Source: Asaia bogorensis (GTDB lineage: Bacteria; Pseudomonadota; Alphaproteobacteria; Acetobacterales; Acetobacteraceae). From it: a DNA stretch of 64,000 bases. The stretch is taken from positions 1 through 64,000 of the forward strand of contig CAMDGX010000001.1 in assembly GCA_945897825.1 (NCBI GenBank), written 5' to 3'. The position numbers and the translations under genes were made by a program. The notes below the pieces were generated by a model. The model searched no databases. It was not told the DNA's origin and worked only from the letters and a program-made list of their open reading frames with translations. Shown here piece by piece: positions 1 to 64,000 of this stretch. The first letter of the stretch is position 1. The number at the start of each line of letters is the position of its first letter.

Positions 1-132
1 TGGCTGTCCAACCGCGTCTTCGCCACCTACGACGACATCGTCGCCCACTGCTGCGACGCATGGAACAAGCTCATCGATCAGCCGTGGACAATCATCTCAA
101 TCGGAATGCGCGATTGGGCTCATCGGTACTGA
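1..132 (+). CDS. IS630-family transposase, C-terminal end (partial)
   Basis: The window opens inside an open frame whose last 43 residues carry the C-terminal signature of IS630-family DDE transposases: an SYDDIV-like helix (here TYDDIV), a paired-Cys/WN segment (HCCDAWN), then LIDQPW and a terminal RDWA. It ends with TGA at 130-132. The catalytic DDE residues and the left end of the element lie outside the window. The element's right inverted repeat should lie shortly downstream; IS630 elements insert at TA, and a TA follows at about 147-149, but I cannot fix the boundary from one end. The next sequence, in the same reading frame, is a decapitated metallophosphoesterase, which suggests that the element interrupted that gene. 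Confidence 0.8.
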   Translation, partial: WLSNRVFATYDDIVAHCCDAWNKLIDQPWTIISIGMRDWAHRY

Positions 133-135
133 GCC

Positions 136-558
136 GTGGGAGTTGGTATTAACGGAGAGGATGCAATAAAAGATTTAGGGTTTCTTGAACAATTGCAGAA
201 AATGAGGGTGAAAATCTCCCTTCATGGTCATATTCATAAAGAACAATCAGATTTGTTGGGGCACTTGAGGAAAGACACTATGATTTACAGTGTGGCGGCG
301 GGATCATTTTCCGCGCCGCAAAAGAGCCGACCCGAAGCTACGCCTCGATCATATAATTTGTTGGAGGTAGATCGCGGTCTACAAAATGTAAGAGTTCAGA
401 CGCGTGGTATGCGCTTTGAAAGCGGAGCGTGGGGTCCGTGGCAAATTTGGCCACAATCAGGTACCAGTGACCGTCGATCGTATTTTGACATGGAATTCTC
501 ACCATCTGACTTAGCCGAGAATTATCAGAGAATTGTCGATCGGAGAAGTGATCGCTGA
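136..558 (+). pseudogene. 5'-truncated calcineurin-like metallophosphoesterase
   Basis: This 140-codon frame looks like the last part of a calcineurin-like phosphoesterase. It has the metal-binding GHIH motif (LHGHIH, about residues 30-35), followed by the usual core strand pattern (SVAAGSFSAP) and a C-terminal beta-rich tail (YNLLEVD). The N-terminal half, with the DxH, GD and GNH metal motifs, is absent: it is replaced directly upstream by the end of an IS630 transposase. The frame is markedly AT-richer than the neighbouring core genes, which suggests acquisition by transfer. The GTG at 136 is only the first possible start after the transposase stop, so I regard this as a gene remnant rather than a functional CDS. 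Similar phosphoesterases sit in accessory or defence loci, but nothing here proves such a role. Confidence 0.65.
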
Positions 559-649
559 GAATCCCTGATTAAATTCGAATTTCTGTCGGGAGGTACCTGC
601 AGTTGTAGTTCCATCGCCAGTGGTCGTTAGCTGACTCTCCTTCTCTGCG

Positions 650-2932
<2,283 letters not shown>

Positions 2933-2996
2933 GATGGTGGTCCCCTCTTTGGGCGGTATCATGGACCTGTCACGCGGTGGGGGGCTAGGGGTGAAG

Positions 2997-3055
2997 GGAA
3001 GGTCAGGGCTCCGCCCTGAACCCGCTGGGGCCTGAGGCCCCAGACCCCCATCCAT
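2997..3055 (-). repeat. Paired-hairpin intergenic repeat, copy 1
   Basis: Two adjacent GC-rich hairpins lie in the leader of maeB. Read on the minus strand, the first is CTGGGGCC-loop-GGCCCCAG and the second is CAGGGC-loop-GCCCTG. The order and flanks (GGATGGGGGT before, CCTT after) recur at about 45421, 46321 and 48141, with shorter relatives at 3143 and 30069. Its function is unknown; it resembles a REP-type element. Confidence 0.7.
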
Positions 3056-3062
3056 TTTAGAA

Positions 3063-3131
3063 GCGCCTTCGGCGGGAGGGGCCGACCCGGTTTGTGTCGC
3101 GCGCCGAGACGGCCCCTCCCGCCGAAGGCGC
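3063..3131. repeat. Large inverted repeat (22-bp perfect arms) between maeB and mutS
   Basis: Arms 3063-3084 and 3110-3131 are perfect reverse complements with a 25 bp spacer. Flanking TTTAG and CTAAA extend the symmetry imperfectly. It lies between the divergent maeB and mutS starts. It could form a cruciform, be an attenuating hairpin in the mutS leader, or be the remnant of a small mobile element. I saw no second copy in the window. Confidence 0.75.
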
Positions 3132-3142
3132 CTAAAGGTTGA

Positions 3143-3194
3143 GGTCCAGGGTCTCGGACCCTGGTGGGGTCCGGGGCAACGCCCCGGCCTTCCT
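3143..3194 (+). repeat. Paired-hairpin intergenic repeat, copy 2 (short form)
   Basis: Two consecutive stems, CCAGGGTC-TCG-GACCCTGG (3146-3163) and CCGGGGC-AAC-GCCCCGG (3171-3187), are followed by CCTTCC. The arrangement matches the dispersed repeat family but the bases differ, so the fold rather than the sequence is kept. It lies about 35 bp upstream of the mutS start. Confidence 0.65.
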
Positions 3195-3228
3195 TCCCTC
3201 CTGGCGCTCCCGCCGCTAGACCGTTCCC

Positions 3229-5808
3229 ATGAGCCCGATCCCGAAAGATGCCACGCCCGCGATGGCGCAGTGGTTTGCGTTGAAGGCGTTGAACCCGGAT
3301 GCGTTGTTGTTTTTCCGGATGGGCGATTTCTACGAGATGTTTTTCGACGATGCTCAGGCGGCGGCGGGGGCGTTGGATATCGCGCTGACGCATCGCGGGA
3401 CGCATGAGGACAAGCCGATCCCGATGTGCGGGGTGCCGGTGCATGCGGCGGAGGCGTATCTGGCGCGGCTGATCCGGCGGGGGTTCCGGGTGGCGGTGGG
3501 CGAGCAGATGGAGGACCCGAAGACGCGGGTGGGGAAGGGGCCCATTCGGCGGGAGGTGGTTCGGCTGATCACGCCGGGGACGCTGACCGAGGAGGCGTTG
3601 CTGGAGTCGGCGCGGGCGAATTTGTTGCTGGCGGTGTGCGAGATGGGGCGGGCGGTGGGGGCGGCCTGGCTCGATGTGTCGACCGGGTTGTTCGAGACGC
3701 AGGTGGTGGCGGCCGGGGCGTTGCCGGCGGTGCTGGGGCGGTTGGATCCGGCGGAGATTCTGGTCGCGGGTGGGGTTGATCTGGGGGATTGGGGGAGCAA
3801 GCGCGGGCCGGAGCAGGCGGTGCCGTCGGCGGCGGTAGCGCGGCGGAAGTTGGCTGAGGCGTTCGGGGTGGCGGATGTGGAGGCGTTCGGGAGTTTTTCG
3901 GATGCCGAGGCGGGGGCGGCGTTGCTCGCCCTGGAATATGTGCGGGCAACGCAGGCGGGGGTAATGCCGCGGTTGGCGCCGCCGGCGCCGCTGGGGGTTT
4001 CCGGGCGGTTGGAGATGGATGCGGCGACGCGGGCCAGCCTGGAGGTGACGCGGGCGCGGGATGGCGGGGAGGGGCATACCTTGCTCTCCGCGATCCGGCG
4101 GAATTCGACGGCGGCGGGGGCTCGGTTGCTGGCGGAGTGGTTGAGCGCGCCGCTGACGGAGGTTGCGGCGATTTCGGCGCGGCAGGATGGGTGGTCGTGG
4201 CTGGCGGCGCATGGGGATGTGGCGGCGGAGTTGCGGGCGGTGCTGAAGGGGGCGCCGGACATGGCGCGGGCCCTGGGGCGGCTGTCGGTGGCGCGTGGGG
4301 GGCCGCGGGATTTGGCGGCGGTGGCGTTCGGGCTGGGGGCGGCGCATCGGGCGGTGGCGGTGCTGGATGGGCCGTTGCCGGGGATGCTGGCGGAGGTGGT
4401 GGCGGCCTGCGATGTCGGGCGGGAGATGCAGGGGCGGTTGGCGGCGGCGTTGGCGGAACCGGCGCCGCTGCGCGTCGAGGACGGGATGATCGCCGTCGGC
4501 TTCGATGCGGAGCTGGATGCGGAGCGGGGGCTGCGGGATGACAGCCGCCGGGTGATCGCGGCGATGCAGCTGGATTTCGCGCAGCGCTACGGCGTGGCGA
4601 GCCTGAAGATCAAGCACCACGCGCAGCTCGGCTACGTGGTGGAGGCGCCGGCGGTGGCCGTCGAGAAGCTGCGGCAGTTCGCGGAGCTGACGCTGCGCCA
4701 GGGGATGGCGAACGGGGCGCGGTTCACCTGCCCCGAGTTGTCCGACCTCGACCGGAAGATCAGCGAGGCCGCGGAGCGGGCGCTGGCGCGGGAGCGGGCG
4801 ATTTTCTCCCATCTTGTGGCGGCGGTGCTGAAGCATGCCGAGGCGATTGCCGCGTGTGCGGCGGCGCTGGCGCGGCTGGATGTTTTGCTGGGGGCGGCAA
4901 CGCTCGCTGGTGGCGGGACGTGGTGCCGGCCGGAATTGCGCGAGGACGAGGCGCTGCATATCGCGGCCGGGCGGCATCCGGTGGTGCAGGCGGCGCTGGC
5001 GGGGAGCGCGGTGTTCGTGCCGAACGATTGCACGCTGTCGGGCGAGCGGCGGGTGCTTTTGCTGACTGGGCCGAACATGGCGGGGAAGAGCACGTTCCTG
5101 CGGCAGAACGCGCTGATCGTCATTCTGGCGCAGGCGGGCATGCCGGTGCCGGCGGCGTCGGCCCGCGTCGGGATCGTGGACCGGTTGTTCAGCCGCGTCG
5201 GCGCGTCGGACGACCTGGCGCGCGGGCGGTCGACGTTCATGGTGGAGATGACGGAGACAGCGTCGATCCTGCACCAGGCGGGGCCGCGTTCGCTGGTGGT
5301 GGTGGACGAGATCGGGCGCGGCACGGCGACGCTGGACGGGCTGGCGATCGCCTGGGCGGTGCTGGAGGCGCTGCACAACACGGTGCGGTGCCGGACGATC
5401 TTCGCCACGCATTTCCACGAGCTGGCGCAGCTGACCGCCGAGCTGCCGCGCCTGGCGCCGCATACGATGCGGGTGCGGGAGTGGAAGCAGGACGTGGTGT
5501 TCCTGCACGAGGTGGCGGAAGGGGCGGGGGGGCGCAGCTGGGGCGTGCATGTGGCGCGGCTGGCGGGTGTGCCCTTGCCGGTGGTGAAGCGGGCTGGAGC
5601 GATCCTGGCGGCGCTGGAGACGCGGGCGGGGCGGCTGACGGAGGCCGCGGCGCTGCCGTTGTTTGCGGCGGCCGCGCCGGAAGCGATGGTGGCGCAGGAG
5701 GAGGATCCGCTGCGCGAGGCGCTGGCGGGGATCGACCCGGATGCGCTGACGCCGCGGGAGGCGCTGGCGGCGCTGTATCGGCTGAAGGGGATGGTGGAAG
5801 AGACGTAA
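3229..5808 (+). CDS. mutS: DNA mismatch repair protein MutS
   Basis: Recognises base mismatches and small loops and, with MutL, starts strand-specific repair. The mismatch-reading Phe-x-Glu motif is visible as F34-Y35-E36 in domain I (GDFYEMF). The C-terminal ATPase has Walker A GPNMAGKST at about residues 614-622, the signature loop around STFMVEMTETASIL, Walker B VVVDEIGRGTAT and the switch ATHFHELA. The length, 859 residues, is normal (E. coli 853). I start at ATG 3229; no strong ribosome site precedes it. The leader contains the large inverted repeat and a paired-hairpin repeat. The gene is strongly biased to G-ending codons. A 164 bp repeat element separates it from glnD, so co-transcription is uncertain. 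Confidence 0.97.
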   Translation: MSPIPKDATPAMAQWFALKALNPDALLFFRMGDFYEMFFDDAQAAAGALDIALTHRGTHEDKPIPMCGVPVHAAEAYLARLIRRGFRVAVGEQMEDPKTRVGKGPIRREVVRLITPGTLTEEALLESARANLLLAVCEMGRAVGAAWLDVSTGLFETQVVAAGALPAVLGRLDPAEILVAGGVDLGDWGSKRGPEQAVPSAAVARRKLAEAFGVADVEAFGSFSDAEAGAALLALEYVRATQAGVMPRLAPPAPLGVSGRLEMDAATRASLEVTRARDGGEGHTLLSAIRRNSTAAGARLLAEWLSAPLTEVAAISARQDGWSWLAAHGDVAAELRAVLKGAPDMARALGRLSVARGGPRDLAAVAFGLGAAHRAVAVLDGPLPGMLAEVVAACDVGREMQGRLAAALAEPAPLRVEDGMIAVGFDAELDAERGLRDDSRRVIAAMQLDFAQRYGVASLKIKHHAQLGYVVEAPAVAVEKLRQFAELTLRQGMANGARFTCPELSDLDRKISEAAERALARERAIFSHLVAAVLKHAEAIAACAAALARLDVLLGAATLAGGGTWCRPELREDEALHIAAGRHPVVQAALAGSAVFVPNDCTLSGERRVLLLTGPNMAGKSTFLRQNALIVILAQAGMPVPAASARVGIVDRLFSRVGASDDLARGRSTFMVEMTETASILHQAGPRSLVVVDEIGRGTATLDGLAIAWAVLEALHNTVRCRTIFATHFHELAQLTAELPRLAPHTMRVREWKQDVVFLHEVAEGAGGRSWGVHVARLAGVPLPVVKRAGAILAALETRAGRLTEAAALPLFAAAAPEAMVAQEEDPLREALAGIDPDALTPREALAALYRLKGMVEET

Positions 5809-5817
5809 GCAAGGATT

Positions 5818-5981
5818 CTTCTTTTTGTGAACAAAAAGAAGCAAAAAAACTTTTTCCTTTGTGGTGTGGACAGGCTTGGTGCTTGCCGCCGCAGAACCAG
5901 AGGCATCACGGGCGCACATTTGTCTTGACCCGGCGCCAAGGGGATGAAGTTTTTTTGCTTCTTTTTGTTCACAAAAAGAAG
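5818..5981. repeat. Nested-hairpin inverted-repeat element, copy 1
   Basis: The 35 bp ends, 5818-5852 and 5947-5981, are perfect inverted repeats of each other. The outer 24 bp of each end is itself a near-palindrome (11 bp stem, CTTCTTTTTGT against ACAAAAAGAAG), followed inward by a C-A7-C tract. The central ~94 bp is ordinary GC-rich sequence with no gene. Related copies lie at 9584-9734 and 24774-24907; their cores are unrelated. Each end resembles an intrinsic terminator, so the element could act as a bidirectional terminator, or be a MITE-like insertion. Confidence 0.85.
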
Positions 5982-6043
5982 GTGCTTCCTTCCCTGGCGT
6001 GAACCTGTTGCGCCCGCGCCCGGGGCGGGTAACATCGCGCTTG

Positions 6044-8875
6044 ATGCTTGAACCCTCGACCCTGCCTGCGCTGGCGGACAGCGCGCTTGACCAGCTTCGC
6101 CAATCGCTGCGCGGGGCGGATGGCCTGCCGTTGGACCGCGACGCGGCGTTGGCGGTGTTGCGGCGGCATCTGGGCCGCATCCAGCTGATGATGCGCGAGA
6201 GTTTCGAGCAGAACCACATCCAGGGGCTGGAGGCGGCGGGCGCGCTGTGCCGGCTGACCGACACGCTGGTGGTGGCGCTGCACGAGCATGCGCTGGCGGT
6301 GACCGCCCAGGGGGGCGCGGGCGGCAAGGTGGGGCGGCTGTGCCTGGCGGCGACCGGGGGGTATGGGCGCGGGGTGCTGGCGCCGTTCAGCGACATCGAC
6401 CTGCTGTTCCTGACGCCGGGGGACCCGGGCGCGGATGCGCAGGCGGCGGTGGAGTTCATGCTCTACGTGCTGTGGGACCTGGGGCTGAAGGTCGGGCATG
6501 CCACGCGCTCGATCGCGGATTGCCTGCGCGAGGCCAAGGGCGACATCACGGTGCGGACCTCGCTGCTGGATGCGCGGCACATCGCCGGCGACGCGGCGGT
6601 GTTCGCGACGTTCCAGGCGCAGTTCCGGGCCGCCTGCCTCGAGGCGGGGGTGGGGAAGTTCATCGCCGCCAAGCAGGCCGAGCGCGATGCGCGGCACCGG
6701 CGCTATGGCGACAGCCCGTTCGTGGTGGAGCCGAACGTCAAGGAGGGGCGCGGCGGGCTGCGCGATCTGCAGACGCTGTACTGGATCAACCGCTACGTCT
6801 TTCCCGAGACGACCTTCGCCCAGCTGGTCGGTGCGGCGGCGACGCCTGGCAGCGTGATCATGACCGAGGACGAGCTGCGGCACATGCGGCGCAGCTGGGA
6901 CTTCCTGTGGACGCTGCGCTTCCACCTGCACTACGTGGCGGGGCGGGCGGAGGACCGGCTGACCTTTGACCTGCAGCCGGTGATCGGCGCGCGCATGGGC
7001 TACACGAAACATGGCCGGCAGGACGGGGTGGAGCGCTTCATGCGCCACTTCTTCCTGACGGCGCGCGAGGTGATCCGGCTGACGCGGGTGCTGGAGCCGG
7101 CGCTGGTGCGCGCGGCGCTCGGCCCGCCGGCGGCGGCGCGGGAGGCGGATGCCAAGCTGCAGGGCCTGGGCTTCATCCTGGCCGACGGCAAGCTGCTGCC
7201 GGCTTCGGGGCGCGAGTTCGACAAGGAGCCGATCCAGATGCTGCGCTGCCTGCAGGTGGCGCGGGACCGCAACCTGGCGCTGCATCCGCTGGCGCTGCGG
7301 CAGATGATCCGCAACGAGCGGCGCGCCCAGGGGCTGCGCGGCAACGCGGAGGCGGCGGCGATCTTCCTGGACCTGCTGTGCGGGCGCGACGCCGAGCACA
7401 ACCGGGCCGACGGGGCGCAGTGGCTGTCGGTCATGAACGAGACCGGCATCCTCGGCCGCTTCCTGCCGGACTGGGCGCGCATCGTCGGCCAGATGCAGTT
7501 CGACACCTACCATGTGTTCACGGTGGACGAGCACACGATCGAGGCGGTGCGCATCCTGAACACGCTGGAGCGTGGCGAGCTGGCGCAGATCGCCCCGGTG
7601 GCGAGCGGGCTGGTGGACCACCTGCAATCGCGCCGGGCGCTGTATGTCGCGATGTTGCTGCACGACATCGCCAAGGGGCGCGGCGGCGACCATTCCGAGC
7701 TGGGCGCGGAGGTGGCGCTGCAGGTGGGGCCGACGCTGGGGCTGTCGGCCGAGGAGACCGAGATGGTCTCGTGGCTGGTGCTGCACCACCTGCTGCTGAG
7801 CCAGACGGCGTTCAAGCGCGACATCGACGACCCCAAGACGATCCTGGATCTCGCCGAGACCATCCAGTCCCCCGAACGTCTGCGGCTTTTGCTGGTGCTG
7901 ACGGTGGCGGACATGCGGGCGGTTTCGCCCAAGGTGTGGAACGGGTGGAAGGCGACGCTGCTGCGCGAGCTGTATGCGCGGGTGGCCGAGGTGCTGGCGG
8001 GCGGGCTTTCGACGGCGGAGCGCGATGTGCGGGTGCAGCGGGCCAAGCAGGCCGCGGCGCTGCTGTTGGGCGATTGGCCGGCGGGCGAGGTGGAGCGGTT
8101 CCATGCGTTGGGCTACGGCGGCTACTGGCTGAGCTTCGACCCCGAGACGCATGCGCGCCACGCCCGGATGATCCGCGCGGCCGATGCGCGGGCGGCGCCG
8201 CTGACGGTGGACACCCAGCCGCTGCCGGCGCGGGCCGTCACGGAAGTGACCGTCTATGCCGCCGACCATGCCGGGCTGTTCAGCCGCATCGCCGGCGCCC
8301 TGGCCGTCGCCGGTGCCTCGATCGTGGATGCGCGCATCCATACGCTGACCAACGGGATGGCGCTGGACACGTTCTGGATCCAGGACGCGGCCGGCGGCGT
8401 GTTCGACGCGCCGCACCGGCTGGCGCGGTTGTCGGTGCTGATCGAGCAGGCGCTGTCGGGCCGGCTGAAGCTGGCGGCCGAGATCCGCAAGACCAACAAG
8501 GCGGTGCTGGGCCAGCGGCTGCGGGCGATCCATGTGCCGCCGCGGGTGGTGATCGACAACCGTGCGTCGAACACCCACACGGTGGTGGAGGTGAACGGGC
8601 GCGACCGCTCCGGCCTGCTGCACGACGTGACGGCGGCGATCAGCGAGCAGGGGCTGCAGATTGCCTCCGCGCATGTGTCCACCTACGGGCAGCGGGCGGT
8701 GGACGTGTTCTATGTGAAAGACGTGTTCGGGCTGAAGGTGGAGAACGAGCGGCGGCTGAACCAGCTGCGCGAGGCGATCCTGGCGGCGCTGGCCAGCCCG
8801 GAGGATGCGGCCGCACCGCTGCCGCCGGCGCCGGTGCGACCCGAGCGGCGGAAGAAGCGCGCGGCGGCGGGATAG
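6044..8875 (+). CDS. glnD: [Protein-PII] uridylyltransferase / uridylyl-removing enzyme
   Basis: Sensor of glutamine that adds UMP to, and removes it from, the PII signalling proteins, controlling nitrogen assimilation. The order of domains is classical. The nucleotidyltransferase has GGYGRG and D117-I-D119 as metal ligands. The PII-uridylyltransferase region follows, then an HD hydrolase domain (LLHDIAKG, H540-D541). Two C-terminal ACT domains (about residues 735-810 and 845-920) begin VTVYAADHAGLF and VEVNGRDRSGLL. The chain ends in a basic tail. It is 943 residues from the ATG at 6044 (E. coli 890); a GTG at 5999 would add 15 residues and neither start has a clear ribosome site. Its leader contains the right end of a nested-hairpin repeat. 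Confidence 0.95.
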   Translation: MLEPSTLPALADSALDQLRQSLRGADGLPLDRDAALAVLRRHLGRIQLMMRESFEQNHIQGLEAAGALCRLTDTLVVALHEHALAVTAQGGAGGKVGRLCLAATGGYGRGVLAPFSDIDLLFLTPGDPGADAQAAVEFMLYVLWDLGLKVGHATRSIADCLREAKGDITVRTSLLDARHIAGDAAVFATFQAQFRAACLEAGVGKFIAAKQAERDARHRRYGDSPFVVEPNVKEGRGGLRDLQTLYWINRYVFPETTFAQLVGAAATPGSVIMTEDELRHMRRSWDFLWTLRFHLHYVAGRAEDRLTFDLQPVIGARMGYTKHGRQDGVERFMRHFFLTAREVIRLTRVLEPALVRAALGPPAAAREADAKLQGLGFILADGKLLPASGREFDKEPIQMLRCLQVARDRNLALHPLALRQMIRNERRAQGLRGNAEAAAIFLDLLCGRDAEHNRADGAQWLSVMNETGILGRFLPDWARIVGQMQFDTYHVFTVDEHTIEAVRILNTLERGELAQIAPVASGLVDHLQSRRALYVAMLLHDIAKGRGGDHSELGAEVALQVGPTLGLSAEETEMVSWLVLHHLLLSQTAFKRDIDDPKTILDLAETIQSPERLRLLLVLTVADMRAVSPKVWNGWKATLLRELYARVAEVLAGGLSTAERDVRVQRAKQAAALLLGDWPAGEVERFHALGYGGYWLSFDPETHARHARMIRAADARAAPLTVDTQPLPARAVTEVTVYAADHAGLFSRIAGALAVAGASIVDARIHTLTNGMALDTFWIQDAAGGVFDAPHRLARLSVLIEQALSGRLKLAAEIRKTNKAVLGQRLRAIHVPPRVVIDNRASNTHTVVEVNGRDRSGLLHDVTAAISEQGLQIASAHVSTYGQRAVDVFYVKDVFGLKVENERRLNQLREAILAALASPEDAAAPLPPAPVRPERRKKRAAAG

Positions 8876-8933
8876 ATCGCCGCGGGCGGCTGGTTCGCGT
8901 GGAGATCGCCGTTCGGTTGTGCTAGAAGGGCGC

Positions 8934-9575
8934 ATGCGTCCCTTGCATTCGCTCTGCGGCCTTGTGCTGCTGGCCGTCGTATTGGCCGGCGGGGTGGCGC
9001 GCGCCCAGGGGCCGCAGCCGTTGCGCGCGCCGCAGGTGCCCGACACGCCGGAATCGGTGGCGCGGTCGGCGCCGCTGTCGCTGCAATCGCAGCTGGGGGC
9101 GATTCCGCTGGTTTCGCCGCGCGCGGCCGCCCAGGCGTCGCGGCTGCGCACCGTGCGGGTGACGCAGGTGCCCAAGGACGGCGCGCCGCAGAGGGACACG
9201 CAGGAATTCGCCTGCCCGGACAGCGGCTGCCAGCAGATGCTGAGCCTGGTGGTGGACGAGGTGGCGCAGACCTTCCTGGCCGACATCCAGTTCGTCAGCC
9301 ACGGCGCCTACGTGACGTTGCAGCCGCGCTCGGTGGCGATCGCGCGGGTGGTGGAGTTCCGCCAGGGGCGGGCGGGGCCGGTTTTCATCAAGGGGCCGGC
9401 GGAGACGATGCTGGAAGATCGCATCGGCTTCCTCACCGTGCCTGCCGGCTCGCTGCGGCGGGTGGATGGGGCGGCGGATGGGCGCACGCTGACCAGCGGC
9501 AATGTGTATGTGCGCAAGCGGGAGCCGGACCTGGTGCTGAAGGTGGAGATCGATCCGCCGCAGGCGCGGCAGTGA
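8934..9575 (+). CDS. Secreted protein of unknown function
   Basis: A 213-residue protein with a clear signal peptide: a basic start (MRP), a hydrophobic core LLAVVLAGG and a cleavage site after ARA near residue 23-24. The mature part begins Pro-rich, carries one Cys pair in a CPDSGC motif (about residues 92-97) that could form a disulphide, and then reads as a beta-rich soluble domain ending close to the stop. I do not recognise the family. It follows glnD after 58 bp on the same strand, so it may share its transcript, and is closed by a repeat element directly after its stop. The ATG at 8934 is chosen because the signal peptide starts there; the upstream in-frame extension is Arg-rich read-through of glnD. 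Confidence 0.75.
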   Translation: MRPLHSLCGLVLLAVVLAGGVARAQGPQPLRAPQVPDTPESVARSAPLSLQSQLGAIPLVSPRAAAQASRLRTVRVTQVPKDGAPQRDTQEFACPDSGCQQMLSLVVDEVAQTFLADIQFVSHGAYVTLQPRSVAIARVVEFRQGRAGPVFIKGPAETMLEDRIGFLTVPAGSLRRVDGAADGRTLTSGNVYVRKREPDLVLKVEIDPPQARQ

Positions 9576-9583
9576 AGGAAGCG

Positions 9584-9734
9584 CTTCTTTTTTTGTAAAA
9601 AAAGAAGCAAAAAAACTTTGGCCATTTGGCCGGGTTCACCTTCGGGTCGCCGGCGGTCGTCTGCCTTCTGAGCGAGGCCTCTCCATTGGCCAATGGATGA
9701 AGTTTTTTTGCTTCTTTTTGTTCACAAAAAGAAG
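9584..9734. repeat. Nested-hairpin inverted-repeat element, copy 2
   Basis: The left end is 9584-9618 and the right end 9700-9734. The right end is identical to that of the copy at 5818-5981. The left hairpin differs at two stem positions, but both bases of the pair are changed (G:C to T:A), so an 11 bp stem is preserved. It sits between the 3' ends of two convergent genes, 8 bp after one stop and 13 bp before the other, as expected for a bidirectional terminator. The core is unrelated to the other copies. Confidence 0.8.
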
Positions 9735-9747
9735 ACTTCCTTCCTTT

Positions 9748-12700
9748 CTACGGCCCCACCACCACGACCAGGCTATCCATCCGCCCCGAGAGCCGATCCG
9801 TCGCGCGCACGACCCACGCGCCCGGCTGGTCGCTTTCGGCCAGGGGCAGGTGCCAGGTGACGGGTTCGGCGCCCAGCACCAGGGTTGCGGCGTAGCGCGG
9901 CGCGGGCGTGCCGTCCGGGGCGGTGACGGCCAGGCGCACGGCGGTGGAAGCGGCGGGGCTGGGGGCGGCGAGCGACAGGCGCAGGGCGGGGGGCTCGCCC
10001 GGGCGTCGCGGCAGGGCGGCGAGGACGGGGCCGGGCAGGGCGCGCGGGGTGAGCGCGATCACCGCCGGCTCGTGTCCGGAGAGGCGCAGCGCGAGGCGGT
10101 TGTCGCTGGTGGCGATGCGCGCGCCGCGGCGCAGGTCGGTGGCGGTGTGGCCGGCGGGCAGGGCGAGGACGAGGTCGGTGGTGCCGTCCGCGGCCTCGGC
10201 GCGGCGTTGCAGGCCGGCGAGCCAGACGTCGCCGTTGCGCAGGAGGCGGGTTTCGATGGCCGGCTCGGGCTGGCCGTCGGGGCGCGTCACGCGCAGCACC
10301 GGCTGGATGCGGGCGAGCAGGCCGGCGAGGGCGGGCAGGGCGGCGTCGTCGCTGTCGGGAAGGCGGGCGATGGCGCGCGCGGGGGCGAGGCCGGCGAGCT
10401 GGGGGCGGTCCAGGCGGCGGCTGCGGCCGTCGTAGAGCCCGGCCTGGCCGAGCATCAGCACGGTGCCGCCGCGGGCGGCGAAGGCGCGGATCTGGGCGGC
10501 CTCGGCGTTGGACAGCGCGGTGGTTTCGGGCAGCACCAGCAGGCGGATGTTGCCCTGGCGCAGCGCGCCGCCGGCCAGCAGGTCGGAGGTGAGCCAGCGC
10601 GGCTGCGCGCCGAGGGCGGAGAGCAGGCGGGCGGCGCGGGCGCTGGCGACGCGGTGGGGCGAGGCGAAATTCCACTCGGTTTCCGATGAGCGCTCGGCCC
10701 AGGCGGGACCGAGCGGCAGCACCGCTTCCATCCATTGGGTGCGGAAGCTGGCCTGGGAATGGAGGATGGCGATGCCGTCATGGTGCGGGCGGCTGGCGAT
10801 GAGCTGGGCGCCGATGCCGCCGGACAGCTCGTGGAAGGTGGGCGAGAGCGAGACGCCGCGCGGGCCGGCCGTGCCGTCGGCGGCGAGGATGCTGTGGCTG
10901 TCGTCCCACAGCACCACGCCGCGCCCACCCAGCAGCGCTTCCCGCCAGAAGCGGCCGGATTCGGCGGGGCCGGACGTGAAGGAGGTGGTCAGCAGCACGG
11001 TGCCGGGGCTGAGCGAGCGGATGATCTCGACGTTGTTGGCGTTGTTGTAGGGCTCGATCAGGTCGACGGCGCCGACAAGGCGGCCGTAGTCGTAGCCGCC
11101 CCAGCCGGGCACCTGGGCGCCGGCGATGCCGGAAAGCGCCGTCGGGTCGGCCTTGTGGATCGCCTCGGTGCCGGCGCGCAGCGCGCGGGCGAAGGCGATG
11201 TCCATCCAGGCTTTGAAATCAGCCCAGCCGGACCAGTTGCGGTCTTGCCGGGCCATGGCCTGGTCGGTGGTGGGGGGGATGACCGCGTCCCACGCGGCGA
11301 AGTCGCTGCCCCATTGGCGGTTGAGGGCGGCGAGGTCGCGATACTGGGTGCGCAGCCAGGCGCGGAAGCCGGCGAGCGATTCCGGGGAGAAGTCGAAATC
11401 CCAGGCGGCGGCGAGGTCGGCGATGCCGGGCTCGTCGGCCAGGTTGTAGAAATACGGGCGCCAGGGGGCGTGGTGGCGCACGGTGGCGTCCAGGCGCTCC
11501 TGGATGCGGGCGATCCAGGCGGGGTCGGACAGGCTCGGCTCGCGCAGGTTGACGGTGAGGTCGGCGGGGTTCTCGCGGCGGCGGCGCTTCGCCTCGTCGA
11601 ACATCCAGGTGACGGGGCGGTCCGGGCGCCAGCGGTGGTAGTTGGCGTAGAAGTCGGTGGCGGTGTTCTCCACGTACCAGCGCTGGTCGGCCTCGCGCAT
11701 CGGGGCCATGCGGGCGTCGACCGGGGCGGGGTCGTAGGGCGTGTCGCGGTTGCCCAGGACCTTGCCGGCGGTGACGCCGAGGGCATGGAGCGTGCGACGG
11801 CCGGCGGCGTCGCCGTCGTGCCAGTAGAGCGCGACCCAGTCGGGCCAGCCGGGCCGGGGGCGGGCGGTGAAGCTTGCCTCGGCGCGGCGCGGCGCCTGGC
11901 CGGCGAGTTCCAGCGTGGCGACGAGGCGGTTGTCCATCGCCACCGCGCGCTTCAGGTCGAGCGGGATCGCCACCTCGCGCGCGCCGCGCAGGTCGAGCGG
12001 GATGCGGCGGCGCTCGACGGTGCGGCCGAGCGTGTCGGTCCATTCGACGGACAGCGTGCCGGTGGCGGTGACCGGGGCGTCGAGGCGCCAGAGGGCGCGG
12101 GCGACGCCGCCGCCCTGGATCGCGCCCGGGGGCGGGACCAGCGTGTCGGCGGCGGCGGGCATGGACAGGCCGAGGGCGAGCAGGACGGCCAGCGCGGCGC
12201 CGCCGCGGCGCCAGCCGAGCACGACGGGCAGCGGCACCAGCGTCACCAGCATGGCCGCCGCGAGGCTCCACAGCAGCAGCGCGCCCATGCTGGCGGTGCC
12301 CGGGTGGCCGCTGGCGGCGAGCGAGCCGAAGGCGGTGGCGGTCGTCAGCGCCGAGAACAGCACGGCGCGGGCGGTCGCGGTGCCGAGGAAGCGGCGGTCG
12401 CCCGCGCGCCAGTTCATGACGAAGTAGATGTTGAACGACACACCAACCCCCAGCAGCAGTGGCAGGGCGACGATGTTGGCGAAATTCAGCGGCAGCGGCA
12501 GCAACACGATCACGAGAACGGTCAGCAGCGCGGAGGCGAGCAGCGCGCCGATCACCAGCGCGACATCGAGCGGGCGGCGCACCAGGGCCAGCAGCAGCAC
12601 CGCGATGACCACCAGCGCCCCGATCGCCGCGGTGCGGAAGGCATCGACGATGGTGCCGGCGGTCTCGACGATGGTGACGGCGGAGCCGCCGGCCTGCGGC

Positions 12701-14775
12701 GCCACGGTGCGGACCTGGGCGACGAAGGCGTTCAGCCCGGCGGCGTCGCGCGCCTCGGCCCGCGCGCTGACCTGCACGCGGATGCGCCCGTCGGGCAGGC
12801 GCCAGTCGGCGGCGAGGTCGGCCGGGATGTCGGCCAGCGTCACCGGCCCGGCCTCCAGTGCGCGGCGGAGGCGGTCGAGCTGGTCGGGCAGGAAGCGGGT
12901 GAGGGCGGCGTTGGTGGCCATCAGATGGGCGTCCGGCGCGGTGGCGAGGGTGGCCAGGGCGGCGGCGATGGCGCGCAGCGGGTCGTCCGGCGGCAGGCGG
13001 GGCAGCACGCGCTCGATCTCGGTGCGGGCGGTGGCGATGGCCAGGCGCAGGTCGGAGGGCGTCACGGGGGCGGCATCGCTGCGCGGGGCCAGGGTGGCGC
13101 CGAGGATGCCGGCGGCGTCGGCGACCAGGGGCAGCTTCGCCGCCTGGTCGGTCGGCACCAGGGAGGGCAGGCTGACCACCTCGGCGGCGAGCGGCAGGGC
13201 GCGCAGCCTTTCCATCAACGCGCTGGCGGCCTCGGGCGAGGCGACCAGGATGTCGGCGGTGTAGGGCGAGGTGAGCGGGTCGTCCATCAGGGCGCGCAGC
13301 GTGGCCATCGACTCGGCGGCCGGGTCCTTGGTGTTCAGCGGGTCGCTGTCGAAGGCGATGCGCGGGGCGAGCAGGGCGCCGGCGAGGCACAGCACGGCGA
13401 AGACGGCGACGATGGGCAGGCGCGCGCGCAGCAGCCGCGTCTCGGCGCGCGCGGCCCAGCGGTAGCCGACCTCCACCGCCTCGCCGCGCGGGCGCAGCAG
13501 GGTGAGCATGGCGGGCAGGAAGGTCAGCGTGCAGGCCAGCGCCACCAGCATGCCGACCCCGGCGATCAGCCCCAGTTCGGCCACGCCGCGGAAGCTGGTC
13601 GGCACGAAGGCGAGGAAGCCGGCGGCGGTGGCCAGGGCGGCGAGCAGGATCTGCGGGCCGACGGTCTGCATGGTCGATGCCATCGCCAGCGCGGCGTCGC
13701 CGGTGGAGAGGCGGCGCTCGCGGTAGCGGACGCAGAACTGGATGGCGAAATCGACCGCGATGCCGACGAACAGCACCGCGAAGGCCACCGATATGAGGTT
13801 CAGGGCCCCCACCGCCAGCGCCGCGAAGCCGGTGGTCAGCACCAGGCCGAGCGCCAGCGTGGCGACGATCGGCACGATCAGCCGCCAGGAGCGCACCGCC
13901 AGCACCAGCCACAGCAGCACCAGCGTGGCGCTGGCGACGATGCCGATGCCGATCCCCTCGGCGACGGTGGCGAATTCCTCGTCGGCCAGCGCCACCGGGC
14001 CGGTGACGCGCACGGTGGCGCGGCCGCTGGCCACCGGGGCGAGCGACGCGGCGGCCGCGCGCAGGGCGGCGGTGGCGCGCCCGCCCGGTTCCAGCGCGCC
14101 GTGGTCCAGCAGCACCTGGGCGAGCACCAGGCGGCGCGGTCCCGCGAGGTCGGCGAGCGAGCCGCCGAGCAGGCGCTGCCAGGAGAGCGGCGTGGGCGCG
14201 CCGGCGGCGGCATGGCCGAGCGCCTCGGCGAAGCCCTGCAACGCCGGGCGGAAGCTGTCGAGCTTCTCGCCGCGGTCGACGCCCATGGCCACCAGCGCCA
14301 GGGTGGCGAACAGGCCGCGCGCCGAGGGGTCGGAGGCGAGCTGGCCGAGGAAGGGCTGGGCGTCGATGGTCTGGTCGAGCAGGGCGGTGAGCTGGGGCTC
14401 ATCGAGGTAGAGCAGGGCGTGGCGCTGCAGGAAGGGGGCGGCGTCCGGCCGGCGGGCGAAGCGGAAATGCGCGGTGTCCGCCGACAGGCGCGCGGCCAGG
14501 GCGGCGGCGGTTTCCTCCGCCTCCTCGGGCGTGGCGCCCTCCACCACGGCGACCAGCAGGTCGGAGAATTGCGGGAATGCGCGGGCCATGGCGATCTCGC
14601 GCTGGCGCCAGGGCAATGCCGCGTCGAACAGCGCGTCGGTGTCGGTGGTGACGCCCAGGCGGGTGGCGGCGGCAAGGCCGGCGAGCGCGCCGAGCAGCAG
14701 GCCGGCGAGCACCACCAGGGCGGCGCGGCGGCGGCAGTATTCCGCCAGGGAGGCGAGCAGGTGGGCCAGCTTCAT
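9748..14775 (-). CDS. hpnN: HpnN-type RND hopanoid transporter fused to a GH42-like glycosidase domain
   Basis: Residues 1 to about 855 are an RND/MMPL transporter of the HpnN type, which moves hopanoids to the outer membrane. The typical start TDTDALFDAALPWRQRE is present, as are two sets of TM helices with large periplasmic loops (about residues 50-270 and 440-690), matching HpnN's usual ~860-880 residues. The frame then runs without a stop into a hydrophobic stretch ending in AAA-D (about 860-875) that looks like a signal peptide. An ~800-residue GH42-like beta-galactosidase fold follows: LADEPG (E1115, likely acid/base), QYRDLAALNRQWGS, and a trimerisation/GATase-like region with LLVLPETTALS. 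As a thirteenth membrane helix, that stretch would place the glycosidase in the periplasm. A GTG at 12222 could instead start a separate protein. ATG 14775 lies 13 bp after the preceding gene, in the lysS operon. Confidence 0.8.
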   Translation of the reverse strand: MKLAHLLASLAEYCRRRAALVVLAGLLLGALAGLAAATRLGVTTDTDALFDAALPWRQREIAMARAFPQFSDLLVAVVEGATPEEAEETAAALAARLSADTAHFRFARRPDAAPFLQRHALLYLDEPQLTALLDQTIDAQPFLGQLASDPSARGLFATLALVAMGVDRGEKLDSFRPALQGFAEALGHAAAGAPTPLSWQRLLGGSLADLAGPRRLVLAQVLLDHGALEPGGRATAALRAAAASLAPVASGRATVRVTGPVALADEEFATVAEGIGIGIVASATLVLLWLVLAVRSWRLIVPIVATLALGLVLTTGFAALAVGALNLISVAFAVLFVGIAVDFAIQFCVRYRERRLSTGDAALAMASTMQTVGPQILLAALATAAGFLAFVPTSFRGVAELGLIAGVGMLVALACTLTFLPAMLTLLRPRGEAVEVGYRWAARAETRLLRARLPIVAVFAVLCLAGALLAPRIAFDSDPLNTKDPAAESMATLRALMDDPLTSPYTADILVASPEAASALMERLRALPLAAEVVSLPSLVPTDQAAKLPLVADAAGILGATLAPRSDAAPVTPSDLRLAIATARTEIERVLPRLPPDDPLRAIAAALATLATAPDAHLMATNAALTRFLPDQLDRLRRALEAGPVTLADIPADLAADWRLPDGRIRVQVSARAEARDAAGLNAFVAQVRTVAPQAGGSAVTIVETAGTIVDAFRTAAIGALVVIAVLLLALVRRPLDVALVIGALLASALLTVLVIVLLPLPLNFANIVALPLLLGVGVSFNIYFVMNWRAGDRRFLGTATARAVLFSALTTATAFGSLAASGHPGTASMGALLLWSLAAAMLVTLVPLPVVLGWRRGGAALAVLLALGLSMPAAADTLVPPPGAIQGGGVARALWRLDAPVTATGTLSVEWTDTLGRTVERRRIPLDLRGAREVAIPLDLKRAVAMDNRLVATLELAGQAPRRAEASFTARPRPGWPDWVALYWHDGDAAGRRTLHALGVTAGKVLGNRDTPYDPAPVDARMAPMREADQRWYVENTATDFYANYHRWRPDRPVTWMFDEAKRRRRENPADLTVNLREPSLSDPAWIARIQERLDATVRHHAPWRPYFYNLADEPGIADLAAAWDFDFSPESLAGFRAWLRTQYRDLAALNRQWGSDFAAWDAVIPPTTDQAMARQDRNWSGWADFKAWMDIAFARALRAGTEAIHKADPTALSGIAGAQVPGWGGYDYGRLVGAVDLIEPYNNANNVEIIRSLSPGTVLLTTSFTSGPAESGRFWREALLGGRGVVLWDDSHSILAADGTAGPRGVSLSPTFHELSGGIGAQLIASRPHHDGIAILHSQASFRTQWMEAVLPLGPAWAERSSETEWNFASPHRVASARAARLLSALGAQPRWLTSDLLAGGALRQGNIRLLVLPETTALSNAEAAQIRAFAARGGTVLMLGQAGLYDGRSRRLDRPQLAGLAPARAIARLPDSDDAALPALAGLLARIQPVLRVTRPDGQPEPAIETRLLRNGDVWLAGLQRRAEAADGTTDLVLALPAGHTATDLRRGARIATSDNRLALRLSGHEPAVIALTPRALPGPVLAALPRRPGEPPALRLSLAAPSPAASTAVRLAVTAPDGTPAPRYAATLVLGAEPVTWHLPLAESDQPGAWVVRATDRLSGRMDSLVVVVGP

Positions 14776-14788
14776 CGGCGGATCGGGC

Positions 14789-16831
14789 TCATCGCTCGGC
14801 GGGCTCCGGCTGGCGGGCGCCGATGGCCAGGGCGGGCAGCAGCGGCAACAGGGTGGGCAGGTCGCGCTCGGCGACGCAGGCGAGGAACTCGGTGGCGTGC
14901 GGGGCGGGCGCGTCGGCCTCGTCGGCGCGCGGCAGGCCGGCGGCATCGAGCGGGAGGGCGGCCAGCCCGATATCGGCATAGACGCCCAGCAGCGCGGGGC
15001 CGGCGCGCCAGAAGGCGGGGTCCATCCCCTCCTGGGCGGCGAGGTCGCGCAGGCGCCAGACCGCCGAGACCCGATCGCCCGGGTGGCCGGCGGGGTCGCC
15101 GAAGCCGAGCAGCACCGAGCCCACGCGACGGAACGGGATCGCGGCCCGTCCGGCCTCGCCCCAGACCAGCCCGTCCGCGGCCGGCGGCGGCGTGGCGCCG
15201 AGGGCGGCATAGCGGGCGCGGGCGTCGTCGTTCCAGGCATCGGGGGCAACGCGGCCCGGCCGCACCAGGCGCCAGATCGCCACCAGCGCCACCAGAACGG
15301 CCAGCGCCACGCTGGCGCGCACCGAATTCGGCACCGCCGGGGACAGCACCACCTGCCACCAGGAGGTCTTGGCGAGCTGGGCCAGCCGCGGCTCGTAGGT
15401 GGCCAGCACCACCACCGAGGCGGCCAGCAGCAGCGGGGCGGCGGCGCGCCGCGCGGTCAGCGGGCCGGACAGCAGGCGGGCGTGGCGGTAGAACAGCCGG
15501 CGGAACGGCGCCAGCAGCAGGGAGCAGCCGACCAGCAGCGCCGGGAGCCAGAAATGCTCGCCGCGCACCGCAGTGAACGCCGCGCCCAGCAGCAGCAGCC
15601 CGATGGTCAGCCCCCAGGCGAGCGTCACGCGGCGGGTGAGCGCGAAGGACATCACCACCAGGGCCGCGCCGATCAGGCTGGGGACGAACTCGCTGGCCGG
15701 GTGGAACAGCGCCTCCGCCCAGGGCGGCAGGCTCCAGGCCGGGGCGATCCAGGAATAGTCGCCCAGCGCGTCCATGGCCCCCAGCGCCAGCAGCAGCGCG
15801 CCGCACAGCCCGACCGCGCCGGCCACGGCGGCGACCTCGAAATCCGGCTGGCTCCAGCGCCCCAGCGTCTGCACGCCGCGCATCGTGGCGGTGCCGGCCA
15901 GCAGGAAGCGGCCGCGCAGCAGCACCTCGTTGCCGGCGAACAGGGCGCCGGCCAGGAACAGCGGCACGATGTAGTAGAACAGCCGGAACACCACGATCGC
16001 GCCGACGATCGACGGCGCATCGAGCCAGGGCGACAGGCCGAGCAGCATCGCGGTGTCGAACACGCCTAGCCCGCCCGGCACGTTGGCCAGCAGCCCCGCC
16101 GTGTAGGCCGCGACATAGACGCCGAGCACCACGATGAAGGTCAGCCCCGGCGCCTCGGGCAGCAGGGCGTGGAAGATCGCCGCCGTCACCACCACGTCGA
16201 TCGTGGCCAGCGCCGTCTGCGCGATGGCCATGCGCCAGGACGGCAGTTCCACCTCGTGGCCGAACATCCGCACCGTGCCGACCAGGCGCGACAGCGCGAC
16301 ATACACCCCCACCAGCGCCAGCAGCACCGCGCCCAGCACGTGCATCATCCAGGCCGGCAGGCGCGAGCCTAGCACCGGCAGCACATGCGGCTCCACCAGC
16401 AGCACGCCGCCGCCCAGCACCAGCCCGCCGAGGATGAAGGTGAGCGAGCAGAACGCCACCACCTTGCCGATCTGCAGCGGCGTCAGCCCCCATTGCGCAT
16501 AGAGCCGGTAGCGCACCGCCGCCCCCGAGACGGCTGCGAAGCCCAGGTTGTGCGCCAGCGTGTAGGCGCAGAACGAGGCAAAGGCGACGCGCCCGTAGCT
16601 GACCGCCCGCCCGGCATAGATGGTGCCCAGCCGGTCGTAGAGCGTCAGGATCGCATAGGCCAGCAGCGTCCAGCCGAAGGCCGCCCACAGGCGCGAGGAC
16701 GGGATGGCGGCCAACGCCGCCTTGATGTCCGCCAGGCTCAGGCTGCGGAACTCGTTGAACACCACGTAGAGCGCGCCCACCAGCAGGGCGAGGCCCAGCA
16801 CGGCGGGCAGGTGGCGCAGCCAGGGCTTCAC
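14789..16831 (-). CDS. MprF-like membrane protein (lysyl-phosphatidylglycerol synthase family), C-terminally truncated
   Basis: The first ~520 residues are the polytopic part of the MprF/UPF0104 family (about 12-14 helices; NVPGGLGVFD is the conserved loop of this family), which flips aminoacylated lipid. After it come ~150 residues matching only the first half of the catalytic DUF2156 (GNAT-like) domain: GFGDPAGHPGD and LLGVYADIGLAALPL. The second half, which holds the lysyl-tRNA site in full-length MprF (~840 residues), is missing. The protein stops at 680 residues and no continuation is found in the other frames. The start is GTG 16831, 11 bp after the lysS stop. Its place directly after the lysyl-tRNA synthetase gene fits a role in lipid lysylation, but the lost acceptor half argues for a flippase or altered function. 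Confidence 0.75.
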   Translation of the reverse strand: MKPWLRHLPAVLGLALLVGALYVVFNEFRSLSLADIKAALAAIPSSRLWAAFGWTLLAYAILTLYDRLGTIYAGRAVSYGRVAFASFCAYTLAHNLGFAAVSGAAVRYRLYAQWGLTPLQIGKVVAFCSLTFILGGLVLGGGVLLVEPHVLPVLGSRLPAWMMHVLGAVLLALVGVYVALSRLVGTVRMFGHEVELPSWRMAIAQTALATIDVVVTAAIFHALLPEAPGLTFIVVLGVYVAAYTAGLLANVPGGLGVFDTAMLLGLSPWLDAPSIVGAIVVFRLFYYIVPLFLAGALFAGNEVLLRGRFLLAGTATMRGVQTLGRWSQPDFEVAAVAGAVGLCGALLLALGAMDALGDYSWIAPAWSLPPWAEALFHPASEFVPSLIGAALVVMSFALTRRVTLAWGLTIGLLLLGAAFTAVRGEHFWLPALLVGCSLLLAPFRRLFYRHARLLSGPLTARRAAAPLLLAASVVVLATYEPRLAQLAKTSWWQVVLSPAVPNSVRASVALAVLVALVAIWRLVRPGRVAPDAWNDDARARYAALGATPPPAADGLVWGEAGRAAIPFRRVGSVLLGFGDPAGHPGDRVSAVWRLRDLAAQEGMDPAFWRAGPALLGVYADIGLAALPLDAAGLPRADEADAPAPHATEFLACVAERDLPTLLPLLPALAIGARQPEPAER

Positions 16832-16842
16832 GGCGCGCGCCC

Positions 16843-18453
16843 TCAGGTCTCCGCGCGCCCGCTGGCGTCCTGTTCCAGTGCGCCATCGATCAGCGCGACC
16901 GTCTCCGCGATGCCGTACAGCGCGATGAACTGGCCGAAGCGCGGCCCCTCCTGCTGGCCGAGCAGCACCTGATAGAGGCAGCCGAACCAGGCACGCAATT
17001 CCGGGAAGGGGTGGCGCTTGCCGACCTCGTACAGCACGTCCTGGATCGCCTCGGCGGCGGCGTCGGGCGCAAGCTTGCCCAGCTCCGCCCGCAGGTCGGC
17101 CAGGGCCGCGCGCTCGGTGTCGTCCGGGGCGCGGAACTGCTTGTTCGGGCGGACGAAATCCCGGTAGTAGGCCAGTGCGTATTCCACCAGCCGGGCCAGC
17201 AGCGGCATGTCCGCGGGCGTGGCGGCCGCGTTGTAGCGGCGGATGAAGCCCCACAGGATGTCCGGCGTGTCGGCGTTCACCACGCTGGCGAGGTTCAGCA
17301 GCATGGCGAAGGACAGCGGCGAGTGGGCGTCCTGCGGGATGCGGCCGTCGTGGATGTGCCAGGCGGGGTTGGCCGGCTGCTCGTGCGCCTGCTGGCCGTG
17401 GCCCTTCAGTGCGTTTGCGATGTACTCGTCCACCGCCTTCGGGATCACGTCGAAATACAGCCGCTTGGCCCGCTGCGGCTGGTTGAACATGTACTGGCTA
17501 AGCGATTCCGGCGGGGCGTAGCGCAGCCATTCCTCGACGCTCAGGCCGTTGCCCTTGCTCTTGGAGATCTTCTGCGCCTGCTCGTCGAGGAACAGCTCGT
17601 AGGTGAATCCGACCGGGGGTTGGCTGCCCAGGATGCGGCAGATGGCGCCCGAGAGCTTCACGCTGTCGATCAAATCCTTGCCCGACATCTCGTAGTCGAC
17701 GCCCAGCGCGTGCCAGCGCATCGCCCAGTCGGCCTTCCACTGGCACTTGCCGCCGCCGCCCAGGATGCAGGTTTCGAAGCGCGCGCCGCTGTCGGGGTCG
17801 GTCCAGGCGACCATGCCGGTTTCGGTATCCAGCACGTCGAGCTTCACCTGCATCACCACGCCGGTCTCGGGATGGATCGGCAGGATCGGCGAATAGGTGG
17901 CGCGGCGGTCCGGCCCCAGCGTCGGCAGGATGACGTTCACGATCGCGTCGTGCTTGCGCAGGATCTGGCGCAGCGCGTCGTCGAACCGGCCGGAGGTGTA
18001 GTAGTCGGTGGAGGAGGCGAACTCGTATTCGAAGCCGAAGCTGTCGAGGAAGGATTGCAGCCGCGCGTTGTTGTGCGCGCCGAAGCTGGGGTGGGTGCCG
18101 AACGGGTCCGGGATGCGGGTCAGCGGCTTGCCGAGATGGGTGGCCAGCATCTCCTTGTGCGGCACGTTGTCCGGCACCTTGCGCAGCCCGTCCATGTCGT
18201 CGCTGAAGGCGAGCAGCTTGCTCGGCAGCCCGCTCAGCTCGGTGAAGGCGCGCCGCACCCAGGAGGTGCGGGCCACTTCGCCGAAGGTGCCGATATGCGG
18301 CAGGCCGGAGGGGCCGTAGCCGGTTTCGAACAGGGCGTGCGATTTGCCGGTTTTCGCCATGCGCTCGACCAGCTTCTGCGCCTCCTCGAAGGGCCAGGAG
18401 CGGGGGATGGCGGGGGGGGTGGCAGGGCCAGGGTCGGACATGGGGGCTGACAT
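16843..18453 (-). CDS. lysS: Lysine--tRNA ligase, class I
   Basis: Charges tRNA-Lys with lysine in the cytoplasm. This is the class I (archaeal-type) enzyme found in many alphaproteobacteria: the HIGH-type motif is [10 protein letters not shown] (about residues 48-57) and the KMSKS-type loop is KISKSKG near residue 300. [15 protein letters not shown] and GKDLIDSV are also family landmarks. Its 536 residues are normal. ATG 18453 is used; a second ATG four codons later is possible and no clear ribosome site separates them. It is the first gene of a minus-strand run with the MprF-like gene and the HpnN fusion, a suggestive link because lysyl-tRNA is the MprF substrate. It is divergent from the helicase gene, with 124 bp between them. 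Confidence 0.96.
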
Positions 18454-18577
18454 GGGCGGAACCTAGTGGATTTGGACGGGACGGGAAACCGCCGGGGGGG
18501 AATGGCGGCAGCGCGGCGCCCCGCATCGGCAAACTCTTCGTCGCATCCCGCGCGCGCCTTACCTATAACGCGCGCAG

Positions 18578-21406
18578 ATGCCATCCCCCCTTTCCCTGCC
18601 CGATTCGCCCTTGCCCGATTCTCCGTCGGTGGTGGCCGGTGCCGCCCGCGCCGCAATCCTGACGGCGGACGGCGAAATGCTGCTGCTGCCTGCCGAGGCC
18701 GCCGGCCGGCAGCTGCGCGGGCAGGCGCCGCTGCTGGTGCACGCGCCGGCGACGCTGAAGCGACTGGGGCTGGGCGAGACGCCGGCGCTCGACCTGCTGG
18801 AGCTGTTCGCCTTCGTGCTGCCCGCCCGAGCGGTAGCCCCCACCCCGCGCGGCCTGGCGCTGGCGCTGGACATGGATCCCCCGGGAAAGACACTGGAGGA
18901 TCAGGCAGCCAACCTGCCGGATATCGCCACCACGTTGCTGGCCCGCCTCGCCGCCCTGCGCGGCCAGCCCGCCGCCAAGCCGCTGTCCGAACTAGCCGCC
19001 CGGATGGGCCGCGCCGGCTGGGGCTGGACGGAGCCGGTGCTCGCCGCCCTCGGCCTGCCCGGCGCCGTGGCGTCGGACGAGGTGCTGCGGGTGTGGAAGC
19101 GCCTGCCGGAATGGGAGGACCTGCCGCCGCCGCCCGCCCCCTCCGCCACGCCGGTCGCGCCGGAGGAGGCCCGCGCGCGCCTGGCCGACATGCTGGGCGA
19201 CGCCGCCGAGGCGCGGCCCGGGCAGAGCGACTATGCCGCCGCCGTCACCCATGCCTTCGCCCCCCGCGAGCAGCGCGGCGACCCGCACCTGGTGTTGGCC
19301 GAGGCCGGCACCGGCACCGGCAAGACGCTGGGCTACGTGGCGCCGGCCAGCCTGTGGGCGGAACGCAACAAGGGCAGCGTGTGGGTCAGCACCTTCACCC
19401 GCCACCTGCAACGCCAGGTGGAGGCGGAGCTGGCCCGGCTCTACCCAAACCCCGCCGAGCGCCGCCGCCGCGTGGTGGTGCGCAAGGGGCGGGAGAACTA
19501 CCTCTGCCTGCTGAACCTGCAGGATTCGATGGGCGCGATCCTGGGCGGCGTGCAGGGCTCCGCCCATCCCGGCGTCATCCCGCTCGGCCTGATCGCGCGC
19601 TGGGCGATGGCGACCACCGACGGCGACATCCAGGGCGGCGACCTGCCCGGCTGGTTCGCCGACCTGTTCGGCACCGCCTACACCGCGGGGCTGGCCGACC
19701 GGCGCGGCGAGTGCATCCATGCCGGCTGCGAGCACTGGAAGAAGTGCTTCGTGGAACACACCATCCGCCGCGCCCGGGGGGCCGAAATCGTGGTCGCCAA
19801 CCACGCGCTGGTGATGGCCCAGGCGGTTTGGGGCGGGCTCGACGACGGCGCCGTGCCCGGCCGCTACGTGTTCGACGAGGGCCACCATCTGTTCGACGCC
19901 GCCGACGGCGCCTTCTCCGCCGTGCTGTCGGGGCTGGAGACGCAGGAGCTGCGCCGCTGGCTGCTGGGTGCCGAGGGCGGACGCTCGCGCGCGCGCGGGC
20001 TGAAACGGCGCCTGGAAGACCTGGTCGCGGCGCGCGACGACCTGCTCGCCCCGCTCGATGCCGCCCTGATGGCCGCCCGCGCCCTGCCGGCCTCCGGCTG
20101 GGCCGACCGCCTCGCGCTGGAACTCCCGACCCTCGACGGCGAACAGGCCAACCCCACCGAGGCCTTCCTGCGCGCCGCCCGCGTGCAGGCCCTCGCCCGC
20201 GCCCAGGGCGACGGCGACGCGGTCGGCTCGGTGGAGTGCGACCTCTACCCGGTCGGCCCCGACCTGCCCGACCGCGCCGCCGCGCTGGCCCGCGCGCTGC
20301 AACGCCTGGCCACCCCGCTCAAGACGCTGATGGACCGCCTCGCCGCCCGCCTGGAAGACGAGGCGGAGGAACTGGACGAGGCGACGCGCGGGCGCATCGA
20401 GGCCGCCTGCCGCAGCCTCAAGCGCCGTGGCGTCGATCCGCTGTCCGCGTGGGGCGCCATGCTGGCCGCCGTCGGCGCCGAGCCGCCGGAGCCCGGGCAG
20501 CGGCCGGAACACATCCTGTTCCTGCGCCTGGACCGCCGCGGCACGTTTGACGAGTTTGCGCCGCGACGCGGCGCGGGGGACCGGGATGTCGGCCTGCACC
20601 GCCACTGGCTGGACCCCACCATCCCCTTCGCCGCCACGCTCGCCCGCCCGGCGCAGGGCCTGCTGGTCACCTCCGCCACCCTGCGCGACGCCGGGGCTAC
20701 CGATGTCGAGGCGGCGTGGGAGGATGCCGAGGCCCGCGTCGGCGCCACCCACCTGCCCAGCCCGGCGATCCGCGTCGCCGTCGCCTCGCCGTTCGACTAC
20801 GCGGCGCAAACCCGCTGCTTCGTCGTCACCGACGTGAACACGCGCGAGATCGGCGCGCTGGCGGCGGCCTACCGCACGCTGTTCCAGGCCTCCGGCGGCG
20901 GCGGGCTCGGCCTGTTCACCGCCATCGCACGGCTGCGCGCCGTCCACGCCCGCATCGCCGCCCCGCTGGAGGAGGCCGGTATCCCGCTGCTCGCCCAGCA
21001 TGTCGACGCGATGGACAACGCCACCCTGGTCGACGTGTTCCGCACCGAGGAGGACAGCTGCCTGCTCGGCACCGACGCGATGCGCGACGGCGTGGACGTG
21101 CCGGGCCGCGCCCTGCGCCTGGTGGTGTTCGAGCGCGTGCCCTGGCCGCGGCCGGACATCCTGCACCGCGAACGCCGCGTCCATCTCTCGGGCGGGGACA
21201 CCGCCGGCTACGACACCCGCGTCGCCCGCTTCCGCCTGCGCCAGGCCTTCGGGCGGCTGATCCGCGCCTCCACCGACCGCGGCGCCTTCGTGCTGCTGGA
21301 CCGCGGCACGCCCAGCCGGATGCTGTCGGCTTTCCCGCAAGGGGTGGCGGTGCAACGCGTCGGCCTGTCCGAGGCGGCGGCGCAGGTGCGGGATTTCCTG
21401 AAATAG
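18578..21406 (+). CDS. DinG/XPD-like iron-sulphur ATP-dependent DNA helicase
   Basis: Superfamily 2 helicase of the Rad3/XPD/DinG group, expected to unwind DNA 5' to 3' in repair or R-loop removal. Walker A is GTGTGKT (residues 244-250) and the DEAH-type box is D433-E-G-H436. Four cysteines between them (C310, C379, C384, C390) have the spacing of the 4Fe-4S cluster domain. C-terminal helicase motifs include LLGTDAMRDGVDVPG and RQAFGRLIR. The ~240-residue N-terminal part is specific to this alphaproteobacterial type and has no motif I can name. The protein is 942 residues from the ATG at 18578, with no strong ribosome site. It is divergent from lysS. dinG itself is shorter (about 716 in E. 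coli), so I leave the symbol empty. Confidence 0.9.
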   Translation: MPSPLSLPDSPLPDSPSVVAGAARAAILTADGEMLLLPAEAAGRQLRGQAPLLVHAPATLKRLGLGETPALDLLELFAFVLPARAVAPTPRGLALALDMDPPGKTLEDQAANLPDIATTLLARLAALRGQPAAKPLSELAARMGRAGWGWTEPVLAALGLPGAVASDEVLRVWKRLPEWEDLPPPPAPSATPVAPEEARARLADMLGDAAEARPGQSDYAAAVTHAFAPREQRGDPHLVLAEAGTGTGKTLGYVAPASLWAERNKGSVWVSTFTRHLQRQVEAELARLYPNPAERRRRVVVRKGRENYLCLLNLQDSMGAILGGVQGSAHPGVIPLGLIARWAMATTDGDIQGGDLPGWFADLFGTAYTAGLADRRGECIHAGCEHWKKCFVEHTIRRARGAEIVVANHALVMAQAVWGGLDDGAVPGRYVFDEGHHLFDAADGAFSAVLSGLETQELRRWLLGAEGGRSRARGLKRRLEDLVAARDDLLAPLDAALMAARALPASGWADRLALELPTLDGEQANPTEAFLRAARVQALARAQGDGDAVGSVECDLYPVGPDLPDRAAALARALQRLATPLKTLMDRLAARLEDEAEELDEATRGRIEAACRSLKRRGVDPLSAWGAMLAAVGAEPPEPGQRPEHILFLRLDRRGTFDEFAPRRGAGDRDVGLHRHWLDPTIPFAATLARPAQGLLVTSATLRDAGATDVEAAWEDAEARVGATHLPSPAIRVAVASPFDYAAQTRCFVVTDVNTREIGALAAAYRTLFQASGGGGLGLFTAIARLRAVHARIAAPLEEAGIPLLAQHVDAMDNATLVDVFRTEEDSCLLGTDAMRDGVDVPGRALRLVVFERVPWPRPDILHRERRVHLSGGDTAGYDTRVARFRLRQAFGRLIRASTDRGAFVLLDRGTPSRMLSAFPQGVAVQRVGLSEAAAQVRDFLK

Positions 21407-21651
21407 GCGACGATTCCCGCTTCACGAGACATGACTCGCGGGCCGTGTCGCTCTTTGATGCCCCAAAACACGCATCAAGGTAATTAATTGTAGACAATGG
21501 TATCGTTTACGCAATGCGCCATCGTATCATGTGCGCGATGGCGCTATCGTCGTTCCGTGGCGGCAGTGCAACCACTGCCGACATCGCCGCGGGGCACCCG
21601 TCGGGAGTGGTTGCGCAGTGACAACCATACCGGCATGGATTAGAGAGGCTT
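21407..21651 (+). promoter_or_regulatory. Leader of the Bcr/CflA exporter gene, with an inverted repeat at 21516-21544
   Basis: This gene-free 245 bp stretch has an AT-rich middle (TAATTAATTG at about 21481). Perfect 9 bp arms GCGCCATCG (21516-21524) and CGATGGCGC (21536-21544) flank an 11 bp spacer; TATCG occurs just outside and inside them. The position about 110-135 bp ahead of an efflux gene suits an operator or attenuator. No regulator gene is adjacent, so the partner is unknown. Confidence 0.45.
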
Positions 21652-22851
21652 ATGGCGCTTCGACCGCACTCCGTCGGCTTCACATTCCTGATCGGAGCGC
21701 TCGCCGCGCTGCCGCCTTTGTCCATCGACCTCGGCCTGCCGGCGCTGAACCTGCTGTACGCAGCCCTCGGCGCCAGCCCCGCCCAGGCGGCGATGACCCT
21801 CTCGCTCTTCCTCGCCGGCTTCGGCGTGGCCCAGCTGGTGATGGGCCCGCTGTCCGACCGTTTCGGCCGCCGCCCGGTGATGCTGGGCGGCATGAGCCTC
21901 TACGCCGCCGCCGGCCTCGGCTGCGCGCTCGCCCCCTCGATCGAGGCGCTGCTCGCCTTCCGCCTGCTGGAGGGCGTCGGCGCCGCCGGCGGCACCACGC
22001 TCGCCATGGCCGTGGTGCGCGACAGCTTCGACGGCCAGGCCGGGCGCATCAAGATGAGCCAGGTCAGCATGGTCATCACCATCGCCCCCATCATCGCGCC
22101 GACGCTGGGCGGGCTGATCCTGCTGCTGGGCGAATGGCGCCTGATCTACCTCATGCTCGGCCTGGCCGGCATCGCCTTGGTGCTGGCGGTGTATTTCGGC
22201 CTGGAGGAAAGCCGCCCGCCCACCCCCGGGGCGCGGCTGGACCTGCTCGGCCGCTACGCCGCGGTGTTCCGCCATCGCCGCACCATGGGCTACGTGCTGG
22301 TGAACACGCTCGGCTCCGGCGGGCTGTTCGCCTTCATCGCCGCCTCGCCGCTGGTGCTGATGGGCAGCATGCATGTCAGCGTGCAGGTGTTCGGCCTGCT
22401 GTTCGCCATCACCTCCTCCGGCATCCTGATCGGCTCGGCGATCAACAACCGCCTCGCCCGCCGTGGCGTCGCCGCGCGGGTGCCGCTGGCGGTCGGGCTG
22501 TCGGTCGCCCCGCTGGCCGCGCTGGCCGCCGCCACCTTCATGGCGATGGGCATCGTGCGGCTGGAAACCTTCATCCCGTTCGTGGTGGTGGTCGGCATCT
22601 GCCGCGGGCTGACCACGCCGAACATCACCCACGCGGCGCTGGAGCCGGTCCCGCACCATGCCGGCACCACGGCGGCGCTGATGGGCTGCGGCCAGATGCT
22701 GTGCATGGCGGCCTCCGGCGTCATCGTGGCGAGCCTCTACCCCACGCTCGGCCCGCTGGGCGTGGCACTCACCATGCTCGGCTTCCTCTCCGCCGGCCTG
22801 CTCTCCTGGCTCGTGGTGGAGCGCGCGGCGCGATCGGCAGCCGTGGCATAA
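21652..22851 (+). CDS. Bcr/CflA-family MFS drug exporter
   Basis: A 399-residue inner-membrane protein with 12 predicted helices of the major facilitator superfamily, drug:H+ antiporter-1 type. The loop 2-3 motif A is clear (GPLSDRFGRRPV, about residues 63-74), preceded by the Bcr-like start LPPLSIDLGLPAL. The likely role is proton-driven export of small drugs or metabolites; the substrate cannot be told from sequence. ATG 21652 follows an AGAGAGG ribosome site at very short spacing. It stands alone: rmuC follows after 43 bp on the same strand, and the leader carries an inverted repeat that may bind a regulator. Confidence 0.88.
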   Translation: MALRPHSVGFTFLIGALAALPPLSIDLGLPALNLLYAALGASPAQAAMTLSLFLAGFGVAQLVMGPLSDRFGRRPVMLGGMSLYAAAGLGCALAPSIEALLAFRLLEGVGAAGGTTLAMAVVRDSFDGQAGRIKMSQVSMVITIAPIIAPTLGGLILLLGEWRLIYLMLGLAGIALVLAVYFGLEESRPPTPGARLDLLGRYAAVFRHRRTMGYVLVNTLGSGGLFAFIAASPLVLMGSMHVSVQVFGLLFAITSSGILIGSAINNRLARRGVAARVPLAVGLSVAPLAALAAATFMAMGIVRLETFIPFVVVVGICRGLTTPNITHAALEPVPHHAGTTAALMGCGQMLCMAASGVIVASLYPTLGPLGVALTMLGFLSAGLLSWLVVERAARSAAVA

Positions 22852-22894
22852 TCCCCCGCGACTCGCGGTCGGCGGGTCGGGGCAGGCGGTGCGG

Positions 22895-24160
22895 ATGACG
22901 GTCGAACTGGTTCTGGCGACAACTGCGGCGGCCGCCGTGCTGCTGGCGATCCTGGTGGCGCTCTCGGCCCTGCGCCGGCAGGGCGGCGCGGTCGAGCGCC
23001 TGCGCCTGCTGGAGGAACGCATCCTCGCCGGCCAGCGCACCGAGGCCGAAACCCTGCGCGCCAGCCTCGCCGCCGCCGAGCGCGCCCTCTCCCACGCCCA
23101 GGCCCAGGGCGGCCAGGCCCTGCGCGGCGAGGTCGCCGGCGCCATCGAGGCCCTGCGCGCCAGCAACGAGGCCCGCCTCGCCGACATCGCCCGCACGCTC
23201 GCCGCACAGCTCGCCGCCATCCGCGCCAGCGTGACGGAACAGCTCCACCAAGCCGTCGAGAAGCAGATGACCACCAGCTTCGCCCGCGTCACCGAGCAGT
23301 TCGCCCAGGTGCAGAAGGCGATGGGCGAGATGCAGGCCGTCGGCGCCCAGATCGGCGACATCAAGCGCCTGTTCGGCAACGTGAAAACCCGTGGCGGCTG
23401 GGGCGAGACCCAGGTGCGCGCCATGCTCGACGACGTGCTGCCCCCCGGCGCCTACGACACCAACTGGAAGCCGCGCGAGGGCAGCGACGACGCCGTCGAG
23501 TTCGCCATCATCATGCCCATGCGCGGCGCCATCCGCCCCCGCCTGCCGGTCGACGCCAAGTTCCCCGTCGAGGACTACGAGCGCCTGCTCACCGCCCAGG
23601 ACAACGCCGACCCCGAGGCCGAGCGCGCCGCCCGCCGGGCGCTGGCCACCCGCGTGCGCACCGAAGCCCGCAAGATCGCCGAGAAATACATCCTGCCCCC
23701 CACCACCGTCGAATTCGCGGTGATGTACCTCCCCACCGACGGCCTCTACGCCGAGGTCGCGCGCATCGACGGGCTGGTCGACGAGCTCGGCCGGCTGCAC
23801 CGCGTGCTGGTCATGGGCCCCAGCCTGTTCCCCGCCCTGCTGCGCACCATCCACCTCGGCCACGTGACCCTCGCGCTGGAACAGAAGGCCGACGAGGTGC
23901 GTCACCTCCTCGGCGCCGCGCGCACCGAGATGCAGAAGATGGACGGCGTGATCGACCGCCTCGCCCGCCAGGCCGGCACCTTCACCAACACCATCCAGCA
24001 GATGAAAACCCGCACCGTCCAGATCCAGCGCAAGCTGAAGAACGTCGAAGCCCTGGACCCCGAAACCGCCGCCGCCCTGATCGGCCCCCCCGACGAAAGC
24101 GCGGTTGACGACTCCGACGCGCCGGCGGAAGACGGCACCGAGGGAGACCGCAATGCCTGA
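22895..24160 (+). CDS. rmuC: DNA recombination protein RmuC
   Basis: RmuC-family protein, implicated in limiting DNA rearrangement at inverted repeats. It has an N-terminal membrane anchor (about residues 3-22), a long coiled-coil of about 100 residues rich in Ala/Glu/Arg, and then the nuclease-like core with the family landmarks [17 protein letters not shown] ([11 protein letters not shown]) and LPTDGLYAE. The chain is 421 residues from ATG 22895; a GTG two codons earlier is also possible. The acidic C-terminal tail overlaps the start of gmhA by 8 bp, so the two are translationally coupled. The pairing of rmuC with a sugar isomerase has no obvious functional meaning. Confidence 0.92.
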
Positions 24161-24761
24161 CGCGCCCCACTACGTCGCCCACTACCTCGCCGCCAGCCGG
24201 GCCGCGATGGACGCATTCGCCGCCGACGCCGCCGCCACCGCCACGATGCTCGCCATGGCCGCCGCCATCGCCGCGCGCATGAAGGCCGGCGGCAAGCTGC
24301 TCGTCGCCGGCAATGGCGGCAGCGCGGCCGACGCCCAGCACATCGCCGGCGAGTTCATCTCCCGCCTGATGTTCGACCACCCCCCGCTCCCCGCCATCGC
24401 GCTGACCACCGACAGCTCGGCCATGACCGCGACCGCCAACGACTACGGCTACGACCACGTCTTCGAACGCCAGGTCCAAGCCCTCGGCCGCCCCGGCGAC
24501 GCCTTCCTCGGCATCTCCACCTCGGGCAACTCCCCCAGCATCCTGCGCGCCCTCGAAGCTGCCCAGGCCGGCGGCCTGCTCACCCTCGGCTTCGCCGGGC
24601 AAGGCGGCGGCCGGATGGCCCCGCTCTGCGGCCACCTCCTCCGCGCCCCCTCCACCTGGACGCCGATCATCCAGCAAATCCACATCACTGCGGCGCATAT
24701 CGTCTGCGCGCTGGTGGAACGGGCAATGTTCCCCGATCTGGCGCCGGAGATCGAAGCATGA
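24153..24761 (+). CDS. gmhA: Phosphoheptose isomerase (SIS domain)
   Basis: Converts sedoheptulose 7-phosphate to D-glycero-D-manno-heptose 7-phosphate, the first step to the heptose of the LPS core. It is a single SIS domain of 202 residues with the family motifs [12 protein letters not shown] (about 52-63), the catalytic Glu in [13 protein letters not shown] for phosphate binding, and the catalytic His in QIHITAAH near the C terminus. The start is ATG 24153, preceded by AGGGAG, overlapping the rmuC stop. Other heptose genes are not in the window. A nested-hairpin repeat begins 12 bp after its stop and probably ends the rmuC-gmhA transcript. Confidence 0.9.
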
Positions 24762-24773
24762 GGCAGCAAGACT

Positions 24774-24907
24774 CTTCTTTTTGTGAACAAAAAGAAGCAA
24801 AAAAACTTTTCCCATTTGCCGCCGCCCAAACGGCCGAAAACGGGGCGGTGTTGTGCCGCTCGCGTATGGACGAAGTGTTTTTGGTTCTTTTTGTTCACAA
24901 AAAGAAC
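24774..24907. repeat. Nested-hairpin inverted-repeat element, copy 3
   Basis: The left end, 24774-24808, is identical to the copy at 5818. The right end, 24873-24907, has three differences, two of which are the outermost pair of its hairpin changed together (C:G to G:C), so the stem is intact. The core (~64 bp) is shorter and unrelated. The right hairpin ends 11 bp before the radA start codon, so it lies inside that gene's ribosome-binding region. Confidence 0.8.
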
Positions 24908-24918
24908 GCCTTCTCCTG

Positions 24919-26334
24919 ATGGCCAAGTCCACCACCCGCTACGTCTGCCAGGCCTGCGGCGCCGTCACCCCCAAATGGGCCGGCCGCTGCGAGGCGTGCG
25001 GCGAGTGGAACACCATCGTCGAGGAGGTCCAGCAGGCGTCCCCCACCCCGGCCAAGGGCCGCCCCGGCCGCTTGGCCTTCGTCGATCTCGCCGGCACCGC
25101 CGCCCCACCGCCGCGCACGCCCACCGGCATCGCCGAGCTGGATCGTGTTCTCGGCGGCGGCCTCGTCCCCGGCTCCGCGATCCTGCTCGCCGGCGACCCC
25201 GGCATCGGCAAGTCCACCCTCCTGCTCCAGGCCGCCGCCCGCCTCGCCCGCTCCGGCCGCCGCGTGCTGTATATCTCGGGCGAGGAGGCGGTCGACCAGG
25301 TCCGCCTGCGCGCCCGCCGCCTCGGCCTGCACCAGGACCCGCTGGAGCTCGCCGCCTCCATCAACCTGCGCGACATCGCGGCCGCCATCACCGACGCCAA
25401 GGACGCCGCCCTGGTGGTGATCGACTCGATCCAGACCATGTGGCTGGAGGGCGTCGAAAGCGCCCCCGGCTCCGTCAGCCAGGTGCGCGCCTCGGCCTTC
25501 GAGCTGATCCGCGTCGCCAAGTCGCAGAACACCGCCCTGGTGCTGGTCGGCCACGTCACCCGCGAGGGCACCATCGCCGGCCCGCGCGTGTTGGAGCACA
25601 TGGTCGACGCCGTGCTGCATTTCGAGGGCGACCGCGGCCACCAGTTCCGCATCCTGCGCGGCGTCAAGAACCGCTTCGGCGCCACCGACGAGATCGGCGT
25701 GTTCGAGATGGGCGAGGCCGGCCTCACCGAGGTCGCCAACCCCTCGGCCCTGTTCCTCGCCGAACGCCGCGGCAACATCAGCGGCAGCGCGGTGTTCGCC
25801 GGCATGGAGGGCACCCGCCCGGTGCTGGTGGAAATCCAGTGCCTGCTCTCGGCCAACGCGGGCGGCTCGCCGCGCCGCAGCGTCATCGGCTGGGATTCCG
25901 GCCGCCTGTCGATGCTGCTCGCCGTGCTCGAAACCCGCTGCGGCCTGAAGCTGGGTGCCACGGACGTGTATCTCAACGTCGCCGGCGGCCTGCGCGTGGG
26001 CGAACCCGCCGCCGACCTCGCCGTCGCCGCCGCCCTCGCCTCGGCCGCCACCGACACGCCCACCGACCCCTCCTGCGTGTTCTTCGGCGAGGTCGGCCTG
26101 TCGGGCGAGGTCCGCCAGGTGGCGCACGCCGAGGCACGGCTGAAGGAGGCGCAGAAGCTCGGTTTCGCCCGCGCCGCCCTGCCGCGCCGCGTCGCCGGCG
26201 GCAACCGCAAGCTCGCCGCCCCGGAGGGCCTGGGCCTGGACGAGATCGGCCATCTCGGCGACCTCGTCGCCCGCTTCACCGGCAAGGGCGCCCGCCCCCG
26301 CCAGGATGCCGCGCCCCCTCCCGCCCCCGCATGA
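24919..26334 (+). CDS. radA: DNA repair protein RadA (RecA-like branch-migration ATPase)
   Basis: Helps process recombination intermediates alongside RecA. All three family parts are visible: a C4 zinc finger (C10-x2-C13 and C24-x2-C27), a RecA-like ATPase with Walker A GDPGIGKST (92-100) and the RadA-specific KNRFG motif (250-254), and a Lon-protease-like C-terminal domain without a catalytic Ser/Lys pair, ending in an Ala/Pro-rich tail. Its 471 residues are normal. The start is ATG 24919. No Shine-Dalgarno sequence is visible because the hairpin end of a repeat element reaches to 24907. It continues in the same direction into cvpA and purF. Confidence 0.96.
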   Translation: MAKSTTRYVCQACGAVTPKWAGRCEACGEWNTIVEEVQQASPTPAKGRPGRLAFVDLAGTAAPPPRTPTGIAELDRVLGGGLVPGSAILLAGDPGIGKSTLLLQAAARLARSGRRVLYISGEEAVDQVRLRARRLGLHQDPLELAASINLRDIAAAITDAKDAALVVIDSIQTMWLEGVESAPGSVSQVRASAFELIRVAKSQNTALVLVGHVTREGTIAGPRVLEHMVDAVLHFEGDRGHQFRILRGVKNRFGATDEIGVFEMGEAGLTEVANPSALFLAERRGNISGSAVFAGMEGTRPVLVEIQCLLSANAGGSPRRSVIGWDSGRLSMLLAVLETRCGLKLGATDVYLNVAGGLRVGEPAADLAVAAALASAATDTPTDPSCVFFGEVGLSGEVRQVAHAEARLKEAQKLGFARAALPRRVAGGNRKLAAPEGLGLDEIGHLGDLVARFTGKGARPRQDAAPPPAPA

Positions 26335-26443
26335 CGGCCGGTACAAGCCGTGGGGTGGCGCTGCGGGGCCGAGGGGCGATATACGGTGCCTCCATGGCCG
26401 TATCCCGCCCCATGGCTTCCCGCTCCCGCACCCGGGCCCGTCG

Positions 26444-27013
26444 TTGAACTGGGTCGACCTCGCCGTGCTGCTGGTCGTGGCGATCTCCGCCGCGGTCGCG
26501 TTCATGCGCGGCTTCGTGCGGGAATCGCTGGGCATCGTGGCCTGGGCCGGCGCCGCCTACATCTCCTACATCGGCATCGACACCGTCCGCCTTCCGGCCC
26601 GCAACCTGGTCGGCAACGACCAGATGGGCGACATCATCGGCCACGCCGGCCTGTTCCTCGCCGGCCTGCTGCTGCTGACCGTGATCACCAGCGTCATCGC
26701 CCAGGCGGTGCACAGCCTCGGCCTCGGCGCGCTCGACCGCACGCTCGGCATCGCTTTCGGCCTCGCCAGGGGTGCGGCGCTGGTGGTGGCTGCCTATATT
26801 GCAGCGGGATGGCTCGGCGCGCCCGAGCGCTGGCCGCAACCGGTGCGCGAGGCCCGCCTCCTGCCGCTGGTCGCCGATGCCGCCCTCGCCCTGGCCGACA
26901 CGGTTCCCGAACGCTTCCGCCCCAGCGTCCCCGTGCCGCCACCCGTCCCGGCCACCCGCTCGCTCGACCTGCTCCAGGCCGTCCCCCTCGGCCGCCAGCA
27001 GCCCAAGCCCTAA
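26444..27013 (+). CDS. CvpA family membrane protein
   Basis: A four-helix inner-membrane protein of the CvpA family (colicin V production), usually found, as here, next to purF. The first residues NWVDLAVLLVVAISA and FMRGFVRE are the family's N-terminal signature. I start at TTG 26444 because that places NWVD at the N terminus as in homologues, giving 189 residues; no ATG fits this frame without a long Pro-rich leader that overlaps radA. The C-terminal tail is Pro-rich and cytoplasmic. It lies 109 bp after radA and 40 bp before purF. Its exact role is not settled; it has been linked to envelope homeostasis. Confidence 0.85.
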   Translation: MNWVDLAVLLVVAISAAVAFMRGFVRESLGIVAWAGAAYISYIGIDTVRLPARNLVGNDQMGDIIGHAGLFLAGLLLLTVITSVIAQAVHSLGLGALDRTLGIAFGLARGAALVVAAYIAAGWLGAPERWPQPVREARLLPLVADAALALADTVPERFRPSVPVPPPVPATRSLDLLQAVPLGRQQPKP

Positions 27014-27053
27014 GCCCAGCCTCGCCCCGCCCCGCCTCGCCCAGGAGTAGCCC

Positions 27054-28577
27054 ATGACCCACCATGACGCGGACATGCCGGGACGAGCCGCCCCCCAGCC
27101 AGGGGAGATCTCCCTCCGCCCCCTCCCGGGGGACGACGACAAGATGCACGAGGAATGCGGCGTCTTCGGCCTGTGGAACCACTCCGACGCCGCGGCCCTG
27201 ACCGCGCTCGGCCTGCATGCCCTCCAGCACCGCGGCCAGGAAGCCACCGGCATCGTCGCCCATGACGGCCACCACTTCCACCAGCACCGCGGCCTCGGCC
27301 TGGTCGGCGAGAATTTCGGCGACGCCAAGGTCATCGCCGGCCTCCCCGGCCCGAACGCCGTCGGCCACAACCGCTACGCCACCACCGGCGAAACCGTCCT
27401 GCGCAACGTCCAGCCGCTCTACGCCGATTTCGAGTTCGGCGGCCTCGCCGTCGCCCACAACGGCAACCTCACCAACGCCACCGGCCTGCGCCGCATGCTG
27501 GTCCGCCGCGGCTGCCTGTTCCAGTCCACCATGGACAGCGAGGTGTTCATCCACCTCATCGCCATCAGCCAGTATTCCACCGTCGTTGACCGCCTGATCG
27601 ACGCCTTGAAGCAGGTCGTCGGCGCCTACTCCCTCATCGCGCTCACCAACGAGGCGCTGATGGGCGCGCGCGACCCGCTCGGCGTCCGCCCGCTCATCCT
27701 CGGCCAGCTGCAGAACGCCGAGGGCGAGCGCGCCTGGGTGCTCGCCAGCGAAACCTGCGCGCTGGACATCGTCGGCGCCGAGTTCGTCCGCGACGTGGAG
27801 CCCGGCGAGATCGTGGTGATCAACGACCAGGGCGTGCACAGCATCAAGCCCTTCGCCAAGGCGCCTTCCCGCTTCTGCGTGTTCGAATACATCTACTTCG
27901 CCCGCCCCGACTCCGTCATGGAAGGCACCGCCGTCTATGCCGCGCGCAAGGGCATCGGCGCCGAACTGGCCCGCGAAAGCCACGTGGAGGCTGACGTCAT
28001 CGTCCCGGTGCCCGACAGCGGCGTGCCCGCCGCCATGGGCTACGCCGAGGAAAGCGGCATCCCGTTCGAGCTCGGCATCATCCGCAACCACTATGTCGGC
28101 CGCACCTTCATCGAGCCGACCGACAGCATCCGCCACCTCGGCGTGAAGCTGAAGCACTCCGCCAACCGCGGCGTGCTGCAGGGCAAGCGCGTCATCCTGG
28201 TCGACGATTCCATCGTGCGCGGCACCACCAGCCGCAAGATCGTGGAGATGGTCCGCGCCGCCGGGGCCGCCGAGGTGCACATGCGCATCTCCTCCCCGCC
28301 GACCACGCACAGCTGCTTCTACGGCATCGACACGCCGGAGCGCGGCAAGCTCCTCGCCGCCCGCCACAGCGTCGCGGAAATGGCCACCCTGATCGGCGCC
28401 GACAGCCTCGCCTTCATCAGCCAGGACGGCCTCTACCGCGCCCTCGGCCACGCCCGCCGCAACCCCGACGCCCCGCAATACTGCGACGCCTGCTTCACCG
28501 GCGACTACCCGGTCCCCCTGCCCGACATGGCCAATGCCGACACAAGGCAGCTGAGCCTGCTGAGCGAGCGGAGCTGA
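27054..28577 (+). CDS. purF: Amidophosphoribosyltransferase
   Basis: First committed step of purine synthesis: PRPP plus glutamine gives 5-phosphoribosylamine. The N-terminal Ntn-type glutaminase has its nucleophile at Cys35 (HEECGVFG), so the 34 residues before it are probably removed as a propeptide. The phosphoribosyltransferase PRPP loop is VILVDDSIVRGTTS. Cysteines in FCVFEYIYF, HSCFYGID and YCDACFTGDYP match the 4Fe-4S ligands of the Bacillus-type enzyme, so this is the iron-sulphur form rather than the E. coli one. It is 507 residues, and ATG 27054 follows an AGGAG ribosome site. It is convergent with the DUF421 gene, with only 15 bp between the stops. Confidence 0.97.
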   Translation: MTHHDADMPGRAAPQPGEISLRPLPGDDDKMHEECGVFGLWNHSDAAALTALGLHALQHRGQEATGIVAHDGHHFHQHRGLGLVGENFGDAKVIAGLPGPNAVGHNRYATTGETVLRNVQPLYADFEFGGLAVAHNGNLTNATGLRRMLVRRGCLFQSTMDSEVFIHLIAISQYSTVVDRLIDALKQVVGAYSLIALTNEALMGARDPLGVRPLILGQLQNAEGERAWVLASETCALDIVGAEFVRDVEPGEIVVINDQGVHSIKPFAKAPSRFCVFEYIYFARPDSVMEGTAVYAARKGIGAELARESHVEADVIVPVPDSGVPAAMGYAEESGIPFELGIIRNHYVGRTFIEPTDSIRHLGVKLKHSANRGVLQGKRVILVDDSIVRGTTSRKIVEMVRAAGAAEVHMRISSPPTTHSCFYGIDTPERGKLLAARHSVAEMATLIGADSLAFISQDGLYRALGHARRNPDAPQYCDACFTGDYPVPLPDMANADTRQLSLLSERS

Positions 28578-28592
28578 GCGCCGCAGGGGCAC

Positions 28593-29159
28593 CTATTCCA
28601 ACCGCACGCGCAGCAGGAGCGTGCCGTCCTCCACCCGCGCCTCCAGGATCCGGGGCGCGGGTTTCGCTTTCATCACGCTGATCTTGCCGCTGCGCTCCAG
28701 CCTGGCCTCCGCCACGCCTTCGGGCGATTCCACCCCCTCCGCCCGCAGCGCGCCCAGCAGGTCGTCGCGGCTCATGTGGCAGCCGCGCATCTCGTCCCAG
28801 TCGATTGCCCCGTCCTTCACCAGCAGCCGCGTGCGGCCCTTCATCAGCGTTCCGAACCGGTCGGAGCGGAAGGCGATCACGGCGAACAGCCAGTGCAGCC
28901 CCACCAGCAACGCCCCGGCCCCAAGCGTGGGCAGCAGGTCCGCCGAGCCGTTGATGGCGCGGCTGACGACCGAGCCGAGCATCACGCCCAGGATCACGTC
29001 GAACGCCGTGCTCTTGCCGAGAAACCGCTTCTCGCCCAGCCGCACCATCGCCAGCGCGGCGAGGTAGATTGCCACGGCGCGTGCCGCCGTCTGGCCCAAC
29101 GAAGGTGCATCGCTCCCGGCGCCGAAAAGGCCCTGCGCGATGGAATGCAGCTGCTCCAT
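28593..29159 (-). CDS. DUF421 (YetF family) membrane protein
   Basis: A 188-residue protein with three N-terminal helices (about residues 25-45, 50-70, 78-98) and a small cytoplasmic domain of the YetF/DUF421 type (landmarks RLGEKRFLGKSTAFD and LVKDGAIDWDEM). Family members sit in the inner membrane and some are induced by stress or sporulation; their biochemical role is unknown. I use ATG 29159; the longer frame from 29171 starts at ATT. It follows the PepSY gene on the same strand, separated by a strong hairpin, so it probably has its own transcript. Confidence 0.85.
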   Translation of the reverse strand: MEQLHSIAQGLFGAGSDAPSLGQTAARAVAIYLAALAMVRLGEKRFLGKSTAFDVILGVMLGSVVSRAINGSADLLPTLGAGALLVGLHWLFAVIAFRSDRFGTLMKGRTRLLVKDGAIDWDEMRGCHMSRDDLLGALRAEGVESPEGVAEARLERSGKISVMKAKPAPRILEARVEDGTLLLRVRLE

Positions 29160-29213
29160 GCCGTTTTCCAATCAACCGCGCCGCTCCGCCCGGCAATTCG
29201 GCGCGGCGGAGAA

Positions 29214-29239
29214 CCCGGGGGGTCCGATGACCCCCCGGG
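29214..29239 (-). terminator. Strong hairpin after the PepSY gene
   Basis: Perfect 11 bp stem CCCGGGGGGTC/GACCCCCCGGG with a 4 nt loop, 30 nt beyond the stop of the PepSY gene. No U-tract follows on the minus strand, so it may be a processing or stabilising stem rather than a true intrinsic terminator. Confidence 0.5.
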
Positions 29240-29269
29240 CGGCCGTCGCCGTGTCCGATGCGTGCGGGA

Positions 29270-29791
29270 TCAGTTGCTGGCGCTCTGCTGCGTCACTGTA
29301 CCGCTGCGGGCATCGATGCGCAGGTTGTAGGTCTGATCGCCCTGCTTGGCCTTGGCGCGGATCGTGTCACCGTCGCGCTTCACGTCGCTCACCTCCGAAT
29401 AGTTGCGATCGCGCAGCATCTGCTTGGCCTGGTCCTCGCTCAGCCGCTTCTCGTCGCGCACGTCCCCGGTGCGGGCATCCACGCGCAGGTCCTTCACCGT
29501 CTCGCCGTAGCGCTTGGCCTCGCTGATCTTGAAGGTGCTGCCGTCACGCTCCATCCCGCTGATGTCCGAGTAGCCGCGGGCCTTCAGGCGCGACTCGATC
29601 TGGCTCTCGCTCATGCGGATGTCCTGCGACCCGGCGGTCGCGGCGCCGCCTCGCTGAGTGCCGGGCATCGGCGCGGCCACCCCGGGCGAGGGGCTCGCCT
29701 GCCCCGGCGTGGCCGACTGCGCCAGCGACGCGCCGGTGAAGCCGAGCACCAGCAGTCCGGCAAGTGCAGTGGTGGAAAACATGGTTTTCAT
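29270..29791 (-). CDS. Secreted protein with two PepSY-like repeats
   Basis: A 173-residue exported protein. The signal peptide (MKTMFSTTALAGLLVLGF) is cut after a SLAQ site near residue 27. A Pro/Gly/Ala-rich linker follows, then two tandem PepSY-like units of about 45 residues, each built as RLKARGYSDIS / MLRDRNYSEVS followed by a beta strand and a VDARTG / IDARSG turn. Such units are thought to bind ions or inhibit proteases; the role here is unknown. The same unit occurs once in the protein at 33383-34183. The start is ATG 29791 with AAAGGGA upstream. A hairpin closes the gene. Confidence 0.8.
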   Translation of the reverse strand: MKTMFSTTALAGLLVLGFTGASLAQSATPGQASPSPGVAAPMPGTQRGGAATAGSQDIRMSESQIESRLKARGYSDISGMERDGSTFKISEAKRYGETVKDLRVDARTGDVRDEKRLSEDQAKQMLRDRNYSEVSDVKRDGDTIRAKAKQGDQTYNLRIDARSGTVTQQSASN

Positions 29792-30112
29792 GTCGTGGTC
29801 CCTTTCGCGCTTGTGGGGGAATGTCCGAGTGCGCATGGCACCCGGCACGCGCTGGAGGGCAGTGCCTGTCCAGCTTGGTCCTCGCCCGATCACCGCGTGG
29901 GGATGCGCCTGGGGCGCTGGGCAAGGAACGGCGCGCCGCCGGAGCGGCACACCTGGGCAATCTCCCGGGTTCGCCTTGGTTCCACCACAATTCGCGGGCG
30001 GTTCACGAGAACGCCGTGCCCCGCCTCCCTACGTCATCCTTATCCGGAACCGTGGTTCATGGTGCTGAGGTCCAGGGCGTCGCGCCCTGGCTTGCTCGGT
30101 GCGAGCGCGCCC
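29792..30112. other. Gene-free spacer upstream of the PepSY gene
   Basis: This 321 bp holds no convincing gene on either strand. It contains the leader of the PepSY gene and, near 30069-30093, a single-hairpin relative of the dispersed repeat. A GGAAC box occurs on the minus strand about 190 bp from the start codon, but its partner -10 box is poor, so I do not call an EcfG promoter here. Confidence 0.5.
30069..30093 (+). repeat. Paired-hairpin repeat family, single-stem copy
   Basis: Stem CCAGGGCG-TCG-CGCCCTGG at 30072-30090 is preceded by AGGT and followed by CTTGC, matching the second hairpin and right flank of the fuller copies at about 45421 and 48141. The first hairpin is missing. It sits between the 3' end of the RidA gene and the PepSY leader. 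Confidence 0.55.
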
Positions 30113-30508
30113 TCAGGCGGGAAAAACAGCGGTAATGATGATCTCGATCAGGTCGCCCTCGGGCATCCGCGACTCCACGAAGCTGCGCACCGGCCCCTGC
30201 CCATCCGGCATCACGCTGGCCCACGCCTCGTCGAACGCCGGCTTGTTGTCGTGGTCGGTCACCACCACCTCGGCGCGCACGATGCGCGTGAGGTCCAGCC
30301 CCTCCGCCACCAGCTTCGCCTCCAGCGCCCGCAGGCAGCCGATCGTCTGCGCCTTGATGTCCTGCGTCCGGTCGGGCGAGGTCGCCACCGCCCACATGAA
30401 CCCGCCGCCCCCCGGCAGCCGATACACCGCCACGCCGGACTTGCTGGGCAGGCTCGCATTGGCGACGCGAACGATGTCGGGCGAAGCAGGGAAGGACGCG
30501 GAAATCAT
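30113..30508 (-). CDS. RidA family protein
   Basis: A 131-residue protein of the YjgF/YER057c/UK114 group, whose best-known members hydrolyse reactive enamine/imine intermediates made by PLP enzymes. The family pattern is recognisable: an AVATSPDRTQDIKAQT segment in place of the usual DxxxQ, VVVTDHDNKPAFDEAW in the middle, and RSFVESRMPEGDLIEI carrying the conserved Arg (R108, by position) and Glu near the C terminus. ATG 30508 is used. It is a stand-alone gene between two secreted-protein genes, so its substrate is not indicated. The N-terminal region differs from canonical RidA and may belong to another subfamily. Confidence 0.82.
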   Translation of the reverse strand: MISASFPASPDIVRVANASLPSKSGVAVYRLPGGGGFMWAVATSPDRTQDIKAQTIGCLRALEAKLVAEGLDLTRIVRAEVVVTDHDNKPAFDEAWASVMPDGQGPVRSFVESRMPEGDLIEIIITAVFPA

Positions 30509-30556
30509 GGTGGCTCCAGGGCGATGAACCCCGCCATCAGGCCACGAAACGCGGCC

Positions 30557-31696
30557 TCACGCCAGCCGCCGCCGCGCCAGGCCCAGCCCGGCCAGCCCGA
30601 ACACGAACACCAGCGCCGAGGCCGGCGCCGGCGTCGAAACCGTGTTCCAGCCGATCACGTCGAACGCCAGGATGTCGGTCGCGGTGAGGATCTTCAGCTC
30701 GCCCGGCGCGCTGGTCGGGTCCATCAGCCCGATGCCCGCATTGTCCTTCCAATGGCTCGCCTGGCGCCCATCGCCCATGACCTGCCCGGTCTCGAACTCG
30801 GCCACCGAGGAACCGCAGGCGTTCAGCGAGAACAGCTTCGGGTTGGTGCCGGTGCCCGCCGTCCAGTCCAGCGCACTCTGCGCCGCGCTCGCCGCACTGC
30901 AGCGATACAGGTCCAGCGGTGTTACCCAGATGAGGTCGTTGTCGGTCAGGGTGTTCGTCAGGCCGGCAATGCTGTCCAGCACGTCGACACCGCTGACGAA
31001 GCCAAGCGCATGGCCGATCTCGTGCACCGCGATGCCAACGAAATCGAACAGACCGCCACCGATCCCGTCATTCGGGTCCAGGTCCCAGCCGAAATCGGTG
31101 GTGTTGAAGGTGATCGCGCCATCGCAGAAAACAGCGCCCGCCGTGGTGCATGCAGGCAGCATCAGCGCGTTGACCGAAAGGCCCAGCGCCATCGCATTCG
31201 CGTTGGTCATCCGCACCAGCGCGTTGTTGGCCCCGCTGGTGTCCAGATAGGGCGTCATGCTGTTGGCGCCGTTCGGATTGTTCGCCGTGGCGTTGGTCAG
31301 CAGGCGCAGGTTGGGGCCGGCCTGCAGATTGGCGACCGCGGTCGCGTCGGCGCTGCTTGTGCTATCCGCCACCAGCGCGGCGCGCGTGTCGGCATAGCTC
31401 TGCATCACGAACACGCTCTGGGCCGAGGCCAGCACGTTGTCGTTCAGGTTTGCCGTGCCGACCGTCAGGTGAACCGTCACCGCATCGGCCAGCACCGACG
31501 ACCACACCGCGGCGGCGGCGGCAAACGCGTTCTGTTCGGCCACCGTGGTCCCGGGCAGGTAGGTCAGGGCGAACTGGAGATTGGCCTGGGCGGGGGCGGC
31601 AGCGCCGATGGCAATGGTGGCAGCCAATCCAAGCGCGGGAAAATTCCCGACGGTGCGGTTCCGTGACACGCGCTGCAAATCCTGACTGAAACTCAA
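30557..31696 (-). CDS. PEP-CTERM-anchored zinc metalloprotease (NF038122-like)
   Basis: A secreted protein of 379 residues. The N-terminal signal peptide ends near AAPAQA; a ~340-residue metalloprotease-like domain has the zincin motif HEIGHALGF (HExxHxxGF) around residue 230; the C-terminal PEP-CTERM sorting signal is TPAPASALVF, a hydrophobic helix, then ARRR. PEP-CTERM proteins are processed by exosortase and usually go to the cell surface or biofilm matrix; no exosortase is in the window. The start is uncertain: TTG 31696 opens the frame, but a GTG at 31672 has an AGGA upstream and gives a normal-length signal peptide. An inverted repeat lies 32-50 bp upstream. It is downstream of, and codirectional with, the glutamate-synthase-like gene. 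Confidence 0.85.
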   Translation of the reverse strand: MSFSQDLQRVSRNRTVGNFPALGLAATIAIGAAAPAQANLQFALTYLPGTTVAEQNAFAAAAAVWSSVLADAVTVHLTVGTANLNDNVLASAQSVFVMQSYADTRAALVADSTSSADATAVANLQAGPNLRLLTNATANNPNGANSMTPYLDTSGANNALVRMTNANAMALGLSVNALMLPACTTAGAVFCDGAITFNTTDFGWDLDPNDGIGGGLFDFVGIAVHEIGHALGFVSGVDVLDSIAGLTNTLTDNDLIWVTPLDLYRCSAASAAQSALDWTAGTGTNPKLFSLNACGSSVAEFETGQVMGDGRQASHWKDNAGIGLMDPTSAPGELKILTATDILAFDVIGWNTVSTPAPASALVFVFGLAGLGLARRRLA

Positions 31697-31727
31697 CAGG
31701 GTTGCGATCTAATGCAAACCTTATCTG

Positions 31728-31746
31728 TATGCAACTTGTGCATACG
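31728..31746 (-). promoter_or_regulatory. Possible operator upstream of the metalloprotease gene
   Basis: Perfect 7 bp arms GTATGCA/TGCATAC with a 5 bp spacer, in an AT-rich patch 32-50 bp ahead of the TTG start at 31696. This is the only AT-rich stretch in the intergenic region, so the promoter is probably here and the palindrome may bind its regulator. Confidence 0.4.
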
Positions 31747-31777
31747 AACCGATGCAGGCCAGCGCCCCGCGTCCGCA

Positions 31778-33208
31778 TCACCCGCCGGGGTTGCGGAACC
31801 CGCCCACCCCGCGCTCGATCGCCGTCACGTGCTCCGCCCGGAACTGCCCGGCATTGGCCAGCCCGCAGGCATGGGCGATCGTCTCCACCTCGTCCTGCAC
31901 CCGCTTGGCATAGTGCATCACCCGGACCGCCTTGTCGGTCGGGTCCAGCCCGCGGATCAGCCGCGGATCGGCGCTGGTCACCCCGGTCGGGCAATGCCCG
32001 CTGCCGCATTTCATCGCCTGGATGCACCCCAGCGCGAACATGAACCCGCGCGCCGAACTCACGAAGTCCGCCCCCATGCACAGCGCCCACGCCACCTTGT
32101 CCGGCGTCACCAGCTTGCCGGAGGCCACGATGCGGATGCGCCCCGCCAGCCCCGCCCGCGCCCGCGCCGCCGCCACCAGCGGCAGCGCCTGGGTGATCGG
32201 CAGCCCGACATAGTCCGCCAGCGGCGCCGGCGCCGCCCCGGTGCCGCCCTCGCCGCCATCCACCTGAACATAGTCCGGGCAATGCGCCGGGTTGGCCGCG
32301 CAATCGGCGAACCACGCGTCGAGGAACTCCTCCTGCCCGACCACGAACTTCACCCCCACCGGCTTGCCCGTCACCCGCCGCACCCGGTCCACGAAGGCGC
32401 CCAGCTCGGCGATGCTGCCGATGTCGAGATGCCGGTTCGGGCTGATGCTCGCCTCGCCCATCGGAATGCCGCGGATCGCCGCGATCTCCTGCGTCACCTT
32501 CGCGGCGGGCAGGATGCCGCCCTTGCCCGGCTTGGCCCCCTGCGCCAGCTTCACCTCGAACATCCGCACCTGCGGGTGGGCGGCGATCTCGCGCAGCCGC
32601 GCGTCGCTCAGGTTGCCATGCCCGTCGCGCACGCCGTATTTCGCCGTGCCGATCTGCATCACCAGGTCGCAGCCGCCCTCCAGGTGATACTGCGCCAGCC
32701 CCCCCTCGCCGGTCGCCATCCACACCCCGGCCATCTTCGCCCCGCGCGACAGCGAGCTCACCGCCGCATGGCTCAGCGCGCCATAGCTCATGCCGGAGAT
32801 GTTGAAGAAACCCGGCGCGTCATACGGCTCCCGGCTCGCCCCCGCGCCATGCGCCACCCCGATGCGCATCGGCCCCCACGCGGTCTTCTCCTCCTCCAGC
32901 ACCGCGAAGGCGGCGGGGCGGAAGGCGAAGGCCGGCGTCGTTTCGCTTCCGAAGCTGACGAGGTTCGAGATGCCCTTGGCGGTGCGGTAGATCCACGCCC
33001 GCTCCAGCCGGTTGAACGGCCGCTCCTCCCAGTCCGGCAGGTAGTGGTACTGCCGCATGAACTCGCCGACCGTTTCGCTGAAGTAGCGGAAATGCCCGAT
33101 CACCGGGAAGTTGCGCAGCACCGTGTGCTGTGTCTGGCGCGTATCGTGGACATACACCGCCGCCACGAACGCGGCGACCAGCAGCAGCAGCACCAGCAGA
33201 ACGGTCAT
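31778..33208 (-). CDS. FMN-binding glutamate synthase family protein
   Basis: A 476-residue protein with an N-terminal membrane helix (residues 2-18) followed by the FMN-binding TIM-barrel of the GltS alpha-subunit type. Landmarks are the FMN-site GMSYGALS, MFEVKLAQGAKPGKGG, the ammonia/2-oxoglutarate-site DGGEGGTGAAP, and a cysteine cluster CIQAMKCGSGHCPTG that would hold a 3Fe-4S centre. It lacks the glutaminase and GXGXG domains of true glutamate synthase, so the physiological reaction is unknown; an oxidoreductase role in the membrane is likely. The start is ATG 33208. It is divergent from the stress cluster; the EcfG-type promoter between them points the other way. Confidence 0.88.
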   Translation of the reverse strand: MTVLLVLLLLVAAFVAAVYVHDTRQTQHTVLRNFPVIGHFRYFSETVGEFMRQYHYLPDWEERPFNRLERAWIYRTAKGISNLVSFGSETTPAFAFRPAAFAVLEEEKTAWGPMRIGVAHGAGASREPYDAPGFFNISGMSYGALSHAAVSSLSRGAKMAGVWMATGEGGLAQYHLEGGCDLVMQIGTAKYGVRDGHGNLSDARLREIAAHPQVRMFEVKLAQGAKPGKGGILPAAKVTQEIAAIRGIPMGEASISPNRHLDIGSIAELGAFVDRVRRVTGKPVGVKFVVGQEEFLDAWFADCAANPAHCPDYVQVDGGEGGTGAAPAPLADYVGLPITQALPLVAAARARAGLAGRIRIVASGKLVTPDKVAWALCMGADFVSSARGFMFALGCIQAMKCGSGHCPTGVTSADPRLIRGLDPTDKAVRVMHYAKRVQDEVETIAHACGLANAGQFRAEHVTAIERGVGGFRNPGG

Positions 33209-33295
33209 GGTCGCTTCCCCTCCGCAACGGGCGCGGTCGAACCCTACTAGCAGCCGCGCACCGCCGAAACGTTAATTCCTGTCATCGCACGGCGC

Positions 33296-33320
33296 GGAAC
33301 GCACGCGCACCGGGACCGTT
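33296..33320 (+). promoter_or_regulatory. EcfG (general stress response) promoter of the three-gene stress cluster
   Basis: GGAAC at 33296-33300 and CGTT at 33317-33320 with a 16 bp spacer match the alphaproteobacterial EcfG consensus (GGAAC-N16/17-CGTT) exactly. It lies 62 bp before the start codon of 33383-34183 and points toward it. The downstream genes resemble general-stress proteins, which supports the assignment. Confidence 0.75.
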
Positions 33321-33382
33321 ACCCCCTGGCAAGCAGGGCAGGCCGCACGCCGGCCGCCCCACTGATCCCGGAGGTATAGATC

Positions 33383-34183
33383 ATGACGACCACATTGCGC
33401 TTCGCCTTGCTCGGCGGCTTGGCGTTGGGCCTGGGCGCGCTGTCGCCCGCCGCGGCCCAGACGAGCGCCACGCCGACCCCCACCACACCCCCTGGCACCA
33501 CGACGCCCGGCATGACCACGCCCGCCACCCCGGCCGCCCCGCCGGTCGTCTCCGGCCCCGGCGCGCCACGCACCGCCACGCCGGGCACCGGCATGTCCGG
33601 CACCACCACCCCCGGCACCGGCGCCATCGACGCGGAGAACCGCGTGGTCGATGCCGCGATCCTGGAGGAAGGCGCCAACAGCTTCACCGAGTGCCAGGCG
33701 CGTTCGCGCCTCGAGGATGCCGGCTTCTCCGCCATCGAATCCCTGCGCAAGGACGACCGCGGCTTCTGGCGCGGCCAGGCGATGCGCAACGGCCAGGTGA
33801 GCGAGGTCGCGATGGATTTCCGCGGCCGCATCGCCGCCGGAACCAACCTCGACGCCAACCTCGGCCGCGGTCCCGCCTCGACCACGGGCGCCACCGGAAC
33901 CACCAGCGGCACCCGCGTCGCCCCCTCGAGCACCGTCCCCTCCAGCCCGACCCCGTCGGTCACCGGCATCCGCCCCGACCCCGCGCGCCCTGACGGCACG
34001 CCGGGCAACCCGCCCTCCACCGCCGCCGGCCGCGCGATCGACCGCATGCAGGGCGAAACCCCTCGCGCCGACGGCACGCCCGGCAACCCGCCAGGCACCG
34101 CCGCCGGCCGCGCCGTGGACCGCGCGACCGGATCGAACACCACCGGCACCAATCCCGCCCCGACCCCGCCGGCCACCCGCTGA
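33383..34183 (+). CDS. Secreted PepSY-like protein with DGTPGNPP repeats
   Basis: A 266-residue exported protein: the signal peptide is cut near PAAAQ (residue 26), then comes a Thr/Pro/Gly low-complexity region to about residue 80. A single PepSY-like domain (about 85-150; RSRLEDAGFSAIESL, then MDFRGRI) follows. The C-terminal half holds two copies of a short repeat PDGTPGNPPxTAAGRAxDR (about 207-225 and 232-250). Closely related repeats end the next protein, so the two probably act together or share a partner. ATG 33383 is preceded by GGAGG at good spacing. It is the first gene behind a perfect EcfG-type promoter. Its function is unknown; stress-induced envelope protection is an inference. 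Confidence 0.8.
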   Translation: MTTTLRFALLGGLALGLGALSPAAAQTSATPTPTTPPGTTTPGMTTPATPAAPPVVSGPGAPRTATPGTGMSGTTTPGTGAIDAENRVVDAAILEEGANSFTECQARSRLEDAGFSAIESLRKDDRGFWRGQAMRNGQVSEVAMDFRGRIAAGTNLDANLGRGPASTTGATGTTSGTRVAPSSTVPSSPTPSVTGIRPDPARPDGTPGNPPSTAAGRAIDRMQGETPRADGTPGNPPGTAAGRAVDRATGSNTTGTNPAPTPPATR

Positions 34184-34212
34184 TCCGCGCGCAGCAAACA
34201 GGAGCAACACCC

Positions 34213-35112
34213 ATGGCGACGAGAACCGTAGTCCGCATGTTCGACGACCGTGAGCATGCCCTGCAGGCCGTCAGCGCCCTCGAGCGCGCCGGCTTCTCCC
34301 AGGACGAGGTCAGCCTGATGGCCTCCGGCGAAACCACCGCGCCGCCGAACACCGGCAGCACCATGAGCACCACCGCCGACGACGCCGCCAGCGGTGCCGG
34401 CACCGGCGCCAGCATCGGCGCGGTGCTCGGCGGCGGCGCCGGCCTGCTGGCCGGCATCGGCGCCATGGCCATCCCCGGCATCGGCCCGATCGTCGCGGCC
34501 GGCTGGCTGGTCGCCGCCCTCACCGGCGCCGGCGCGGGTGCTGCCGCCGGCGGCCTGCTCGGCTCGCTGGTCAACTCCGGCGTGGACGAAGCCGACGCCC
34601 ACACCTACGCCGAGGGCGTCCGCCGTGGCGGCACCCTGGTCAGCGTGCGCGGCAGCGAGGGCCGCGTCGACCAGGCCGAGCGCATCCTCGCCGACTTCCC
34701 CGCCGTCGACGTCAATGCCCGCTCGGCGGACTGGCGCGCCGACGGCTGGGCCCCCACGGTCGGCGCCACCGCCGCCGGCCACGCCGACCGCCTCTCCACC
34801 ATGGACGACCGCCCCGACGGCACCCCGGGCAACCCGTCCGGAACCCGCGTGTCGCGCGGCGTCGACCAGGCCGCCGGCACCAACATCAGCGGCGCCTATC
34901 CGGGCAACGAGCGGTCCAACCCCTCCTCGCCGGGCACCCGCACCGCCCAGATGACGCCGCGCGCCGACGATGACGGCCACATCGTGCCGCGCCAGCCCGA
35001 CGGCGCCCCCGGCAACCCGCCGGGCACCGAGGCCAGCCGCGGCGTGGACCAGACGCTCGGCACCAACATCAGCGGCGCCCATCCCGAGAACGAGACGCCC
35101 CGCCGCCGCTAG
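34213..35112 (+). CDS. General-stress-protein-17M/YflT-like protein with glycine-zipper helix and DGTPGNPP repeats
   Basis: This 299-residue protein starts with a YflT/GSP17M-like domain (RTVVRMFDDREHALQAVSAL), which in other bacteria is induced by general stress. A long Gly/Ala hydrophobic segment (about residues 60-125; SIGAVLGGGAGLLAGIGAM) follows that probably inserts in or spans a membrane, and then an alpha-beta segment (YAEGVRRGGTLVSV). The hydrophilic tail carries two repeats of the type DGTPGNPSGTRVSRGVDQ...GTNISG (about 198-230 and 258-292). The same repeat closes the neighbouring upstream protein. ATG 34213 has AGGAG upstream, 29 bp after the previous stop, so it is in the same EcfG-driven transcript. 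Confidence 0.8.
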   Translation: MATRTVVRMFDDREHALQAVSALERAGFSQDEVSLMASGETTAPPNTGSTMSTTADDAASGAGTGASIGAVLGGGAGLLAGIGAMAIPGIGPIVAAGWLVAALTGAGAGAAAGGLLGSLVNSGVDEADAHTYAEGVRRGGTLVSVRGSEGRVDQAERILADFPAVDVNARSADWRADGWAPTVGATAAGHADRLSTMDDRPDGTPGNPSGTRVSRGVDQAAGTNISGAYPGNERSNPSSPGTRTAQMTPRADDDGHIVPRQPDGAPGNPPGTEASRGVDQTLGTNISGAHPENETPRRR

Positions 35113-35136
35113 GGGCCATCGCGACCGGCACGGCCC

Positions 35137-35162
35137 GGGCCGGGGGAACCCTCCCCCGGCCC
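35137..35162 (+). other. Hairpin in the spacer before the third stress gene
   Basis: Perfect 10 bp stem GGGCCGGGGG/CCCCCGGCCC with a 6 nt loop, 25-50 bp after the YflT-like gene and 25 bp before the next start codon. There is no U-tract; it may attenuate or protect the upstream message so that the third gene is made at a different level. Confidence 0.5.
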
Positions 35163-35186
35163 AACGCCGCAGAAGGAGAACCGTCA

Positions 35187-35828
35187 ATGTCCGACTACTG
35201 GAACCGCCCGCGCCCGCAGCGCGAGCGCGACGACCGCGACCGGCACCCCCACCAGGGCGGCGGCTACTTCCAGGGCGAGCCGGGCCGGGGCAACAACCCC
35301 GGCAGCGCCCCCGATCCCGACCGCCACGGTAGCCCCGACCGCTACCGCGGCGACGACTACGGGCGCGATGCCGGCCACTACCGCGCGACGGACAACCGCG
35401 GCTACGACGCCCGCGACGGCTGGACCGGCGGCGATCGCGCCCGCGGCATGGACCGTGACATGGGCCGCGGCATGGGCCGCGGCATGGGCCATGGCATGGC
35501 CGGCCCGCGCGACCCCGTGCGCGGCGAGGCCGGCCGGGGCTATGGCGGCTTCTCGCGCCGCGACTACGCCGATCGCGGCCCCGGCCGGGTATTCGACCGT
35601 GGCGAGGACTACGGCCGCGGCGAAACCTATGCGCCCGCCCGTGCCGGCCATGGCAGCCGCGATCCCGGCGAACAGCCCCGCCGCCATCCCGACGACCGGG
35701 GCCTGGTCGACCGCGCCGCGGACGAAGTCGCCACCTGGTTCGGCGATGACGACGCCCAGCGCCGCCGCCGCCTGGACGAACAGCAGGACCGCCGCGACCA
35801 GCAAGGCTACCGCCGCCGCGATTGGTGA
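35187..35828 (+). CDS. Arg/Gly/Asp-rich hydrophilic stress protein with SWFGD-type tail
   Basis: This 213-residue protein has no hydrophobic segment, is very rich in Arg, Gly, Asp and Tyr, and is probably disordered. It includes a short GMGRGMGRGMGHGM repeat (about residues 95-108). Its C terminus ADEVATWFGDDDAQRRRR is close to the tail-proximal segment (EVSSWFGDDEAxRRRR) that precedes a BON domain in many proteobacterial stress proteins; here the chain stops where the BON domain would begin. ATG 35187 follows AAGGAG. It is third in the stress cluster, closed by a strong terminator. The function is unknown: a nucleic-acid- or surface-binding protectant is possible. Confidence 0.75.
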   Translation: MSDYWNRPRPQRERDDRDRHPHQGGGYFQGEPGRGNNPGSAPDPDRHGSPDRYRGDDYGRDAGHYRATDNRGYDARDGWTGGDRARGMDRDMGRGMGRGMGHGMAGPRDPVRGEAGRGYGGFSRRDYADRGPGRVFDRGEDYGRGETYAPARAGHGSRDPGEQPRRHPDDRGLVDRAADEVATWFGDDDAQRRRRLDEQQDRRDQQGYRRRDW

Positions 35829-35841
35829 GGCGGGACGGAAG

Positions 35842-35873
35842 AAGGGCCGGGGGTGCAAACCCCCGGCCCTTTT
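35842..35873. terminator. Intrinsic terminator between convergent genes
   Basis: Perfect 13 bp stem (35842-35854 and 35859-35871) with a GCAA loop. TTTT follows on the + strand and the complementary A-run precedes, so it could stop transcription from both the stress cluster and the lipoprotein gene. It starts 14 bp after the + strand stop. Confidence 0.85.
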
Positions 35874-35877
35874 GCCG

Positions 35878-36168
35878 TCAGTAGCCGCGGTAGTAGCGCG
35901 GCGGCGGCGGCGGCGGCTGGTAGTAGGCCGGCGGCGGCGGGCTTGGCGTGGTCGCCGCCCCGCCGACGGCCCCGAGCCCGCCGCCGATCACCGCCCCGGT
36001 CGCCGCCCCCGGCCCGCCCCCGAAGGCGCTGCCGACCGCCGCCCCGGCGCCCGCGCCGATCAACCCGCCGCCGAGCGCCCGCTGGCCGGGATCGTACGGA
36101 TTGCCGCAGCCCGCCAGCCCCAGGGCCAGTGCCCCCAGCACCACGCTCGCGCGAATGCCTCGTGTCAT
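35878..36168 (-). CDS. Small glycine-zipper lipoprotein
   Basis: A 96-residue predicted lipoprotein: the signal peptide MTRGIRASVVLGALALG ends in the lipobox LAGC, so the lipidated Cys is near residue 21. The mature part has a glycine-zipper pair (GGGLIGAGAGAAVGSAFGG and GGGLGAVGG) that can insert in a membrane, then a Pro/Tyr-rich tail (PPPPAYYQ...YYRGY). I choose ATG 36168 because GGAG lies 8 nt upstream and the signal peptide starts there; an ATG at 36192 would add eight residues. Proteins of this type are common outer-membrane or stress-related lipoproteins. It is convergent with the stress cluster across a shared terminator. Confidence 0.8.
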   Translation of the reverse strand: MTRGIRASVVLGALALGLAGCGNPYDPGQRALGGGLIGAGAGAAVGSAFGGGPGAATGAVIGGGLGAVGGAATTPSPPPPAYYQPPPPPPRYYRGY

Positions 36169-36246
36169 GATCCGCTCCATTGCTGTTGTCATGGAGGCAA
36201 CGCATGAGCCGGCGACGGGATCACGGCACGGCGCGATGTGTGATCG

Positions 36247-38652
36247 CTACCGCCGCGTCGCCCGCCCGATCGCCTCCCGCAGCGGCACCGCCGCCTCGGC
36301 CAGGTCCGGCCACGGGTCGCGCCCGGGCCGGTCGTCGAGATGGAACCCGTCCGGCCGCAACCCCGGCTTCACCGCCGACCATGCCACCGGCCGCGCCACC
36401 GGCGCCCCCGCCCGCCCGCGCGGCGACCACGCCGCCACCGCCGTGGCCAGGCGGTCGTTGCGCAGGTAGTCGAGGAAGATCCGCCCTACCCGCTGCTTCT
36501 TCGACATCGTGGCGGTGAACCGCTCCGGCGCGTCGCGCGCCATCATCGCGCACACCAGCTGGGCGAACCGCTTCGCCTCCGGCCAGCCCACGGCATCGTC
36601 CGGCGTCGCCAGCGGCACTGTCAGGTGCAGCCCCTTGCCGCCGGTCACCTTGGCGAAGCTCGCCAGCCCCAGCGCCTCCAGCCGCGCGCGCAATTCCAGC
36701 GCCGCGTCGATCACCGCCTCGAACGCCAGCCCCTCGGCGGGGTCGAGGTCGAACACCAGCCGGTCCGGCACTTCCGGCGCATCGGCCAGCGCCCCCCAGG
36801 GATGCAGCTCCACCGCCGCCAGCTGCGCCAGCCCGAGCAGCCCGCCGGCATCGTCGATGCGCAGGAACGGCTTGCCCTGCCCCTGGATCGCCACGCTGCC
36901 GATCAGCGGCGACTGGCCCGGCATCGCATGGCGCTGGAAGAATGTCGGGGCCCCGATCCCGTCCGGCGCCCGCAGCACCGACAGCGGCCGCCCGCCGACC
37001 TGCGCCAGCAGCCGTTCGGCATTGGCGGCGTAGTAGTCCGCGAGGTCCCCCTTGGTCAGCGCCGGCCGGTCCGCCGTCGCCGGCCACAGCACCCGGTCGG
37101 GGTTGCTCACCGGCGCCGCCTTGCCTTTCCGCACACGCCTTGGCACCGGCGCCGGATTGTCCTCCCCCGGCGGCGCCACCTCTTCCGCGGGCTTGTCCTC
37201 GCGCAGCCCGACGAAGCTGGCCTGGCGCAGCAGCCCCGCATCGGTCCAGCCGGCATAGGCGATCTCCGCCACCAGCCCGGGCTCCACCCAGGTGATATCC
37301 CGCTGGCGCTCCGGCCCGCGCCCCGTGAACGGCGTCGTTTCGCGCGCCAACGGCCGCAGCTGTGCCAGCAGGCGCTCGGCCGTCGCGGCGGAGAAGCCGG
37401 TGCCGACGCGCCCGAGATACACCAGCCGCCCCGCCCGCCGCGCGCCGACCAGCAGCGCGCCGAGCCCGCGCCCGGAGGTGCCGGCGAACCAGCCGCCGAC
37501 CACGAACTCGTCCCGCCCCCGGCATTTCGATTTCCGCCAGCTGCCGTCGCGTCCTTCGCCATACGGCGCATCCGCCCGCTTGGACACCACGCCCTCCATC
37601 GCCAGCCGGCACGCCGAGGCCAGCACCGCCTCGCCCGGGGCGGCGAAATGGTCGAGATAGCGCAGCACATCGTCCTGCCGTGGCAGCACCTCGCGCAGCC
37701 GCGCCTTGCGCTCGGATAGCGGCCGCCGGCGCAGGTCCTCGCCGCCCGCGCGCAGCAGGTCGAAGGCGTAGAGCACCAGGGGCGCCCGGCTCTCCCCGGC
37801 CAGGGCGGCCTGGAGCGTGGCGAAGTCGGGCTGGCCGTCCTCGTCCAGCGCCACCGCCTCGCCGTCGATCACGCAGGCCGGCAGCTTCGTCGCGGACCGG
37901 GCGATGGCCGGGAAGCGCCCGGTCCAGTCGAGCCCGGTCCGGGTTCGGAGCCGGGCCTCGTGGTCCGGAGTTACGATGAGCTGGATGCGGTAGCCGTCGA
38001 GCTTCAGCTCATGCACCCAGCCTTCGCCGCGCGGCGGCGTCGGCACCAGCACGCAGAGCTGCGGCGGGATGAAGTCGGGTTCGGCGATCTCCGCCAGCGT
38101 CCGACCCGAGGCGACGGAGCCCGGCTCGGCCAGCACGGCATCGCCGGCACCGGGCTGGGCCGTGCTGTCGCGCTCCTTGATCAGCAGCCAGTTGGCCCGC
38201 TTCTCGCCCTTGCGGGGCTTCATCCGCACCAGCACGAAGCCGCCGCGCAGGCGTTCGCCCACCACGACGAATTTCAGCTCGCCCTTGGCGAGGTCGGCAT
38301 CGACGGTCGCCGGATCGAGGGGCGCCCAGCTGCCCCGGTCCCACAGCTGCACCGTGCCGCCGCCGTACTGGCCCTTTGGGATGGTACCCTCGAAGCTGCC
38401 ATAGGCGAGCGGATGGTCCTCGGTCTGCACCGCCAGGCGCTTGTCGGCCGGGTCCATCGACGGGCCCTTGGTCACCGCCCAGGATTTCAGCACGCCGCCC
38501 CATTCCAGGCGGAAATCGTAGTGCAGCCGCGTCGCGTCGTGGCGTTGCACCACGAAAGAAAGCCGCTCGCCGGGCTGCGCCGCCTCGGCCTTCGGCTCCG
38601 GTGTCCGCCCGAAATCCCGCCTGGCCTTGTACTCGGCCAGACGGTCGCTCAT
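36247..38652 (-). CDS. ligD: DNA ligase D (NHEJ)
   Basis: Multifunctional end-joining enzyme with the order phosphoesterase, ligase, polymerase. Residues 1-160 are the 3'-phosphoesterase (RHDATRLHYDFRLEW). The ATP-dependent ligase follows with its AMP-accepting lysine at K217 (ELKLDGYR) and the GEAVALDEDG motif. The last ~300 residues are the primase-like polymerase with FDLDPAE metal ligands and TGGKGLHLTVPL. Its 801 residues are typical. With Ku it repairs double-strand breaks without a template, mainly in stationary or stressed cells. ATG 38652 overlaps the ku stop by ATGA, so the two are coupled and share the EcfG-type promoter upstream of ku. Its coding strand is G-ending, unlike purF and radA. 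Confidence 0.96.
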   Translation of the reverse strand: MSDRLAEYKARRDFGRTPEPKAEAAQPGERLSFVVQRHDATRLHYDFRLEWGGVLKSWAVTKGPSMDPADKRLAVQTEDHPLAYGSFEGTIPKGQYGGGTVQLWDRGSWAPLDPATVDADLAKGELKFVVVGERLRGGFVLVRMKPRKGEKRANWLLIKERDSTAQPGAGDAVLAEPGSVASGRTLAEIAEPDFIPPQLCVLVPTPPRGEGWVHELKLDGYRIQLIVTPDHEARLRTRTGLDWTGRFPAIARSATKLPACVIDGEAVALDEDGQPDFATLQAALAGESRAPLVLYAFDLLRAGGEDLRRRPLSERKARLREVLPRQDDVLRYLDHFAAPGEAVLASACRLAMEGVVSKRADAPYGEGRDGSWRKSKCRGRDEFVVGGWFAGTSGRGLGALLVGARRAGRLVYLGRVGTGFSAATAERLLAQLRPLARETTPFTGRGPERQRDITWVEPGLVAEIAYAGWTDAGLLRQASFVGLREDKPAEEVAPPGEDNPAPVPRRVRKGKAAPVSNPDRVLWPATADRPALTKGDLADYYAANAERLLAQVGGRPLSVLRAPDGIGAPTFFQRHAMPGQSPLIGSVAIQGQGKPFLRIDDAGGLLGLAQLAAVELHPWGALADAPEVPDRLVFDLDPAEGLAFEAVIDAALELRARLEALGLASFAKVTGGKGLHLTVPLATPDDAVGWPEAKRFAQLVCAMMARDAPERFTATMSKKQRVGRIFLDYLRNDRLATAVAAWSPRGRAGAPVARPVAWSAVKPGLRPDGFHLDDRPGRDPWPDLAEAAVPLREAIGRATRR

Positions 38653-39521
38653 CGTGCCGCCCCCGGCCGCCGCCGCTTGGGCGAGATGCGCTCGGGCTTG
38701 GGTTCAGTCTTGGCGCGGGAGGGCGCCTTGCGCGAAGCTGGCGCGGTATCGGCCTCCAGGCTGCGGCGCAGCGCCTCCATCAGGTCGATCACGTTGTCCC
38801 GCGGCGGCGGGGCGGCGGCGACCGGGGCCTCGCCTTCCTGCTTGCTGCGGATCAGGTCGCGCAGCGCATCCTCGTAACGGTCGGTGAAGGCGGCGGGGTC
38901 GAAGGGGCCGGCGAGCTGGGCGATGATCTGCTCGGCGATGTGGATCATCCGCGCATCGGCGCGCCGGGCGGGGATGTCGTCGAAGAACTCGGTGTCGTCG
39001 CGCACCTCGTCGTGGCTGCGCAGGGTGGAGACCAGCATGCCGCGCCCGCGCGCCTCGATGGCCACCACGCGCTCCCGCGACCCCATCACCACGCGGGCCA
39101 GGGCGAGCTTGCCGGCGTGGTCCATCGCCTCGCGGATGACGGTGAAGGCATCGAGCCCGGCCGCGCCGTCGGGCACCAGGTAGTAGGGGTCGTTCCACCA
39201 GATCCGGTCGATGTCCTTCGCGGAGACGAAGCGCTCGATGTCCATGGTGTGGGTGGACTCGAGCCTGACGTCGGCGATCTCCTCGTCGGTCAGCAGGATG
39301 TAGCGGTCCCGCTCCACCTCGTAGCCGCGCAGGAGGTCCTTGCGTTCCACCTCGTCGCCGGTTTCGGCATCGACCGTCAGCTGGCGGATGCGGTTGTGGG
39401 TCTCGGGGTTGATCAGGTGGAAGCGCACGTCATGCGCCGTGGTGGTGGCGGTGTAGAGCGTGACGGGGCAGGCCACCAGGGAGAGGCGGAGATGGCCTTG
39501 CCAGATCGGGCGATGGGCCAT
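38649..39521 (-). CDS. ku: Non-homologous end joining protein Ku
   Basis: Homodimeric DNA-end-binding ring that recruits LigD. The 290-residue chain has the bacterial Ku core (start MAHRPIWQGHLRLSLV, then VRFHLINPETHNRIRQ and the ring region GYEVERDRYILLTDEEI). A basic Lys/Arg/Pro tail (KAPSRAKTEPKPERISPKRR in part) probably contacts LigD or DNA. The start is ATG 39521. It overlaps ligD by 4 bp. A minus-strand GGAAC-N17-CGTT element ends 31 bp upstream, so the NHEJ pair is probably induced by the general stress response. It is divergent from the AI-2E-family permease. Confidence 0.96.
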   Translation of the reverse strand: MAHRPIWQGHLRLSLVACPVTLYTATTTAHDVRFHLINPETHNRIRQLTVDAETGDEVERKDLLRGYEVERDRYILLTDEEIADVRLESTHTMDIERFVSAKDIDRIWWNDPYYLVPDGAAGLDAFTVIREAMDHAGKLALARVVMGSRERVVAIEARGRGMLVSTLRSHDEVRDDTEFFDDIPARRADARMIHIAEQIIAQLAGPFDPAAFTDRYEDALRDLIRSKQEGEAPVAAAPPPRDNVIDLMEALRRSLEADTAPASRKAPSRAKTEPKPERISPKRRRPGAAR

Positions 39522-39551
39522 GGTGCATTCCCCGGCTGATGGCGCCCGGGC

Positions 39552-39577
39552 AACGCAGGCGGCGCGGCGGCGGTTCC
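39552..39577 (-). promoter_or_regulatory. EcfG-type promoter of ku-ligD
   Basis: On the minus strand, GGAAC (39577-39573) and CGTT (39555-39552) are separated by 17 bp, an exact match to the EcfG consensus. The -10 box lies 31 bp before the ku start codon. It is the same architecture as the element at 33296-33320. Confidence 0.7.
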
Positions 39578-39644
39578 TCACGCGGAGTTCGGGCAACCGC
39601 ACAAGGCGGGATGCGTTCGGCTGCGGAAGGGTCGGGAGCGGTTG

Positions 39645-40760
39645 ATGGACGGTTCGCATGGGTGGCGCTCGGAGCGGCAGGTCGGGGTGCGGCTGCTGGT
39701 GCTGGGGCTGGCGGGGGCGGTGGTGGCGCTGTTCCTGACGTGGCGGCTGCGGGATGCGCTGCTGCTGGTGTTCGCCTCGGTGGTGGCGGCGGTGATCCTG
39801 GACGGGGGGGTGCGGCTGATCTGCCGGGTTGTGCCGGTGCCGCGCCCGGGGGCGCTGGTGCTGATGGCGCTGCTGCTGCTGGCGCTGTTCGGGGTGCCGA
39901 TGTGGCTGATCGGGGAGGAGATCCGCAACCAGGTGGGCAACGTGGTGACGCGGCTGCCGGATGCGATCCGGGGGCTGGAGGGGTTGCTCGGCGTGACGCT
40001 GCTGCCGCCGGCGAGTGCCGAGGGGGTGGGGGAGAAGCTGGCCGATGTTTCGAGCACGATCCAGAGCCTGACGGGGTCGGTGGTGGCGATGGGGGGCACG
40101 CTGGCGGGAGCGCTTTCGGCGACGGTGGTGGTGGTGGTGGGGGCGTTCTTCCTGGCGGCCGATCCGGGGCTGTACCGGGAAGGGGTGATGCTGCTGTTTC
40201 CCCGGGAGCGGCAGGCGCAGGTGCTGGATGCGATGGAGGCGGCGGCGGCGGCGCTGCGGCTGTGGCTGGGGGCGCAGCTGGTGGCGATGACGGTGGTGGG
40301 CATCGTTGTGGGGCTGGGGGCGTGGTGGATCGGGCTGCCGGCGCCGCTGGCGATCGGGCTGTTCGCGGCGCTGGCGGAGTTCATTCCGACCATCGGGGCG
40401 TTCGTGGGAGCCGTGCCGGCGCTGCTGCTGGCGCTTTCGCTGGGGCGGGAGGCGGTGGTTTGGACGGTGCTGCTGTTCGTGGTGGTGCAGCAGGTGGAGT
40501 CGAACCTGGTGGCGCCGATCGTGCAGCGGCAGATGGCACAGATTCCGCCGGCGCTGCTGCTGTTCGCGCTGGTGGCGGCCGGCGTGCTGTTCGGGCTGCC
40601 GGGGGTGATCGTGGCGGCGCCGCTGACGGTGGTGCTGCTGGTGATGGTGAAGAAGCTGTATGTGCGGCAGGTGCTGGGGGAGGAGACGGCGGTGCCGGGG
40701 GAGACGGATAACGAAACGAATACGGAACAATTAGGGCGTGGGCCGGGTGGTCAGCCGTAG
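39645..40760 (+). CDS. AI-2E family transporter (PerM-like permease)
   Basis: An inner-membrane protein of 371 residues with about eight helices in the PerM/AI-2E-exporter pattern: two N-terminal hairpins, a ~100-residue soluble insert (about 85-150), and the conserved C-terminal block (LAEFIPTIGAFVGAVPALLLAL, VVVQQVESNLVAPIVQRQM in parts). The family includes a quorum-signal exporter and Na+/H+ antiporters, so the substrate is open. ATG 39645 is preferred over the TTG just before it because GGGAG lies at good spacing. Its 3' end overlaps the convergent hypothetical gene by 10 bp. It is strongly biased to G-ending codons. Confidence 0.88.
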   Translation: MDGSHGWRSERQVGVRLLVLGLAGAVVALFLTWRLRDALLLVFASVVAAVILDGGVRLICRVVPVPRPGALVLMALLLLALFGVPMWLIGEEIRNQVGNVVTRLPDAIRGLEGLLGVTLLPPASAEGVGEKLADVSSTIQSLTGSVVAMGGTLAGALSATVVVVVGAFFLAADPGLYREGVMLLFPRERQAQVLDAMEAAAAALRLWLGAQLVAMTVVGIVVGLGAWWIGLPAPLAIGLFAALAEFIPTIGAFVGAVPALLLALSLGREAVVWTVLLFVVVQQVESNLVAPIVQRQMAQIPPALLLFALVAAGVLFGLPGVIVAAPLTVVLLVMVKKLYVRQVLGEETAVPGETDNETNTEQLGRGPGGQP

Positions 40761-41401
40761 AGGGGTTTCCAGGCGCGGACGGCGGCGCGGACGTAGGGTT
40801 GCAGGGGGCGCGGCGGTGTTCCGGGCGGTGGGGCCGGTTCGCGCGCGGCGGGGCGCGGGGGCGGCTTGCGGCGGGGGAGGGTGGGAGCGGCCTCGGCTAG
40901 GAGCGGGGGGAGGTCGACGGCGAGGAGGCGGCAGGGGGTTTTGAGCGCGCGGGCCAGGGCGCGGCGGGCATGGGGCGGGGCGGCGGCGACGAGGGCGTGG
41001 GTTTCCGGCCGGTCCAGCAGGGTTTGCAGCTGGGAGGCGACGTTGCGCATCTGGAAGCCGGCGATGGTGCCGAGCCAGCCGGGGCGGCGGGGGAGATAGG
41101 GCGCGGGGGGGCCGCCCTTGCGCGGGGGCGTGCCGGGCGCGCGGGGGCGCGGGGGGCGGCAGGTGCCGGCGGCGATGCGGGCGAGGAGGGCGGCGAGGCG
41201 CTCGTTGGCGCGCAGGAGGCGGCGCTCGAGGGGGAAGGCATAGGCGCCGAGGGGGCGCAGCACGAAGGCGAGCCAGTGAAGGGCGCGGGACAGGACGCCA
41301 TCGAGCAGGCGCGCGAATTCGACCGCCGGATGGCGGGGGTGGTCGCAGGGCTGCGGGGGCGGGGCACCGGTCAACACGATGGAGAATTTATTCCATCGCA
41401 T
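40751..41401 (-). CDS. Hypothetical Pro/Arg-rich protein
   Basis: A 216-residue protein with no signal peptide and no motif I can assign. The N-terminal 80 residues look helical (FARLLDGVLSRALHWLAFVL and RLLRANERLAALLARIA in parts), followed by a Pro/Arg-rich linker and a second helical segment (QMRNVASQLQTLLDRPE), ending in a Pro-rich tail. The layout is reminiscent of conserved hypotheticals in this bacterial family. It overlaps the convergent permease gene by 10 bp. The start is ATG 41401 in a short AT-rich patch, which favours a real promoter. Composition alone does not rule out an artefact of high GC. Confidence 0.6.
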   Translation of the reverse strand: MRWNKFSIVLTGAPPPQPCDHPRHPAVEFARLLDGVLSRALHWLAFVLRPLGAYAFPLERRLLRANERLAALLARIAAGTCRPPRPRAPGTPPRKGGPPAPYLPRRPGWLGTIAGFQMRNVASQLQTLLDRPETHALVAAAPPHARRALARALKTPCRLLAVDLPPLLAEAAPTLPRRKPPPRPAAREPAPPPGTPPRPLQPYVRAAVRAWKPLYG

Positions 41402-41432
41402 TCACCGGTGCAAGCGGTTTAGGAAAAAAAGT

Positions 41433-42461
41433 TCAGGCGGGGACAGTTTCGCGGGCGGCGAGGTGGGGGGCGATGTCGGACATGAAGAGGCGCAGGGCGC
41501 GGGCGGAGAATTCGGCGGGCATGGGGCCGGTGCGGAAGCGGACGATGCAGCCGCCAATGCCGGTTTTGGCCAGGGAGGTGAAATCCTCGCGGACGGTTTC
41601 GGGGGCGCCGCAGAGGACGGGGAGGGTGGGCTTGGCGGCCTGTTCGGCGACGCGGGCCTCGAAGGCGGTGGATTGCGCTGCCCGATAAGTTTGCATCTGC
41701 CTGAAATAGGGCAGGCCGACATCGTGGGCCTCGGCATCGGTGGGGGCGAGGACGACGGTGCGCGCGACCCAGGAATTGGCAATGGCGTGGTCGATGGCGG
41801 CCGGCGCGATGCCGGCCTCGGCGGCGGCGGTGCGGTAGATCTCGATGTTGCGGGCGGCGCCCTTCGCAGTCGCGGCGGCCATGAGGACGGGGCGGCCGAG
41901 ACGGGCCTGGGCGGCCAGCGAGCCCTCGGAGGCGACGGAGCGGAGCATCTGGGGGTAGGGCTTGGTGTAGGGCCGGGGGCGGAGCATCGGGATTTCGAAG
42001 TTCCAGTATTTGCCGGCGTGGACGACGCGCTCCTGGGTCCAGCATTTCAGGAGGATCTGCTCGATCTCCTCGAAACGGTCCTGGGCGGAGGCGGGGTCGA
42101 TCTCGTAGCCGCTGTATTCGTGGAGGTTGACCATGGAGCCGCGGCCGAGGCCGACGATGAGGCGGCCCTTGGAGAGGTTGTCGATCAGGGCGATCTGCTC
42201 GGCCATGCGCAGCGGGTGGTAGAGCGAGGTTTGCAGGACGGCGAAGCCGATCTTGATGCGGGTGGTGGCCATGGCGAGGGCGGCGGCGAAGGCGGGCGGA
42301 TCGACGTAGACGCAGTTGCCGTCGAAATGGTGCTCGGCGAGGAAGGCGGCATCCATGCCGAGCTGTTCGGCGAGCTGGGCCTCGGCGACGGCCTCATGGA
42401 TGGTCTGGGCGTCGGCCTCGGGGTTGCGGGATTCGTGGAAGAGGAAAACGCCTAGACGCAT
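41433..42461 (-). CDS. LLM class flavin-dependent oxidoreductase (luciferase-like)
   Basis: A 342-residue cytoplasmic protein with the bacterial-luciferase TIM-barrel fold. The family pattern is clear: an EHHFDG motif (about residues 43-48) near the flavin site, IGFAVLQTSLYHPLRMAEQ, LIDNLSKGRLIVGLGRG and CWTQERVVHAGKYW in sequence. It probably uses reduced FMN to oxidise an unknown small molecule. ATG 42461 gives a normal start (MRLGVFLFHES). It lies 31 bp upstream of the hypothetical gene at 40751-41401 and codirectional with it. A distant relative of this class occurs at 63283-64000. Confidence 0.88.
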   Translation of the reverse strand: MRLGVFLFHESRNPEADAQTIHEAVAEAQLAEQLGMDAAFLAEHHFDGNCVYVDPPAFAAALAMATTRIKIGFAVLQTSLYHPLRMAEQIALIDNLSKGRLIVGLGRGSMVNLHEYSGYEIDPASAQDRFEEIEQILLKCWTQERVVHAGKYWNFEIPMLRPRPYTKPYPQMLRSVASEGSLAAQARLGRPVLMAAATAKGAARNIEIYRTAAAEAGIAPAAIDHAIANSWVARTVVLAPTDAEAHDVGLPYFRQMQTYRAAQSTAFEARVAEQAAKPTLPVLCGAPETVREDFTSLAKTGIGGCIVRFRTGPMPAEFSARALRLFMSDIAPHLAARETVPA

Positions 42462-42671
42462 GGGATGGGGCCTCGTTTGAGCGGTAGGTGGAGGGGGCGA
42501 TGCAAGAATCGTACCTGGATAGGTGGGATTGCGCAGCCTCAGTTTGTGGCGGTCAGGGGGGGCGAGCGGCACGGCGGGGGTGGCGGTTGGGACGCTGGGG
42601 CAAGTCTTTGGGACGCAGGTCCCGATGGGGCGGCCTTGGGACATATATGCTTTGCCGAGCGAGGGCGAGGG

Positions 42672-43481
42672 ATGACGATGCGGGTTTTCGGGGCAGGCGG
42701 GCGGGCGGCGATGTTGGCTGTGCTGCTGGGGGGTGCGGTGGCGCTGCCGGGCCGGGCTGTGGCGGGGCCGGAATTCGCCATCGAGATCCTCTCGGGCACG
42801 CCGAAGGTGGGGCAGCCGGTGTGGTTCAAGTTCGGCATCTCCAACCTGCCGGATTCGGTGCGGGTTCGGGGGGGAGATAGTGTCGTGTACAACGGCCCAT
42901 ACTCGGTGGTCCTGTCGTTCGCCCTCGATGGCGACCTGCGTCCGGACCGCTATGCGACCAACTTCCTGCGGACGGACCTGGGCCAACACGCGTTCCAGAC
43001 TGCCTATGCGATCGAGGTGAACGGGCTTGGCCTGGGGCCGCATACGGCGACGCTATACGCCGGCACGACCCAGGTGCTCGGCAACATGGTGCAGGAACTG
43101 GCGTTCCAGGTGCTGCCGGCGATCAACCTAGGCGACCTGCCGCCGCGGAAGCCGCCGACTGATATTCCGATCGTCGATCCGCTGGCATTGCCGACCGGCC
43201 TGGTGGACCTGATCGATCCGCTGACAGGCGACAATATGGCGGTGGAGATCGCCAAGCTGCGACAGGTGGGGGATGACGGGACGGTGACGTTCACGCTTCC
43301 GTTCGATGTTCCGGAGGGCACGTTGGTGCGCTATCCGGGCGATGCGAACAATGCGGCGTTCGAATTCACCGTGGGGGTGCCGGCGCCGATCGCGCCGTTT
43401 ACGGTGGGATTGCTGGGGCTTGGGATGTTGCTTGGGCGGGGGCGGGCGGGACGGCTGGCGCGCGCGTGCGGAACGATCTAG
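42672..43481 (+). CDS. Secreted protein with PEP-CTERM-type C terminus
   Basis: A 269-residue exported protein. The signal peptide (a basic start, then AAMLAVLLGGAVAL) is cut near RAVAG. The mature part is a beta-rich domain of unknown family; an Ig-like fold is possible (GQPVWFKFGISNLP, VVLSFALDGDLRPDRY). The C terminus reads VPAPIAPFTVGLLGLGMLLGRGRAGR, shown here in parts: a VPAP box, a hydrophobic helix, then Arg/Gly. That is a PEP-CTERM-like sorting signal, so it is probably delivered to the surface by exosortase. ATG 42672 has a purine-rich GAGGGCGAGG directly upstream. It is the second PEP-CTERM protein in the window, after the metalloprotease at 30557. Confidence 0.8.
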   Translation: MTMRVFGAGGRAAMLAVLLGGAVALPGRAVAGPEFAIEILSGTPKVGQPVWFKFGISNLPDSVRVRGGDSVVYNGPYSVVLSFALDGDLRPDRYATNFLRTDLGQHAFQTAYAIEVNGLGLGPHTATLYAGTTQVLGNMVQELAFQVLPAINLGDLPPRKPPTDIPIVDPLALPTGLVDLIDPLTGDNMAVEIAKLRQVGDDGTVTFTLPFDVPEGTLVRYPGDANNAAFEFTVGVPAPIAPFTVGLLGLGMLLGRGRAGRLARACGTI

Positions 43482-43546
43482 TCGGCGAGGGGGTTTCAAC
43501 CGGCGACGAGGCGGCACGCAAGAATTGTGCCGTGTGGGCGTGAATT

Positions 43547-43565
43547 GCACAACCTTGGGTTGTGC
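43547..43565. terminator. Small hairpin between convergent genes
   Basis: Stem GCACAACC/GGTTGTGC with a 3 nt loop, about 65 bp after the PEP-CTERM gene and about 70 bp after the antitoxin-like gene. No U-tract is present; a terminator role is only suggested by its position between two 3' ends. Confidence 0.4.
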
Positions 43566-43637
43566 GATGTTGCATGTCGTTGGGGCCAGTCGTGGGCGAC
43601 GCGCGAAGAGGGCGACTGTGCAGCCTGTGGCCGGCGC

Positions 43638-43874
43638 TTATCCGCGGCGGTGGCGGGCGAAGACGGTGGCGACCTGCTCGTCGGGTGCGAACCGGCCGGC
43701 GCGGGCATCGGCGAGGCCGCGGTCGATGCCGGCCAGTTCAGCCTCGGTCGGCTGGTAGGAGGTGGTGGCCAGGTCGGCTTCGATTTCCTCCGCGAAGGCA
43801 GCCAATTCGGCCTGGGCCTCGGCGGGCCAGGTTGGGGCTCGGGAGATGGTGTCGGGAGGGGGGTGTTTTGACAT
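43638..43874 (-). CDS. Orphan antitoxin-like protein
   Basis: A 78-residue protein built like the antitoxins that accompany ParE/RelE-type toxins: an N-terminal helix pair with WPAEAQAELAAFAEEIEADLA, then a Tyr-containing linker, TEAELAGIDRGLADARAGRF and ASDEQ-like (here APDEQVATVFARHR). ATG 43874 is chosen; longer frames upstream lack a ribosome site. No toxin gene follows: the ~155 bp to the next gene has no matching frame. It is therefore either a solitary antitoxin or the remnant of a toxin-antitoxin pair. A 10 bp palindrome lies 90-100 bp upstream. Confidence 0.6.
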   Translation of the reverse strand: MSKHPPPDTISRAPTWPAEAQAELAAFAEEIEADLATTSYQPTEAELAGIDRGLADARAGRFAPDEQVATVFARHRRG

Positions 43875-43963
43875 TGGGACAGGATCGCATTGAAGGGAAC
43901 TGTGGGCAAAAGAATGTTGCAGTTGGCTCGAAGCCCACGAGAGGTAAGAATTTGGAAACGGGT

Positions 43964-43973
43964 TGTCATGACA
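43964..43973 (-). promoter_or_regulatory. Palindrome upstream of the antitoxin-like gene
   Basis: TGTCATGACA is a perfect 10 bp palindrome in the 150 bp spacer between the antitoxin-like gene and the DUF3644 gene. Antitoxins often bind such sites to repress themselves. The distance, 90 bp from the start codon, is long, so this is tentative. Confidence 0.3.
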
Positions 43974-44024
43974 GGCGCCGCGGAGAAAGGCGCTGCATCC
44001 CGATTTGGTAGGATAAAACAACGA

Positions 44025-45263
44025 TCATCGAGGCGGTTTTGATGCATCCTCATCATCGACAGGGCCAAACTGAGTTGTATTTTTATGGCAATGTTCAAGA
44101 ACTAAGTCAAGCCATAGTTTATACCACCGCCAGTCTTTCTCGTGTATATCAACATATGCACCATATGGCTTGGACTTGTCTTTAGATCCTTTATTTTTCA
44201 CTAGAATCGTGTGGTAATATTGCGTGAAACGCGGGAATCCCGCGTTTTGTGCCTCCTTAATTATGTCAGATGGGCGATATTTTGTCTTCTCTAACTCTTT
44301 CTGAAGAACACGATGGATTTCTCCTTCCAAAGCCGATCCGGGTTTTATGAACTCAACAACTTCGTCAGCTGCGCCTTTAGAGTTTGTGTTCTTATGGACA
44401 AGCATCACTCTCCAGGCATATTTTTCATTTTTCTTGATTTCGTCAGGAAGGCTCCCCTCGAAAGCTTCCTGAGCCGCCAATAAATTACGCGGAAGATCCA
44501 TGTCTTTGAGAAGCAAGCTTCGCTGCTCGCGCTCGATCCCCGATAGCTGAATTGCAAATGCCATATCTCTGTCCAGGCCACACCTGCTCCCTGCAAGATA
44601 TTTGACACACTGGTTGAAATTTAAACTACAAGCTTGTATTTTAGCGCCCAACGCATCATCAATACGTTTTGTCATTTGATGCTCAATCTCGTGTCGGATC
44701 GAAATGAGGAATCTGAGATTTGCTTTTACGGACTCATCTAGAGGACATTCTTTCGATTTCAGGCACGTCTCCAACTCCCAATGCTTCGTCGCACCGTGGC
44801 TCGTGGTGATTAGTGTTCCATCGGCTTTACGAGATTGAAAATCGACATTTTTCTTTTTGAAATACCAATGAAGAAGATAAGTCCATGCAATGATCGCTAA
44901 GGCAATAAAGCATTCTGACCTGAAGAATGATCGCGGGTTGTTATAGCTTTGTATTGCATTTAGCATTGCTTCACGTGCTTTGACCACGCGCTCGTCATCT
45001 TCAGGGTGAAGGCCCGTTACGTAATCGTGCTCTGGCCACGAGGCAAGAAATGTCTTAAGTTCGTGGTCATTTGCTGGCGCCACATTCGTATGTCGTTTGC
45101 CTGCTCGAACTTCCAATATACGAGCGTGATTTACGGTCCTACCGGGACGTGTAAAATATGATTGAATTGCTTGATCATTCAATTCGCCCTTAGAGATCAT
45201 TGCTTTGACAAGAGCCACCTCACGTTGTGTTAGAGTATTGGATCGATTTCGCTTCGATGACAT
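44025..45263 (-). CDS. DUF3644 protein, HEPN-like
   Basis: This 412-residue protein is encoded by distinctly AT-rich DNA with codon use unlike any core gene here, so it was almost certainly acquired. The first ~60 residues look like a winged-helix segment (NDQAIQSYF, RPGRTVNHARILEV). The DUF3644 core follows (REAMLNAIQSYNNPRSFFRSECF, read in parts), with a conserved helix LISIRHEIEHQM carrying R190-H-x3-H195. That is the Rx4H pattern of HEPN ribonucleases, with a His after the Arg as usual. The last ~150 residues are a mixed domain of unknown type. HEPN proteins are typical of phage defence and toxin systems, so I infer a defence role. The start is ATG 45263; no partner gene is adjacent. Confidence 0.75.
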   Translation of the reverse strand: MSSKRNRSNTLTQREVALVKAMISKGELNDQAIQSYFTRPGRTVNHARILEVRAGKRHTNVAPANDHELKTFLASWPEHDYVTGLHPEDDERVVKAREAMLNAIQSYNNPRSFFRSECFIALAIIAWTYLLHWYFKKKNVDFQSRKADGTLITTSHGATKHWELETCLKSKECPLDESVKANLRFLISIRHEIEHQMTKRIDDALGAKIQACSLNFNQCVKYLAGSRCGLDRDMAFAIQLSGIEREQRSLLLKDMDLPRNLLAAQEAFEGSLPDEIKKNEKYAWRVMLVHKNTNSKGAADEVVEFIKPGSALEGEIHRVLQKELEKTKYRPSDIIKEAQNAGFPRFTQYYHTILVKNKGSKDKSKPYGAYVDIHEKDWRWYKLWLDLVLEHCHKNTTQFGPVDDEDASKPPR

Positions 45264-45420
45264 TTCGACCTCGCAGTTTCATAGAATACTCGGAATAAGT
45301 ACGACTATTGCTAAAAAATTTAATGGCGACAAGGCAGTGGCAGGGAGAGTTGCAGACGCAAGTAAGCGATTTCCACGCTTGGAACGGCAGCGCAAAGGCG
45401 CGCCAGTGAATTAGAGAGAT

Positions 45421-45474
45421 GGGGTCTGGGGCCGCCGGCCCCAGCGGGTCCAGGGCGGCGCCCTGGCCTTGCTT
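45421..45474 (+). repeat. Paired-hairpin intergenic repeat, full copy
   Basis: Stem 1 is CTGGGGCC-GCC-GGCCCCAG (45426-45444), then GCGGGT, and stem 2 is CCAGGGC-GGC-GCCCTGG (45450-45466), then CCTTGC. It lies downstream of the thermonuclease gene, between it and the AT-rich DUF3644 island, so it also marks the boundary of the island. Confidence 0.75.
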
Positions 45475-45509
45475 TGCTGTGGGTAGACGATGGCGGGCCT
45501 GCGTCCGCC

Positions 45510-46115
45510 CTACAGGAGGGGGATGGGTTCCTGCGCGCGGCGGTATTTCTGTCGCTTGAATTCCCAGGGCGGGATGTTGTGGTCTGAGGCCCAGATGCCG
45601 CGGCGGTGGTGGCGGGCGTCCTGGAGGGCGAGGGTATAGCGTTCGTCGGGGCCGTAGCGGTCGAGGACCCAGGCCCAGCCGTTGATGACCATTTCCAGTT
45701 CGATGTTTCGGGTGATGCGCTGGGGCGGGCCGAAGCGGTGGATGCGGTGGCGGGTTTGGGCGGTGTTCCAGCAATCGATCGCCGCGTATTCCTGCGCCAG
45801 GTAGGGCACGGCGACGATGCGCCGGTGGCGGTCGAACGCGCGGCCGGTGTCCATCTTGAGGAGGATGGCGAGGTCGAGGGTGGCGCCGCCGATCAGTTGG
45901 GTGAGAAAGGCCTTGGCTTCGGGTCCGCCGGGTTGTTCGGTTTCCGGGGCGTCGATGAAGCCGAGGCGGACGGGCACTTCGACGGCTGTGCCGGCGTTGG
46001 GGACGTCGAGGTGGGCCAGAAAGCCGTCGCCGTCGAAGACGCGCAGGACGCGGGATTTGATCGTTTCCGTTCCCGGGTCTTCCGGCACGATCAGCGGCGG
46101 GGGGTGGTGGGGCAT
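45510..46115 (-). CDS. Thermonuclease-family (staphylococcal nuclease-like) protein
   Basis: A 201-residue protein with one SNase domain. The Ca-binding and catalytic pattern is visible: RVFDGDGFLAHL, then VRLGFIDAPE holding the Asp, Arg and Glu of the active site, and a second Arg in AFDRHRR. No signal peptide is present, unlike the secreted enzyme, so a cytoplasmic role or a non-classical exit is implied. The last ~60 residues (HRRGIWASDHNIPPWEFKRQ) match the tail common in alphaproteobacterial homologues. ATG 46115 lacks a strong ribosome site. It stands alone between two copies of the paired-hairpin repeat (45421-45474 and 46322-46408). Confidence 0.85.
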   Translation of the reverse strand: MPHHPPPLIVPEDPGTETIKSRVLRVFDGDGFLAHLDVPNAGTAVEVPVRLGFIDAPETEQPGGPEAKAFLTQLIGGATLDLAILLKMDTGRAFDRHRRIVAVPYLAQEYAAIDCWNTAQTRHRIHRFGPPQRITRNIELEMVINGWAWVLDRYGPDERYTLALQDARHHRRGIWASDHNIPPWEFKRQKYRRAQEPIPLL

Positions 46116-46417
46116 GGCTCGATGGGTTCGGGGCGCCCGGGCGGTGGGGGTGGAGGATCGGCTACAGCGTTATCCGGAAATCAGTTTCACTGTTGCTACG
46201 GATTTCGTGATTGGGGTGGCTGCGGAGTCAGGCGTTCGACTCGTGCGCCGAGTTGGGCGGCCCCCCTCCGGCTCCCCCCGCTTCGCATGGGGAGAGTAGC
46301 AAGGGGCGGCGTGTTTTTTCTGGATGGGGGTCTGGGGCCGTCGGCCCCAGAGGGTCCTCTGTGGCGCGGCTTCGCGCCGCGACGGCGGCGCCCTGGCCTT
46401 GCTTCAGGCGAGGCGCG
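46116..46417. repeat. Spacer with an expanded paired-hairpin repeat (46322-46408)
   Basis: The 302 bp between the thermonuclease gene and the histidine kinase gene holds no gene. Its second half is a repeat copy with stem CTGGGGCC-GTC-GGCCCCAG at 46332-46350. The second hairpin is interrupted by an insertion that contains its own stem, GGCGCG-GCTT-CGCGCC (46363-46378), before the usual GCCCTGGCCTTGC end. Confidence 0.6.
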
Positions 46418-47602
46418 CTAGGCCTGGACGGGGAATTGCAGGGTCCAGGCGGTGCCTTCGTTGGTTTGCAGGGTTGCGTTGCCGTGGACCTGGTGGATCA
46501 GGCGGCGGACCAGGCCGACGCCGTGGCGTTTGCTGCCGGGTTGTTCGGTGAAGCCGGCGCCGTTGTCGCTGACCTTGAGGGTGGCGAGGTCGGCGCCGGC
46601 GGTGTGGGTCAGCGTGACGGTGACGATGCCCTTGCCGTTGGCGAAGGCGTGGTCGTAGCTGTTGGCGACGAGTTCGGCGACGACCATGCCGATGGCGGTG
46701 ACGGTATCGAGGCCGACATTGACCGGGGCCACTTCGCAGGCGATCCGGATGCCGTCCTTAAACTCGCTTTGCAGTCCGGGCAGGCTGTCGCACAGGGCCT
46801 GGAGGTAGGCGCCGAGGTCGACTTCGCGGGCGAGGCCGGTGCCGAGGAGCTGTTCGTAGACTTCGGCCAGGGTGATGACGCGGCGGATGATGCTGTGCAT
46901 CGATCCCTGGGCTTCGGGGGTGGTGGCGAGCCTCAGGTGGCTGGACAGCATGGAGTAGACGAGCTGGAGGTTGTTGCGGACGCGGTGCTTGAGTTCCTCG
47001 GCGAGGACGTCGCGTTCGGTGATCAGCTGGTCCTTCTCGGCGACGACGACTTCCATTGCCTCGATGGTGCGCAGGAGCAGGCGGTTGCTTTCGCCGGTGG
47101 CGACGGCCTCGGCGAGGACGTTGGCGAAGCCGGTGAGGAAGTTGACGTCGTGGATGTCGTAGGTGGTCTGGATCGCGCTGTCGATTTCGAGGACGCCGAA
47201 GGGTTTTCCGTCGACGCGGCTGATGAGGACGTCCACGGAGGAGATGATGCCGTGCTCGCCGTAGAAGGGGGGGAAGACGTAGTCCTGCGCCTGGGTGAGG
47301 TCGTAGATGATGACCGGCTCGCCGGTGACGTAGGCGCGGCCCTGGGGGGAGGTGGTGTCGGCCTGGGACACGACCTGGCCGACGACGCCTTCGTGCCATC
47401 CGAAGCCGGCGACGATGAGCAGGTCGTTCTCGTTCTCGCGGTATTGGCAGACCTTGCAGAACGGCACGCCGAGGCCTTCGGCGCAGACGCGGGCGGCCTC
47501 CATCAGCACCTTCTGCAGGTCGCGCTCGCGGAAGGCGAAGCTGCCGAACGCGGCCAGGGCGGCCTGTTGGCGCAAAAGCCTGGTGGTATTGTCGGTAGTC
47601 AT
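46418..47602 (-). CDS. GAF-domain sensor histidine kinase (HWE/HisKA_2 type)
   Basis: A 394-residue soluble kinase. The first ~185 residues form a GAF domain (FGSFAFRERDLQKVL, then VPFCKVCQYRENENDLLIVAGFGW in parts). The phospho-acceptor helix reads EELKHRVRNNLQL with His206, the HisKA_2/HWE type. The ATPase has N- and G-boxes (ELVANSYDHAF, VSDNGAGF, HGVGLVRRLI). No membrane helix is present, so it senses an internal signal, perhaps redox or a bound ligand. It is divergent from a single-domain response regulator 85 bp away, its probable partner. ATG 47602 lies at the edge of the AT-rich shared promoter region. Confidence 0.88.
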   Translation of the reverse strand: MTTDNTTRLLRQQAALAAFGSFAFRERDLQKVLMEAARVCAEGLGVPFCKVCQYRENENDLLIVAGFGWHEGVVGQVVSQADTTSPQGRAYVTGEPVIIYDLTQAQDYVFPPFYGEHGIISSVDVLISRVDGKPFGVLEIDSAIQTTYDIHDVNFLTGFANVLAEAVATGESNRLLLRTIEAMEVVVAEKDQLITERDVLAEELKHRVRNNLQLVYSMLSSHLRLATTPEAQGSMHSIIRRVITLAEVYEQLLGTGLAREVDLGAYLQALCDSLPGLQSEFKDGIRIACEVAPVNVGLDTVTAIGMVVAELVANSYDHAFANGKGIVTVTLTHTAGADLATLKVSDNGAGFTEQPGSKRHGVGLVRRLIHQVHGNATLQTNEGTAWTLQFPVQA

Positions 47603-47687
47603 TGCATATTCATTGCGTTGCTTATTTCTATCTATTTGATCGACTTAGGAGCATACTGGTAGGCGTGATCATAGGGATAGCGAATAT
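47603..47687. promoter_or_regulatory. Shared divergent promoter region of kinase and response regulator
   Basis: This 85 bp AT-rich spacer lies between the two start codons, in contrast with the GC-rich surroundings. It holds both promoters; I see no EcfG-type element and no strong palindrome. The response regulator start at 47688 has only AGGGATAG as a possible ribosome site. Confidence 0.5.
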
Positions 47688-48107
47688 ATGACCGTTGGCT
47701 TGGTTGTGCTGATCGTCGAAGACGAGCTGATGATCGCCGACTACCTGGAGGAGACGCTTCAGGACGCCGGTTTCGAGGTTTGTGGCATTGCGCGCAACGG
47801 CGCCGAGGCGGTTGCCCTGGCGCAGTTGCATCATCCGGCACTCAGCGTGATCGATTTGCGGCTTTCGAACGGCGAGTATGGCACGCAGGTTGGTGCGGCA
47901 CTCAGTGAGCAGGGGGCCATCGGCATCTTGTACGCAACCGGGAACTCGCGCCATCCTCTTCTGGACACGGCGGTGGGCCAGGCGTGCATCACCAAGCCCT
48001 ATACGTCGGAGGGCATTGTCGCGGGCGTTCGGATCGTGGCCGAGCGGATGGCCAGGATGTCGCCGTTGTCGGCGTTTCCGGTGGGGTTCCGGCTGCTCAA
48101 CGCCTGA
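47688..48107 (+). CDS. Single-domain response regulator
   Basis: A 139-residue receiver with no output domain: acidic pocket E11-D12, phospho-acceptor D56 (SVIDLRL), conserved Thr/Ser region YATGNS and the Lys in ITKPY (about residue 103). The receiver probably acts by protein contact, or passes the phosphate onward. Its neighbour, the GAF/HWE kinase, is transcribed in the opposite direction from the same region, the common arrangement for cognate pairs in alphaproteobacteria. A 15-residue hydrophobic C-terminal extension follows the receiver. A paired-hairpin repeat follows the stop. Confidence 0.88.
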   Translation: MTVGLVVLIVEDELMIADYLEETLQDAGFEVCGIARNGAEAVALAQLHHPALSVIDLRLSNGEYGTQVGAALSEQGAIGILYATGNSRHPLLDTAVGQACITKPYTSEGIVAGVRIVAERMARMSPLSAFPVGFRLLNA

Positions 48108-48140
48108 AGCCGGCGCGGCGGATCGTTCGGCCTTGCTTCC

Positions 48141-48204
48141 GGATGGGGGTCTGGGGCCGCCGGCCCCAGCGGGTTGAGGGCAGAGCCCTCGCCTTCCTTG
48201 CCTC
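48141..48204 (+). repeat. Paired-hairpin intergenic repeat, full copy
   Basis: Stem 1 is CTGGGGCC-GCC-GGCCCCAG (48151-48169) and stem 2 is GAGGGC-AGA-GCCCTC (48176-48190), flanked by GGATGGGGGT and CCTTCCTTGCC. It occurs between the response regulator and the SSF symporter. Stem 2 differs in sequence from other copies yet still pairs, a sign that structure is kept. Confidence 0.75.
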
Positions 48205-48261
48205 GGGGATCGTTCCAGCACCGCGCGTCGTTGCCCGCGTGGAGCGGGAGGTGTTCGGCGC

Positions 48262-50142
48262 GTGGTGATCGATCTGGCGGTGCTGGCGGCGTTTGTTCTG
48301 TATGCGGTCGGGTCCGGGTTGCGGGCGCGGCGCGAGGCGTCGCGGGGGGCGGAGGATTATTTTCTGGCGGGGCGGTCGCTGCGGGGGTGGCAGGCCGGGA
48401 TGTCGATGGCGGCGACGCAGTTCTCGGCGGACACGCCGTTGCTGGTGGTGGGGCTGGTGGCGACGGCGGGGGTGTTCGGGCTGTGGCGGCTTTGGGTTTA
48501 TGCGCTCGCTTTTCTGTTGATGGCGTTCGTGCTGGCGGGGATGTGGCGGCGCAGCGGGGTTCTGACGGACGCGGAGCTGGCGGAGCTGCGGTATGGCGGG
48601 CGGGGGGCGCTGACGCTGCGGGTGCTGAAGGCGTTCTACTACGGGACGGTGATCAACTGCGCGGCGCTGGCGATGGTGATGGTGGCGGCGGTGCGGATCG
48701 CGGAGGTGTGCCTGCCTTGGCATGCGTGGTTGCCGGGGGCGGTGCATGGGGCGGTGGTGGCGCTGGTTTCGGGGTTGGGGATTTCGCTGGGGCTGTCGGT
48801 GACGGGGCTGCCGCAGGAGGCGGCGGCGGCGAACGGGTTGATCTCGATCGTGCTGATTTTGGTGTTCACGGCGGGGTATTCGCTGACGGGCGGGCTGCGC
48901 AGCGTGGTGGCGACCGATGTGGTTCAGCTGGGGCTCGCGCTGGCGGGGACGGCGATCTACGCCTGGTATGCGGTGGCGGCGGCCGGCGGGCTGGCGGGGC
49001 TTTCGGCGCAGGTGGTGGGGCTTTACGGGGCGGCGGGGGCGGAGCGGATGCTGTCGTTCTGGCCGGAAGGGGCGGGGGAGTGGGCGGCGCCGTTTTTGCT
49101 GGTGGTGGCGCTGCAGTGGCTGTTCCAGATGAATTCGGACGGGACGGGGTATCTCGCGCAGCGGTCGATGGCGTGCCGGTCGGACCGGGATGCCAGGTGG
49201 GCGGGGCTGGTGTTCGCGTGGGTGCAGACGGTGGTGCGCAGCCTGCTGTGGGTGCTGATCGCGGTGGCGCTGGTGGTGGTTTATCCGTTCACGGCGGGGG
49301 AGGCGGGGGCGGAGGGGTTCGCGGCGTCGCGGGAGATTTTGTACGTGACGGGGGTTTGGGATCTGGTGCCGGCGGGGCTGCGGGGGGTGCTGCTGGTGGG
49401 GATGCTGGCGGCGCTGGCGTCGACGGTCGATACGCATTTGAACTGGGGCGCGGGGTATTGGAGCAACGACATCTACGGGCGGCTGGTGTGCCGGGAGTGG
49501 CTGGGGCGGGCGGCGCGGCCGCGGGAGATGGTGGTGGTGGCGCGGCTGGCGGGGCTGGGGATCGTGGGGGTTTCGCTGGTGGTGATGACGCAGCTGGAGT
49601 CGATCCAGGCGGCGTGGTCGGTGTCGTTGCTGTTCGGGGCGGGGATGGGGGCGGTGCTGGTGCTGCGGTGGCTGTGGGAGCGGGTGAATTTGGCGGCGGA
49701 ATTGGCGGCGATGGGGGTTTCGGTGGTGGTGGCGCCGGGGTTGCTGTGGTGGTTCGGGACGGATCCGGCGTGGGAGTGGGCGCGGCTGGGGGGGATGGCG
49801 GGGGCGGCGACGGGGGCGTGCCTGGTGGCGGTGTGGCTGGGGCCGGCGAGTTCGCCGGAGGTGCTGGCGGCGTTCTACCGGCGGGTGCGGCCGCTGGGGT
49901 TCTGGGGGCGGACGGCGGTGGCGGTGGGGGAGGCGCCCGGGGTGCCGGTGCGGGCGCTGGGGCGGCGGCTGCTGGGGGCGGGGGTGGCGGCGGCGTCGAT
50001 GTATGGCGTGCTGGTGGGGGCCGGGGGGCTGTTGGTGGGCGATGGCGGGTGGAGCGCCTGGGCGATGGGTGCGGCGGGGGTGGGGCTGGTGCCGGTGTGG
50101 TGGCGGGAGGTGGGGCGGGAGGATGACTGGTCGGGAGGATGA
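48262..50142 (+). CDS. Sodium:solute symporter family (SSF) protein
   Basis: A 626-residue inner-membrane protein with about 13-14 helices of the SSF/LeuT-type fold. The N terminus has the SSF pattern EDYFLAGRSLRGWQAGMSM; TDVVQLGLALAGT and STVDTHLNWGAGYWSND are further landmarks, the latter in the Na+-site helix region. The substrate is not predictable; Na+-coupled uptake is assumed. The frame opens with two GTG codons (48262, 48265) with GGGAGG about 15 nt upstream. The gene uses extremely G-rich codons. It is preceded by a paired-hairpin repeat and stands alone. Confidence 0.88.
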   Translation: MVIDLAVLAAFVLYAVGSGLRARREASRGAEDYFLAGRSLRGWQAGMSMAATQFSADTPLLVVGLVATAGVFGLWRLWVYALAFLLMAFVLAGMWRRSGVLTDAELAELRYGGRGALTLRVLKAFYYGTVINCAALAMVMVAAVRIAEVCLPWHAWLPGAVHGAVVALVSGLGISLGLSVTGLPQEAAAANGLISIVLILVFTAGYSLTGGLRSVVATDVVQLGLALAGTAIYAWYAVAAAGGLAGLSAQVVGLYGAAGAERMLSFWPEGAGEWAAPFLLVVALQWLFQMNSDGTGYLAQRSMACRSDRDARWAGLVFAWVQTVVRSLLWVLIAVALVVVYPFTAGEAGAEGFAASREILYVTGVWDLVPAGLRGVLLVGMLAALASTVDTHLNWGAGYWSNDIYGRLVCREWLGRAARPREMVVVARLAGLGIVGVSLVVMTQLESIQAAWSVSLLFGAGMGAVLVLRWLWERVNLAAELAAMGVSVVVAPGLLWWFGTDPAWEWARLGGMAGAATGACLVAVWLGPASSPEVLAAFYRRVRPLGFWGRTAVAVGEAPGVPVRALGRRLLGAGVAAASMYGVLVGAGGLLVGDGGWSAWAMGAAGVGLVPVWWREVGREDDWSGG

Positions 50143-50255
50143 TTGGGGGGCTGGCGGAACAGCGTGAGCGGTATCGCACAGCGGAATGTCCCAGCTCCGT
50201 TGTCCCATCCTGCGCAGCCCGGGAGGCCGGGTGGCACCACAGCAGGAGAGACACC

Positions 50256-50702
50256 ATGGACCGTCTTGTCGCCGCGACGTTCGTCATCACGACCCTGGCC
50301 GGCGCGCTGCCGGTGCAGGCGGCTGGGCCGGCCGAGGTGGTGCACGAGTGGGCCCTGGCCCATGAAGATGGCAGCGCCGATCGTGCCGCGCAGCTCTATA
50401 CGCCAAATGCGCGGGTGTGGAGCCTGGCCGCGCCGCGCGAGTGGGTCGGGCACGATGATATCGGGCACTACCTCGTGGTGTTCGCGCTCGGCGCCGCGCG
50501 GCCGGACTTTCGCATCGAGAGCTACAGCCTGATGCCGGTGGGCGAGCAGGTGGTGGTGGCGAGCGGGCATTGCGCCGTCGTGCGGGAGCAATGGGACGGC
50601 AGCGCTGCGCGGGAGGATTGCCGCTTCAGCCTGACGCTAGTGCGGGGCGGCGACGGGGCCTGGCGGATCGCCGAACAGCACAGCTCGGCGCTACCGCGCT
50701 GA
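50256..50702 (+). CDS. Secreted NTF2/SnoaL-like protein
   Basis: A 148-residue protein with a signal peptide (MDRLVAATFVITTLAG) cut near VQAAG. The mature part has the cone-shaped NTF2/SnoaL-like fold pattern: a helix with VVHEWALAHEDGSADRAAQLY, a YTPNARVW strand, and repeated beta strands ending GAWRIAEQHSS. Such domains serve as small-ligand binders or enzymes of many kinds; no active-site set is decisive. ATG 50256 has GCAGGAGA upstream. Its 3' end overlaps the convergent SulP gene by 12 bp. Confidence 0.75.
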   Translation: MDRLVAATFVITTLAGALPVQAAGPAEVVHEWALAHEDGSADRAAQLYTPNARVWSLAAPREWVGHDDIGHYLVVFALGAARPDFRIESYSLMPVGEQVVVASGHCAVVREQWDGSAAREDCRFSLTLVRGGDGAWRIAEQHSSALPR

Positions 50703-52865
50703 GGCCGCGGCGTGGTCGCCCTCGAGCGGGTCGCCCTCAAGGTGGTGGATCGTGCGGTTGGCCGCACCGAGATTGGCGGCGAGCTGGCGCGTGATCGCCT
50801 CCAGCAGCGTCCAGGCCGCGTCCGGGGCCTCGTGCCGCAGGGCGCTTGCGTCCGCCGCGGCGAGGCGCAGGCAGCGGACCTGGCTTCGCGCGGCCGCGTC
50901 GGCGCTGCGCCGTGCATCGCCGAGCAGGGCGGCTTCGCCGAACAGGACCCCGGGCACGAGCACCGCAAGGCGCGTCGGTTCGCCGCCGGACGCGGCGGCG
51001 ACGCTGATCTCCACCTCGCCCTGCAACAGGAGATAGGCCGCATCGGCCGGCTCGCCCTGGCGCAGGATGGCGGCGCCGGGGGCGAAGCCGCACTCCGTCA
51101 TGCGCGACAGCACCGCCGCGCAGGCGGCGTGCGGCAGGCCGAGCGCGCGCAGGGCGTCCGTCCCTTCGAGGCGGGCGCCGGGCAGGGCGCCGCGCCGTTC
51201 GGCCAGCAGGCGCTCCTCCGCCGCCTCCACCGCGGCGGCGACGGACGGGAAGGACGTGCCGGCGGGCAGGCGGGTTGCGAGGTCCAGCGCCTCGAGTTCC
51301 CTGCCGGCGCGGCTGCCGGGATGGATCGGGGCCAGCAGCACCGTGCCCTGGGCGCCACCGCACAGCTCCAGCAGGCGCAGCGCGCCCGACAGGTCGATCC
51401 GCGTCACCCGGCCGAGGTCCAGGACCAGGAACTGGGCGCCCGTGGCGCGGCGGCGCTCGACATGGGCCACGATGCCCTCGGCGCTCCCGAAGAAGATGGC
51501 GCCCTGAAGCTCCAGGACCACGATGCGCCCGCCTGCCTCCTGCAGCAGCGCGACATCGTGCGCGGGGCGGCGCACGCCCGAGCGGCCGGCCGGATTGGCC
51601 ATGACGCGCCGAACCGCCGACTGAGCCATGGCCACCGTGAAGATCAGGACCGAAAGGAGCACGCCGACGAGGATCGCCGCGACGAGGCCGAGCAGCAGCG
51701 CCGTCGCCACGACGGCGGCGACGACCGCGGCGTCGGCGGCCCGGCGTGCGCGCCCCGGCCCGGGGGCAGGCAGCAGCGCCCGGGGCTGCGCGATCCGCAG
51801 CATCGTGCCCATCAGCACCCCGGCCAGGGCGGCGAAGGGCAGCTTGGCGATCAGCGGGCCGGCGAGGACCAGCAACAGCAGCGCGGTGGCGGCCCGGGAC
51901 AGCATGGCGGCGCGGCCGGTTCCGCCCCAGGCGTGGACGGCGAGCGTGGCGCTCGTCAGGACGCTGCCGGGCACGCCACCCAGGGCGCCGCCGGCCAGCA
52001 TGGCGGCGCCGGCACCCGCGACATCGCGCCGCGGGTCTGCCCGCCGTCCGGTCCGCTGCCGCAGGATGGCCGCGGCCATCAGGGTCTCGGCGACCGCGAT
52101 CAGGGCGAGGGACAGCGCGGCGATGGGCAGCTGCACCAGCAGGCGGTCGCGGGCGGGAAGGTCGGGCCAGGCCGCGAGCGCGCCCAGCACGCCGGTTGCG
52201 ACGTGGCCGGGGCCGGGCGCCACGCCGACCGCCGGCCCGAGGGCGAGGCCGGCCTGGGCGAGCCAACGATGCAGCAGCGTGGCCAGGGCGAGAGCGACGA
52301 GCGGTGCGGGCACGAGGCGCAGTGGAAGGAGCGTCAGCGCCAGGGCCAGCGCCGCGACGGCGAGGGAGGCGGGGTGCATCGTGCCCGATCCGAGCGGCTG
52401 GCCGGGCGCCAGGCCCAGCGCCACCGGTGCCTGTCCCACCAGGATCAGCACGACGACCGCGTTCGTCACGCCGACCACGACCGGGGCCGGGATGTGCAGC
52501 GCCAGCCGGGCGAGGCCGATGCGCGCCGCCGCCAGGATCAGCAGGCCGGCCAGCGTCGCCAGCATCATGGCCAGGAGAATCCCCGCCGCGACCGATCCGG
52601 GCTGCAGCGCGGCCAGCAGCGAGCCGGTCACCAGCGCGGTGGATGCGGTGGTGGTGCCGATCAGCGGGCGGGTGGCGGCCAGGGCCGTGACGGCGATGCC
52701 GGACGCGGCGGAGGATGCCAGGGCGATCGCCATGCCGGTTTCGGCCGCGGCGGCCCCGAGCGGCGCGAATGCGATCATCGCGTGGGTCAGTGTCTGCGCG
52801 GCGGCGACGAGGCCGGCATTGGCACCGGCGCGGGCCTCGCGCAGCCAGGTGCGGCCGGGCGGCAT
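50691..52865 (-). CDS. SulP anion transporter with STAS and cyclic-nucleotide-binding domains
   Basis: A 724-residue membrane protein. Residues 1-430 are a SulP/SLC26-type transporter (about 12 helices; start AAAQTLTHAMIAFAPLG, conserved NAVVVLILVGQAP). A STAS domain follows (about 440-550; RIDLSGALRLLEL includes the Ser that is phosphorylated in relatives), then a cyclic-nucleotide-binding domain (about 585-700; FAPGAAILRQGEPADAAYLLLQGE and phosphate-binding FGEAALLGDARRSA). The cargo is an anion such as sulphate, bicarbonate or a dicarboxylate; the cNMP domain implies gating by cAMP. It is the last gene of the operon: its start overlaps the adenylate cyclase stop (TGATG), which makes that cyclase the likely source of its ligand. 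Confidence 0.88.
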   Translation of the reverse strand: MPPGRTWLREARAGANAGLVAAAQTLTHAMIAFAPLGAAAAETGMAIALASSAASGIAVTALAATRPLIGTTTASTALVTGSLLAALQPGSVAAGILLAMMLATLAGLLILAAARIGLARLALHIPAPVVVGVTNAVVVLILVGQAPVALGLAPGQPLGSGTMHPASLAVAALALALTLLPLRLVPAPLVALALATLLHRWLAQAGLALGPAVGVAPGPGHVATGVLGALAAWPDLPARDRLLVQLPIAALSLALIAVAETLMAAAILRQRTGRRADPRRDVAGAGAAMLAGGALGGVPGSVLTSATLAVHAWGGTGRAAMLSRAATALLLLVLAGPLIAKLPFAALAGVLMGTMLRIAQPRALLPAPGPGRARRAADAAVVAAVVATALLLGLVAAILVGVLLSVLIFTVAMAQSAVRRVMANPAGRSGVRRPAHDVALLQEAGGRIVVLELQGAIFFGSAEGIVAHVERRRATGAQFLVLDLGRVTRIDLSGALRLLELCGGAQGTVLLAPIHPGSRAGRELEALDLATRLPAGTSFPSVAAAVEAAEERLLAERRGALPGARLEGTDALRALGLPHAACAAVLSRMTECGFAPGAAILRQGEPADAAYLLLQGEVEISVAAASGGEPTRLAVLVPGVLFGEAALLGDARRSADAAARSQVRCLRLAAADASALRHEAPDAAWTLLEAITRQLAANLGAANRTIHHLEGDPLEGDHAAASAR

Positions 52866-54112
52866 CAGGTGATCTCGACCTGGGTGCCGCTGCCGCCATT
52901 GAGGAGCCGGCGGAGATGGAACCGGGCCAGCGCGTTGGACTCCCCGGCGCCGACCAGTGCTGCGAAGGCCGGGAGTGCCGCCGGGTCCCGCGCGGCCAGG
53001 CGCGTGAAGGCGGCGGCATAGGCGGGGGTTGCGGCCTGGGCGAAGCGCGCCGGCGGCAGGGGCTCGAAGGCCCGCAACGGGTCGGCACGGCCGCGCAGCA
53101 GCAGGTCGCCGGCGGGCCAGCCCTGGAAGCGCGGCACGCGCTCGGCCACGGCGATGCTGGCGCAGATGCGGGTGCCGAGCACCTTGTTGGCGGCCTGGAG
53201 GCGGGCGGCGGTGTTGATGGTGTCGCCATAGGCCGTGTAGTCGAAATACCGCCCGCCGCCGAAATCGCCCACCAGGGCCTCGCCCGCATGCAGGCCGATG
53301 CGGGTGGCGCCGAAGGCCACGCCCTCGGCGAGGCGGGCGGCGCGGAAGCCCTCGGCGAAGGCATCCAGCGCCAGCGCGCAGGCGACCGCCCGGGCGGCAT
53401 GGTCGGGCTGGTCCTCCGGCGCGCCGAACAGCACCTGCAGCGCGTCGCCCATGATCTTCATCACCGTGCCGCCATGGGCGAAGACGATGTCGGTCAGCCC
53501 GGCGAAATAGGCGTTCACCAGGGCAATCAGCGTGGCCGGCGGCAGGGTTTCGACCAGGGTGGTGAAGCCGGTGACGTCGGTGAACAGGGCGGTGATGTCG
53601 CGGCGGCGGCCGCCGAGGTCCAGGGTGCGGGTTTCGGCGGCGAGCTCGGCGGCGAGGTTGGGGGAGAAATAGCGGGCGAGTGCGGCATGGGCGCGCTCGG
53701 CGCCGGCGCGGCGGGCGGCGGCGTCGCGCAGGGTGGCGACGTGGCGCAGGGTCTTGGCGATCGTGGCCTCGAGGTCGGCGAGGTCGATCGGCTTGGTGAC
53801 GAAGTCGAAGGCGCCGCGGTTCATGGCGGTGCGGATGTTGGCCATGTCGCCATAGGCGGAGACGATGACGGTGGTCGGCGGCGCCTCCCGCTCCTGCAGC
53901 CGCGCCAGCAGGGTCAGCCCGTCCATGCGCGGCATGTTGATGTCGGCCAGCACGAGGTCGACGTGCGGCAGGCGGGCCAGGGTTTCCAGCGCCTCCTGCC
54001 CGTCGCGCGCGAAGGCGAAGGACATGGTGCCCGCGCGGACCTCGCGGCGGAACTTCTGCAGGATCAGCACCTCCAGGTCCGGCTCGTCGTCGACCACCAG
54101 CACCGTGCTCAT
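52865..54112 (-). CDS. Receiver-adenylate cyclase fusion
   Basis: A 415-residue cytoplasmic enzyme. Residues 1-125 are a response-regulator receiver with D57 as phospho-acceptor (LADINMPRMDG) and the switch Lys in FVTKPID. A helical linker ending ARYFSPNLAAELA leads to a class III cyclase (about 165-350): metal Asp in FTDVTGF, KIMGDAL with the adenine-type Lys and second metal Asp, and YTAYGDTINTAARLQ as substrate loop. The Lys and the absence of the guanylate-type Glu/Cys pair favour adenylate as product. Phosphorylation of D57 should therefore set cAMP output. ATG 54112 overlaps the preceding receiver gene, and its stop overlaps the SulP start. Confidence 0.9.
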   Translation of the reverse strand: MSTVLVVDDEPDLEVLILQKFRREVRAGTMSFAFARDGQEALETLARLPHVDLVLADINMPRMDGLTLLARLQEREAPPTTVIVSAYGDMANIRTAMNRGAFDFVTKPIDLADLEATIAKTLRHVATLRDAAARRAGAERAHAALARYFSPNLAAELAAETRTLDLGGRRRDITALFTDVTGFTTLVETLPPATLIALVNAYFAGLTDIVFAHGGTVMKIMGDALQVLFGAPEDQPDHAARAVACALALDAFAEGFRAARLAEGVAFGATRIGLHAGEALVGDFGGGRYFDYTAYGDTINTAARLQAANKVLGTRICASIAVAERVPRFQGWPAGDLLLRGRADPLRAFEPLPPARFAQAATPAYAAAFTRLAARDPAALPAFAALVGAGESNALARFHLRRLLNGGSGTQVEIT

Positions 54113-54507
54113 GGGCGTGGGCGCCAGGCGGCCAGGCGGGTGTCGATCTCGGCGCGCAGGGCGGCGAAGTCGATCGGCTTGGCCAGGAAGCCGGCCGCGC
54201 CGCCGGCCAGCGCCTCGCGGCGGGTGGCGTCGTCGCCATAGGCGGTGACCATGATCACCGGCAGGTCGGGCCGCAGCGCGCGGGCGCGGCGCAGCAGCTC
54301 GAGCCCGGTCATGCCCGGCATGTTGATGTCCGACAGCAGCAGGATGATGTCGCGCCCGCGCGCCGCGCCGATCTCGCCCAGCGCCTCGGCGCCGTTGGCC
54401 GCGAAGGCGAGATCGAAGCGGCCGGCGCGCACGTCGCGGCGGAACTGCTGGCGGAACAGTGCCGCCATGTCGGGCTCGTCGTCGACCACCAGGACCAGGA
54501 CGCTCAT
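54109..54507 (-). CDS. Single-domain response regulator of the cassette
   Basis: A 132-residue receiver with D9-D10 in the acidic pocket, phospho-acceptor D60 (LLSDINMPGMTG), TAYGDD and the Lys in LAKPID. It is very like the receiver of the adjacent cyclase (shared FRRDVRAG/FRREVRAG and DINMP blocks), so the two probably arose by duplication and compete for the same kinase. With no output domain it may act as a phosphate sink or relay that shapes the cyclase response. ATG 54507 overlaps the kinase stop, and its stop overlaps the cyclase start, both as ATGA. Confidence 0.9.
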   Translation of the reverse strand: MSVLVLVVDDEPDMAALFRQQFRRDVRAGRFDLAFAANGAEALGEIGAARGRDIILLLSDINMPGMTGLELLRRARALRPDLPVIMVTAYGDDATRREALAGGAAGFLAKPIDFAALRAEIDTRLAAWRPRP

Positions 54508-56459
54508 CCGCCGTCTCCGCCGTGCCGCGGCAGGGTCACCGTGATTTCGGTGAAGGCGCCTGCGCGCGTCGCCACGTCGATCGTGCCGCCGTGCTGTTGC
54601 ACGACGATGTCGTGCGACAGCGACAGGCCGAGCCCGGTGCCCTCGCCGGCCGGCTTGGTGGTGAAGAAGGGCTCGAACATCCGGGCGCGCACCGCGTCGT
54701 CGATGCCGATGCCGTTGTCGTGGACGCGCAGCTCCACCTGGCCGCCGGCCGCACGGGTGCAGATGCCCAGGCGCGGCCGGTAGTCCGCGGGGGCAGCGGC
54801 CTGGCGGGCGGCGATGGCGTGGAAGCCGTTGCCGACGAGGTTCAGCACCACGCGCATGAATTCCTGCGGATACAGCTCCACCTGGCCCACGGCGGGGTCG
54901 AACTGCCGGTCGATCGCGGTGTTGAAGCCCGGCCGTTCCGCCCTGGCGCCATGGTAGGCCAGGCCCAGCGCCTCGTCGACCAGGGTGTTGAAGTCCACCC
55001 GCCGCCGGTCGCCGCCGCCCTCGCGCGAATGGGCCAGCATGTTGCGCACGATGCTGTCGGCCCGCCTGCCATGCTGGACCACGCGCCCGAGATTGCTCCG
55101 CAGCGTGGCCGCCAGCTCCGACACCTCGGCGCGCAGCGAAGCGGGCACGGCGTCGCCGGCCTCCTGGAGCACCTGCTCCAGCTCGCTGACCAGCTCGGCC
55201 GACAGGTCGGCGAAGTTGTTGACGAAGTTGAGCGGGTTCTTGATCTCGTGGGCGATGCCGGCGGTGAGCTGGCCGAGCGAGGCGAGCTTCTCGCTGTGCA
55301 CCAGCCGCGCCTGGGCGGCGCGCAAATCGGCGAGCGAGGTGGCCAGCTCGCGCGTGCGGTCTTCCACCTTGGCCTCCAGCGTCTCCTGCGCCTCGCGGAT
55401 GCGGTCGGCCATCTCGTTGAAGCGCAGCGCCAGCGTGCCGATCTCGTCGGCCGAGGCAACTGGGATGCGCAGGTCCATGTCGCCCTCGCCCAGCCGCTCG
55501 GCGCCGGATTGCAGCTGGCGGATCGGATCGACCAGGCGGCGCGACAGCACCAGGCCCGCGGCGAGCGCGAGCCCCAGCCCCAGCCCGAGCAGCGCCAGGG
55601 TCTGGAACAGCGCGTTCCACACCGGCGCCAGCGCCTCCACCGTCGGCTGCTCCACGAACACGATCCAGCCGAGCCGCGGGATCGTCGCATGGGCCGACAG
55701 CACCGACCGCCCGTCCAGCCCGCGCGACTCCAGCACCCGCGCCGGCCCGCCGCCGCGCAATGCGGCCACCGCCTCGCGCACCTGCGGCAGGCCCGACAGG
55801 TCGGTGTCGCGCAGCACCAGGCTGATGTCGGGATGGGCGATCAGCCGCCCCGCCCGGTCCGTGACGAAGGCATAGCCGGTGCCGCCGACGCGGATGGCGG
55901 TGATGACCTCCCAGATCAGCTTGAGGTTCACCTCGGCGATCGTCGCCCCCGGCGCGCGCCCGGCATGGAGCATGGCGATCGCCATGTAGGGCTCCGAGCC
56001 GCGGCGGAACGTCACCGGCCCCGACCACACCTTCGCCTGCTGCGCGCCGAGGACGCGCGGATCGGCGGAGAGGTCGGCGCCGCTGTCGATCACGTCCGGC
56101 TCCAGGCGCGACAGGCGCAGGCGCTCGCGCCCGGCGTGGTCGACGTAGAGCAGCTCGGTGATCGCCGGCGCCTGGCGCAGCAGGCGGATGAAGTCGTAGC
56201 GGCGCTGCTCCATCGGCACGCGCGCCCAGTCCGCCCGCGTGGTCCAGCCGATCTGCTGCTCCAGCTCGGCGACGAACTGCACCACGCGGTCGGCCGCCGC
56301 GTCGGCCTTTTCCTGCTCCACGCGCACCGCGGCCTCGGTCGCCTCCTCGTAGGCCAGCCACATGCCGATGCTCCCGTTCACCAGCAGCACGGCGGTCACC
56401 AGGCCGAGGAAGGCCAAGGTGAGGCGTTGGCCGAGCGAGAGGGTCCGGCGCGGGGTCAT
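54504..56459 (-). CDS. Cache/HAMP sensor histidine kinase
   Basis: A 651-residue membrane sensor. Helix 1 is at about residues 12-32, followed by a ~250-residue periplasmic Cache-type domain (landmarks ELLYVDHAGRERLR, GGTGYAFVTDRAGRLIAHPD in part) and helix 2 at about 285-308. Then come HAMP, a coiled-coil, the dimerisation helix with His404 (GIAHEIKNPLNF) and an ATPase with RVVLNLVGNGF, DNGIGID and GEGTGLGLS. It lies between the six binding-protein genes and the receivers, overlapping both neighbours by 4 bp. Binding proteins loaded with ligand could dock on its periplasmic domain, as in the LuxPQ and TorTS systems. The start is ATG 56459. Confidence 0.92.
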   Translation of the reverse strand: MTPRRTLSLGQRLTLAFLGLVTAVLLVNGSIGMWLAYEEATEAAVRVEQEKADAAADRVVQFVAELEQQIGWTTRADWARVPMEQRRYDFIRLLRQAPAITELLYVDHAGRERLRLSRLEPDVIDSGADLSADPRVLGAQQAKVWSGPVTFRRGSEPYMAIAMLHAGRAPGATIAEVNLKLIWEVITAIRVGGTGYAFVTDRAGRLIAHPDISLVLRDTDLSGLPQVREAVAALRGGGPARVLESRGLDGRSVLSAHATIPRLGWIVFVEQPTVEALAPVWNALFQTLALLGLGLGLALAAGLVLSRRLVDPIRQLQSGAERLGEGDMDLRIPVASADEIGTLALRFNEMADRIREAQETLEAKVEDRTRELATSLADLRAAQARLVHSEKLASLGQLTAGIAHEIKNPLNFVNNFADLSAELVSELEQVLQEAGDAVPASLRAEVSELAATLRSNLGRVVQHGRRADSIVRNMLAHSREGGGDRRRVDFNTLVDEALGLAYHGARAERPGFNTAIDRQFDPAVGQVELYPQEFMRVVLNLVGNGFHAIAARQAAAPADYRPRLGICTRAAGGQVELRVHDNGIGIDDAVRARMFEPFFTTKPAGEGTGLGLSLSHDIVVQQHGGTIDVATRAGAFTEITVTLPRHGGDGG

Positions 56460-57415
56460 TCGAGCACCAGGTCCGCCCGTGCGAGAACGGAGGTCGGCAC
56501 GGCGAGGCCGATTGCCTCGGCGGTGCGCTGGTTCACCACCAGCTCGAAGACGCGCGGCTGCTCGATCGGCATCTCCTCCGGCCGGGCGCCGCGCAGGATC
56601 CGCGCGACGAAATGCGCGAGGCGGCGGTAGGAGTCCTCCAGCCGCGGTCCGTAGGTGAGCAGCGCCCCGGCCTCGGTGAAGGCGCGCCAGCCGGACACCA
56701 GCGGGATGCGCTGGGCGATGGCGAAGCGCGCGATCGCCGCGCGGTTCTGAAGCGCGAGGCCGTCGGCGAAGACCGAGAGGCCCTGAGCCCCCTCGGCGGC
56801 GATGGCGGCCAGTGCCTGCTCCAGCCCGGCGGCGGAGCGCATGTGGTGGAAGCGCGCGGCCACGCCCAGCCGGTCCGCGGCCGCAGCCGCCTCGGCGCGC
56901 TCCAGCGCCTCGCCGGGGTGGGCGGGGTTGCTCAGCACCGCCAGGCGCGCGAGGCCGGGGTGCAGCTCGCGCAGCAACTCGATGCGCTTGGCGTTCAGTT
57001 CGGCGGACAGGAAGGTGATGCCGGTCAGCCCGGGCGGCGGGCGCGCGAGGCTCCCGGCCAGCCCCGCCGCGACCGGATCGCTGCTCATCACGAACACCAC
57101 CGGCACCGGCGGGCGGGCGCGCAGCACCGGCGCCACCGCCGCGCCCTGTACCAGCAACAGCCGAACCGGCAGGCGCACCAACTCGTCCAGCAGGGCTGGC
57201 ACGCGGGCCGGATCGTCCTCGCCGAAGCGGAAATCGAGCACGAGGTCGCGCCCCTCCACCAGGTTCCGCTCGGCCAGTCCCGCGCGCAGGGCGGGAATGA
57301 AATGCGCCAGCGACTCCGGGCGCTGCGCCGTCAGCCAACCGATGCGCGGCGGGCCGGGTTGGGCCAGGGCGGGCGTGGCGAGGGCTGACGCAAGGAGGGC
57401 GCGGCGCAGCATCAT
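56456..57415 (-). CDS. ABC-type periplasmic binding protein (COG2984 family), paralogue 6
   Basis: A 319-residue exported binding protein. The signal peptide MMLRRALLASALATPALAQ is cut near residue 19, followed by the two-lobe fold of the ABC_sub_bind family: RIGWLTAQRPE, VFVMSSDPVAAGL, GLTGITFLSAELNAKRIELL (in parts) and the C-terminal signature LGLAVPTSVLARADLVLE. It is the last of six tandem paralogues and is joined to the kinase gene by ATGA. Two ATGs lie side by side (57415, 57412); the first overlaps the preceding stop. No permease or ATPase is nearby. Confidence 0.88.
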   Translation of the reverse strand: MMLRRALLASALATPALAQPGPPRIGWLTAQRPESLAHFIPALRAGLAERNLVEGRDLVLDFRFGEDDPARVPALLDELVRLPVRLLLVQGAAVAPVLRARPPVPVVFVMSSDPVAAGLAGSLARPPPGLTGITFLSAELNAKRIELLRELHPGLARLAVLSNPAHPGEALERAEAAAAADRLGVAARFHHMRSAAGLEQALAAIAAEGAQGLSVFADGLALQNRAAIARFAIAQRIPLVSGWRAFTEAGALLTYGPRLEDSYRRLAHFVARILRGARPEEMPIEQPRVFELVVNQRTAEAIGLAVPTSVLARADLVLE

Positions 57416-58377
57416 TCAATCACCTCGTCGGCTTGCGCGAGCAGGGAAGGCGGCAGCGCCAGGCCCAGCGCGTCGGCCGCGCGCAGATCGAGGGCGAAGC
57501 GGAACCGGGTCGGCCGTTCGATCGGGATGGTACCTGGGTCCTCGCCGGCCAGGATGCGCTCGGCGATCGGGACGGCACGGGCATAGTAGTGCGCCTGGTC
57601 GGGTCCGTATCCCATCAGCAGGCCATGCCCGACGAAGGTGGAGAGGAACGTGATGGCCGGCAGCCCCGCGTCGCGGATCGCGGCGCTCAGCGTCGGCAGG
57701 CGCCGGTTGTAGCCCGGCGCGGTCAGCATCACCACGCCCGTCCGGCCCCGGTCCAGCTTCGCCAACAGGGCCGCATGGTCGTCGGTGGCGAACGGGTTCA
57801 GCACCACGGACGACAGGTGCCGCGCCGCGGCCTGGCGCTCGGCCGCGCGGCGCTGGTGCGGGCCGGTCGACGGGTCGCACAGGAACGCGACATGGCGGAT
57901 GCGCGGTGCCGCCTCCAGCAGCAGGTCGAGCCATTTCGCCGCCATCGAGGGCTGGTCGAGGAACAGGCCGGTCACGCGCCCGCCCGGACGGGCGGCACTC
58001 GTCACGAGGCCGGCGGCCACCGGATCGGTCTCGAGGTCGGCCCCGACCACCGGCACCTCGCGCCCATGCCGTGCGGCGGCCAGCACAGCCGGCGCGCCCA
58101 CGGCGATCAGCACGCCCGGATCATGCGCGAGCAACGCCTCGACCATGGCCGGCAACCCGCCGGGCGCATCGCCGCCAGCGCGCAGGAACACGTTCTCCCC
58201 TTCCACGAAGCCGGCGCGCCGCCAATCCGCGGAGATGATCCGCAGCGCATTGTTGCTCGGCGCCAGGGTGACCGAGTGCAGATAGCCGATGCGGCGCGGC
58301 CGGCGAACCTGAGGCTGGGCCCGGGCGAGCGAGGGCACCAGGGGGGCGCACAATAGCAGGCCGCGGCGCCGGATCAT
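57412..58377 (-). CDS. ABC-type periplasmic binding protein (COG2984 family), paralogue 5
   Basis: A 321-residue paralogue with a Tat- or Sec-type start (MIRRRGLLLCAPLVPSLARAQ) cut near residue 21. Family blocks are RRIGYLHSVT, ADLETDPVAAGL, RVTGLFLDQPSMAAKWLDLL and the end LGLALPPSLLAQADEVIE. Here the usual AKRIELL motif is replaced by AKWLDLL, and ITFLSTFVGHGLLMGYGPD forms the hinge, so its ligand may differ from that of the other five. It overlaps both flanking genes by ATGA. Confidence 0.87.
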   Translation of the reverse strand: MIRRRGLLLCAPLVPSLARAQPQVRRPRRIGYLHSVTLAPSNNALRIISADWRRAGFVEGENVFLRAGGDAPGGLPAMVEALLAHDPGVLIAVGAPAVLAAARHGREVPVVGADLETDPVAAGLVTSAARPGGRVTGLFLDQPSMAAKWLDLLLEAAPRIRHVAFLCDPSTGPHQRRAAERQAAARHLSSVVLNPFATDDHAALLAKLDRGRTGVVMLTAPGYNRRLPTLSAAIRDAGLPAITFLSTFVGHGLLMGYGPDQAHYYARAVPIAERILAGEDPGTIPIERPTRFRFALDLRAADALGLALPPSLLAQADEVIE

Positions 58378-59318
58378 TCGAACACCTCGTCGGCACGGGC
58401 GAGCAGCGACACCGGCAGCGTCAGGCCCAGGGCGGCGGCGGCGCGCAGGTCGATCACCGTCTCGATGCGCGTCGGCGCCTCGATCGGCAGGTCGCCCGCC
58501 GGCGTGCCGCGCAGGATCAGCGCCGCGAAATGTGCCACGCGGGCATACAGCGCGTGGAAATCGGGACCGTGGCTGATCGTGCAGCCTTCCAGCACCATGC
58601 TGCGCCACTGGGCCACGGTGGCGATCCCCTGGGCAGTGGCGGCGGCGGCGATGGCGGCTGCGTCGCGCAGCGATTCCGGGGTGCCGCCGAGGGCTGCCGC
58701 CCGCACGCCGCGCGCGGCCAGTGCCGCCACCGCCTCGGCCACGCCCTGCGGCCCCTGCCATTCCTGCACCGCGAGCGCGCGCCCGGCGCGGCGCGCGGCC
58801 ACCTCCATCCCCGCCAGGCGCAGCGCCAGCTCGTCGGTGCCGCGATGGAACAGGACGCCGACCTTGGCGCCGGGCGGGCTCAGCTCGGCCGCCATCTCCA
58901 CCCGCTTGGCCTCGGCCTCGGGCGTGTTGGCCACCACGCCGGTGGCGTTGCCGCCCGGGCGGGCCATCGAGGTGCCGGCGAGCAGGCGCGCATCGGCGCC
59001 GTGCATCACGATCGGGATGGTCGATGTCGCCGCCCGCGCCGCGCGCACCGCTGGCGCGCCGACGGCCACGATCAGGTCGGGGATGCTGTCGGCCAGCGCC
59101 AGCGCCGCGGCAGATTGCTCGGGCGCGGCGGCGACCCGCGCGTCGAGCGCCAGGGCTCCCTCGTGCCAGCCGCGGCGGGTCAGTTCCGGCAGCAGGTGGG
59201 CGCGCAGCAGCGCCTCGGCCCGCGCCGTCAGCACCAGCGCGCCCAGTCGGCGCGGCCATGGCTGGATCCCGACCGGCAGCGCGGCCATGGACCCGAACAT
59301 GAAGGCGCGCCGCCTCAT
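58374..59318 (-). CDS. ABC-type periplasmic binding protein (COG2984 family), paralogue 4
   Basis: The shortest and most divergent of the six, at 314 residues. The start MRRRAFMFGSMAALPVG looks like a twin-arginine signal, but no good cleavage site follows, so it may stay anchored. Family blocks are IPIVMHGADARLLAG, MARPGGNATGVVANTPEAEAKRVEM in parts, and LGLTLPVSLLARADEVFE. The N-terminal strand usually reading IGFL is poor here (LGALVLTARAE). It overlaps both neighbours by ATGA, so it is made with the rest of the cassette. Confidence 0.85.
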   Translation of the reverse strand: MRRRAFMFGSMAALPVGIQPWPRRLGALVLTARAEALLRAHLLPELTRRGWHEGALALDARVAAAPEQSAAALALADSIPDLIVAVGAPAVRAARAATSTIPIVMHGADARLLAGTSMARPGGNATGVVANTPEAEAKRVEMAAELSPPGAKVGVLFHRGTDELALRLAGMEVAARRAGRALAVQEWQGPQGVAEAVAALAARGVRAAALGGTPESLRDAAAIAAAATAQGIATVAQWRSMVLEGCTISHGPDFHALYARVAHFAALILRGTPAGDLPIEAPTRIETVIDLRAAAALGLTLPVSLLARADEVFE

Positions 59319-60331
59319 TCGATCACCATGTCCGCGCGGTCCAGCACCGAGGATGCGATCTCCACACCGATCGCGCGCACCGCGCGTAGGTCGACCACCA
59401 GTTCGAAATCGGTGGGGTTCTCGACCGGCAGGTAGCTGATCGGCGTGCCGGTCGCCGCGCGCACCACCTGCCGGGCGGCGCGGCGGAATCCCTCGCTGAT
59501 GTCGGGCCCGTAGCTCATGACCGCGCCGCCCGTCAGGTAGCGCTTGTTCGACATCATCATCGGCATGCGGTGCGCCACCGCGACCTCGCCGATGCGGAAC
59601 CGGCTGGTGATGGTCGAGACGTCGGAGACCACGAAGGTCGCCGCGACCCCCTCGCGCCGCAGCGCGCCGATCGCCTCGTCCAGCCCTTCCGGCACGGCAA
59701 TGCCACGGAAGACCAGGTCGATGCCCAGTGCCGCCTGCGCGCGCGAGGCCTCGTCGATCCGGATCTGCGAGGGGTAGTAGACGTTGTAGATCGCCGCGAA
59801 CCGCCGCGATGCGGGAAAGGCGTCGCGCATCAGCTGCACGCGCTTGGCGCTCAGTTCGCCGGCGTGGAAGGACTGGCCGGTCACGTTCGCCTCCGGGCGG
59901 GCCAGGCTCTGCACCAGCCCGTCCTGGACCGCGTCGCGCGTGGCGCCGAAGATGATCGGGATCGTGGATGTCGCGGCCCGTGCCGCGAGCACGCCGCCGC
60001 GCGTGGCCACCACGATGGCATCCACCCTGGCCGCGACGAAGCCCGCCATCACCGCGCTCAGGTCATGGTCCGGGCGCAGCTGGTGGCGGTAGTCGATCGC
60101 GAGGTTCCGGCCCGCGACATAGCCGTTCTCGGCCATGCCGGTTTCGAACTTCTCCTCGAAGATCCCGCGCTCCGGCCCGTTCACGACATAGCCCACGCGC
60201 AGCGGCCGCGCTGCGCTGTGGGCCGGGGCCGCGGGCAGCAGCGGCGATGCCAGCGCCCCGAGCGCGAAGGCGCGGCGCGGCAGGCGCGAGCGGCCCTGCC
60301 TCAGGAATCCCGATGGGTGCGGCATCGCCAT
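59315..60331 (-). CDS. ABC-type periplasmic binding protein (COG2984 family), paralogue 3
   Basis: 338 residues with a long Tat-like leader (SRLPRRAFALGALASPLLP), probably cut near AHSA at about residue 40. Family blocks are LRVGYVVNGPERG, IPIIFGATRDAVQDGL, NVTGQSFHAGELSAKRVQLM (in parts) and IGVEIASSVLDRADMVIE. It is the only paralogue not overlapping its upstream neighbour: 16 bp separate them and ATG 60331 has a strong GAGGAGG ribosome site. It may therefore be translated independently at a high level and lead the second translational block of the operon. Confidence 0.88.
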   Translation of the reverse strand: MAMPHPSGFLRQGRSRLPRRAFALGALASPLLPAAPAHSAARPLRVGYVVNGPERGIFEEKFETGMAENGYVAGRNLAIDYRHQLRPDHDLSAVMAGFVAARVDAIVVATRGGVLAARAATSTIPIIFGATRDAVQDGLVQSLARPEANVTGQSFHAGELSAKRVQLMRDAFPASRRFAAIYNVYYPSQIRIDEASRAQAALGIDLVFRGIAVPEGLDEAIGALRREGVAATFVVSDVSTITSRFRIGEVAVAHRMPMMMSNKRYLTGGAVMSYGPDISEGFRRAARQVVRAATGTPISYLPVENPTDFELVVDLRAVRAIGVEIASSVLDRADMVIE

Positions 60332-60347
60332 CCTCCTCGTCCCGCCA

Positions 60348-61316
60348 TCATTCGATCACGTCGTCCGCCCGCGCCAGGATGGCTTGCGGCATCGCCAGCC
60401 CCAGCGCGCGCGCCGTGCGCAGGTTGACCACGAACTCGACCGCCGTCGGCAGCTGCACCGGCAGGTCCGCGGCCTTCTCACCGCGCAGGATGCGCACCAC
60501 GTAGCCGGCAGCGCGGCGGAACAGGTCCGCCTGGCTGGCGCCGTAGCTGAACAGCGCGCCGACCTGGGCATAGTTCGACTGGTCGCCGATCACGGCGATG
60601 CCCTCGGCCAGGGCCGTGGCGACGATCTCCTCGATGAGCGAACTGGTGAGGAAGTCGCGCACCACCACGAGCGCGCGCACGCCTTCCTCGCGCAGCCGGC
60701 GCATGCCCGCCGCCAACTCGGCCGGGTCGCGCGCGGCGATGCCCAGCCGCACGGCGCGCAGGCCCTGGGCACGGGCGGAGTCTTCCGTGAGGCGGCCCCA
60801 GGCGTCGAAGGTGGGGTCGGTGCGGTTGTGCAGGATGCCGACGGCGGCAAGGCCGGGGATCGTCTCGCGCAGGAACTCGATGCGCTTGGCCGACATCTCC
60901 TCGCCGAAGCTGGCGAAGCCGGTCACCGAGCCGCCGGGCCGGGCGAGGCTGGCGAACAGCTCGGGGTCGCTCGGCACCGGCGGCAGGCCGACCGCGACCA
61001 GCGGGATCGAGGTCGCCCGGCGCACGGCGCGCGCGGCGGCCGGCCCGGGCACCACGAACACGTCCACCGGCACGGCGGCAAGGTCGCGGATGATCGCCGC
61101 CCCCCGCGCCACGTCGCCCCCGGCATGGCGGTGGTCCAGCCGCCAGCCGCGCCCTTCCACCTGGCCCTGGGCGCGCATGCCGTCGCGGAAGGCCACCACC
61201 GTGGCGTGGTCGCCCTCGGCCGTGGCGAAGCCCACGAAACCCACCACTGGCAGGCGCGGCTGCGCGCGGGCGCCGGCAGCCAGCAGCAGCAGCGGCAGGG
61301 TGCGCCGGGCGATCAT
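60348..61316 (-). CDS. ABC-type periplasmic binding protein (COG2984 family), paralogue 2
   Basis: 322 residues with a short signal peptide (MIARRTLPLLLLAAGARAQ, cut near residue 19). Family blocks are VVGFVGFATAEGD, IPLVAVGLPPVPSDPELF, SVTGFASFGEEMSAKRIEFL in parts, and LGLAMPQAILARADDVIE. The start overlaps the stop of paralogue 1 by ATGA. Like the others it has no lipobox, so it should be free in the periplasm and able to reach the kinase sensor domain. Confidence 0.88.
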   Translation of the reverse strand: MIARRTLPLLLLAAGARAQPRLPVVGFVGFATAEGDHATVVAFRDGMRAQGQVEGRGWRLDHRHAGGDVARGAAIIRDLAAVPVDVFVVPGPAAARAVRRATSIPLVAVGLPPVPSDPELFASLARPGGSVTGFASFGEEMSAKRIEFLRETIPGLAAVGILHNRTDPTFDAWGRLTEDSARAQGLRAVRLGIAARDPAELAAGMRRLREEGVRALVVVRDFLTSSLIEEIVATALAEGIAVIGDQSNYAQVGALFSYGASQADLFRRAAGYVVRILRGEKAADLPVQLPTAVEFVVNLRTARALGLAMPQAILARADDVIE

Positions 61317-62326
61317 TCGATCACCTCGTCGGCCCGGGCGAGCAGCAGCGAAGGCACGACGAGGCCCAGCGCGCGGGCCGTGCCCAGGTTGATGACAAGC
61401 TGGAACTCCGTGGGCTGCTCCACGGGCAGGTCCCCCGGCGCGCTGCCCTGCAGGACGCGGACGACAAGATGTGCTGCGCGCCGCCGAGCAAAGTCCAGCG
61501 GCGGACCGAAGGCCATGAACCCGCCGGCATGGGCGAAGGGGGCATAGGTGCCGATCGCCGCCACGCGGTGGCGCAGCGTCGAGGCCGCCACCCGCCCGGC
61601 CGAGTAGGTGCTGAGGGTGAACAGCGGCTGCACGATCACCGCCTGGGTGCCGGACGCGGCCAGTGCCGCGAGCCGGGCATCGACCTCGTCGGGGCTGTCG
61701 ACCATCGCCGCCTCCACCACGGCGCCATGCCGATCGCCGGCGGCGCGCGCCTGGGCCAGGAACCGCACCGCCGCCGGGTCGCGCGACGAGGCGAGATAGG
61801 CGATGCGCACCACCCCGGGCAGTGCCTCGCGCAGCAGGTCCACGCGCTTGGCCTCGAGGTCGGCGATCATGCTCGACACGCCGGTGAGGTTCCCGCCTGG
61901 CCGCGACAGGTTGGTGACCAGCCCGGTGCCGATCGGATCGGCCGCGCCGAACACGATGGGCACCTCCGCCGTGGCGCGCCGCACGGCGAGCGCCGCGGGT
62001 GTCGCGAAGGCGACGATGACATCCGGCCGGCCGGCGACGATGCGCTTCGCCAGCCCGTCGGCCAGGTCCAGCCGGCCATCGGCGAAGTGATAGTCGATCA
62101 GGATGCTGCGGCCCTCCACGAAGCCGAGGTCGCGCAACGCGCGGCGGAACGGCTCAAGCCGGTCCGCGCCCTCCTGTGGCTCCCACTCCAGCACCGCGAT
62201 GCGGGCCGGCCGGCCGGCCTGGGCCAGCGCCCGTCCGGGCATCGCCATCAGCCCGGCCAGCACGCCCCGACGCGCGAGCCCCGCTGCCGCTCCGCCCGCC
62301 CCGGCACCTCCTGTCCGGCCTGCCAT
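61313..62326 (-). CDS. ABC-type periplasmic binding protein (COG2984 family), paralogue 1
   Basis: First gene of the ten-gene operon: 337 residues with a Tat/Sec leader (LARRGVLAGLMAMPGRALAQ, cut near residue 36). Family blocks are RIAVLEWEPQEGADRL, VPIVFGAADPIGTGL, NLTGVSSMIADLEAKRVDLL (in parts) and LGLVVPSLLLARADEVIE. ATG 62326 follows AAAGGAG; the open frame reaches further upstream but that part is promoter sequence. It is divergent from the Crp-type gene over 161 bp containing a TGTG-N8-CACA palindrome. In other bacteria genes of this family often come with a permease and ATPase; none is present here. Confidence 0.9.
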   Translation of the reverse strand: MAGRTGGAGAGGAAAGLARRGVLAGLMAMPGRALAQAGRPARIAVLEWEPQEGADRLEPFRRALRDLGFVEGRSILIDYHFADGRLDLADGLAKRIVAGRPDVIVAFATPAALAVRRATAEVPIVFGAADPIGTGLVTNLSRPGGNLTGVSSMIADLEAKRVDLLREALPGVVRIAYLASSRDPAAVRFLAQARAAGDRHGAVVEAAMVDSPDEVDARLAALAASGTQAVIVQPLFTLSTYSAGRVAASTLRHRVAAIGTYAPFAHAGGFMAFGPPLDFARRRAAHLVVRVLQGSAPGDLPVEQPTEFQLVINLGTARALGLVVPSLLLARADEVIE

Positions 62327-62408
62327 GCCGCGCTCCTTTCCTTCGCCGGATGGACCCTTCGCATATTGGACCGGCCACGCCGCATCCTGTCCCAGGGGAG
62401 CGGCTTGC

Positions 62409-62428
62409 GATGTGCGTTTTCGCACATC
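62409..62428. promoter_or_regulatory. Crp-type operator in the divergent promoter region
   Basis: GATGTGCG-TTTT-CGCACATC is a perfect palindrome with 8 bp arms. Its TGTG and CACA halves are 8 bp apart, exactly the spacing of Crp sites (TGTGA-N6-TCACA). It lies 83 bp from the start of the binding-protein operon and 60 bp from the start of the Crp-type gene, so one dimer could control both. Confidence 0.7.
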
Positions 62429-62487
62429 AGGATCGGCGCCATGTTGCGACGCTCGCACCCCCCAAGGTTCAGCCGCGGAGGAATCGC

Positions 62488-63204
62488 ATGGTGCAGACGA
62501 GGGCGCGCGCCGATGCCGGCGCTCCCGCCGATCCGTTCCGGGGCTGGCCCCTGCTCCGCGACCTCGCGCCCGCCACCACGGCCCGCTTCGCCGCGCGCAT
62601 GCGCTGGTCGGAGGTCGCGCCGGGGCAGGCGCTGGTCGATTTCGACGACCCGACCACCGATGTCTTCTTCGTCGCCACCGGGCGCGTGCGGATCATGATC
62701 CGGGGCGCCGGTGGCCAGGAACTGATCCTGGAGGACATCGCCGCGGGCGGCTCCTTCGGCGAGATGGCGGCCATCGACGGCGCTCCCCGCTCGGCCGCCG
62801 CCATGGCGCTGAACCGCTCGCTGATCGGCCGGCTCCCCGGCCAGGACTTCATGCGGCTGGCGGCCGAGGCGCCCGAGGTGTCGCGGCGGCTGATGCGCAT
62901 CCTGGTCCAGCGGCTGCGCCTGATGAACGAGCGGGTGCTCGACCTCACCACGCTCGACATCCGCCACCGCCTCTACGCCGAACTGCTGCGCCTCGCCCTT
63001 CCGGCACAAGGCGGCACCCGCTCCATTTCGCCGCCGCCGGTGCAGCACATCCTGGCCAACCGGATCGGTGCCCGCCGCGAGCCGGTGTCCCGGGAGATCG
63101 CGCAGTTGTCCCGGACGGGCCTCATACGACGGACGCGCGGCACTCTCGTTCTCTGCGAGCCGGAGATACTGGAACATCGCCTCGCCGCGGCCAGGCAGAA
63201 ATGA
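62488..63204 (+). CDS. Crp/Fnr-family transcriptional regulator (Crp-like)
   Basis: A 238-residue regulator: a cyclic-nucleotide-binding domain (about residues 20-140; FFVATGRVRIMIRG, FGEMAAIDGAPRSA with the Arg-Ser pair that holds the cyclic phosphate), a dimer helix (RLMRILVQRLRLMNERV), and a winged helix (about 165-235). The recognition helix reads RREPVSRE: R197, E198 and R202 sit exactly where Crp has R180, E181 and R185, which read TGTG. No N-terminal Cys cluster is present, so it is not an FNR oxygen sensor. ATG 62488 follows GGAGGA. It is divergent from the cassette that makes cAMP. Confidence 0.9.
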   Translation: MVQTRARADAGAPADPFRGWPLLRDLAPATTARFAARMRWSEVAPGQALVDFDDPTTDVFFVATGRVRIMIRGAGGQELILEDIAAGGSFGEMAAIDGAPRSAAAMALNRSLIGRLPGQDFMRLAAEAPEVSRRLMRILVQRLRLMNERVLDLTTLDIRHRLYAELLRLALPAQGGTRSISPPPVQHILANRIGARREPVSREIAQLSRTGLIRRTRGTLVLCEPEILEHRLAAARQK

Positions 63205-63282
63205 TGGCCCGCCCCATGCCCTAGCATCTTGTTTGTCCGCGCGATTCACGTCTCCGGCGATTCCGCCTGCGACGATCGCGCT

Positions 63283-64000
63283 CTAGGCGCGCTTTGCCTT
63301 CGGCCAGCGGCGGGACGATTCGGGCAGGACGTGGTCGATCAGCAGTCGGGTTTGGTGGATCGTGTCGGCGCCGTCGGTGGCCAGGGGGCGGAGGATGAAT
63401 TTCTGAGCGCCGGCTTCGATGTAGGCGGCGAGGCGGGCGAGGATGGTCTGGGCGTCGCCGATGGCGAAGTGGTCGTCGGGGTTCTGGCCGGAGCGCTTGG
63501 CATAGGCGGATTTGAGACGCGCGAGGGTGGGGTCGTTCGGATCGCCGAAGCGGAAGGGGAAGGCGGCGCCGTAGTGGTCGTCGTCGATCGGGCGGCCGGC
63601 CTCGAGGCTGGCGGCGCGGATCGCGGCGACGAGGGGGGCGAGCTGGGCGGGTGTTTCGGCGCCGGCCTGCCAGCCGGTGCCGTATTTCGCCGTGCGGCGG
63701 ATGGCGGCGTCGGAATTGCCGCCGATCCACATCGGCAGGTCGGGCTGGACGGGCTTGGGGCTGATCTGGGCGCCGGTGAGCTGGAAGTGCTTGCCCTGGT
63801 AGGTGGTGGGCTGGCCGGTCCAGAGTAGGGCGAGGATCTCCAGAGCCTCGTCGGTGACGCGGCCGCGTGTCGTGGTGTCGAGGTTCAGGGCCTGCCATTC
63901 CGGGGCGCGGGGCGAGCCGATGCCGAAGGCGGGCAGCAGGCGGCCTTCGGAGAGGACGTCGATGGTGGCGCATTGCTTGGCGAGCAGGACGGGGTCGCGC
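63283..64000 (-). CDS. LLM class flavin-dependent oxidoreductase (3' part; 5' end outside window)
   Basis: The last 238 codons of a luciferase-like flavin- or F420-dependent oxidoreductase. The frame is open from 63999 down to the stop at 63283. Landmarks are KQCATIDVLSEGRLLPAFGIG, LALLWTGQPTTYQGKHF and MWIGGNSDAAIRRTAKYG in parts, which is the usual order in this class. It shares only the fold with the gene at 41433-42461. The + strand becomes abruptly G-rich here after the C-richer cassette. Its N-terminal third, including the start, lies beyond the window. Confidence 0.85.
   Translation of the reverse strand, partial: RDPVLLAKQCATIDVLSEGRLLPAFGIGSPRAPEWQALNLDTTTRGRVTDEALEILALLWTGQPTTYQGKHFQLTGAQISPKPVQPDLPMWIGGNSDAAIRRTAKYGTGWQAGAETPAQLAPLVAAIRAASLEAGRPIDDDHYGAAFPFRFGDPNDPTLARLKSAYAKRSGQNPDDHFAIGDAQTILARLAAYIEAGAQKFILRPLATDGADTIHQTRLLIDHVLPESSRRWPKAKRA

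Follow-up and report, generated by a model that had tools for sequence, protein, structure and literature searches.

We found that the gene for the hopanoid transporter HpnN runs on in frame into a predicted glycosidase related to glycoside hydrolase family 42 (GH42) in the window, a 64,000-nucleotide stretch of Asaia bogorensis DNA (contig CAMDGX010000001.1, positions 1 to 64,000), and that this fusion is real and genus-wide. The fused gene combines known parts in a new arrangement and, judging from sequence comparisons, probably encodes a polyprotein that is cut by signal peptidase. That the two genes have stayed side by side in seven genera and encode a single protein in another suggests a testable partner of HpnN. 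The gene is moreover an example of how neighbouring genes can merge to give what is probably a polyprotein containing an internal signal peptide, which to our knowledge is rare in bacteria.

The fused gene and its surroundings

Translation gives a single frame of 1675 codons on the minus strand of the window (9748-14775), from an ATG at 14775 to a TAG stop at 9748-9750. Residues 1-852 (12220-14775, minus strand) form the RND/MMPL hopanoid transporter HpnN: TIGR03480 matches residues 7-855 with 902.5 bits, above the curated cut-off of 751.85 and over model positions 2-858 of 862, and residues 5-857 align by phmmer with the solved HpnN structures 5khn and 6wu0 (E 1.4e-141). Because the narrower HpnN model NF052374 scores 801.3 bits over model positions 3-857 of 858, below its curated cut-off of 1100, the transporter part is filed by sequence match under TIGR03480 rather than under this equivalog. 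The HpnN match ends at about residue 855 and the reading frame runs on, which indicates a transporter of normal length followed by an extension. The original prediction of a full-length transporter of about 855 residues, fused in frame to a GH42-like domain, is thus borne out in both respects.

The joint (residues 853-876; 12148-12219, minus strand) looks like a signal-peptidase-I substrate, with the n-region LGWRR, an h-region and then PAAA/D, where the slash marks the site placed by eye. The remainder, residues 877-1675 (9751-12147, minus strand), is the GH42-related part (hereafter the GH part), recognized by PF02449, by an AlphaFold2 model and by its likeness to the GH42 structure 3tts. 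The PF02449 match is partial, covering residues 1127-1210 of the whole fusion with 30.7 bits against a cut-off of 21, and rises to 32.6 bits on the isolated GH part. A search of NCBIfam with the GH parts of the window and of three other loci matched no family.

Upstream of the fusion, a lysine--tRNA ligase gene (NF001968, 827 bits) and an MprF-like gene stand in a row with it (14789-18453, minus strand), and the same row is found in five other genomes of the genus (L122-L126); it is a possible membrane-lipid operon. The MprF-like gene (14789-16810, minus strand, start approximate) matches positions 4-623 of the 841 of NF033480 with 329 bits against a cut-off of 600, leaving about 218 model positions of the synthase end unmatched, and the copy in G001 is alike (312.5 bits, 6-623). 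Signals in a scan for promoters and terminators were no more frequent than in shuffled sequences. The 18-mer AAAGAAGCAAAAAAACTT occurs five times in the window (mean of 0.00 in shuffles; 5835-5964, 9601-9717 and 24791-24808) and 101 times in the genome. Its copies form, several times, inverted pairs about 100 nt apart, resembling a small dispersed element, and one such pair lies directly behind the stop of the fusion gene.

The fusion is shared across the genus

The fusion was matched in eight of the nine genomes of the window's genus, and all eight are open through the joint, with no stop codon; the genome without a match, G007, is 68% complete. Identity to the fusion of the window is 74-76% in G001, G002, G003, G004, G006 and G008. 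The copy in G002 ends at a contig end at residue 1484, and that of G005 appears as two BLAST pieces (80% and 67% identity) within one open frame, the region 877-969 being absent. A second HpnN match at E 0.001 was found in none of the eight fused genomes, so that the fused protein must be their HpnN, as far as the assemblies go.

We compared the ratio of nonsynonymous to synonymous change (pN/pS) along the gene. In two close pairs of genomes it is 0.12 for HpnN, 0.33 for the joint, 0.19 for the next region, 0.11 for the barrel and 0.34 for the C-terminal part; in all pairs of five genomes the corresponding values are 0.30, 0.54, 0.31, 0.42 and 0.60. The joint is taken here as residues 853-881, with 10 nonsynonymous and 15 synonymous differences in the two close pairs.

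An artefact, be it an error in sequencing or a stop codon lost very recently in the strain of the window, has no point in its favour among our results and is contradicted by the open joint of the seven other matching genomes at the identities given above; we consider it next to impossible, and an error of sequencing or assembly is rejected. The recent stop-codon loss that had been put forward for this gene is also refuted by its split relatives, described below, in which the GH gene is off-frame in 18 of 18 cases. Both arrangements that the original prediction had proposed to look for in relatives were found: the same fusion in the eight genomes of the genus, and hpnN followed by a separate GH gene in 18 genomes of seven other genera.

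Origin from two adjoining genes

Of the family's 397 genomes, 65 carry a match to the GH part, eight in the window's genus and 57 elsewhere; all of the 57 except G117 (E 1.9e-5) were taken on to the comparison of loci, without the weak second matches G162:C90, G012:C141, G193:C183 and G122:C471. In 18 of the 57 genomes outside the genus, a separate GH gene lies directly behind hpnN. These belong to seven genera (g5, g21, g76, g79, g91, g113 and g122), and among the carriers of the split pair is an isolate, Limobrevibacterium gyesilva RN2-1. Adjacency was counted only when both genes share a contig, and contig ends may hide further pairs. The GH frame is shifted in the same way relative to hpnN in all 18. 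In 15 of them a candidate GH start and the hpnN stop share 4 nt (ATGA, GTGA or TTGA), and in the others the first candidate start lies behind the stop, 2 nt away in G269 and G028 and 35 nt away in G098. Furthermore, in seven of the 18 the pair is followed, as in the window, by a small gene and glnD in the same order, and in six of these seven by mutS as well. In G195 (L096:5250-7568) the GH gene behind hpnN is in three pieces with stops or frame changes, and may be decaying or misassembled.

Since the frames of hpnN and the GH gene differ in all 18 split relatives, loss of a stop codon alone could not have fused them and an indel was needed; on this comparison of sequences, the fusion is the derived state, reached via a frame-changing indel. 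The tree groups the fused copies in a single clade (SH-aLRT 100), and five of the eight sequences are close to one another. A first tree required four changes of hpnN-GH adjacency. However, an approximately unbiased (AU) test, run without L070, L078, L079 and L090 and without the eight rows from outside the family, did not reject a single origin of the adjacency (p value = 0.77). Recurrence of the pairing is therefore not claimed, and repeated independent pairing was dropped as proof of a functional link. The first tree had L062, whose contig begins inside the gene, labelled as non-adjacent; it was relabelled, since L098, another contig of the same genome, has hpnN. The simplest history consistent with these sequences would be that hpnN and the GH gene became neighbours once, stayed so in several genera, and were joined by a single indel at their border in the ancestor of the window's genus.

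Fold and predicted catalytic residues of the GH part

The AlphaFold2 model of residues 877-1675, built from 41 sequences, has a mean pLDDT of 92.7 and begins with a region of beta strands (residues 877-969; 11869-12147, minus strand), the region that is missing in G005. The two best Foldseek matches are the GH167 enzyme 9whd (E 2.4e-22) and the exo-carrageenase 6ptm, titled GH42 (E 2.2e-21), at 12-14% identity. By VIA-align the GH42 enzyme 3tts reaches a Z score of 24.1 (524 residues, 3.8 A) and GH164 22.6, and the GlmA glucosaminidases lie lower, at 18.2-19.7 (19.7 for 5gsl and 18.5 for 6jow). The stretch behind the acid/base residue also aligns with GH42 enzymes by sequence.

We examined residue conservation in 57 of 68 loci, leaving out 11 short or cut ones, including the adjacent L095, L096 and L098. 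Alignment A1 comprises 26 of these 57 loci, and alignment A2 the window and a hand-picked 40 of 80 loci; a PF02449 match (E 0.001) is found in 39 of the 41 members of A2. The pair Asp1114-Glu1115 behind barrel strand 4 (11431-11436, minus strand), of which Glu1115 is the predicted acid/base, is invariant in 57/57 and 41/41 sequences, and so is Glu1241 at barrel strand 6 (11053-11055, minus strand). With strands counted on the predicted model, the strand ends examined show five acids invariant in 41/41: Glu1036 and Asp1041 (strand 3), Asp1114 and Glu1115 (strand 4) and Glu1241 (strand 6). At the end of strand 7, the place of the nucleophile in GH42 and GlmA, none of the acids is invariant among the 41 sequences; Thr1264 alone is, and Glu1272, seven residues past the strand, is kept in 34 of 41. 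Catalytic activity itself is therefore uncertain, and we regard the GH part as a predicted enzyme of the GH42/GH35-type fold whose activity remains uncertain.

PMC6566704, which also identifies 5gsl, 5gsm and 6jow as GlmA, describes GH42 and GH35 enzymes as carrying Asn-Glu at strand 4, and GlmA as carrying Asp-Glu instead. According to the same source, the Asp of GlmA reads the 2-amino group, a D178N mutant is inactive, and Glu306, 127 residues past the acid/base, contributes to activity (PMC6566704). Glu1241 sits 126 residues past Glu1115, a likeness in spacing that may be due to chance. A GH42 assignment is rejected, as Asp-Glu replaces Asn-Glu in 41/41 sequences and no invariant acid stands at the strand-7 nucleophile position, even though the Pfam cut-off is exceeded. 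Assignment to GlmA (GH35) agrees with the Asp-Glu pair (41/41) and is rejected on the same strand-7 position. By sequence and predicted structure, then, the GH part is filed under neither GH42 nor GlmA; we place it in a family that is related to GH42 and whose catalytic layout is unsettled.

Cleavage, tether or internal start at the joint

The split GH proteins start with a signal-peptide-like stretch, as tabulated for 11 of the 18 split pairs, and a comparable stretch is retained in the fused genomes. All eight show a positive n-region (WRR, WKR and similar), an h-region and 18-20 residues to the site, with Ala at -1 and Ala, Gly or Ser at -3, while position -2 is free (Ala, Gly, Trp, His or Gln). 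Even G005 shows SHA/A at the joint in spite of lacking the region 877-969. Sites were placed by eye. The residues conform to the (-3,-1) rule for signal-peptidase sites, and in 8/8 genomes, again by eye, an internal signal-peptide-like stretch of this kind separates the membrane protein from the predicted exported domain, the layout of an FbcH-like polyprotein.

The last helix of HpnN ends in the cytoplasm, and because of this topology the GH part is predicted to lie in the periplasm. The original prediction of a periplasmic glycosidase, brought there by a former signal peptide acting as a 13th membrane helix, is supported for the location and for the presence of a signal-peptide-like stretch. 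However, this stretch is more than a remnant, its features being kept in 8/8 genomes by eye, and a helix is only one of two readings, with the (-3,-1) residues favouring cleavage. Because these residues are conserved, the sequences compared lead us to prefer a cut by signal peptidase I to retention as a 13th membrane helix.

The uncut alternative, in which the old signal peptide persists as that helix and keeps a bifunctional enzyme tethered beside the transporter, is a serious contender that we nevertheless hold to be the less probable one. Compatible with it are a spacing of 18-20 residues between the last positive residue and the site, where the 11 tabulated split relatives have 14-21, and the retention of the fusion in 8/8 matching genomes. 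The best 19-residue hydropathy of the joint is 1.35-2.08, and the stretch is long enough to remain an anchor, which counts against cleavage. Moreover, Ala is frequent in this GC-rich genome and five of the eight sequences belong to one close clade, both of which count against reading the residues at -1 and -3 as a site. A tether, however, needs no Ala-x-Ala, and yet signal-peptidase-type residues are kept in 8/8 while position -2 and the h-region vary. A model of the junction, compatible with either reading, has a pTM of 0.52, with residues 866-875 around the site at pLDDT below 50. A separate GH protein could also arise by internal initiation in the fused frame: two in-frame starts are common to 8/8 genomes, an ATG at -69 and a GTG at -18 relative to the end of the HpnN match, and G003 alone has in addition a GTG at +27 and a TTG at +36 behind a Shine-Dalgarno-like motif. 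Both shared starts, however, fall within the last part of HpnN, a Shine-Dalgarno-like motif precedes either of them in 0/8 genomes, and the eight have no start codon in common from -3 to +75. The GTG at 12222, earlier named as a candidate internal start, is ATC in G002 and is rejected as a conserved one. We judge internal initiation to be improbable.

We thus lean, with somewhat better than even confidence, towards one gene made from two, encoding a polyprotein that signal peptidase I cuts into HpnN and a periplasmic enzyme, probably an amino-sugar exo-glycosidase. Comparison with the split relatives shows that in the ancestor of the genus an indel at the border of hpnN and an adjoining secreted GH42-related gene merged the two frames. 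The old GH signal peptide, directly behind the last helix of HpnN, would then take the enzyme across the inner membrane, and signal peptidase I would cut the conserved Ala-x-Ala-type site, yielding HpnN and a periplasmic enzyme synthesized 1:1. These two products would have masses of about 91 and 86 kDa, against about 177 kDa for the uncut protein. The enzyme would probably be an exo-acting glycosidase of GH35/GH42 fold preferring an amino sugar, and its substrate might perhaps be the glucosamine head group of bacteriohopanetetrol (BHT) or another envelope glycan.

Relation to hopanoids

Sequence matches suggest that the window's genus can probably make hopanoids: squalene-hopene cyclase is matched in eight of nine genomes, seven over the cut-off, HpnK is over the cut-off in eight of nine and HpnI in seven of nine. 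The HpnK match contains one in-frame TAG in G000 (C49:387-1190), G001, G003, G004, G006 and G008, which may simply mark where a shorter gene really stops. As stated in PMC12583986, HpnI and HpnK make BHT-glucosamine; in some alphaproteobacteria this compound accounts for as much as 90% of the bacteriohopanepolyols.

Next to these matches in the genus, which agree with the earlier proposal of an enzyme acting on glycosylated hopanoids, stands the wider distribution of the GH family, which does not. HpnI scores over the cut-off in 34 of the 39 genomes that have the GH part and in 17 of the 22 that lack it, no clear difference, and HpnK in 29 of 31 genomes, being absent in G002 (with GH) and G035 (without GH). 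Neither separates genomes with and without the GH part, and both were discarded as markers of its substrate. Of 18 named genomes that carry the GH part, from within the family and beyond it, seven have HpnN over the cut-off and six HpnK. HpnN is below the cut-off or missing in the remaining 11 (ten acidobacterial genomes and Desertibaculum), and HpnK in 12. Since the GH part is also seen where neither HpnN nor HpnK exceeds the cut-off, the family probably did not start out on hopanoids, if it acts on them at all. From these sequence comparisons, glucosaminyl-hopanoids are nevertheless a possible target.

Whether the GH part acts instead on an envelope or foreign glycan unrelated to hopanoids, its pairing with hpnN being an accident of operon history, is in our estimate an evenly balanced question. 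This explanation agrees with the gaps in HpnN and HpnK among the 18 named genomes, and with Reyranella soli (G422) and Rhodospirillales URHD0017 (G423), which have the GH part and HpnN without an HpnK match. Likewise, HpnN lies beside the GH gene in none of the placed named loci outside the family (acidobacterial, Reyranella soli and Desertibaculum), and other neighbours are seen away from hpnN: of 83 clustered loci, 13 (for the most part proteobacterial) have a beta-helix gene within 6 kb of the GH gene and 10 (acidobacterial) have an M28 peptidase there, each identified from one representative. The single origin of adjacency allowed by the AU test (p value = 0.77) fits as well. On the other hand, the adjacency was kept in seven other genera over long divergence and later fixed as a fusion, and 14 of the 18 named genomes have some HpnK-like match, although eight of these only below the cut-off.

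The most specific version of a hopanoid role is a periplasmic glucosaminidase with a non-GH42 catalytic layout that would remove or remodel the glucosamine head group of BHT as or after HpnN hands the lipid over, held by the polyprotein at a fixed ratio to the transporter; we consider it unlikely. Hopanoid head groups vary widely, and we are not aware of an enzyme that would trim them once the lipid has been transported. If real, such a glucosaminidase would act in the turnover of these head groups.

Comparison with known systems

In the titles and opening lines of abstracts retrieved on HpnN with hopanoids or glycosidases, with few subscription journals covered, we found no fusion or pairing of HpnN with a glycosidase, and a search for literature joining hopanoid, glycoside hydrolase and HpnI returned none. 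The transporter part resembles known HpnN proteins (TIGR03480; 5khn and 6wu0) over its full length, with 902.5 bits and an alignment over residues 5-857, and the fusion differs from them in carrying 820 further residues.

The GH part shares with GH42 beta-galactosidases (PF02449; 3tts, 4oif and 4uni) the fold, the strand-4 acid/base Glu and, aligned by profile, the motif behind the acid/base and a stretch of the second domain. Unlike them, it has Asp-Glu for Asn-Glu and no invariant strand-7 acid, at 12-16% identity. With the exo-beta-D-glucosaminidase GlmA (5gsl, 5gsm and 6jow, and 8oug by its title) it has in common the fold (Z 18.2-19.7), the Asp-Glu pair, which in GlmA reads the 2-amino group, and a further Glu 126-127 residues past the acid/base; however, Glu347, the strand-7 nucleophile of GlmA, has no invariant counterpart. 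The GH167 enzyme 9whd and the carrageenase 6ptm, the best two Foldseek matches, were compared by fold and are more distant, with 12-14% identity and Z scores of 18.7 and 19.0, lower than for GH42.

FbcH of Bradyrhizobium japonicum is a cytochrome b/c1 polyprotein that is cleaved. The proteins involved are different, and cleavage is established for FbcH and proposed for the fusion described here, but in both a single gene encodes an integral membrane protein and a domain for export, linked through a signal peptide or a stretch that looks like one.
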